Positions 1 to 28,409 of a stretch of 28,409 nucleotides of DNA are shown here, piece by piece. The stretch comes from a virus. Made by a program: the position numbers and the translations under genes. The stretch is taken from IMG/VR virus record IMGVR_UViG_3300025889_000715, positions 1-28,409 of that record, one strand, 5' to 3'. The notes beneath the pieces are model-generated. The model was given only the letters and a program-made list of their open reading frames with translations. It was not told the DNA's origin and did no database searches. How positions within the stretch are numbered: position 1 is the stretch's first letter; each line of letters starts with the position of its first letter.

Positions 1-420
1 AAAGCGTTTCCATCTGAATTGTCTGGTATGTATACAGAAGACGAAATGGATCAGGCACATCAAGACCCAGTTACATTTAATAAAGATCGTGCACCAGACA
101 AAGAAAATAAACCCAGGGCGCATGAAGTACATGCTAATCCCCTACCAGACTGGGAGTCTAGTGGGTCTAAAACGAAATGTTCACAAAAACAAGCCGCTTC
201 TCTCCATACGCTCGCTATTAATCAAATGAAGTGGCATGGCTTTGACTTCACTCTTTTCCTTCAAAGCCGTGGTTACACCCATAAAGAAGACATACCCTTT
301 GACCGGGTTAATGGTCTTATTGATGAAATAAAAAATATTGGACCTAAACCGCTAGAAGGCGCAGCTCTCGACTGGAAAGCTAAGCTCGCTAATAAAAAGG
401 AGAACACAAATGAGATTTAA
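1..420 (+). CDS. RecT/Bet-like single-strand annealing protein, C-terminal part
   Basis: The frame is open through the left edge, so this is the 3' part of a longer gene. The first residues read KAFPSELSGMYTEDEM. A segment of the form (R)KAFP-x-x-x-(S/G)G-x-YT-x-(E/D)EM is, from memory of the family, typical of the end of the RecT/Bet core in phage annealing recombinases. A charged linker follows, then a helical tail with SQKQAASLHTLAINQMKWHG, like the accessory C-terminal region of RecT proteins. RecT proteins anneal complementary single strands during phage recombination, usually beside an exonuclease and SSB, which would lie to the left. The last 11 bases overlap the lipoprotein gene start at 410. 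Assignment rests on the short motif; the catalytic core is outside the window. Confidence 0.7.
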   Translation, partial: KAFPSELSGMYTEDEMDQAHQDPVTFNKDRAPDKENKPRAHEVHANPLPDWESSGSKTKCSQKQAASLHTLAINQMKWHGFDFTLFLQSRGYTHKEDIPFDRVNGLIDEIKNIGPKPLEGAALDWKAKLANKKENTNEI

Positions 421-856
421 ACTAGATGATTTTTTCGACATTTGCCGCTTTTTATTTATTACCTATCTTTTAAGCTTCATTCTTACAGGCTGCGGAGATT
501 CTTCTTCTAATAACAACACACTAGGCGTCATTCCTAATAGTGATCATGGGTTTTATGATCCGGACGCCTTCATTTCTCTTAAAGAAGAAACATGCACCGA
601 GCTTGCGACTCGGAAGGCTGAAAGTAATTATACTGAGTGCCTCTATTTATTCGCCGCCCTTGGAGAAGACTATTGCATGTCAAAGAAAGATAGCGCCATC
701 TCAAAAGCTCTTATCGAATATAAAGCCGATGCGGAATACTTTAAATCATCATATTTCTATTGCCTGAAAGATCCGCTTAATTTTAATATGTGCGAAAGCA
801 ACTTTGAGTTAGAAATAGGATTCATACTAGGACGATGCGGAGACAATCAAATATAA
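410..856 (+). CDS. putative lipoprotein, Cys-rich
   Basis: A 148-aa protein with an N-terminal hydrophobic stretch (about residues 13-27) ending in a lipobox, LTGC, with the lipidated Cys at residue 28. It should be exported and anchored in a membrane. The mature part holds several Cys residues (in TCTELAT, TECLYL, DYCMS, YCLKD, MCESN, GRCGD), suggesting disulfides in the periplasm. The start follows a good ribosome site (aaaaggag then ATG) that sits inside the end of the RecT-like gene, so the two are translationally coupled. No family was recognised. A phage lipoprotein expressed with early genes could act in superinfection exclusion, which is only inference. Confidence 0.65.
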   Translation: MRFKLDDFFDICRFLFITYLLSFILTGCGDSSSNNNTLGVIPNSDHGFYDPDAFISLKEETCTELATRKAESNYTECLYLFAALGEDYCMSKKDSAISKALIEYKADAEYFKSSYFYCLKDPLNFNMCESNFELEIGFILGRCGDNQI

Positions 857-1044
857 TAGCCATGCCGAAACGAGGACGACCCACCATTAAGAACAAGAAG
901 AAGAAAATAGCTATTTCGATTTCGGATAAATGTTTTAAGTTTCTCAATCAGTTCAGGAACAGATCGAGGTTCATAGAAGAACTTATTACCCATCACCTAG
1001 AAGCATCTCAGGGCCCTATTAAGACTATTTCTTCTCGGCGCTAA
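835..1044 (+). CDS. small ribbon-helix-helix DNA-binding protein
   Basis: A short basic protein. MPKRGRPTIKNKKKKIAISIS is a basic arm followed by the beta strand of a ribbon-helix-helix (Arc/CopG type) fold, and CFKFLNQF and SRFIEELITHHLE fit its two helices. Such dimers bind operators and usually repress. Two starts are possible: ATG at 835, overlapping the lipoprotein stop with an AGGA-like sequence upstream, or ATG at 862, giving MPKRGRPT, a typical RHH beginning. The 3' end runs 20 bases into the end of the convergent gene at 1025-1198. It is the last gene of the left plus-strand block and could regulate either that block or the facing late genes. Confidence 0.6.
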   Translation: MRRQSNIIAMPKRGRPTIKNKKKKIAISISDKCFKFLNQFRNRSRFIEELITHHLEASQGPIKTISSRR

Positions 1045-1198
1045 CTCTTTTTGAGATCTCTTCATTAACAACAGCAATCTCTTTTTGAATCGCTTGTACC
1101 TTAGCGGCAGCATCATAGACGAGCGCCTTAAGGTCATTAATAGAGAGTGATTTAAGATCTATGGTTTGTGGGAGTGGTTCTTGAGCTTGTTCTGTCAT
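1025..1198 (-). CDS. small helical protein, 57 aa, last gene of the fibre module
   Basis: Read directly from the minus strand: ATG at 1198-1196, TAG at 1027-1025. The protein begins MTEQAQEPLPQTIDLKSLSI and continues NDLKALVYDAAAKVQAIQKE, a short acidic leader followed by a predicted coiled coil. Small proteins of this build (an SI/SV-x-DLKALAYD-like motif, then a heptad helix) are commonly found near phage tail genes as far as I recall, with no known function. It follows the membrane-anchored gene at 1231-1542 on the same strand and ends tail-to-tail with the RHH gene. Confidence 0.6.
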   Translation of the reverse strand: MTEQAQEPLPQTIDLKSLSINDLKALVYDAAAKVQAIQKEIAVVNEEISKRVSAEKK

Positions 1199-1230
1199 AC
1201 CCTAAAACTATAGGACTTTTTTGAGTTCTG

Positions 1231-1542
1231 TCAGCAATCTTTTGAATCTTTTTTAAAAGCTGTCGAGATATGTTCTTGGCCTTTAGCGATTCGTCTTGAG
1301 TTAATCGACTCACCCGCAAGATCACTAAAGAGGTCGTCATGAATGTCGATTTGGTTTTCCATAATCTCTAGGGTTTGTTTTATTTGGCTTAAGAGCAGAG
1401 AGATATCGATTGTTGTTTTTTCTAGTTTTAGGATTGAGTTTCTGATTTGCCAGATGTATTTCAACCCCATCACAATAATTGTAAACGTTCCTGTAAGAAT
1501 GCCCTTGATAAGCCATTCATTTTCTATGAAAGGGCCGATCAT
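1231..1542 (-). CDS. membrane-anchored coiled-coil protein, 103 aa
   Basis: One hydrophobic segment at about residues 11-31 (IKGILTGTFTIIVMGLKYIW) is followed by a long helical region with a heptad pattern (ILKLEKTTIDISLLLSQIKQ, TLEIMENQIDIHDDLF). This is a single-pass membrane protein with a soluble coiled coil, the shape of an inner-membrane spanin or a pinholin-like accessory protein. The ATG overlaps the stop of the 91-aa gene (1539-1542), so it is co-translated with fibre-module genes. A fuller lysis cassette exists at 10.7-11.8 kb, so a lysis role here would be redundant and is unproven. Confidence 0.6.
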   Translation of the reverse strand: MIGPFIENEWLIKGILTGTFTIIVMGLKYIWQIRNSILKLEKTTIDISLLLSQIKQTLEIMENQIDIHDDLFSDLAGESINSRRIAKGQEHISTAFKKDSKDC

Positions 1543-1814
1543 GGTCTGTTTCCTCTATTCACTTCATAAATATCTATAAGAGGCTTTGCTTTTTCAGCTT
1601 CTTTGTTTTCGACCCGAGCGTCATTAATACGCTGAGACTGATCGATCAATTGAAGCATTTTAACAAGTTGAGTACCAAACCAATCAGAGTCTGTTGGCTG
1701 TGGGTCATCTGGTCTTGTCGGGTCAACAACATCTGGCTTATTAAGTCTCTTTGCAAAACGTCGTAAGAATTGATTGTAGTCAGAATCTGGTATATTTATT
1801 TCTATTTTTGCCAT
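1539..1814 (-). CDS. hypothetical 91-aa protein after the fibre gene
   Basis: A small charged protein starting MAKIEINIPDSDYNQFLRRF, with a Pro/Asp-rich middle (PTRPDDPQPTDSD) and a helical C-terminal part. An AGAGG ribosome site lies 5-6 bases before the ATG, and the gene starts 9 bases after the 751-aa fibre stop. Its place immediately downstream of the fibre suggests a fibre chaperone or a small virion component, but no family was recognised. Confidence 0.6.
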   Translation of the reverse strand: MAKIEINIPDSDYNQFLRRFAKRLNKPDVVDPTRPDDPQPTDSDWFGTQLVKMLQLIDQSQRINDARVENKEAEKAKPLIDIYEVNRGNRP

Positions 1815-1823
1815 AAAAACCTC

Positions 1824-4079
1824 TTAAACCGCTTTTGTTCCTGCAGCATAAAACCAATTTGTACCATCAGACCAGCATATATACTCTGCAGTACCGGCAG
1901 CATTATCGTTTACAATTCCTACAAATCCAGCTCCTACAGTGGAGGGTTGTCCGAATGCTGTATCGAGCTCGGCATCGGTTGGTGGAGATGATACGTTATC
2001 CGTGACGATGATAGTTCTTAAGCCCGCCTGAAAATCGGTGATCCCCTTGATGACGCTTGGGGCGGTGGTATTCGTATAAATGGCATATTCGGTGTCGCCG
2101 TCAACATCATTGATATAGAGTCCGTATGTTGTAACTGTGCCGCCGAGATTGCTTCCTACGTCGATATAAATTCCATAATTTGTTCGTGTTAGAGTGCCAG
2201 CTGTAAGCGTTCCATTTTGAGATGTTATTATTTTTATGCCATAAAGATTAACATCATATGTACCACTGGCATTATTAAAACTCATGTCATCGCTAACGCG
2301 TATATTCATGCCGTAATAATCGTTTTTTAAATGTCCGGCTGTTGTACAGCTACCGTTAATATCGGTAACTCCATTGTAGCTATACCAACTTTCAACTCCC
2401 GACTGATGATCGTAGCCGGTTGTATATGTCGTATTGTTGGTAACTAAAACATCGTTTCCTATTCTACTCCAATTTGAATCTGAAATCGTACTGTTAAACG
2501 TTTCATTAACGGTGAGTTCCTGGTAGATATTTCGGTGTGTATTTTGATGGGTGCTATCACCTATGTGTCTATCTAGATAAACGAGATCACTTGCAGCATT
2601 TTTATCAAATGGATTCGTACCTCCATTAACATAAACCACGGGGTTATCGATGCTTAGCGTTCCATCGTTTGATACGATATGTAGCCGTGACGTTGGGATG
2701 GCGATATTTATTCCCAAGCTATAGGCGAGATAATTAGGAGCCGCCGCGAGTATATAGAGACCCCAATTATTTGCAGCGCCTGTAACACTCGATAAATAAT
2801 AACCGAAAGCATAATCAGACGTACCTGTGCCATCATGAGCAACGGTGACATAATGCCCGTAGACTCTAGTGTCTGTGAGCGTACCAGCAGTAAGCGTCGG
2901 ATTATAGTTAACATTAATTCTTTCGCCATACACGTTTTGAGCAGCATTCACATAGGAGGCATTATTGTAAGTGGGGAGAAAATCAAAATCGATATCAACG
3001 GCTGCGGCGTCATGGTAGGCGAATGCATCAGCTGCTGTATTTGTTCCTTGAACATTTAATACAATTTGCGCTCCGTAGTTAAAATCTTGGATAAGAAATG
3101 TCGATGACCCCACATGTGAGGTTGTTATGTTATTTGCTGAGTAGTTTGCATATGAATTATAAGTCGCGACAAGATCGCCAGCTGTACAATGTTTTGCAAA
3201 CGCAAGAGTATTAAATATTGAATAGCCTGAAAAGTCAGAGAAGTTATCGCCGACTCCCGTATTTGAAGATACGACTATGAGCCCAATGGCTGGCGAAGTT
3301 GTAGATGAATAGGGATTTGTCGTTTGATCAATGTATGAGATTACGCGGTCAGTTGCGGCTGCGCGCACCTCCAAATTATAACCTGGAGACGCAAGCCCTA
3401 TTCCTAATCGGTTATTAGCGGCGTCGAAGAAAAGGCCGCTATTATCAGTCGAGACGAGTCCATTTGATGCGGCATAAAAAACACCTCCAGCTGTATGGGC
3501 GGCGAGATAAAGATTTCGTGGGCGCGTTGCGCTTGCGGCGCCTATATCATAGGTATTGTCTGCTGAAAAAAGTAAATTTGCATAAGAATAAATATAGGTT
3601 GTATCGTAAACTCGTAATACAGGCGTGCCTCCACCGTCTGCGGCAACTTCAAAGATGATATTTGTTCCTCCGTCTACGAGTCCGTAAACTTTAAAAAGTC
3701 CGCTTGTTGGGTTCCATGTAACACGCGCGTCACCTGAGACGACCCCAGAGTTTGAATAAAGAACTCTCGTATTAGAAATATCTGTGAGTGTGAGAGTGTC
3801 TCCGCTACTTACGACAGGACTTGTACCACCACTTGTGTTTCCGGCGGCGAGAACTGCTGCCCAAGTAGAGGGAGTGATAATTCCCGTATTCGCGATTGTA
3901 ATCGTATCACTTGCGGCAGTACCTGTGATTGAGATTCCTGAGCCTGCTGTGAGCGTAAGAGTATCGGCGAACTGATCAGCAACGACAGGATCTCCGCTTG
4001 TTGGCGTAATCGTTTGAAAGGCATAGAGATCTGGTTCAGTTGCGCATCCACCGCCAGACTTTCTAATCCGAGTGGTCAA
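1824..4079 (-). CDS. putative tail fibre / appendage protein, 751 aa
   Basis: A Ser/Thr/Gly/Asn-rich beta-repeat protein. The N-terminal part has TLTLTAGSGISITGTA and DTITIANTG, and the middle has NRLGIGLASPGYNLEV, a phrase typical of phage fibre proteins that carry beta-helical shafts. Repeated YG(L/I)YI units follow (NYGIYIDVGSN, TYGLYINDVDGD, EYAIYTNT). The C-terminal end, FGQPSTVGAGFVGIVNDN then AEYICWSDGTNWFYAAGTKA, resembles a small terminal domain common in fibre-like proteins. No S74 autoprotease domain is seen. It overlaps the 119-aa gene by ATGA at 4076-4079. It is a likely host-receptor-binding appendage, and a second 750-aa fibre lies at 11833-14085. Confidence 0.7.
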   Translation of the reverse strand: MTTRIRKSGGGCATEPDLYAFQTITPTSGDPVVADQFADTLTLTAGSGISITGTAASDTITIANTGIITPSTWAAVLAAGNTSGGTSPVVSSGDTLTLTDISNTRVLYSNSGVVSGDARVTWNPTSGLFKVYGLVDGGTNIIFEVAADGGGTPVLRVYDTTYIYSYANLLFSADNTYDIGAASATRPRNLYLAAHTAGGVFYAASNGLVSTDNSGLFFDAANNRLGIGLASPGYNLEVRAAATDRVISYIDQTTNPYSSTTSPAIGLIVVSSNTGVGDNFSDFSGYSIFNTLAFAKHCTAGDLVATYNSYANYSANNITTSHVGSSTFLIQDFNYGAQIVLNVQGTNTAADAFAYHDAAAVDIDFDFLPTYNNASYVNAAQNVYGERINVNYNPTLTAGTLTDTRVYGHYVTVAHDGTGTSDYAFGYYLSSVTGAANNWGLYILAAAPNYLAYSLGINIAIPTSRLHIVSNDGTLSIDNPVVYVNGGTNPFDKNAASDLVYLDRHIGDSTHQNTHRNIYQELTVNETFNSTISDSNWSRIGNDVLVTNNTTYTTGYDHQSGVESWYSYNGVTDINGSCTTAGHLKNDYYGMNIRVSDDMSFNNASGTYDVNLYGIKIITSQNGTLTAGTLTRTNYGIYIDVGSNLGGTVTTYGLYINDVDGDTEYAIYTNTTAPSVIKGITDFQAGLRTIIVTDNVSSPPTDAELDTAFGQPSTVGAGFVGIVNDNAAGTAEYICWSDGTNWFYAAGTKAV

Positions 4080-4435
4080 TAGTTTGTCCTCGGGTAAATA
4101 ACGACCATGGTGCCCGCACCCGTTGCTTGCGTATCAAAGGAAACGCGAACGTAGGGTATGCCACCACCGAAGGGGAGTTCATAAAGTCCGCCTGTTGAGG
4201 CTGTTACTTGTGTTGCTCCTGCGGCGGGGCACACATAATCGAAATAGTAGGCTGTTTGCGCGCTTAAACCTGAGTCATAGGTTCCCTCTAGGGTGAAGTA
4301 GACGGTATCTGATGCGAATTTTCCGGCTACGTTTGATATTTGAAGTATGATTTGATCGTGGTAGCCGACGAAGACTTGAGTGGTGCCTGTAGCCCCTGTT
4401 GCGTACTCAAGTTCATAGAATTGAACCATTTCCAT
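4076..4435 (-). CDS. small beta-rich virion-like protein, paralogue-like to 21506-21847
   Basis: A 119-aa protein with alternating hydrophobic residues and many Thr/Gly, as in a beta-sandwich. Its C-terminal motif (IPYVRVSFDTQATGAG) aligns by eye with FPYVKVEFGTAVTGSA in the 113-aa protein at 21506-21847, also near its C-terminus and followed by a similar hydrophobic strand. This suggests the two share a fold and perhaps descent. It is translationally coupled to the 751-aa fibre by ATGA, so it may be a fibre base or adaptor protein. The distant relationship needs a profile comparison. Confidence 0.6.
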   Translation of the reverse strand: MEMVQFYELEYATGATGTTQVFVGYHDQIILQISNVAGKFASDTVYFTLEGTYDSGLSAQTAYYFDYVCPAAGATQVTASTGGLYELPFGGGIPYVRVSFDTQATGAGTMVVIYPRTNY

Positions 4436-4504
4436 GGTATAAATATTCTATCATGAAAGGGCTTTGGTCTATGGTTTTCAAACGTCAGTTGCTTCCTTTT
4501 GTCT

Positions 4505-5032
4505 TTAAACATCATTTAACCAGCCATAGTCTCCGAAAAGTTCTTTTGAAGCTTTATTATAAGCAAGAGCCGCCTCTTTTTCAGTATTAAAAGATCCACA
4601 ATTTTTAGTTTTTCCATCGATCCATATACAGGCCTTCCATCTCCAATTTTGTGGATTTCTTTTGTCGACTTGCACGCCCCTAAATTTGGAATTTTTTTTT
4701 CCAAATCTGCTTCTTCGATCCATATTTCTCATATTTTGATCGGCCGTAACAAATCTCAAATTGCTTTTTCTATTATCCAGTGGGTTTCTATTTTTATGAT
4801 CTATTTGCGATGCTTTAAATTGGGACATTTTATGCATAACTATTTTATGTAAATATCTATCTTCTCTTACTCGACCATATTCTGTTTTTATATATCTTGT
4901 AACAAGTACAGAAGAAATACGATTGTTTTTTTTGTTTTCAAAATGAATTCGCCAATAAGGGAAAACATCTTTAATCCATTTGTCATCATCATCAATTAAG
5001 ACGATGTGTTCGGTTGGCAGTTTTATTTCCAT
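4505..5032 (-). CDS. HNH homing-type endonuclease with AP2 DNA-binding domain
   Basis: A 175-aa protein. The HNH core has YLHKIVMHKM (His 62 and 67), then QIDHKNRNPLDNRKSNLR (Asp 78, His 79, Asn 81, Asn 91), the pattern of phage HNH_3 homing nucleases. An AP2 domain occupies about residues 115-172 (KFRGVQVDK, WRWKACIWIDGK, AALAYNKASKELFGDYGWLN) and binds DNA. Such genes cut a neighbouring allele and spread by repair. No clear ribosome site precedes the ATG, as is common for intergenic free-standing homing genes. It sits between a fibre-side gene and a second HNH gene, so it is probably a mobile insertion and not a virion gene. Confidence 0.85.
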   Translation of the reverse strand: MEIKLPTEHIVLIDDDDKWIKDVFPYWRIHFENKKNNRISSVLVTRYIKTEYGRVREDRYLHKIVMHKMSQFKASQIDHKNRNPLDNRKSNLRFVTADQNMRNMDRRSRFGKKNSKFRGVQVDKRNPQNWRWKACIWIDGKTKNCGSFNTEKEAALAYNKASKELFGDYGWLNDV

Positions 5033-5040
5033 AAAATGGT

Positions 5041-5325
5041 CTAATCTATATCTGACCTTTTTGGATAAATCGACGACAAATCAATCGGAAGGCCATATTC
5101 TTGTGTCATCGATTTTACGCCCTTTGTATGAATATAGAGGTGATGCTTCTTGCACAGATTTAGGAGATTAGACGGCTCATCCAGACCACCAGATTTTTTA
5201 CTTTGGATATGATGCCAGCAAGACTCGGGATCGCCACATATCCAACAGGGTGGACACTCAGGAAGTCGACGCGTCATTTCCACATACCAAGCAACGTTTT
5301 CCTCTAACCTTATCACGGTCGTCAA
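5041..5325 (-). CDS. HNH endonuclease, small
   Basis: The centre reads CPPCWICGDPESCWHHIQSK, then GGLDEPSNLLNLCKKHHLYI and HTKG: a zinc-binding Cys pair, the catalytic WHH, the Asn of PSNLLNLC and the final HH/H of an HNH nuclease. The family includes phage nucleases that act beside terminase as well as stand-alone mobile ones. The start is uncertain: TTG at 5325 or GTG at 5316, both without a strong ribosome site; the gene upstream stops at 5330. Its neighbour downstream is the HNH-AP2 gene, making a tandem nuclease pair. Confidence 0.75.
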   Translation of the reverse strand: MTTVIRLEENVAWYVEMTRRLPECPPCWICGDPESCWHHIQSKKSGGLDEPSNLLNLCKKHHLYIHTKGVKSMTQEYGLPIDLSSIYPKRSDID

Positions 5326-5329
5326 TCAT

Positions 5330-5761
5330 CTAAAGCTGGGCTTTTTCCATATTTATCAAAACTCTGCAATCATGAAATGAGTTATGGAGTCGATAGAGAT
5401 AAATAGTCATGTTACCAGATTGCGTTGTTGGGATGGGATTTGAGCATCTGATCGTTACGGTATTGAAGGCGAGGTCTGCGAGTGGTTTTTTCATTAGGTC
5501 GTTAAACAATTCCGGTCTGAGTTCATTTGGTTCATCTTGATATTGAAGGGAGTGAATTTCAATTTGACCGTTAGAGAGGGGAACTTTTGCGACAAAAACA
5601 AGATGTGAAAAGGGAGCGCCGAGTCCGCTTTCCTCTCCATTTCTAGAAATTCTTGTGACTTCTGCTTGAGACAAGTTAAAAGATTTTGAGTAGACGTTGT
5701 CAGCTTGAATCACTTGAGCATTTAAAAAAAGGCAGGCGAAAGCGATTAAGAAATATTTCAT
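5330..5761 (-). CDS. exported protein of unknown function, 143 aa
   Basis: It begins MKYFLIAFACLFLNAQVIQA, a clear Sec signal peptide with likely cleavage after about residue 20. The mature protein has two Cys (in IRCSNP and HDCRVL) that could form a disulfide and mixed beta strands (FSHLVFVAKVPLSNGQIEIH). The ribosome site is good (GGAG, 8 bases before ATG). It follows the fibronectin III gene. A secreted or periplasmic phage protein away from the lysis genes suggests a lysogenic-conversion (moron) type role, which is inference. No family was recognised. Confidence 0.6.
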   Translation of the reverse strand: MKYFLIAFACLFLNAQVIQADNVYSKSFNLSQAEVTRISRNGEESGLGAPFSHLVFVAKVPLSNGQIEIHSLQYQDEPNELRPELFNDLMKKPLADLAFNTVTIRCSNPIPTTQSGNMTIYLYRLHNSFHDCRVLINMEKAQL

Positions 5762-5805
5762 AGATTTTTCTCCATTTATGAACCCTGTTAATTTTTAAAA
5801 CGTCG

Positions 5806-6261
5806 TCAATTATCTCGTATCACCTTAAGTCTAAAGAACTCCTTATTTTTCGATGGATTTAAGGGGATACGATAATTTTGATTGGTAGCGGTGAACTCGT
5901 CAATGAGGTACCAGTCTTTTAGGTTTTCCGTACCCTCGAGACGATAAACATGATTTGTATGGACGAGAGAGTTAAAAAAGCCGTCAGCAAACGTGAATCT
6001 ACTTCCGACAAAATAGCTAACAACGTTACTTCGATCGCTTTCACAGCAAGCATTTGAAGCTGTTACATAGTAGGTATAGATGAACCCTTCATCGAGTCCT
6101 GTTACCTCAAAGAGAGTATTCGAAGTTGTTCCGATCGATTGATAATTCCCATCATCGAGGTCTCTATAAACAGTATAATGTGTGACATTATCTTCTGGGG
6201 GATTAGCATCCCAAGCGAGACGAATAGAATAACTCACAATCAATAAACCCAAGTAACCCAT
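5806..6261 (-). CDS. fibronectin type III domain protein, probably exported or surface-associated
   Basis: A 151-aa protein. A short hydrophobic N-terminus (MGYLGLLIVSYS) leads straight into a fibronectin type III domain at about residues 12-90: IRLAWDANPPEDNVTHYTVY, GLDEGFIYTYYVTASN, SNVVSY. These are the Trp, Tyr and terminal Val-Tyr strands expected of the fold. The rest is a second small beta domain (HVYRLEGTENLKDWYLIDEF). Such domains in phages often help virions bind carbohydrate surfaces. The ATG follows AAGGG at 7 bases. A perfect hairpin lies 20 bases upstream of the start. Confidence 0.7.
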   Translation of the reverse strand: MGYLGLLIVSYSIRLAWDANPPEDNVTHYTVYRDLDDGNYQSIGTTSNTLFEVTGLDEGFIYTYYVTASNACCESDRSNVVSYFVGSRFTFADGFFNSLVHTNHVYRLEGTENLKDWYLIDEFTATNQNYRIPLNPSKNKEFFRLKVIRDN

Positions 6262-6280
6262 TTTTTAACCCTTAAGCTTA

Positions 6281-6316
6281 GGGAGTCATGAAAGTTTTTA
6301 GCCTCTCATGACTCCC
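6281..6316. other. perfect 11-bp inverted repeat (hairpin) upstream of the FN3 gene
   Basis: GGGAGTCATGA at 6281-6291 is exactly complementary to TCATGACTCCC at 6306-6316, with a 14-base loop. With one bulged base the stem can extend by four more pairs. On the minus strand it lies between the small ORF ending at 6352 and the FN3 start at 6261. No U-run follows the stem directly in either direction, so it is not a classical intrinsic terminator. It could be an attenuator, an mRNA processing or stability element, or a binding site. Confidence 0.6.
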
Positions 6317-6351
6317 AAGCGTTGAATATCGATTTTTTTGTTGATTTGGTA

Positions 6352-6486
6352 CTACTTAAATAAGTAGAAGTAGGCAATCTGTTTTCTAGGGAAAACGTCC
6401 GATGCCGTTGCCGCTACCGTCTCCGTAGCCACTTCCATAGCCGTCGCCAAAGCAATCGCCAATATTAACCCTATAATATATTTCAT
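6352..6486 (-). CDS. small signal-peptide ORF (44 aa) reading a glycine-repeat fragment in another frame
   Basis: ATG at 6486-6484 is preceded by AGAGGAG, although the spacing is only about 2 bases. The protein starts MKYIIGLILAIALATAMEVA and ends RKQIAYFYLFK, with a hydrophobic N-terminus resembling a signal peptide. The central DNA is nearly identical to the end of the glycine-rich gene at 6832, but read one frame off it becomes Ala/Thr-rich. In the other frame an ORF from GTG reads a mini glycine-repeat protein (RVNIGDCFGDGYGSG... ending GNGIGRFP). Which frame is translated, if either, is unclear. Confidence 0.4.
   Translation of the reverse strand: MKYIIGLILAIALATAMEVATETVAATASDVFPRKQIAYFYLFK
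6397..6450. repeat. truncated second copy of the glycine-repeat tract
   Basis: On the plus strand, the stretch from about 6400 (cgatgccgttgccgctaccg, continuing tctccgtagcc) matches the end of the repeat gene at about 6858 (cgatgccattgccgctaccg, continuing tctccgtagcc) with one difference over roughly 30 bases. In the minus-strand glycine frame both ends resemble the large gene: RVNIGD against RIEIGD at the start and GDGSGNGIGR at the end. This looks like a duplicate that lost most of its repeats. Confidence 0.6.
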
Positions 6487-6521
6487 TTCTCCTCTTTCTA
6501 CCCACACTGTTTAGTTGTTGT

Positions 6522-6563
6522 ATTATATTCCTCTCGGACTTATAGTTTAAGTCATACTATAAT
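6522..6563. promoter_or_regulatory. divergent promoter region with inverted repeats
   Basis: A perfect -10 hexamer TATAAT lies at 6558-6563 for plus-strand transcription towards the gene at 6609. The minus strand has TATAAT at 6527-6522 towards the small ORF at 6486, with a weak -35 (TTAAAC) 17 bases upstream. The plus promoter has no good -35. Between them lies GACTTA-TAGTT-TAAGTC (6537-6553), a perfect 6-bp inverted repeat, overlapped by ATAGT...ACTAT (6542-6560). The arrangement suggests a regulated divergent pair with an operator, possibly activator-dependent on the plus side. Confidence 0.45.
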
Positions 6564-6608
6564 GCAATGAATATTAACGATAAAGAAAAGAAGTTTTGGG
6601 GGTGATTG

Positions 6609-6827
6609 ATGAGTGAAAATGTTTGGAATTTAACGACTGATGATGATTGCAGCAGCTTTAAAATGGAGACCAACTCAACTGAAATGCTCAAGATCACAAA
6701 GGACGGCAAGTGTTTCATTCGCGGTAAGGAGTTTAATCTCGATGAGCCTCATCAGAAGATGGCGGAGCAAATTGTAGAAGATTTTCTTTATATCTTTAGG
6801 GGTATTCGGAGGGCGTGTGATGAGTGA
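6609..6827 (+). CDS. hypothetical 72-aa protein, isolated plus-strand gene
   Basis: ATG at 6609 is chosen because GGGGGTG lies at suitable distance; a TTG one codon earlier is also in frame. The protein is acidic: MSENVWNLTTDDDCSSFKME, then an ITKDGKCFIRGKEF beta hairpin and a helical end (MAEQIVEDFLYIFRGIRRA). It is the only plus-strand gene between 1.0 and 8.7 kb and has its own -10 element at 6558-6563. It ends facing the glycine-repeat gene, with 4 bases between stops. Proteins with this KITKDGKFYVRGK-like hairpin are common small phage orphans; function is unknown. Confidence 0.65.
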   Translation: MSENVWNLTTDDDCSSFKMETNSTEMLKITKDGKCFIRGKEFNLDEPHQKMAEQIVEDFLYIFRGIRRACDE

Positions 6828-6831
6828 CTAG

Positions 6832-7227
6832 CTAGACGATAAGACTATCGCCTCTGCCGATGCCATTGCCGCTACCGTCTCCGTAGCCGCTGCCGCTGCC
6901 GTCGCCATATTCATCGCCGCCGCCGCCGCCGTCATCGCCGCTACCGCTACCGCTACCGTCTCCGTATCCGTAGCCACTGCCATAGCCGTAGCCATAGCCA
7001 TCGCCTATGCCGCTACCGTATCCGTAGCCGCTACCGCTGCCGTCGCCATATCCACTGCCATAGCCGCTTCCGTCACCGATGCCGTCTCCGTCTCCGTCTC
7101 CATAGCCGTCGCCTCTGCCGCTACCGTAGCCTATGCCGCTACCGTAGCCGTAGCTGCTGCCATCGCCATCGCCGATTTCGATTCGGTCTCCGTGATGCTT
7201 ATTCTTTATCTTCGATAAATTTAACAT
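6832..7227 (-). CDS. glycine dipeptide-repeat protein, (Gly-X)n
   Basis: After a short basic leader (MLNLSKIKNKHHGDRIEIGD) nearly every second residue is Gly, alternating with Ser, Tyr or Asp for about 110 residues, ending GNGIGRGDSLIV. The ATG at 7227 is preferred; an in-frame start at 7266 would overlap the upstream gene by 68 bases. Such (GX)n sequences may form extended polyglycine II-type helices, as known for glycine-rich phage adhesin tips, or be disordered. Asp-rich stretches could bind calcium, but the RTX nonapeptide (GGxGxDxxx) is not present. A DUF6948-like gene precedes it with a 29-base overlap, so they are co-translated. Confidence 0.6.
   Translation of the reverse strand: MLNLSKIKNKHHGDRIEIGDGDGSSYGYGSGIGYGSGRGDGYGDGDGDGIGDGSGYGSGYGDGSGSGYGYGSGIGDGYGYGYGSGYGYGDGSGSGSGDDGGGGGDEYGDGSGSGYGDGSGNGIGRGDSLIV
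6850..7178. repeat. imperfect 6-bp-unit tandem repeat inside the glycine-rich gene
   Basis: On the plus strand the tract is built of units such as gccgct, accgtc, tccgta, gccata and gccgtc, corresponding to Gly-X codon pairs on the minus strand. The period is 6 bases with degenerate second codons, so it is expected to expand and contract by slippage or recombination. A shortened copy lies at 6397-6450. Confidence 0.75.
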
Positions 7228-7603
7228 AGGTCTTTTCGGCTTTTTCCGTAGTCGGAATGAACTCAATACAGTTTGTTAAATAGACCTCACCCGTTTCATT
7301 GAGTCGACCACCCTTAATGCCGTTATTCGCCACTGCTGAAAGAGAAAGGCCTCCGCCCTCCCACCGCCAAAGACGAAGCGCATTTTTTAGATGACATTCC
7401 ATTTCATTAATTGAAACGACGTCTCCTATATGCACACCAGCCGAATAAGTCCTTACAAGACATCGCCTTCCAATCATAGGATGCGGCTCTTTTATCGTTA
7501 GCGCGCCTTCAAAAAGAGATTTTAGTTTTTTAATATCACCTAATTTTAAATCGTCTATGTTCATTCCTTCTATCCTTTGATGTTGTAACTCATATTGAGT
7601 CAT
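7199..7603 (-). CDS. DUF6948-like phage protein, 134 aa
   Basis: The core HPMIGRRCLVRTYSAGVHIG, followed by VVSINEMECHLKNALRLWRW and LSLSAVANNGIKGGRL, closely follows a family seen in many phage and prophage genomes (consensus recalled as HPFIGK-x-V-VRTYSAGVH-G ... A-RLW-W ... LS-A--G). I believe this is called DUF6948; the name is from memory. The fold should be a small beta-barrel, with no known activity. In other phages related genes are often next to low-complexity glycine-rich genes, as here. Confidence 0.7.
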   Translation of the reverse strand: MTQYELQHQRIEGMNIDDLKLGDIKKLKSLFEGALTIKEPHPMIGRRCLVRTYSAGVHIGDVVSINEMECHLKNALRLWRWEGGGLSLSAVANNGIKGGRLNETGEVYLTNCIEFIPTTEKAEKTYVKFIEDKE

Positions 7604-7665
7604 ACCTTAACCCGGGTCATTAATTCGGTCAATCCACTCGATCAAATAGAGAGAGGTCTGATCGA

Positions 7666-8268
7666 TTATTGTATCAGGCAGGCAGTCGTATGATTCTCAT
7701 AGATATCCCTGTTCTCATTGTCCCAAATCCATTCACCCTTTGAATATTGGTCTCTATAGACCTTAACCATTTTTCTTTCAAAGACTGAGCCACAGCAAGA
7801 GAGTCTGATTTTGTGGCATCGGATCTCAGCAGACTGATCGATTTTTGGCGGCGTTGAGATGGAGAGCCTATGAGCTATTTTTCTAGCTTCTAAAAGCCTT
7901 AAAAGCATTTCACCTCTTTGCGGATTAAATAAATTGCTGATCGATAGTAAGTGTGGATTTTTCTTAAAAAATGCCTTCTGTCTCTCATTAGCCAGGTCTC
8001 TGTCAATCACGTACTTAAAATCATCTGCTTTGAACTGATAGGTATTGTACCAGTAGAGACAGTTCTGTTTATCGTACGTTCGATCGATTTCTGAGCCAAC
8101 AGTTGCATGGAAGTGAGATCTAATATCTTCGAAAGTTTTTTCAAACTGACTGTCAGATCGATCTGCATCCACCATATTATCTTGCTTCTCAAGGCCATCA
8201 TTTAGCTCACGATAGTCTTGATTACTGCTCTGACTGCTCAGACTGATTGACTGATTTTCTTTTTTCAT
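7666..8268 (-). CDS. hypothetical 200-aa protein with Cys/His C-terminal segment
   Basis: The start is secure: AAAGGAG lies 5 bases before the ATG. The N-terminal 40 residues are Ser/Gln/Asp-rich (KKENQSISLSSQSSNQDYRE) and probably disordered. A mixed helical domain follows (FEKTFEDIRSHFHATVGSEI, LYWYNTYQFKADDFKYVIDR). The C-terminal part has RCHKIRLSCCGSVFERK and NHTTACLIQ, a possible metal site. No family was recognised. It is followed by DUF6948-like and glycine-repeat genes on the same strand and preceded by an overlapping ORF. Confidence 0.6.
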   Translation of the reverse strand: MKKENQSISLSSQSSNQDYRELNDGLEKQDNMVDADRSDSQFEKTFEDIRSHFHATVGSEIDRTYDKQNCLYWYNTYQFKADDFKYVIDRDLANERQKAFFKKNPHLLSISNLFNPQRGEMLLRLLEARKIAHRLSISTPPKIDQSAEIRCHKIRLSCCGSVFERKMVKVYRDQYSKGEWIWDNENRDIYENHTTACLIQ

Positions 8269-8572
8269 TTTTAACTCCTTTAATCGCGAAGCGGGTACAC
8301 GTCCCCCCTACCCAGATCCCGAAGAAAGCTGGTTCGGCGGGGTGCGTAGGGAGTGGTATTTCCACTGAGTGCGCAGGCTTGATGTCATGATGACGAAAAA
8401 AGATCAAACGCATCTTCTTTCCCTCGAACCCCTTCAAGCCTTCAATCGTCCCCCAGGGGTGGGCTTTTCGAGCTTCACTGTAGCCCGCCTTATCTACTCC
8501 ATACCCCCAGCCGATTTGAGCCGCACAAAGGTATGAAAGGCATAGAACGCCACCTAAACTACTCAAGCCCAT
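8222..8572 (-). CDS. possible small exported protein, 116 aa
   Basis: The frame is open from ATG at 8572 and ends inside the start of the 200-aa gene (47-base overlap). The N-terminus (MGLSSLGGVLCLSYLCAAQI) is hydrophobic and could be a signal peptide. The rest includes KKMRLIFFRHHDIKPAHSVE and FFGIWVGGTCTRFAIKG. No ribosome site is evident before the ATG, and base composition around 8280-8520 is richer in G+C than its neighbours. It may be real, perhaps a recent arrival, or spurious. Confidence 0.35.
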   Translation of the reverse strand: MGLSSLGGVLCLSYLCAAQIGWGYGVDKAGYSEARKAHPWGTIEGLKGFEGKKMRLIFFRHHDIKPAHSVEIPLPTHPAEPAFFGIWVGGTCTRFAIKGVKNEKRKSVNQSEQSEQ

Positions 8573-8601
8573 TCATCAACTAAAAAAAGTGTGCAAAGTA
8601 T

Positions 8602-8643
8602 TTCACAGTGAACAAAAGTTGCACAGAGAAACAAAAGTTACAC
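8602..8643. promoter_or_regulatory. operator-like palindrome and two direct repeats next to parS
   Basis: TTCAC-A-GTGAA at 8602-8612 is a perfect palindrome. It runs into two 14-base direct repeats, AACAAAAGTTGCAC (8611-8624) and AACAAAAGTTACAC (8630-8643), with a 19-base period, about two helical turns. GTGCAA at 8591-8596 is an inverted match to the TTGCAC of the first repeat. The segment lies between the minus-strand gene at 8572 and the plus-strand sugar genes at 8691, directly beside the parS site. The layout suggests protein-binding sites; the binding protein is unknown. Confidence 0.45.
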
Positions 8644-8645
8644 CA

Positions 8646-8661
8646 TGTTCCACGTGAAACA
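8646..8661. promoter_or_regulatory. parS centromere-like site, perfect match to the bacterial consensus
   Basis: TGTTCCACGTGAAACA matches all specified bases of the bacterial chromosomal parS consensus, TGTTNCACGTGAAACA, which is bound by chromosomal ParB (Spo0J) proteins. ParB loads there, clamps DNA in a CTP-dependent way, spreads, and links the site to ParA. The site is intergenic, 30 bases upstream of the acetyltransferase start at 8691. No ParA or ParB gene is visible in this window. Fifteen fixed positions make a chance match in 28 kb very unlikely. Only this one site was noticed. Confidence 0.75.
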
Positions 8662-8690
8662 TTCAATTGTTTGAGGTATGAACTAAACTA

Positions 8691-9161
8691 ATGCAAACTC
8701 TTTTAAGAGACCTCAGGCACTCGGACGTCGATATGATATTCTCTTGGAGAAACCACAAAGAAATTGAAAAATGGACAGAAAAAGGCGAAGTCTCAAGAGA
8801 CGAACACTGGAATTGGTACTACGCCTGGGATCGGTCCGCTCCTCGGTGGATATTCGAACTCAACAATAACCCAGTAGGCTTTATTCACTTCAAATGGCTC
8901 GCAGACGCTAAAAGAACGCTCGAATGGTCTTACTACTTAAACCCCTTCGATTTAAACGTGCTCAGGGCAAATGGCTTAGCCACAATCATGCTCTCAATGA
9001 GTCTCTGGAAAATTAATCAAATGCTTCACGATGTGAAAATCATAGGACGCGTAAAACTCCAAAACCTCCCAAGCGTGCGCCTCCACGAAAAACTAGGATT
9101 TAAAGAACAAAAATGCATCGAGAATGAAAGAAGATTCATCAAATGGCCGAAATCATTGTAG
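8691..9161 (+). CDS. GNAT acetyltransferase, PseH-like
   Basis: A 156-aa GNAT-fold protein starting QTLLRDLRHSDVDMIFSWRN, the common opening of the PseH / RimJ-like branch (arginine-Asp loop, then I-WRN). HWNWYYAWDRSAPRWIFEL and NPVGFIHFKWLADAKRTLEW follow, and the acetyl-CoA region is at LRANGLATIMLSMSLWKINQ with SVRLHEKLGFKEQK near the end. PseH acetylates the 4-amino group of the pseudaminic acid precursor. The next gene is a NeuB/PseI-like synthase overlapping by 19 bases, which supports a nonulosonate role, although GNAT substrate cannot be told from sequence alone. A GAGG sequence lies rather far (about 14 bases) from the ATG. Confidence 0.75.
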   Translation: MQTLLRDLRHSDVDMIFSWRNHKEIEKWTEKGEVSRDEHWNWYYAWDRSAPRWIFELNNNPVGFIHFKWLADAKRTLEWSYYLNPFDLNVLRANGLATIMLSMSLWKINQMLHDVKIIGRVKLQNLPSVRLHEKLGFKEQKCIENERRFIKWPKSL

Positions 9162-9787
9162 ATCCTGGCTCAACCCATATGGGAAAACTTAAATACGCTA
9201 AAGAACATATCGATAATGCCTGGCGGGCGGGCGCCCATATCATCAAATTTCAACTCTTCTCAAACCCAAAAGGATATGAGGGAGGTAACATCGAACTCCC
9301 CCTTAAATGGTGGGATGAACTCGTCGCCTACGCCAATAAACGCATTCAAGTCACAGCATCTGTCTTCGATGAAGATAAGCTTAACTTTCTAATATCAAAA
9401 GAACCCCAATACATTAAATTCGCCTACTCAAAAAAACTAGAATCTAAATGGATCGATAAATGCATTCGCGCTGACATATTCCCCATCGTCTCGTGCGATG
9501 TTATGACAGATCACCTCATCTCAAAAGATACAATTAGGCTTTACTGCATCCCAGAATACCCTGTGCGCTACGAGATTGCCTTTGATTCTATTTTCCCACG
9601 ATTCGATGGGTTCAGTGATCATACTCTCGGTATACGTCAATCTGTGCGAGCATTTCAGGCCGGAGCGAAGTGGGTTGAAAAACATACCACCCTTAAACAT
9701 TCTGATGTTAACTGCCCCGATAACTCGTTCGCTGTAAGCTATTCTGAAATAGAAAAACTAGCCTCTCAATTTAGAGCGCCTTACTAA
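9143..9787 (+). CDS. NeuB/PseI-like nonulosonic acid synthase, short form
   Basis: A 214-aa TIM-barrel protein. Family enzymes condense phosphoenolpyruvate with a 6-carbon amino sugar to give sialic, pseudaminic or legionaminic acid. Visible motifs: EIIVDPGSTHMG (residues 3-14; family has AE-G-NH-G), AGAHIIKFQLF (Lys 35, Gln 37), YIKFAYSKKL (Lys 92), YCIPEYP (134-140), GFSDHTLG (156-163, metal His 160) and AGAKWVEKHTTL (173-184, metal His 181), then PDNSFAVS. Usual members have about 330-350 residues with a C-terminal SAF (antifreeze-like) domain; that domain is absent and the gene ends in-frame at a normal stop. The substrate (Neu, Pse or Leg series) cannot be decided. Confidence 0.8.
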   Translation: MAEIIVDPGSTHMGKLKYAKEHIDNAWRAGAHIIKFQLFSNPKGYEGGNIELPLKWWDELVAYANKRIQVTASVFDEDKLNFLISKEPQYIKFAYSKKLESKWIDKCIRADIFPIVSCDVMTDHLISKDTIRLYCIPEYPVRYEIAFDSIFPRFDGFSDHTLGIRQSVRAFQAGAKWVEKHTTLKHSDVNCPDNSFAVSYSEIEKLASQFRAPY

Positions 9788-9952
9788 CCGCTTCTCACCA
9801 TTCATAATAAGCATTTTTATAATAGATGCCGCATCACGCCCCGCTAACTTCTCCGAAAGAAGTGCTAATATCTCCCTAACATCTCCCACGGACGCCTGGT
9901 GCTTCTTCCCTTCCATCTTCGCTATTTCTGAGGCAAGCTTATTAAATGTCAT
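9758..9952 (-). CDS. hypothetical 64-aa basic helical protein
   Basis: It begins MTFNKLASEIAKMEGKKHQA and continues SVGDVREILALLSEKLAGRD, a two-helix pattern faintly like the N-terminal half of HU/IHF-type proteins; this is only a resemblance. The basic end RLVRRSKLRG could contact nucleic acid. The ATG overlaps the stop of the 57-aa gene upstream (ATGA). The 3' end overlaps the convergent NeuB-like gene by 30 bases. Its coupling to the VRR-NUC gene suggests a small replication or recombination accessory operon. Confidence 0.6.
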   Translation of the reverse strand: MTFNKLASEIAKMEGKKHQASVGDVREILALLSEKLAGRDAASIIKMLIMNGEKRLVRRSKLRG

Positions 9953-10122
9953 TTTTTCATCTTACCAAATCGATCAAGCTTACTCAAAGTCTCTTTACAT
10001 ACGAACGGATCATAAAGATCTAACTCATGGCGAATTCGCTCTCTCGCTCTATCCTTCATGAAGCCCTGATAGGGATAGTCACCGAAAATGATAAGGATGG
10101 CCGTTATGAGCTTAATCTTCAT
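9949..10122 (-). CDS. hypothetical 57-aa protein between VRR-NUC and the HU-like gene
   Basis: Read from the minus strand: ATG at 10122-10120, TGA at 9951-9949. The protein starts MKIKLITAILIIFGDYPYQG and continues FMKDRARERIRHELDLYDPF, ending LDRFGKMKK. It overlaps the VRR-NUC end by 11 bases and its TGA overlaps the next ATG, so the three genes are a coupled unit. The N-terminal stretch is hydrophobic but short. No family was recognised. A plus-strand ORF across 10027-10218 is rejected in its favour. Confidence 0.6.
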   Translation of the reverse strand: MKIKLITAILIIFGDYPYQGFMKDRARERIRHELDLYDPFVCKETLSKLDRFGKMKK

Positions 10123-10453
10123 GGAGCTCGTTATGAACGTCTTTTAGATATTTTTCAATATCATCAACAGAACGAACAACGAAATAATACCCTCGATTGG
10201 CTTCACAATGATTCTTAAAAGCCCTCTGGTATTCACTCGTTACACCCTTCTTTGACTTTACCTCAATACCAATAAACCGACCCTTATAAATGATTATGAT
10301 GTCCGGAATTCCTTTGAGGACATATTTAGAAGCATGAGGCCTAAACCTTTTCTTCGCTGTATCGAAATACCCACCATTCGGCTGCTTCCAAAAAAAATAC
10401 CGCTTAAGATAAAGATAATCACAAATCGATCTCTCAATATCTTTTTCCCTCAT
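10112..10453 (-). CDS. VRR-NUC domain nuclease
   Basis: A 113-aa single-domain protein of the VRR-NUC branch of PD-(D/E)xK nucleases. MREKDIERSICDYLYLKRYF gives the N-terminal helix with a conserved Glu. GIPDIIII (Asp 51) and RFIGIEVKSKKG (Glu 64, Lys 66) form the active site, followed by the Gln of SEYQRAF (residue 76). Stand-alone phage VRR-NUC proteins are thought to resolve or trim branched DNA in replication or recombination. Its ATG is 21 bases from the divergent zinc-ribbon gene start, with no strong ribosome site. It heads a three-gene minus-strand unit down to 9758. Confidence 0.85.
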   Translation of the reverse strand: MREKDIERSICDYLYLKRYFFWKQPNGGYFDTAKKRFRPHASKYVLKGIPDIIIIYKGRFIGIEVKSKKGVTSEYQRAFKNHCEANRGYYFVVRSVDDIEKYLKDVHNELHED

Positions 10454-10474
10454 ACTTTGCTTATATAGAAATCT

Positions 10475-10699
10475 GTGGCGGAGGAGGAGGATAAACTCGC
10501 TAAAGATATGACTCTTTGGCTTACTTTAAGCGAAGCGAAGAGTATCGAAGAATGCCGTAAACGCTGCGGGATGGAACCCATTAAAGAAATCTTCGCCGCC
10601 TGCAAAGGTTGTGGGAAAGACATACGCACTCAAATCGTCGGACGAAGACGAATCACGTTTTACTGCACGCTCTGTAAAGAAAATCCTCATTTGTTATGA
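10475..10699 (+). CDS. small zinc-ribbon protein, 74 aa
   Basis: GTG at 10475 begins MAEEEDKLAKDMTLWL; an ATG at 10508 is an alternative. The C-terminal half carries two CxxC pairs, CKGCGKDIR and FYCTLCKE, separated by about 20 residues: a zinc ribbon. Such small proteins often bind nucleic acid or act as adaptors for larger enzymes. It lies on the plus strand between two minus-strand units, overlapping the end of the lipoprotein gene by 13 bases. The conserved Cys spacing makes it more likely a gene than an antisense shadow. Confidence 0.6.
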   Translation: MAEEEDKLAKDMTLWLTLSEAKSIEECRKRCGMEPIKEIFAACKGCGKDIRTQIVGRRRITFYCTLCKENPHLL

Positions 10700-10935
10700 T
10701 CGCCACCACACCAATCAAGAAGAACATTAAAATCGGTGTGCGGGATACAAATAAATTTGTCGGCCTTCGCGTCGTCCGCGACTAATTGAAACTCTTTTCC
10801 CTCCGGATCAACACAGAAAAAAGTCTGATAATCGACAGAATAAATACAGGAAGTAATAGGCGGCATTTTACCGCAACCACTAAAGACCACGCAAAACGCG
10901 ATTAAGCTTCTTCGCAGCCTCTTTAAATTCTTCAT
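10687..10935 (-). CDS. small lipoprotein, candidate outer-membrane spanin
   Basis: An 82-aa protein. A basic start (MKNLKRLRRS) and hydrophobic core LIAFCVVFSGC give a type II signal with lipidated Cys at about residue 21. The mature domain is short with several Cys (SCIYSV, FFCVDP, KFICIP, DWCGG). The start is nested 56 bases inside the 68-aa gene in another frame, the arrangement typical of Rz/Rz1 spanin pairs. It ends the lysis cassette behind the transglycosylase and holin. Spanins fuse inner and outer membranes in the last step of lysis. It is not proline-rich as classical Rz1 is, so the role is inferred. Confidence 0.5.
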   Translation of the reverse strand: MKNLKRLRRSLIAFCVVFSGCGKMPPITSCIYSVDYQTFFCVDPEGKEFQLVADDAKADKFICIPHTDFNVLLDWCGGDHNK

Positions 10936-11086
10936 CTGTCTTCGCCTTCTCTATGGCCTGCATCGCTTCCGTTTTTTCAGCAAACCATTTCTCTCTTTCA
11001 ACCTTCTCAAACCACCCCAGCAAATCCCGAATGAGTTTAATCAATTCAGGGATCGCTGCGATGGCCTTAAGGATCGTCGAAATCAT
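10880..11086 (-). CDS. small helical lysis-cassette protein, candidate inner-membrane spanin
   Basis: A 68-aa protein starting MISTILKAIAAIPELIKLIR DLLG, a hydrophobic/amphipathic helix, then a charged coiled coil (KTEAMQAIEKAKTDEEFKEA). Its ATG overlaps the holin stop (ATGA). The next gene, a lipoprotein, begins within it. An N-terminal membrane-associated helix plus coiled coil before a nested lipoprotein fits the inner spanin subunit, but the hydrophobic segment is not a strong transmembrane helix. It could instead be an antiholin or membrane-associated accessory factor. Confidence 0.45.
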   Translation of the reverse strand: MISTILKAIAAIPELIKLIRDLLGWFEKVEREKWFAEKTEAMQAIEKAKTDEEFKEAAKKLNRVLRGL

Positions 11087-11283
11087 CCAATACTGATCTT
11101 ACCCTTAGTGACAAGTCTTAGCAAAATGCCAAGCCCGCCGATACCAGCCATCACAATCTCTGCATTGGCTTGCACCCACTCATGTATTGAAGGCATAAAC
11201 CCTAACGATGCAATCACGCCTAAAATAGCCACAAGTGCATTGAAAAGGATTGTCTTCGACTCCCACGGTTTTTTATCTTCCAT
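11083..11283 (-). CDS. holin, two transmembrane segments
   Basis: A 66-aa protein with the N-terminal phrase MEDKKPWESKTILFNALVAI, typical of small phage holins of the KPWYQSK type. Two hydrophobic segments at about residues 12-30 and 42-58 flank a short loop (PSIHEWVQAN), with a basic tail. Holins permeabilise the inner membrane at the time of lysis. The ATG overlaps the transglycosylase stop by one base (TAATG), so the two are co-translated. Confidence 0.75.
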   Translation of the reverse strand: MEDKKPWESKTILFNALVAILGVIASLGFMPSIHEWVQANAEIVMAGIGGLGILLRLVTKGKISIG

Positions 11284-11831
11284 TATTTCCCCCTCCTTAT
11301 TTTGTAACGCTTGATAAATTTATCCACATAATTAGTAGGCCAGTTTTTTCTGTTTTTGAGAACTCCAGGTCCTGCATTATACATCGCCGCTAAATCCATC
11401 TCATTTTTAGGCCCGTAGTTAAAGAATTTGTTAATATATTCAACCACATAGGGAACGCTTATGACACCACTCCAAAGATTAAGCGGATGATCCCGATAGC
11501 CAAGCTCACGAGCGACAATCCAAAGAATCTGAAATGGCCCATAGGAGCACGCACACAGATCTCCAAACTCACGATATCCATCTTGAAGAAGTTTCGATTT
11601 TTTATAAGCTATCGAACTTCTTGAATAACTAAGCTCAAACCGAGGTACCCCATACTCCCCAAAGGAACTCTCAAGATCAGCTATCGCCATTAAAAAAGCT
11701 TGAGCGTTCATTTCGGGAAACACTTTTAAATCCTCCGAATGATAACGAATGATATTGTAGAGCTCAGACTCCGTATGCATCTGCGCCTTAAGAGCCGAAG
11801 TCGCAAACGAAATCTGAAAATCAAAGGCCAT
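11283..11831 (-). CDS. lytic transglycosylase (SLT-type endolysin)
   Basis: A 182-aa protein with the SLT lysozyme-like pattern. AIADLESSFGEYG holds the catalytic Glu 54 (family: ESSF/ESRF). SYGPFQIL (96-103) is the SxGxxQI motif and AAMYNAGPG (148-156) the AxAYNAG motif, followed by the Tyr-Val of NYVDKFIKR. It cleaves glycan strands of peptidoglycan without water, leaving anhydro ends. There is no signal peptide and it is followed by a holin, supporting the endolysin role; a virion-associated enzyme is less likely. It begins 2 bases after the 750-aa fibre ends. Confidence 0.85.
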   Translation of the reverse strand: MAFDFQISFATSALKAQMHTESELYNIIRYHSEDLKVFPEMNAQAFLMAIADLESSFGEYGVPRFELSYSRSSIAYKKSKLLQDGYREFGDLCACSYGPFQILWIVARELGYRDHPLNLWSGVISVPYVVEYINKFFNYGPKNEMDLAAMYNAGPGVLKNRKNWPTNYVDKFIKRYKIRRGK

Positions 11832-11832
11832 T

Positions 11833-14085
11833 TTAGATGGTTGTTTCGAAAGCCTTAAATCTCGTATGCACGTTCAAATCATCAGAAGTGCTAGCAAAGG
11901 CCGTATCCGTTAGCAAAGTAAGATCACTATAGAGAGATTGTATGGCTTGGCTGCCACTCACTGACATTTGCAAATTCGTATAAGCCCCATTAATAATGGC
12001 AAAACCACAATGATGAAACTGACTATGAAAGGTCCAATCTATCCAATAAGGCAAAATAATGTTAAGAGTACCGCCACCAACACCATTCGTGCAATTGCCC
12101 TGGCCAGAAGTTGAAAAAGCTACTGTGCAAAACCCATCTAGCCCGATGTGATAACGATAGCTTCCATCACCACTCGCCCACGTTGGTTCAGTTCCAGAAG
12201 AATAGATAAATCCATTCGATCCGCTATAATGATCCGCCGGCATGATCCAAGTTTTCTGCCTAAACGGCGTAGTCGTTATGCCGTCGCCATAAGCACTTGA
12301 AAAACTCTGAACAGTCCAGTCCCCACCCGTACCAGTCTTTTGCATCGTTAAACCACCAATAAGCTTACATGGCTTAGAAGCATGCGAACTCGTTACATCA
12401 GTAGTCGTTAAGAAAAACATTTCGTAAGGACTTCTAGTGCCAGCCGCCACCCCCTTATATGAAATATATGTGCCTTGCGGACTTCGATTAAAAGTAGGAC
12501 ACCTTGAAATGGCGATGATGCAGTTAGCGTCTGTGTTGTCACCGTTGACGGCATAAATATAAAATGGAGCATCTTGAGCCCAACCAATCCCACTTTCAGT
12601 GCCAAAATGATGCCCACTAAAAGAACTACTGCCGCCGTCATCTACAAAACTTTGTGCGGCTGTAAGTTTAAGTAGTATGAGTTGCCCTGTCGTTGTTGAT
12701 GGTAAAACAACGTAACCAGGATTACTCGAACTTAATGCTGATCCAGCTGCGTCTGTAATCGTAAGTGTGCTCGATGAATAGGTGATGCCTAAATTAACAG
12801 TCGTCGAATAAGCAAGATCACTTGTTATAATCTGAGCATCTACATTCGCATTGACCGTCAGATTGCCTGTCAAAACAGAAGCATTCGTAGATGTGCTGTT
12901 GATGAAATAGTTGCCCGAATAAGAATTGTTGTCAGCGATAAACGCATTATTTGTGCCCGCTGTTTGCGTCTCACCATAAAAATTTGTGAGGCGCGTTATA
13001 GTATTCGACGCTCCCTTCGAAGCACTAGCCGCATAAAATGCTCTAACAATAGGAGTTGTAAACGAAGCATTCGCTGTCGTCGGGACCGAAACGATCACAT
13101 CACCTAAAGTCGTTGCAGCACTTGTAAAAGCCGTATCGACATAAACCGCTCTTTGAGACGCTCCCGTTAAAAATCCACTCGCATCTGATGTGACTCGAAA
13201 TTCGATGCCAGCATTAAGCCCAGAACTCACCCCTATGCCGGCGTTTCTAGAAATTTGTTGTGAGCCATGAGTCACATGGGCCTGAGTTCCCCCAGAAGCC
13301 CCGATTGTAAAAAGACCAGCGGCTGAAATAGTAAAGACTGTTGATGTTGTAAGATCAGCTCCGATGCCAATCTTAAAAGCTTGTGTCGCCGAATAATCGA
13401 GACCCAGCGACCACCAATTCGTTGAATTAGCATTCAATCTCACATAACAATCTTCTGTCGTCGTATTTGTCAGTTGAAGATGCGCACCAGAGGCCCCACC
13501 ATTAGAAATTTGAAAATATCCATAAATGATATGACTTTGAGTTCCTCCACTCGCCCCGAAAGTTAAAAGTCCAGAAGTATCGATGTTAATATATTCATTT
13601 GTCCCAAGTGCTGTACCCTTACATAAACTAAAATCACCAGACGTATCATCGCGACCCCATATCCATGCGTTCGTCGTATCTCCCGACTCATAGGCAGTAA
13701 AAAAAGCATCCCCAGATCCAGACGCTTTAGAAACAGCCGCTATACTAACATTTGAAGTCCCAGACGTGCTCGTTACTCTAAAAATACTAGCAGCCGCAGA
13801 AACAAGATCTAAAGTAGCAGCAGCATTTCGCCACAAACCGAGGGTTGTCTCAGATGTAAACGAAAACGCCGGTGCTGTTGACGCTCCGTCGGTCGCTCGA
13901 ATTACTCCTGTAAAACTAGAAATCCCAGTGATAGCTAAGGTTCCAGCGAAAGTTCCATTGTTAACTGAAATGTCTTTAGTGCCGTCACTGAGGCCATTAA
14001 TAATGTCTGTGAAGTTCGTATTCACATCGGCCGATACGATAATGGCCCCCGCTGAAAATGTGTTCGTTACTGATGTAAAAGCCAT
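11833..14085 (-). CDS. putative tail fibre / spike, 750 aa
   Basis: The N-terminus, MAFTSVTNTFSAGAIIVSAD then VNTNFTDIINGLSDGTKD, is a widespread virion-attachment opening of phage fibre proteins. The shaft is beta-rich with internal repeats: GLLTFGASGGTQSHIIYG and GLFTIGASGGTQAHVTHG. The C-terminal 270 residues are globular-like, with aromatic and Cys residues (HHFGTESGIGWAQDAPFYIY, FHSQFHHCGFAIINGAY), a likely receptor-binding head. It lies between virion genes and the lysis cassette, the usual place for a podovirus fibre. It shares length and style with the 751-aa protein at 1824-4079 but not obvious sequence identity. Confidence 0.75.
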   Translation of the reverse strand: MAFTSVTNTFSAGAIIVSADVNTNFTDIINGLSDGTKDISVNNGTFAGTLAITGISSFTGVIRATDGASTAPAFSFTSETTLGLWRNAAATLDLVSAAASIFRVTSTSGTSNVSIAAVSKASGSGDAFFTAYESGDTTNAWIWGRDDTSGDFSLCKGTALGTNEYINIDTSGLLTFGASGGTQSHIIYGYFQISNGGASGAHLQLTNTTTEDCYVRLNANSTNWWSLGLDYSATQAFKIGIGADLTTSTVFTISAAGLFTIGASGGTQAHVTHGSQQISRNAGIGVSSGLNAGIEFRVTSDASGFLTGASQRAVYVDTAFTSAATTLGDVIVSVPTTANASFTTPIVRAFYAASASKGASNTITRLTNFYGETQTAGTNNAFIADNNSYSGNYFINSTSTNASVLTGNLTVNANVDAQIITSDLAYSTTVNLGITYSSSTLTITDAAGSALSSSNPGYVVLPSTTTGQLILLKLTAAQSFVDDGGSSSFSGHHFGTESGIGWAQDAPFYIYAVNGDNTDANCIIAISRCPTFNRSPQGTYISYKGVAAGTRSPYEMFFLTTTDVTSSHASKPCKLIGGLTMQKTGTGGDWTVQSFSSAYGDGITTTPFRQKTWIMPADHYSGSNGFIYSSGTEPTWASGDGSYRYHIGLDGFCTVAFSTSGQGNCTNGVGGGTLNIILPYWIDWTFHSQFHHCGFAIINGAYTNLQMSVSGSQAIQSLYSDLTLLTDTAFASTSDDLNVHTRFKAFETTI

Positions 14086-14088
14086 AAC

Positions 14089-14250
14089 CTATTTTCCCTT
14101 CTTCATTCGCCTTTTGGCGGCCTTATTTATAGCCTGTCGCTGTATGGAATACGCTATAGCAATCGCCTGCTTTGGATCTTTTCCCGCAGCTATTTCTCTC
14201 TCTATATTCTTATCACGCGCTTTTTTTGATTTTCCATGAATGAGCGGCAT
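14089..14250 (-). CDS. small basic phage protein, 53 aa (MPLI...SKKA type)
   Basis: Read directly from the minus strand: ATG at 14250-14248 overlaps the TAA of the upstream gene (TAATG), and TAG is at 14091-14089. The protein starts [20 protein letters not shown] and continues [20 protein letters not shown], ending KRRMKKGK. Short proteins with MPL(I/V)-GKSKKA ... AGKPQKQA(L/I)AIAY occur widely in virion-gene clusters of many phages, as I recall, with unknown function, perhaps DNA-associated because of their charge. A plus-strand ORF across 13766-14239 is its antisense shadow. Confidence 0.75.
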
Positions 14251-15812
14251 TAAAATCCCCTTCCTTGAGGTCTAAGATCTTGAGACGGTCTTTCGGTTAA
14301 TTGATCTGGCGTTGGAATCTGTTTTTTGGGTGTTATTAAATTGAGTAAACCCGTTACTTTTAAGGCATCATCTAGTCCGCGTGGTGAGGCGCCTTCTATA
14401 AATTTAGCGGCTGCGTCCAGAGCGCTAGCAGCTACCTGGTTTCCCCTCGTGCGAACAAGTTTATTGGCTAGCCCCACAGGTATGGCAGCCAAAAGACCCG
14501 AAGGACCGCCTGTAGCAAAAGTGCCCGCTATAGCCGCCGTCCCGGCGGATCCGTAATCAGTCAGACTAAACCATCTATTTTTACTTTGCCTAGACACTGT
14601 TTTAGAAATCAATGATTGAGCATCTTTCAAGTTCCTAAAACTTTCCTTCGCAGCCACAAATCCGTTAGTCATTTCTGGATGAGCGGCTTTTAATGCCACA
14701 TCAATGCCTTCTTCTATTTTGTTATTTAAAAGCCTATAAACATTTTGAAATGCATCCCTCGAAAGACTGTCACCAGATTTAGAAAATTTTGCTTTAGCTA
14801 ATTCCAAAAGTCGTTTTTCTTTTTGGGCCTCGACAAAACTAAGAGCTTTTTTTCCGTGAACAATTAAAAAGTTATCGGCCCATCTGTCGACTTCCTTTGC
14901 CACATCTAATGTAGAGGCTTTATTCGAAAGAGGAGTTACTATTGTGCTTTTAATATCCTGAACAATGTCAGCAGCGTTTAATTGTTTGACAGCTGAATTA
15001 GCTTCAGCAGCCTTATCAGCCGTTTTGGCATAAAACCCAACCTGCTCACCAACATCATCAACCGATTTATTAACACGGGATAAAATAGTTTTATAACTGG
15101 CACCAGGAGTCACTATTTTCCGAGCTAATAATTCTCCTCCTACAGCGGTCGCTCTGTTTTGATCGACAATCTTATCTGCTGCCTTTCCTAGTGGTTTGAG
15201 AGAATCAAAAGAAAACTGATCGGCAACATTCTTAAGTTTATTAGACAGCTTAAGAGATTTAAGTGCTTGTCTACCAAGTGATGCCAAAGAATAAAGACCA
15301 AAGCCAAGTTCGGTTGCCCCCTGAGCGGTAGACACCTCTTCTTGAAAAGGCTTTTGAACTTCTTTTTCCTCTTGGAATTTTTTCGAGAATTCAGGAGATT
15401 CACCGGTAACAATACTTTTAATTCCACGCGCGCCGGCTCTGATTCCGGGCGCTATTGTTTCTTGTATTCTTAATTCTGGAAGGACAGCACTTTCCCCAGC
15501 TTTTTTAAGTCTTTCAATCGGTCCGCCTGATTCTGTTAAGGCTGCTCTTCCCAATATTTCTATTCCTCTTGGTATATTGAGAGGATTAACGGCTTCTGTC
15601 GCGCCAATAGCTACACCAGCTAATTGCTTTCCAACTTCAGGAATGGATTCTTTAAATTGACCTATAATATCCTTACCAGGCTTTCTAGGTTCGTCGATAA
15701 CCTCAAACGGCTTGCCAGGATCGAACGTAACCTGCGCTTTTCCGTTCTCAGAACTAACAACCTCAAATGGTTTATTAGGGTCAAAAAGTATTTTTTTCCT
15801 ATTGTTGCTCAT
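14250..15812 (-). CDS. putative internal virion / ejection protein, 520 aa
   Basis: ATG at 15812 ([20 protein letters not shown]) is preferred over an in-frame start at 15851: it has GGAAA just upstream and limits overlap with the preceding gene to 14 bases. The N-terminus carries two copies of FDP(N/G)KPFEV(V/I) (about residues 9-18 and 29-38). Long amphipathic helices follow, with a Gly/Ala hydrophobic stretch near residues 425-455 ([20 protein letters not shown]). Large helical proteins downstream of the nozzle gene in podoviruses form the internal core ejected into the host. No enzymatic motif was recognised. Confidence 0.6.
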
Positions 15813-16989
15813 AGTTTCCAGTTCTCTCGTTGAGAATGAAAGTAACACCATTTTGCTTAACTATTTTGGGCCTTGATGGTTCCTGTTTAGGTTGTGACTG
15901 TGGCTGAGCGGCGTTTTGATTTGATTTGATTAAAATATCACTAAATATTTCAGCCTGTTCTTTAGAAAGACCCTCAAAAGCATCCGCCTTGAGTTCAGGG
16001 CCATATTCCCTAATAATCTGCTTATAGATATCTTCATCCGATATACCACGCGATCTTGCGCGCGATATGATATCTTTATCAGCCTCCGCCTGAATAATTA
16101 ACTGAGCCTTGTGAAGTCTTTCAGCGGTCTGAGCGATATCTTGTCTTTGTTCTGGGCTAAGTCTTTCGCCCGCCGTTATCTTTGCGTACCAAGATTGAAT
16201 GTTTTGGCCAAGAGATCCCGTTGAAGCGGCCACCGCAAATTCACCCTCTCTAACAGAAGAACCAGGATCTAGCGTTCTCTCAAAAGATTTAATTAAAGAT
16301 AAATCACCAAACGCCGAAGGATCGTTAGCACCAGCTCTTATTTTAAGAATAGACGTTTTAGATGACTGGGTGTTTTTAAACACCGGAGAATTTTCTCTCT
16401 GGTCTATAAGTTTATCAATACGTCCAATCTGTTCTTTTTGATCGGGCATTCCAACTTGCTCTGCCTCTTTTTGTGTCTTAATAGCCTGAGCTTTTTTAAG
16501 AGAAAGCTCCGCCTCACGTAACTGCCTTGATAGAGCATCTCCCTCGACGAGAAAGCCCAAATCTCCCTCTGTGGGCAAAACGATACTTCCACCTTTTCGT
16601 AAATCATTTATTTGATCCGCCTGAACAAGCCTACCAAGGCCCTTCGACGTATAATCGATTGCACTGTTTACAGGAAGCCTTGAAGCCTTTGTAGTATAAT
16701 AATTAGGCGTTCCGTCAAATGAAATAGAAAAAGCCGAAGGATTGTTAGGCACTTCTTCCGGCTTAATTGAAACAAAGTCCTTTTGCAGATTAGCCTTAAG
16801 CTTTTGCTCCTCCACTTGTTGGTTCTTTTCTTGAATATCAATCTGACGACTTCTTTGAAACGCATCGGCGACATTCGCGCCCGTATTAATTAACTGCCCA
16901 GCGACTTGAAGTCCTTGAAGAACCTGTTCAAAGGTTGATGTCTTTTTTTCTCTCGGACGATTTGGTTGAGCTACTGCTATGAGTGCCAT
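15799..16989 (-). CDS. putative internal virion protein, 396 aa
   Basis: A mostly helical, Gln-rich protein starting MALIAVAQPNRPREKKTSTF. It has a long coiled-coil-like run at about residues 45-72 (SRQIDIQEKNQQVEEQKLKA), a second at 130-180 and a Pro/Gln-rich linker near the end (QPQSQPKQEPSRP), closing with [15 protein letters not shown]. Position between the 163-aa glycine/alanine-rich protein and the 520-aa protein fits a set of ejection proteins. It ends overlapping the next gene by 14 bases. No family motif was recognised. Confidence 0.55.
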   Translation of the reverse strand: MALIAVAQPNRPREKKTSTFEQVLQGLQVAGQLINTGANVADAFQRSRQIDIQEKNQQVEEQKLKANLQKDFVSIKPEEVPNNPSAFSISFDGTPNYYTTKASRLPVNSAIDYTSKGLGRLVQADQINDLRKGGSIVLPTEGDLGFLVEGDALSRQLREAELSLKKAQAIKTQKEAEQVGMPDQKEQIGRIDKLIDQRENSPVFKNTQSSKTSILKIRAGANDPSAFGDLSLIKSFERTLDPGSSVREGEFAVAASTGSLGQNIQSWYAKITAGERLSPEQRQDIAQTAERLHKAQLIIQAEADKDIISRARSRGISDEDIYKQIIREYGPELKADAFEGLSKEQAEIFSDILIKSNQNAAQPQSQPKQEPSRPKIVKQNGVTFILNERTGNYEQQ

Positions 16990-16992
16990 AAA

Positions 16993-17484
16993 TTATCCCA
17001 CCATTCCTCTCGCTTTTTTCTGAGCCGCCAATATAAATGGCTCATAAGTTTGTCTCGTTCGATCATCTAGTGTTTGTATGGCTGCCTGTGATTGATTGAG
17101 TTGAGCAAGTATTGCTTGCGGATCCGATTGCAGCCTTCGATTCACTGATTGAAGCGGCGCCTGTGTTTTAAGATCCCCACCTTTGACTTCTTTAGGATCT
17201 ATAATGTTTCCAAGAGCGCCTGCGCCTCCAACCGCACCCGCTGCCCCACCAAGACCAGCCGCTAGTCCACCACCAGCAGCCGCTCCACCAGCAGCTGCCC
17301 CTGCACCAGCACCCGCTGCCCCTGCACCGGCTACCGCAGGAGCCGCAGCTCCTCCTGTTCCCGCTATGGCAGCAACACCCGCTCCTATAGCGAGAGCCCC
17401 GCCAAGGCCCCCAGAGATCGCTCCAAATAGCCCACCACTTTCTTCAACTGGCTTTTTTCTCTGTATAATTGGTTGAAGTGCCAT
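16993..17484 (-). CDS. Gly/Ala-rich membrane-active virion protein, 163 aa
   Basis: Residues about 18-95 are almost wholly Gly and Ala with glycine-zipper spacing (SGGLFGAISGGLGGALAIGA and later AGAGAGAAAGGAAAGGGLAA). A helical tail follows (PQAILAQLNQSQAAIQTLDD). Small proteins of this type in podovirus ejection clusters may insert in membranes and help make the DNA channel. It starts 3 bases before the 303-aa gene ends and runs with it in the same operon. The base composition is more GC-rich here because of Gly/Ala codons. Confidence 0.6.
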   Translation of the reverse strand: MALQPIIQRKKPVEESGGLFGAISGGLGGALAIGAGVAAIAGTGGAAAPAVAGAGAAGAGAGAAAGGAAAGGGLAAGLGGAAGAVGGAGALGNIIDPKEVKGGDLKTQAPLQSVNRRLQSDPQAILAQLNQSQAAIQTLDDRTRQTYEPFILAAQKKARGMVG

Positions 17485-17486
17485 GA

Positions 17487-18398
17487 TTAAATCCTCGCCG
17501 CCAATATTTGATTAAAAGGAACACCCGCCTGAGCTTTTTTATAATCGTCCGCGTTTGGTACTCTGCCATAAGGAAACCGACTGAAATATGAATCCAACTC
17601 TCTATTTGTTCTCGCGTTAACACCCGCAGATAGCTGAGTATCGATAGATCCAGATTGGCTTGGATTTTGTCCCAAAAGTGTTCCTACATCTGTTCCGAGA
17701 ATACCAGCAATCTCTCCAACCTTTCTGATATCTAAATCTTCTAGAGCGACGACCTTATTAAAAAGGTTTGTAGCGACGTTCTGTTGATATTCGAGATTAA
17801 ATTGGCGACGTTGCTCGTCCAGTTGAGCGCCAGCTAAGCTAATCTGCTGTTGTTGAAGGGCTCGACTTAAGGCACTTTCACCCGCCGCAAACTCCTGAGA
17901 TCCTAGTCTCTCCCGGGTGGCAAACTCTCTTTGTCTTCCGGCTTCTCCTGCTGCAAACTCCTGAGATCCAAGACGCTCACCTGTTACAAACTTTCTTTGC
18001 TCGCCAGCCTGTCCTGCTGCAAATTCTTGAGAGCCGAGACGCTCACCTGTTACAAATGTTCTTTGTTTTCCAGCTTCTTCTCCGGAAAATAAACGCTGTT
18101 TTCCAGCCTCTTCACCAGCAAATAGACGTTGTTTTTCGGCCTCTCCAGACTGAAACTGTTGCCCCTCTTTAATGAGTCTCTCTTCTCTTTCTAGCTGGTT
18201 CTTTTGAACATCAATGCCTGCTAGCTGCTGAGCAAGGTCAGCTTGTGCTTGCTGCCCAGCCTGCGATTCAAGCCTTGAGAGAGCTCCGCTTGAAAGCCTT
18301 CCGGTGAATCGCTGTTGTAGTCTTCTTTGCGCAGCCTCTTGGCTTTGTTGAGCCTGCCTTCTTAAGCCCGCTTTAATTGTCTCAAATGGATCTGCCAT
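17487..18398 (-). CDS. coiled-coil virion protein with 11/22-residue repeats, 303 aa
   Basis: Gln/Ala/Arg-rich and helical. Residues about 85-175 are 11-residue repeats; GERLGSQEFAAG recurs at residues 118, 140 and 162 with an exact 22-residue period, alternating with GEAGRQREFAT-like units. Hendecad repeats give right-handed coiled coils. The C-terminal 100 residues are unique (LFNKVVALEDLDIRKVGEIA, ending GVPFNQILAARI). GGGGGAG lies just before the ATG. Together with its neighbours it is a likely internal core or ejection protein; a long helical rod spanning the head or the periplasm is possible. Confidence 0.6.
   Translation of the reverse strand: MADPFETIKAGLRRQAQQSQEAAQRRLQQRFTGRLSSGALSRLESQAGQQAQADLAQQLAGIDVQKNQLEREERLIKEGQQFQSGEAEKQRLFAGEEAGKQRLFSGEEAGKQRTFVTGERLGSQEFAAGQAGEQRKFVTGERLGSQEFAAGEAGRQREFATRERLGSQEFAAGESALSRALQQQQISLAGAQLDEQRRQFNLEYQQNVATNLFNKVVALEDLDIRKVGEIAGILGTDVGTLLGQNPSQSGSIDTQLSAGVNARTNRELDSYFSRFPYGRVPNADDYKKAQAGVPFNQILAARI
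17874..18146. repeat. 33/66-bp tandem repeats in the coiled-coil virion gene
   Basis: This segment encodes the hendecad block. Three copies of a 66-bp unit encoding GERLGSQEFAAG plus an 11-residue partner are clear, and further 33-bp units (GEEAGKQRLFS twice) precede them. Copy number could vary between related phages by recombination. Confidence 0.7.
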
Positions 18399-18407
18399 GT
18401 GCTCCCC

Positions 18408-20309
18408 CTATGCGCTCGCTCGTCTACGAGCTCGCAGGATATATTCAATAGCCGCCCGACTTATTTTGAAAGCCTGGCCAGCCGTGTTCTGATTTGTAAA
18501 CTTAAACTTAATGCGTCGTCCGTTCGTTGTGCCGAGGTCGACATAGAATTCCTTTTCCGTATCATTGGCCCCGAAAATATCTACATCCCAAATGGCCGTG
18601 TCCCAAAGACCACCCGATGAAAGAAGATTGATTTGGCTTAACTCTCCATCACCAGGCTCGAAATCTGTTTTCGAATAGACATTCGCATTCCAATTACCCA
18701 AAAGAGTCGCCCAAATGTAAACACCCCTAAAGTCCTTATGATTCTGGGCGTGCTTATCATCTGTATGAAAGTATTTCGTCTCAAAATAAGAATTAATAGC
18801 CGAACCACTATCACTATAGAGACTTGTCTTATCGAGCTCTAATATTTGCCCAACGCCTTCGCCCGACGTGGTGCCGAAGAGTTTGTTGTCAAATACAAAG
18901 AGATGGCCAATCGAGAGACCTGTCCAAGGAAGCCAAGAACCAATTTGCTTAGGTAAAGTCCTTCTTTGATAGTCATAAACATAAATCCTATTATTTGTCG
19001 CATTCGAGTATGGGACGGTGATATAAATCTTATTTTTCCAATGGACGCCATTGATGTCGTTAAAAGCGGCTTTCGAAAAATTAAGGATATCTGGCTCAAT
19101 ACGAAAACTTGCTATTTCTGTCCTGATTCCGCCGATGTCTGTGCTTATAGCTTCATTGGTCGGATTAATTCCTGATAGGGTCACAAATCCTGTGGCATTA
19201 TCAGCAATCATTCCCAAATACATCAATTGATCTTGAAACGTCACATTAAACTGGGCATTCGATCCATAAGAGGTATTTGTCTTAAGAAGAATATAATTAG
19301 CAGGGTCATTGTCAGCTAAATAAAGCATAAATACTTCATTTGTATTCTTAATCATTACAAGTGCGTCGCTTGTCACCCCAAGAGAGGTTATTTTTCCGTC
19401 TCCTTTGCCCGCGAGTTCAAAGTTCGCAGCCTTAAATGTGTAAGGGTTTCCTATCTCTGAATAAAAAACGTTTGACGGATTATCAGGGTCAACAATCCAA
19501 AGTCGATCTTTGTGTGCTTTAATTAAAGTGTAATCCGCAGGACCACCGGCATCTGTGTCGCTCAAAGTGACGAGGTCAGTATCGCTCGTCTCATCCTTAT
19601 AAGTGGTCGTTGAGTTATCTGCTATCTCGTCGACATAATAATAAGTTGTTCCACCTGTTTTCGTTCTATGAACCTGTCTTCGAACAACTCCATAACTTAC
19701 AGGAGCTGTCGGAATACCCGTAAGTGAAGCGATTGAGCTTGTTGTACCAAAGTCGATTGTGACAGCACTGCCTAGATCTCCCACAACCAGGTCTGAGTTT
19801 ACATACGTAAACTTCCACATATAAACGCCCGTATTAGGGCCTGCGGTTGTCGCTGTTGAAACAAGAGCTGCTGATGGGGTCTCTATTTTATGACGAGTGA
19901 AATCTGATCCGTTCCATTTATAGGGCGTTCCGCCATCACTCATATAAAGATAGCCATTATAAGGAGCATAAACGATGTTTGTTTGATTGGTGAAAACGCC
20001 GTCTGCCGAAGGAACCGTGATGAGAGTAGTTCCGGTTGTTAGATACATCATTGATGAGTTGTACCAACAAATTAGCTGACTATCGCCACTCGTAGGCTGA
20101 AAGCTTGTTGCTCCATAAAATGTCCCCGTGCCTAATGTCTGAATCGTAAGAGCGGTTGAACCATATCGCGTTCTAATTGCGCCGGTGTCTTCTGTATCAC
20201 AATTGAGCGTATCTGGACTTTCAGCCACATCGATAACATGCGAATTACTTTTATTATGGAGTCCGCCATCGAAGAATGGGATTTCATAAATGAAACGATT
20301 GTTTGGCAT
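18408..20309 (-). CDS. tail nozzle / stabilisation protein, 633 aa
   Basis: A long beta-rich protein with propeller-like strands: IYEIPFFDGGLHNKSNSHVI, then DTLNCDTEDTGAIRTRYGST. In podoviruses this opening (the protein lists ascending residues of G-L-x-x-K plus G-I-RTR-G) marks the tail nozzle, such as P22 gp10 or T7 gp12 types. HKDRLWIVDPDNPSNVFYSE and the repeated DNK/YDYQ strands continue the pattern, and the end is basic (YILRARRRASA). It is coupled to the adaptor gene by a TAATG overlap. The nozzle closes the portal channel and carries fibres. Confidence 0.75.
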   Translation of the reverse strand: MPNNRFIYEIPFFDGGLHNKSNSHVIDVAESPDTLNCDTEDTGAIRTRYGSTALTIQTLGTGTFYGATSFQPTSGDSQLICWYNSSMMYLTTGTTLITVPSADGVFTNQTNIVYAPYNGYLYMSDGGTPYKWNGSDFTRHKIETPSAALVSTATTAGPNTGVYMWKFTYVNSDLVVGDLGSAVTIDFGTTSSIASLTGIPTAPVSYGVVRRQVHRTKTGGTTYYYVDEIADNSTTTYKDETSDTDLVTLSDTDAGGPADYTLIKAHKDRLWIVDPDNPSNVFYSEIGNPYTFKAANFELAGKGDGKITSLGVTSDALVMIKNTNEVFMLYLADNDPANYILLKTNTSYGSNAQFNVTFQDQLMYLGMIADNATGFVTLSGINPTNEAISTDIGGIRTEIASFRIEPDILNFSKAAFNDINGVHWKNKIYITVPYSNATNNRIYVYDYQRRTLPKQIGSWLPWTGLSIGHLFVFDNKLFGTTSGEGVGQILELDKTSLYSDSGSAINSYFETKYFHTDDKHAQNHKDFRGVYIWATLLGNWNANVYSKTDFEPGDGELSQINLLSSGGLWDTAIWDVDIFGANDTEKEFYVDLGTTNGRRIKFKFTNQNTAGQAFKISRAAIEYILRARRRASA

Positions 20310-20962
20310 TAAACAAGTCCTAATGTGTTCGCAATACTTTGGTCCTCACTTTGAACAATGTTAAAGTGATCGCGACGACGTCTCTCTTGCATAAATTTGC
20401 GCATGTCCTCTAAAGAAGATCGCCAGAGTGTTAAATGATCATTCGCCCTCGCTGAATCGCCTTCTTTGAGATAAATCCTATAGGTAACGTAATCTACGAA
20501 ATAATGATGTAAAACTATAGGTGCAGCTATTGTCGTGCTTACCGAAACAGCATCATGATATTTATAACCGTAAAGCTTGATCGTATCGCTACTCGTGTCA
20601 GGCGTAGGAACAAGCTTAAGATTATCTCCGAAAAGATTGTAATGTCTCGGAGTCCCCGAAGCTGGATCTGATGATATCGCTGATTGAAGCTTATCAATTT
20701 CAACAAGAGTCGAAGGCCTAAGCTTTAGATTATTGTATTCAACTCTTTTAATAGAAATGAAGCCCGTTGGGAGCGTATAGTCTGCCTGATCGGCTACGCT
20801 TGTAAGGCTAGAGCTGTCCGTTGCTTCAATAATGAGAGCTTTTGCTGCCGCCTCATTGAGACCGAAAGTTAAATAGGAATAAAGTTCACTATCAGAAACA
20901 AAGGTTGATCCTTCGTTATTGCTCGCCTGCCTCGCCGCTGTGATGATCTCTAGTGCTGTCAC
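20309..20962 (-). CDS. head-to-tail adaptor protein, 217 aa
   Basis: GTG at 20962 starts MTALEIITAARQASNNEGST, then FVSDSELYSYLTFGLNEAAA: a helix, a short loop and a second helix, the standard opening of podovirus adaptor proteins (T7 gp11 and P22 gp4-like group). The central beta part has DYTLPTGFISIKRVEY and LKLVPTPDTSSDTIKLYGYK, then a helical C-terminal half (VDYVTYRIYLKEGDSARAND) and a basic RRRRDHF. It binds under the portal and accepts the nozzle, whose gene follows by TAATG. Its start lies 47 bases inside the preceding gene. Confidence 0.7.
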   Translation of the reverse strand: MTALEIITAARQASNNEGSTFVSDSELYSYLTFGLNEAAAKALIIEATDSSSLTSVADQADYTLPTGFISIKRVEYNNLKLRPSTLVEIDKLQSAISSDPASGTPRHYNLFGDNLKLVPTPDTSSDTIKLYGYKYHDAVSVSTTIAAPIVLHHYFVDYVTYRIYLKEGDSARANDHLTLWRSSLEDMRKFMQERRRRDHFNIVQSEDQSIANTLGLV

Positions 20963-21455
20963 GTTTTGGACGCCCTTTCTTCTTGGGCGCTTCCAAAGCT
21001 GTTATTCGATCATTCAAGTTCTCTAGGACCGAAAGAAGCTTTGTAAGCTTATCATCATTCTTTTGAGATTGAGCAGCGAGTTTCTTATCAAGCTCTTCAT
21101 TCACCTGTGGAACAAATTTGTCTTTGTTCTCATCCAAATGCGCTTTCAGTTCTTTTTCAGTTGCAAATATCTTACCGTCCGCATGGCTGATAAATCCTGT
21201 TGCCTCTTGAACATCACTAAATAGTTTCTGCATTTTAAGAGGCTTACATTTGATATATTCACCCGCATCGTTCTTCACGCTTGGATACCATTGACCCATA
21301 AAAAGAACAGCATCGTAATAATCCATATCTACTGAACCACCCGCAGGTATGCGAATAACTTCATCTCGAAATTTCTCCACATGCTCCTCTTTTCCGTGAT
21401 TCCAAATACGGGCGCGCCCTGCTTCTGGTTTTACTATTGGTGAAACCGCTGTCAT
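20916..21455 (-). CDS. hypothetical virion-operon protein with basic C-terminus, 179 aa
   Basis: AAGGAG precedes the ATG. The N-terminal part (about 1-90) looks like a small beta domain (RIWNHGKEEHVEKFRDEVIR, PAGGSVDMDYYDAVLFMGQW). Residues about 95-155 form a charged coiled coil (KELKAHLDENKDKF, KLTKLLSVLENLNDRITALE). The end has KKKGRPKRDS, similar to an AT-hook core (GRP flanked by Lys/Arg). It may bind DNA or be a small structural or assembly factor. It sits between small beta proteins and the adaptor; no family was recognised. Confidence 0.55.
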   Translation of the reverse strand: MTAVSPIVKPEAGRARIWNHGKEEHVEKFRDEVIRIPAGGSVDMDYYDAVLFMGQWYPSVKNDAGEYIKCKPLKMQKLFSDVQEATGFISHADGKIFATEKELKAHLDENKDKFVPQVNEELDKKLAAQSQKNDDKLTKLLSVLENLNDRITALEAPKKKGRPKRDSTRDHHSGEAGEQ

Positions 21456-21505
21456 CTCTCTTCTCCTTTCGCGAGCCCTTAAAAGGGTAGTCGCCGTTCA
21501 ATTAT

Positions 21506-21847
21506 TTAAAACTCATCCGAAGCAATAAGATAAACCGTATTGCTCGCGCTTCCTGTTACTGCAGTACCAAATTCCACTTTAACATAAGGAAACCCATTGA
21601 CGTTTACCGGCCAATTGTAGCATCCGCCCGAGATATCTGTTGCGATTGTTGCCGACAGAATCCTAAAAGCTGTTGCTGAGCTTGTTATGCTTCCCCTGAG
21701 AAAAAATGAAATATTACCAGTGCCTGCATTAAACGCTGTCGTTCCTGAATGATAGAGATAGAGCCTAGAGGCGTTTCCTACCTCAACCGTTCCGGTACTT
21801 GTAGCAGCCGAAGCAAATGATAATGGATAAACCCGTGACTTTTGCAT
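21506..21847 (-). CDS. small beta-rich virion-like protein, 113 aa
   Basis: Thr/Ser/Gly-rich with alternating hydrophobics: RVYPLSFASAATSTGTVEVG, NISFFLRGSITSSATAF, then FPYVKVEFGTAVTGSASNTV. The last motif matches by eye IPYVRVSFDTQATGAG in the 119-aa protein at 4076-4435, so both may be copies of one beta-sandwich building block. It follows the 89-aa gene with a 3-base gap. As a Ser/Thr-rich surface-type protein beside a Maf-like gene, it is a candidate glycosylation target (inference). Confidence 0.6.
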   Translation of the reverse strand: MQKSRVYPLSFASAATSTGTVEVGNASRLYLYHSGTTAFNAGTGNISFFLRGSITSSATAFRILSATIATDISGGCYNWPVNVNGFPYVKVEFGTAVTGSASNTVYLIASDEF

Positions 21848-21850
21848 GGC

Positions 21851-22120
21851 TTAATACCCATAGACCGTTACGATTAACTCATCTCCACTTGCCGCTCCAG
21901 AAATACCGACCGTCCCTACGATGGATGTTCCAGAAACACCTTCATTCATCGCAAATTTAATTGACGCTGTTGAGGCTGATTGAAGCCCAACTGATAGGTC
22001 GGTAATGTTTTGAAGTCCAGTTTCCCATGACCCCGTCGCAGCGTCCGCTGTGAGTCGAGCACTGATCTTGCGCTGATTGCCTACAACGTTTGAAGCAAGT
22101 GCGCTTACTGTATATGCCAT
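21851..22120 (-). CDS. small beta-rich virion-like protein, 89 aa
   Basis: It starts MAYTVSALASNVVGNQRKIS and ends GISGAASGDELIVTVYGY, with Ser/Thr/Ala-rich strands between. Small proteins with this opening (a strand, then VGN-R) and the closing GDE-x-V-x-VYG are common in capsid clusters of phages, as far as I recall. They are probably decoration or head-completion proteins. It lies directly downstream of the Maf-like gene (12-base gap). Confidence 0.55.
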   Translation of the reverse strand: MAYTVSALASNVVGNQRKISARLTADAATGSWETGLQNITDLSVGLQSASTASIKFAMNEGVSGTSIVGTVGISGAASGDELIVTVYGY

Positions 22121-22132
22121 ATATTCCCTTTC

Positions 22133-23200
22133 CTAAAATAAAACGATACCATTCTCAGTGGTATCGAGGTTTTCTATATTCTCTTTGAGTCTATCCGATA
22201 CTCGATAGGATTCTAAAACATCTTCTATGTGCTTTTGAATGATGCTCATGATATTGCCTTGTTCATAGGCCCCCATACAACCGTCACTACAGTTAATATA
22301 AACACCAGGCACATGCATTGATTTGAGATCGAACCAACTCTTAAAATTGTAATAACTGGCCCAAGTTTTCACTTTGTTCCCATAGATATCTCGAACGTTT
22401 AAGACCTGTCCCATCGTATCATATTTCGAGTCAAACGAATGGAACTTGTGATCGTAGGAAAAGCTAAAGTCAGCTCCCATAAATATGACCGGATTGCAGC
22501 CAAAAATAGCTTTCGCAGCATAAAAAGAGCCGCCTAAAACATTGCCCCCAGAAGAGATATAGAGCTCAAAGGGCTCTATTTTCTTCATCTTCTCTCTTAA
22601 ATCTGCATTCGGCAGAACTGATTGAAACCAGATCTTCTCGCCCAACCAGTTTGCCCAAAGACGAGGATTAGTTCCTACGTAACTTAAAAGCTTCTGATTC
22701 TTTGAGGCGTTTCGATAGAACTCTTTATCAATGATCTTCTTCTCAGCGTCGAGAAACTTCGTAGCGCCATCGAACATCTCATCAATCACGACCTCTCCAC
22801 CGTCGAGAGTCATCCAATAGTCGATTTTAACTCCAAGATCAGTGAGATAAGCAAAGTTATGAAGCGCTGAAATGGTAAGAATGCCAGGGTTTCCGAGATA
22901 CTTAATCCCGTTCTCTTCGAAAGGCCTTAAATGTTTCGCATAATGCTTAAGAGAAGGGCCTGAGCCAATACATATGACAGGTTGATTCTGATATTTCTTA
23001 TACAGCTTCTGAATACCGTTTTCTTTAAAACTACCCGCAATTTCTTTATTGGCAGCCATGTTGCGGAGCCAAATGTCCTGAAAGAAATCTAATGTTTTTT
23101 GATCGTTACTCACCGTTTGCTGATGAAGGTCGTTCATAGGTATCGGTGGTGATACGATCGGTGGTTGGTATTCGAGATGTATGTCACATGTTCTTTTCAT
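22133..23200 (-). CDS. Maf/MptE-like (DUF115) glycosyltransferase-type protein
   Basis: A 355-aa protein of the DUF115 / 6-hydroxymethylpterin diphosphokinase MptE-like group, which includes motility-associated Maf proteins. VICIGSGPSLKHYAKHL (Gly-rich nucleotide-sugar loop, residues 76-91), YWMTLDGGE (about 128-136) and SGGNVLGGSFYAAKAIFG with CNPVIFMGADFSFSYDHKFH (217-254) are the expected core motifs. Maf proteins transfer pseudaminic or legionaminic acid from CMP donors to Ser/Thr of flagellin. It lies inside the capsid operon, after the terminator that follows the decoration gene. Its ribosome site is weak and overlaps the terminator U-run. The substrate is inferred from the NeuB-like and PseH-like genes elsewhere in the window. 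Confidence 0.75.
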   Translation of the reverse strand: MKRTCDIHLEYQPPIVSPPIPMNDLHQQTVSNDQKTLDFFQDIWLRNMAANKEIAGSFKENGIQKLYKKYQNQPVICIGSGPSLKHYAKHLRPFEENGIKYLGNPGILTISALHNFAYLTDLGVKIDYWMTLDGGEVVIDEMFDGATKFLDAEKKIIDKEFYRNASKNQKLLSYVGTNPRLWANWLGEKIWFQSVLPNADLREKMKKIEPFELYISSGGNVLGGSFYAAKAIFGCNPVIFMGADFSFSYDHKFHSFDSKYDTMGQVLNVRDIYGNKVKTWASYYNFKSWFDLKSMHVPGVYINCSDGCMGAYEQGNIMSIIQKHIEDVLESYRVSDRLKENIENLDTTENGIVLF

Positions 23201-23203
23201 AAC

Positions 23204-23237
23204 TTAAAAAAGGGGGGGCATTTCACCCCCCAAGTTT
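23204..23237 (-). terminator. intrinsic terminator after the capsid/decoration genes
   Basis: On the minus strand a run of G (complement of C at 23226-23231) pairs with C (complement of G at 23212-23218) around a 7-base loop, followed by T6 (complement of A at 23206-23211). The stem is flanked by A and T runs and could also work in the other direction. It begins right after the decoration stop (23239) and stops 4 bases before the Maf-like start. It would lower read-through into later genes and keep capsid expression highest. Confidence 0.8.
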
Positions 23238-23238
23238 T

Positions 23239-23739
23239 TTATATCAACGGATAGAGATACATTGCACCAGATGAGCTTGTTGCGATGGCACTATTGACAT
23301 AGCCAATTGCACCGATGTGTGCAGCCAAGCCTGCAGTTGCATGTCCTGTCGGAGCTGTGCTCGTAGCGGTTCCGTTAGCCGCTTGGTGAACGAAACTTCC
23401 AGCCGCAAGGTTAGAAGTTACTTCCACTCGAGGACACCAGCCACCCACGAGCATCCAGAAATATTCTCCAGTTGCTACTTGTGAGTGAACAGCCACCCCA
23501 ATGGGTCTGGCATTTGTTGCTGCTGATTGTGTGATTGTATAACCACTGCAAGCAGTCAAAGGATGGACAAAATGCCCCGCTGTAATAGCTGTATTCGAGC
23601 CATTATAGGCAAAGACATATTTGGCCGTTCCATAACAGCCACTTCCAGTTACCTCCACAACGTCACCGACAGCGTGCTTTTGTGAGCCGCTGGCAACGAT
23701 GGCAGAGATTTCATGATGTAGATTAATTAATGCATTCAT
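23239..23739 (-). CDS. capsid decoration-like protein, 166 aa
   Basis: A small beta-rich protein: VGDVVEVTGSGCYGTAKYVF, SAATNARPIGVAVHSQ, GWCPRVEV, HAAIGYVN-like end (AAHIGAIGYVNSAIATSSSG). It sits directly after the major capsid gene, where head decoration proteins usually lie, and has a strong ribosome site (AAGGAGG about 10 bases upstream). Several Cys (GCYG, ACSG, GWCPR) may form disulfides. It is rich in Ser/Thr/Ala. DUF2190-like proteins (recA-named in databases) have similar size and place; membership is a guess. Confidence 0.65.
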   Translation of the reverse strand: MNALINLHHEISAIVASGSQKHAVGDVVEVTGSGCYGTAKYVFAYNGSNTAITAGHFVHPLTACSGYTITQSAATNARPIGVAVHSQVATGEYFWMLVGGWCPRVEVTSNLAAGSFVHQAANGTATSTAPTGHATAGLAAHIGAIGYVNSAIATSSSGAMYLYPLI

Positions 23740-23754
23740 GATTCATTTGCCTCC

Positions 23755-24675
23755 TTATGACGTTAATGCGCCTGATTTCGCTTGCATTCGTGGGTTCGAA
23801 CAAACAAGAGCACCAGCAAAGAAAATTCGCGCTGTCATAACTGCCTGTTTACCTTCATCCATGAATTTACGGAATCGGAAGTTTTCGTCTTTATGAATCG
23901 CCAAGAACAAATAGTTCTCATTGAGGAAGAACAAATGACTCGACGGGCACTTTTGGTCCACAACAAAGGGTCGTCCGTTAAACATAAGTGAAACGAATCC
24001 ACCCTTAGCGCTGTCAGAATCCTGAAAGCGTTGTTGAGGTTGAAGTTGTCCATAGTAGCGATTGTAAATCGACTGAGTGGTCACGCCAATAGTGGGCATG
24101 TCCGAATCAATCGATGCCGCTCCCCATTGCGATTGCATATGAGAAATGGACAAAGTGGTTGTCGTGCTGTCCTCTTGAGCAGAAGCCCATGAGTTTGAAG
24201 AACGATCAACACCACCATAAGTTCCAGCGCTATCAACCGCCAAACGAAGTCCAACGATTTGATTCGCGGTCGTTCCTGCGTTGTAAAGAGCTGTACCAAG
24301 AGCATCTTTAATGGTCATTTCTGCAGCATTGATCTTTTCTTTAACGAAATTGACCTTTGCCTCAGGACCAGAGTTCTTGAGTTCATCGATTCTTGTGATA
24401 GATATCGGCACTTGTGCTTGCTTCCATAGGAATTCAAAAGCACTGAATTGCTCGACATCCGTTGTGTTAAGTGTTTCTGCTCCGCTAAACCATACGTCAG
24501 AGCTCGATTGAGCATACATGACTGGTTGAAGGACGCGCTCGCCTCCGCTTAACTTCACTGAACCTTTCTTAAGCATTCGAGACAATAAAACGTTTGATTG
24601 AAAAATATTGTCCACGAGCTTTGGGAGAAAGTTCTTAGCAGTTATCGAGGAGATTTGATCGTAAGTTAGAGCCAT
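23755..24675 (-). CDS. major capsid protein (HK97-fold type), 306 aa
   Basis: It begins MALTYDQISSITAKNFLPKL, then VDNIFQSNVLLSRMLKKGSV, the pattern of phage major capsid proteins whose N-arm precedes the first HK97-fold domain. ERVLQPVMYAQSSSDVWFSG, the E-loop-like region, and the central WKQAQVPISITRIDELKNSG follow, with the A-domain-like end KCPSSHLFFLNENYLFLAIH and MTARIFFAGALVCSNPRMQA. The ribosome site GGAGG with 9-base spacing is one of the best in the window. The scaffold gene is just upstream (5-base gap), as expected. Confidence 0.85.
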   Translation of the reverse strand: MALTYDQISSITAKNFLPKLVDNIFQSNVLLSRMLKKGSVKLSGGERVLQPVMYAQSSSDVWFSGAETLNTTDVEQFSAFEFLWKQAQVPISITRIDELKNSGPEAKVNFVKEKINAAEMTIKDALGTALYNAGTTANQIVGLRLAVDSAGTYGGVDRSSNSWASAQEDSTTTTLSISHMQSQWGAASIDSDMPTIGVTTQSIYNRYYGQLQPQQRFQDSDSAKGGFVSLMFNGRPFVVDQKCPSSHLFFLNENYLFLAIHKDENFRFRKFMDEGKQAVMTARIFFAGALVCSNPRMQAKSGALTS

Positions 24676-24680
24676 AATAG

Positions 24681-25529
24681 CTAACCTCCAGTTATACCAA
24701 GTTCTTTCAAGGAGAGTTTTGTTAACTCATCATAGCTGGTGTCTTTAAGACTCTTCTTCGTTTGAATCGTATCCTTTAAAGAAAAAGCTCTATTCATAAT
24801 AAGCCCCTTCTTTTGATTCGCCTTAAGTTCTTCTAATTTCTTACTGACAGCGCCTTCCGCTTTTTTGTTCGCCCATTCATCCCCATAAAGGTCTAAAAAG
24901 GCCGCCCTAAAAGAAGGAAAGTTGCCATCCGAGAGATGTTTAAGAACCTTGTGCTCTACGGTAAAACCGAATTCGTCTTTATGATTCCAGTCTATTTCAG
25001 GAGTTGAGTCTCTCCATGATTTAATTTGCCGATCAAGTTCTTGATCTTCACGCTCTGAGCGTAATTGATCTTCTCGCGTTTTGATTTCACCGACAGCTCG
25101 CTCAAGACTCGATAATTTCTGCATGATAGGATCATCGGAGACTTCAGTAGGAGTTGTTTGGCGCTTCTCATATTCCGCTTTAATGAGTTCAAGCCAATCG
25201 GGGTTTTGACGAGCAAACTCATCAATTTTCCGCAATTCTTGAAATCGATTTGGGTCAAGATCGGCGTAGTCTTTCTTTTGTAGTTCTAAAAGCTCGCGCT
25301 CCTGTCGGAGTAAGCGATTATTAATTTCATAATCGAGTCCCTTTTGAGCCAGACTAAGAACCTCAGTCTCCTCTTTCTCGAACTCTTCACCGCCCCTTTT
25401 GAGTTTAAACATTTTCGGAGCAGGTTTTTCTTCTGTTGCCTCAGCGTCAGAAGATAAATCAGGAGTCTCCGAAACGCTGTCCAGTAGGGCTTGAGTATCG
25501 TCAGCCGCTAGATTTGTTTCGTCTTCCAT
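24681..25529 (-). CDS. scaffolding protein, 282 aa
   Basis: Acidic N-terminus (MEDETNLAADDTQALLDSVS, DLSSDAEATEEKPAP), then a charged helical core (KGLDYEINNRLLRQERELLE, RLRSEREDQELDRQIKSW-type region) and a basic C-terminal end (KLEELKANQKKGLIMNRAF, ending LKELGITGG). Acidic N-terminal plus helical core plus basic tail, between portal and capsid genes, is the podovirus scaffold pattern (T7 gp9, P22 gp8). The ribosome site is AAGGA close to ATG. No protease motif was seen. Confidence 0.75.
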   Translation of the reverse strand: MEDETNLAADDTQALLDSVSETPDLSSDAEATEEKPAPKMFKLKRGGEEFEKEETEVLSLAQKGLDYEINNRLLRQERELLELQKKDYADLDPNRFQELRKIDEFARQNPDWLELIKAEYEKRQTTPTEVSDDPIMQKLSSLERAVGEIKTREDQLRSEREDQELDRQIKSWRDSTPEIDWNHKDEFGFTVEHKVLKHLSDGNFPSFRAAFLDLYGDEWANKKAEGAVSKKLEELKANQKKGLIMNRAFSLKDTIQTKKSLKDTSYDELTKLSLKELGITGG

Positions 25530-25541
25530 ATAAATCCTTTT

Positions 25542-25892
25542 TTAAGCAGGTATACCTCGGCCACCTGATTCTTGTGGAACCGGACCTTGAGGTGATGGTT
25601 GTTCTTCTTTTTTTCCGCCCATATCAATACCAAGAGCATCTTGGATCGATGCTACAAGTTGATCGCCCGAAGCAAGAATTCCCTGCAATTGTTCATCCTT
25701 TGCATTAAGCTTTTGAGCGACAAGAGCAATCTTTTGAATTCTATCTACGAGTTGAACGACTTCTTTTGCGACCGCATCACTAAGTGCTTGTGCCTGATCT
25801 TGTGAAATCGCCCCATCTCCTGCGACCTGAGCCGCATCTTGACTTCCATCCCTCGGTGGAACAGGTACTATTTTTCTACTATCCGCTGGCAT
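25542..25892 (-). CDS. small helical protein between portal and scaffold, 116 aa
   Basis: It begins MPADSRKIVPVPPRDGSQDA and has a helical core (QDQAQALSDAVAKEVVQLVD, RIQKIALVAQKLNAKDEQLQ) with a Gly/Pro-rich end (GGKKEEQPSPQGPVPQE). The ATG lies 14 bases inside the portal end and follows AGGGGG, so the two are co-translated. Position suggests an assembly cofactor or a minor head protein. No family was recognised. Confidence 0.55.
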   Translation of the reverse strand: MPADSRKIVPVPPRDGSQDAAQVAGDGAISQDQAQALSDAVAKEVVQLVDRIQKIALVAQKLNAKDEQLQGILASGDQLVASIQDALGIDMGGKKEEQPSPQGPVPQESGGRGIPA

Positions 25893-27756
25893 TTGGTGCC
25901 CCCTGTTGTTGAGCCGCAGCCTGAGCAGCGGCCTGTTGTTGTTTTTCTAACTCCGAAGCGATCTCATCGGCATTCGGATAATCTAAATCTTTTAAAAGCC
26001 TACGAGGTGTTAACACTCCTAAGCTAAATAACTTCATTGCTGTGTCGGCCTTTGCTCGTTTGGCAAAAGGTAGATTGGATCCTATGGTCGCCCTTACGTC
26101 AAAAATACCACGGGTTCGAAACTTCTTCTCAACTCCCATTTGGCTTCCACCCTCTTCTGAGGGGAGAACTTCTTTAACTTTTGCGATATAAAAGTCGACA
26201 TTTTCTGGATCCTTGTCGATCTGAAATTTGAATTGCCGAACGTCAAGCCCTTCATTCTCAGATCTTATTGTAACAAGTCTTTCCGTATTGTAAAACTGCA
26301 TGACTCTACTCACATAGAGCTGTCCAATCTCATTAAGGAACTTCTCAAGATTACGCGCTTTTTGCCTTATGCGCGTTTGAGCAGCTTCTTGAAGAGATTC
26401 AATCGCTATTCCTGATGTAACCCCCCCAGGGGTCGCCCCTTGAGAGACCTCACCCGAGCCAAACACACGATCAAAAGCATCTACTGCTAGCTGATAAACA
26501 GAAAGTACATTAGCTGGTAGCCCAACTCCTGGCTCCCTATGAACGTCAGAGCCGGGTGTTTTTTCAACAATGAGGCCAGGCTGATTCGTAACCTGATCTG
26601 TATCGATTGATCCCATGTCACTGATCCATATTGGATTACCCATGAGCACGATCGCATCCATCATAAAAGAGATAAGACGGTTAACCATTCTCTGTGGACC
26701 CTTGAGCTGCTCCACCTCTCCCATGCCCCAGAACTCTCTCGGGATCTGATAATCGACAAATCGGGCATAGGGAAAGCTTCCATCCTTGTAAGGATTATCA
26801 TCGTCATGGGCGAGCATATTATCGATAATCATCACATAGCGCCCATTAGGATATTTCTTACGAAGGACCTTCTCCTCCTGCTTGTCGTTTTCTTTTTCAC
26901 CGTCCGGTTCAAATGAAGCTGAACCCTCTAACGTGTCCGCAGCAATGTCAGACTCCTCCATTGAATCATCTTGTATCCAACACTTTATGAGGAGAGACTC
27001 TTTGAGTTTCTCCGCTTCTTGATTTGTAAAAGCTGACGCTGCGTCGTCAGTGGCTTCATTCGACCGGATGGCGTTCGAGTTTAGGCTTACGTCGAAATTA
27101 GTTTTATTAAACTTGCTTGGTATACCGCTTTGAAGTGTGCCGTTAATCTTCTCAGCAAGTTCTGGAAACATGGCCCTCGCCTCTTCAACGGGAATGGCCC
27201 TTGCTTCAATTATATAGGGACAGCTTTTATCATTTACATCAAGAGCACGAGGTGCTGGATAGAATTCGTAATTATCAACACACCTAAAAACAATCTTTCC
27301 TTCTGGCTCATCAATGGTTGGATCGAATTCAAGAGCTCCTATTGCCGTGCCATAGATGAGTCCTGTTTTGATGATGTCGGTAAGGACGTGAGACCACCCG
27401 TAGCGTGTCCACTCACTGTCTGCTAGTTTTTTAAACGCCTCTGCGAGATCTCTATCGTCGATATCTTCTGGGATGAAATCAATCTGAGGACGGTTATCGT
27501 TCATAATGGGGACAACTTGCTCAACCGCCGAGAACACAAGATTAATGACCTCAGAGTGTCGATACGTTGGCCGTCTATAGGGCCACTGCCTTCCGAGATA
27601 GAACTCGAAGTTCTCATCCCATTTGGCTTCTTTAACTTTTCGTGCTTTTCGTGCTTTTTCAAAGAGCGAGTTCACCATTTGAACAACTTCTTGGTCTTCT
27701 CGGCTTTGGTCTTTGTCCAGAATATCTAAAGAATCATCTTTTATTTGGTCTGCCAC
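25879..27756 (-). CDS. portal protein, 625 aa
   Basis: A podovirus-type portal. QMVNSLFEKARKARKVKEAK, then WDENFEFYLGRQWPYRRPTY (about residues 27-66) is the opening clip and stem pattern (helix, W...F..G.QW). EVINLVFSAVEQVVPIMNDN and PQIDFIPEDIDDRDLAEAFK follow, then LIYGTAIGALEFDPT and NYEFYPAPRALDVNDKSCPY. Later, PFARF-like SFPYARFVDYQIPREFWGMG and ISFMMDAIVLMGNPIWISDM are present. The last 30 residues are Gln/Ala-rich (KQQQAAAQAAAQQQGAPNA). Twelve subunits form the DNA gate at one capsid vertex. It overlaps the FmdB-like gene by 16 bases. Confidence 0.85.
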   Translation of the reverse strand: MADQIKDDSLDILDKDQSREDQEVVQMVNSLFEKARKARKVKEAKWDENFEFYLGRQWPYRRPTYRHSEVINLVFSAVEQVVPIMNDNRPQIDFIPEDIDDRDLAEAFKKLADSEWTRYGWSHVLTDIIKTGLIYGTAIGALEFDPTIDEPEGKIVFRCVDNYEFYPAPRALDVNDKSCPYIIEARAIPVEEARAMFPELAEKINGTLQSGIPSKFNKTNFDVSLNSNAIRSNEATDDAASAFTNQEAEKLKESLLIKCWIQDDSMEESDIAADTLEGSASFEPDGEKENDKQEEKVLRKKYPNGRYVMIIDNMLAHDDDNPYKDGSFPYARFVDYQIPREFWGMGEVEQLKGPQRMVNRLISFMMDAIVLMGNPIWISDMGSIDTDQVTNQPGLIVEKTPGSDVHREPGVGLPANVLSVYQLAVDAFDRVFGSGEVSQGATPGGVTSGIAIESLQEAAQTRIRQKARNLEKFLNEIGQLYVSRVMQFYNTERLVTIRSENEGLDVRQFKFQIDKDPENVDFYIAKVKEVLPSEEGGSQMGVEKKFRTRGIFDVRATIGSNLPFAKRAKADTAMKLFSLGVLTPRRLLKDLDYPNADEIASELEKQQQAAAQAAAQQQGAPNASG

Positions 27757-28103
27757 ACGATCCCCTCAGCTAAGCTTTTCAGTCTATTATCATCTTTTAT
27801 TTTAGCCGATTCTTCAAAACCTTTTACTACGCTTTCGACGGAGGCGTTTTCAAGTGGTTCATATCCATGATGCTTCGCGTAGTCCTTCATGTCTTTTTCG
27901 TTTTTGAATCGCCTTCCAAACGCTACCGAATGAAGTGGGCCCTGATCAATATGACCAACCCTAAGACGCGTGACAATCGGGATCATCTTCATATTTTTCG
28001 TGCCGCAAGCCCGGCAAGATCTCATAACGGGCTTCTCATCGCTTAAAAAGAAGCATTCCTCTGTAAACTCACAATCCTGGCACTGATAATCATAGATAGG
28101 CAT
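27741..28103 (-). CDS. FmdB-like zinc-ribbon protein, 120 aa
   Basis: The N-terminus MPIYDYQCQDCEFTEECFFL then MRSCRACGTKNMKMIPIVTR gives two CxxC pairs (Cys 8/11 and about 30/33), the pattern of FmdB-family regulatory zinc ribbons (MPIYEY-C--C). The rest is helical and charged, with FGRRFKNEKDMKDYAKHHGY similar to a helix often seen in phage versions. It lies between terminase and portal, starting by TAATG at the terminase stop. In phages the family may act as an adaptor in packaging or as a regulator; neither is shown. Confidence 0.8.
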   Translation of the reverse strand: MPIYDYQCQDCEFTEECFFLSDEKPVMRSCRACGTKNMKMIPIVTRLRVGHIDQGPLHSVAFGRRFKNEKDMKDYAKHHGYEPLENASVESVVKGFEESAKIKDDNRLKSLAEGIVWQTK

Positions 28104-28409
28104 TAATAATACTCCGGCCCATGCGTTGCCCGAGTCTTTCTTTTCCAGGCTGGGGTGTGTGTTGATGGAGATGCGGTTGGTCTCGATTCTTTTTCTGCCT
28201 GATGAACCCTGCTCTTCATATTAAATTCCGACTTCCCTATTTGATAAAGAAAGTAGGATAAATAGCGATTAGCGTCCATCGAATGATTCTTTACGTTGAG
28301 CGGCTCCTCCTTCGGATTCTTTTGGTCGTCGTCATTTTCTTTGTATGAATAGGTCTCATACTCATCGAGGGTATGCACACACGTATTAAATACAAAGAAC
28401 CGACCGCTC
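28103..28409 (-). CDS. terL: terminase large subunit, C-terminal part
   Basis: The frame is open through the right edge of the window, so the visible part is the 3' end. It reads SGRFFVFNTCVHTLDEYETY, then SYKE, NVKNHSMDANRYLSYFLYQI: the end of the nuclease domain of large terminases, with the FNTC..T..E...Y...E strand-helix and the (D/N)H-x-MDA-x-RY catalytic Asp motif. The GTG at 28378 is internal, not a start. Large terminase packages DNA with an ATPase domain that lies beyond the window. It ends by TAATG overlap with the FmdB-like gene. Confidence 0.85.
   Translation of the reverse strand, partial: SGRFFVFNTCVHTLDEYETYSYKENDDDQKNPKEEPLNVKNHSMDANRYLSYFLYQIGKSEFNMKSRVHQAEKESRPTASPSTHTPAWKRKTRATHGPEYY

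Follow-up and report, generated by a model that had tools for sequence, protein, structure and literature searches.

Flagellin O-glycosylation by Maf transferases, with pseudaminic or legionaminic acid as the sugar, has been described for Aeromonas Maf1, Campylobacter PseD/Maf4, Clostridium CbMaf and the Magnetospirillum Maf glycosyltransferase (PDB 5mu5). Maf puts nonulosonates on surface Ser/Thr residues of flagellin (PMC11339370), and the flagellin is glycosylated in the cytoplasm before its export (PMC4065374). As sugars of CbMaf, Neu5Ac and Kdo are reported (PMC11339370). Virion glycosylation is known from mycobacteriophages, where, in the form in which Freeman et al. 2023 is cited in PMC12619734 and PMC12363180, phage glycosyltransferases act on capsid and tail-tube proteins of the phage that encodes them. 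The locus described here joins elements of both, and it is likely that it encodes a system, carried by the phage itself, for O-glycosylating the virion in the manner of flagellar Maf.

The window analysed, 28,409 bases in length, is one IMG/VR virus record and a linear fragment; its source virus is an uncultured short-tailed phage with a portal and adaptor of the P22/SU10 type. The head operon lies on the minus strand and runs from the terminase end through a Zn-ribbon protein, the P22-type portal, a putative scaffold, the major capsid protein (MCP), a 166-aa protein, Maf, an 89-aa and a 113-aa protein to the SU10-type adaptor (Table 1). The Maf/MptE-like gene that a preliminary description of this DNA had placed in the capsid operon is indeed there, and both the gene call and its coordinates are correct. 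Family searches (Pfam, PHROG) with the putative scaffold gave no match. The Zn-ribbon protein between terminase and portal (27741-28103) is FmdB-like, with a score just under the cut-off, and clusters in 17/24 relatives. The 113-aa protein, whose gene follows the 89-aa gene, has a small Ser/Thr-rich paralogue elsewhere in the window that adjoins a 751-aa putative tail-fibre gene (1824-4079); the same small gene is duplicated in relative G005 as well. Positions 6832-7266 encode a 144-aa low-complexity repeat protein rich in Gly, Asp, Ser and Tyr (GYGSGYGDGDGSG...), for which no family match was obtained.

Table 1. Features of the head operon and of the nonulosonate genes in the window.
Feature	Coordinates	Strand	Evidence
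Mini-Maf glycosyltransferase (predicted), PF01973, 355 aa	22133..23200	-	PF01973 50.6 bits; structure model; closest PDB fold 5mu5
Capsid decoration / head-fibre-base-like protein, 166 aa, proposed acceptor	23239..23739	-	Model pLDDT 82 and Foldseek
Intrinsic-terminator-like hairpin, decoration gene/maf junction	23213..23231	-	GGGGGG..CCCCCC, then T-run
Small 89-aa gene directly downstream of maf, second candidate acceptor	21851..22120	-	Family in 15/24 genomes
Small Ser/Thr-rich protein, 113 aa	21506..21847	-	Cluster 31; paralogue at 4076-4435
Major capsid protein (MCP)	23755..24675	-	phrog_9953 209 bits; PHROG major head protein E 2e-61
Putative scaffold, encoded between portal and MCP	24681..25529	-	Position and conservation in 22/24 genomes
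Portal protein, P22/SU10 type	25879..27756	-	PF16510 160 bits; phrog_156 216 bits
SU10-type adaptor protein	20309..20962	-	PF24175 83 bits
NeuB/PseI-type nonulosonate synthase (predicted), short form, 214 aa, no SAF domain	9143..9787	+	PF03102 75.5 bits
PseH-like GNAT acetyltransferase (predicted), overlaps NeuB start	8691..9161	+	PF13302 56 bits; TIGR03585 PseH 59.4 bits

The PF01973 score of the window Maf exceeds the gathering cut-off of 34.6 bits (E 2.4e-13), and the homologue in relative G014 scores 82 bits. Its predicted structure is confident (pLDDT 91.9, pTM 0.90). Foldseek comparison of this model with the PDB ranked 5mu5 best (E 1.6e-10), archaeal MptE/HPPK (8sd5) second (E 5.1e-4) and the human sialyltransferase ST8SiaIII third (E 2.4e-3), and a sequence-profile search with the Maf family ranks its matches alike (5mu5 1.9e-4, MptE 0.097). 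Since the fold and profile matches both favour 5mu5 over MptE, we read the phage PF01973 protein as a putative reduced Maf. It has 355 residues compared with 632 in 5mu5, with a TM-score of 0.30 when normalized by target length, and it does not have the three-domain layout of bacterial Maf proteins (N-terminal Rossmann-like, central and C-terminal helical domains, about 630 residues). The NCBIfam model PseD gave no match for the window Maf and was the best named match, at 17.9 bits, in a relative. In an alignment of 20 members the invariant positions include D33, W44, H114-N115, D121, D133, N220, Y227, D244, W280, K287 and N303. Uncultured phage proteins annotated as 'MptE-like' in BFVD share the fold of the window Maf (best E 2.7e-11) but are only 11-15% identical to it, and tblastn searches of INPHARED with the window Maf or with that of a relative retrieved nothing.

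Relatives of this Maf were found in IMG/VR by a single-protein search, then with a two-sequence alignment, which gave 42 loci, and with a 20-sequence alignment, which gave at least 150 matching stretches. Loci were also fetched by the MCP instead of by Maf. The order MCP, decoration gene, maf, 89-aa gene is found in 64 of 75 such loci, and the Maf family is present in each of the 42 MCP-fetched records of at least 11 kb that were tested, while both Maf and NeuB are missing from 11 INPHARED phages whose capsid family is 26-31% identical (e.g. Mx9, BUCT555 and a Bradyrhizobium phage). Maf is therefore a core gene of one lineage. Some of the capsid-sharing phages that have no Maf carry a gene for a GNAT-type acyltransferase among their tail and structural genes (L005:10669-11076, L004:11920-12366 and L328:9611-10015; Mx9, BUCT555 and Rhizobium RHph_I3_18).

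We then asked how regularly a nonulosonate pathway accompanies Maf, the co-occurrence check that the preliminary description had put forward. NeuB was present in 20/42 Maf-fetched records, many of them short, in 21/42 MCP-fetched records and in 9/10 further long records. Among Maf-positive records at least 30 kb long, NeuB is found in 26 of 27 and a class-III aminotransferase in all 27. A PseB-like dehydratase (PF02719) occurs in 16 of 19 records of that length and a cytidylyltransferase (PF02348) exceeds the cut-off in 17 of 19, with one further weak match; the GNAT was seen in 12 of the 24 mapped genomes, fragments included. The same searches of 50 controls, comprising 39 arbitrary IMG/VR contigs and the 11 capsid-sharing phages, found NeuB in none, Maf over the cut-off in none and a PseB-like dehydratase in one. 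After removal of near-duplicates the comparison for NeuB in records of at least 30 kb from the first two samples is 18/18 versus 0/50 (Fisher's test, 8e-17), a value which rejects chance but, all members being related, counts no independent gains. Co-occurrence of Maf and NeuB by chance is thus rejected by the controls, and the proposed association has held up among relatives.

Gene maps of 24 records show what the pathway consists of. A cassette, c17-c19-c18-c16-GNAT, is contiguous in many genomes and holds a Polysacc_synt_2 dehydratase, a Gfo/Idh/MocA-type protein, a CTP_transf_3 cytidylyltransferase, a class-III aminotransferase and a PseH-like GNAT. The dehydratase scores 243 bits with Polysacc_synt_2, and its best NCBIfam model is PseB, at 232 bits and below the cut-off of 408. 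For the GNAT the best NCBIfam model is PseH (TIGR03585), at 59 and 71 bits, below the cut-off of 93.1. The aminotransferase belongs to class III (PF00202, 159 bits), whereas PseC is of the DegT type, and the PseG hydrolase was found in 0/27 records. The product is best called a putative sugar of the nonulosonic type; within that type we leave it unnamed, because PseG is missing from 27/27 records and the aminotransferase is of class III. The position of NeuB varies: the gene usually stands just before the terminase, lies inside the cassette in G027 and G041, and forms a pair with the GNAT in the window and in G005. That NeuB has been retained although its position shifts argues for a function. 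By tblastn against INPHARED the window NeuB retrieved nothing and that of a relative two records only: a Moritella contig, and the marine single-cell virus AG-345-L05 (149 kb), whose NeuB-like synthase (MH319754.1 87479-88135) is a rare instance outside the lineage. INPHARED matches to the aminotransferase and the dehydratase were set aside as generic homologues, several of them in records resembling host contigs. A resemblance to host contigs is likewise seen in large 'phage' records that contain genes of ordinary bacterial metabolism, among them OR844991.1, OR844989.1 (Staphylococcus phage SA 1306 Kay) and CAKLQF020000007.1.

The window itself holds a smaller part of the pathway. The GNAT and NeuB genes form an overlapping pair on the plus strand about 12 kb from maf, so that both enzymes named in the preliminary description are present, with the reservations that the NeuB is short and has no SAF domain and that the PseH score stays below its cut-off. 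The NeuB family profile finds the pseudaminic acid synthase 8h2c as its best PDB match (1.6e-61). Short forms without the C-terminal SAF domain occur in the window, G005, G027 and G041; the window protein keeps the Lys/Gln/His/Asp core (K35, Q37, K92, H160, H181 and D193) and carries Asp at position 7, a site that Glu occupies in most other members of the family. With its core residues kept, the short form is regarded as a putative synthase. Neither dehydratase nor cytidylyltransferase was found in the 28-kb window, which of the pathway holds only Maf, the GNAT and the short NeuB. In G005, the nearest long relative, the same GNAT-NeuB pair is accompanied by the cassette upstream of the terminase, and the genome of the window's phage probably has the cassette too, in a region outside the window; a scan for a contig extending beyond the right end of the window found none.

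The same set of genes could serve another surface. The sugar might be made to change the surface of an infected cell or a lysogen, at its capsule, LPS or flagella, as in superinfection exclusion or serotype conversion, and Maf might then have flagellin or another host protein as its target. Acinetobacter phage and prophage enzymes that modify nonulosonates of the host capsule are known (PMC12053666, PMC6586298), and the O-antigen clusters of Legionella Sg6/Sg12 have a similar gene set, as far as the account in PMC3694923 extends. Among the mapped genomes with the cassette, an integrase is confirmed in one, G014, and four others have homologues of it. We nevertheless regard host-surface remodelling as unlikely: maf is locked between the decoration gene and the 89-aa gene of the virion operon in nearly every member, a position that suits a late virion function, no flippase, polymerase or membrane glycosyltransferase is seen beside the cassette, and many records have no integrase homologue. 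The integrase of G014 is of the tyrosine type (L082:11222-12304, c27), and the same genome encodes an N6/N4 DNA methylase (L083:1700-2872, c24); homologues of these recur across the lineage. As integrase homologues recur, some members may be temperate. Two GTDB genome scans found no prophage; their single match was a 3.5-kb contig from an Actinomycetota bin.

If Maf acts on the virion, its neighbours are the obvious candidates for an acceptor. The model of the 166-aa protein (pLDDT 82) matches the base of the phi29 head fibre gp8.5 (3e-5) and the capsid of Haloferax virus HFTV1 (4e-5) in a Foldseek search of the PDB, followed by cyanophage Pam3 (4e-4), Sf11 (1e-3) and T1 (1e-2), with lambda gpD/SHP weaker. 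All nine matches at E <= 1e-3 are capsid proteins of phages or archaeal viruses. The gene directly upstream of maf, which clusters in 20 of the 24 mapped genomes, thus models as a putative capsid decoration protein. Downstream, the 89-aa gene starts 9-17 bp after maf where it is present; its family is very diverged, and a single-sequence scan with the protein returned only itself. The Ser/Thr-rich flanks on which the preliminary description had laid weight are indeed enriched (19-21% Ser+Thr in the neighbours of maf versus 10-12% in enzymes). This enrichment is not distinctive, though, and as evidence on its own it was rejected, because Ser+Thr is just as frequent in other beta-rich structural proteins encoded by these phages and the property is too common among beta-rich virion proteins. 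At the junction of the decoration gene and maf the window has a G/C-rich hairpin with a T-run, and strong hairpins of unrelated sequence occupy the same junction in G002, G005, G010/G011, G041 and G021; most other genomes have none there. The hairpin might, tentatively, be a step-down that keeps the Maf enzyme under the level of the capsid proteins.

We think it improbable that Maf has its target away from the head surface, be it DNA bases or another phage component such as a tail fibre or an ejected protein. Glycosyltransferases of DNA-hypermodifying viruses are known, to the extent that Pyle 2024 is represented by its citation in PMC12619734. Ser/Thr content is highest in the tail-fibre cluster (25.6%), and a paralogue of the 113-aa gene adjoins a tail-fibre gene. 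Yet maf itself adjoins head genes and not those for tail fibres or replication, and a partial scan of the genes revealed no base-modification enzymes. More improbable still is that the PF01973 protein is an MptE-type pterin pyrophosphokinase or some other enzyme that is no glycosyltransferase, with NeuB present by coincidence: the Pfam name, the second-best fold match to MptE/HPPK and a conserved TLD-G stretch resembling a metal-binding DLD-type motif point that way, but the fold and profile matches to Maf are stronger, with the human sialyltransferase next in rank, the linkage to the nonulosonate pathway is near-universal and seen in none of the controls, and no pterin-pathway gene turned up among the genes scanned.

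Taken together, the co-occurrence, the fuller pathway in relatives and the fixed place beside the decoration gene support the proposal of the preliminary description that the phage sugar-coats its own virion; from the genes, folds, linkage and co-occurrence observed we infer the glycosylation activity, the donor sugar, the acceptor and the benefit. Virion O-glycosylation by Maf would then proceed as follows. A GlcNAc-derived precursor would be converted by phage enzymes to a CMP-activated nonulosonic sugar, similar to sialic or pseudaminic acid, through the PseB-like 4,6-dehydratase, the class-III aminotransferase, the PseH-like acetyltransferase, the NeuB/PseI-type synthase and the cytidylyltransferase, with the absent hydrolase step supplied by the host or by another enzyme. 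The small soluble Maf, expressed from the head operon late in infection, would transfer the sugar, within the cytoplasm, to Ser/Thr residues of a protein on the virion surface. As the cytoplasm is also where phage heads assemble, head proteins would be directly accessible to a phage Maf. The acceptor that requires the fewest assumptions, we suggest, is one of the two proteins encoded on either side of maf, most likely the decoration protein directly upstream and possibly the 89-aa protein downstream as well. The outcome would be a negatively charged, sugar-coated head, and one may speculate that shielding, solubility or adhesion is the benefit.

A bolder statement, to which we give about even chances, is that the system is obligate and defines a whole lineage of uncultured podoviruses, represented by at least 150 IMG/VR contigs: a non-canonical nonulosonate route, with a class-III aminotransferase, a Gfo/Idh/MocA-like protein and no PseG, would work together with a minimal Maf acting on a capsid decoration protein, so that a flagellar machine would have been domesticated as a virion coat. 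If the reading is correct, phages took over the machinery of flagellin sialylation to sugar-coat their own heads, and virion glycosylation extends past the mycobacteriophage cases. A Maf this reduced, with a small and defined acceptor encoded beside it, would be suited to solving how Maf chooses its targets. Surface charge or glycan mimicry would then matter to environmental phages, for particle stability, for adhesion to mucus or biofilms, or for escape from recognition by hosts and grazers, and the near-fixed presence of the pathway suggests that the coat is important to the lineage.

Compared with the flagellar Maf systems, the phage system shares the PF01973 core fold, the linked dehydratase, acetyltransferase, NeuB/PseI and cytidylyltransferase genes and, with the phage acceptor a proposed one, the action of a soluble enzyme on a repeated surface structural protein. 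It differs in that its maf is a head-operon gene coding for 355 residues instead of about 630 and neighbours a predicted capsid decoration protein rather than flagellin, in that its aminotransferase is of class III and not of the DegT type, and in that it has neither PseG nor flagellar genes. The O-antigen cluster of Legionella pneumophila Sg6/Sg12 is a close bacterial precedent for the pathway: within what PMC3694923 sets out, a GNAT, a class-III (HemL-like) aminotransferase, a cytidylyltransferase, a CapD-type dehydratase, NeuB and dehydrogenases stand together there, but the cluster serves bacterial LPS, has PseG and is presented with no mention of a Maf. The preliminary description knew of no system of this composition, and in the literature searched, in which subscription journals are thinly covered, we likewise found no described phage system with a Maf and its own nonulosonate pathway. 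It is this combination that is new here, phage virion glycosylation as such being already established for the mycobacteriophages; for these, the articles citing Freeman et al. 2023 describe no link to Maf or nonulosonates, whereas the lineage described here carries on the phage both a predicted Maf-type transferase and most of a putative pathway for its donor sugar.
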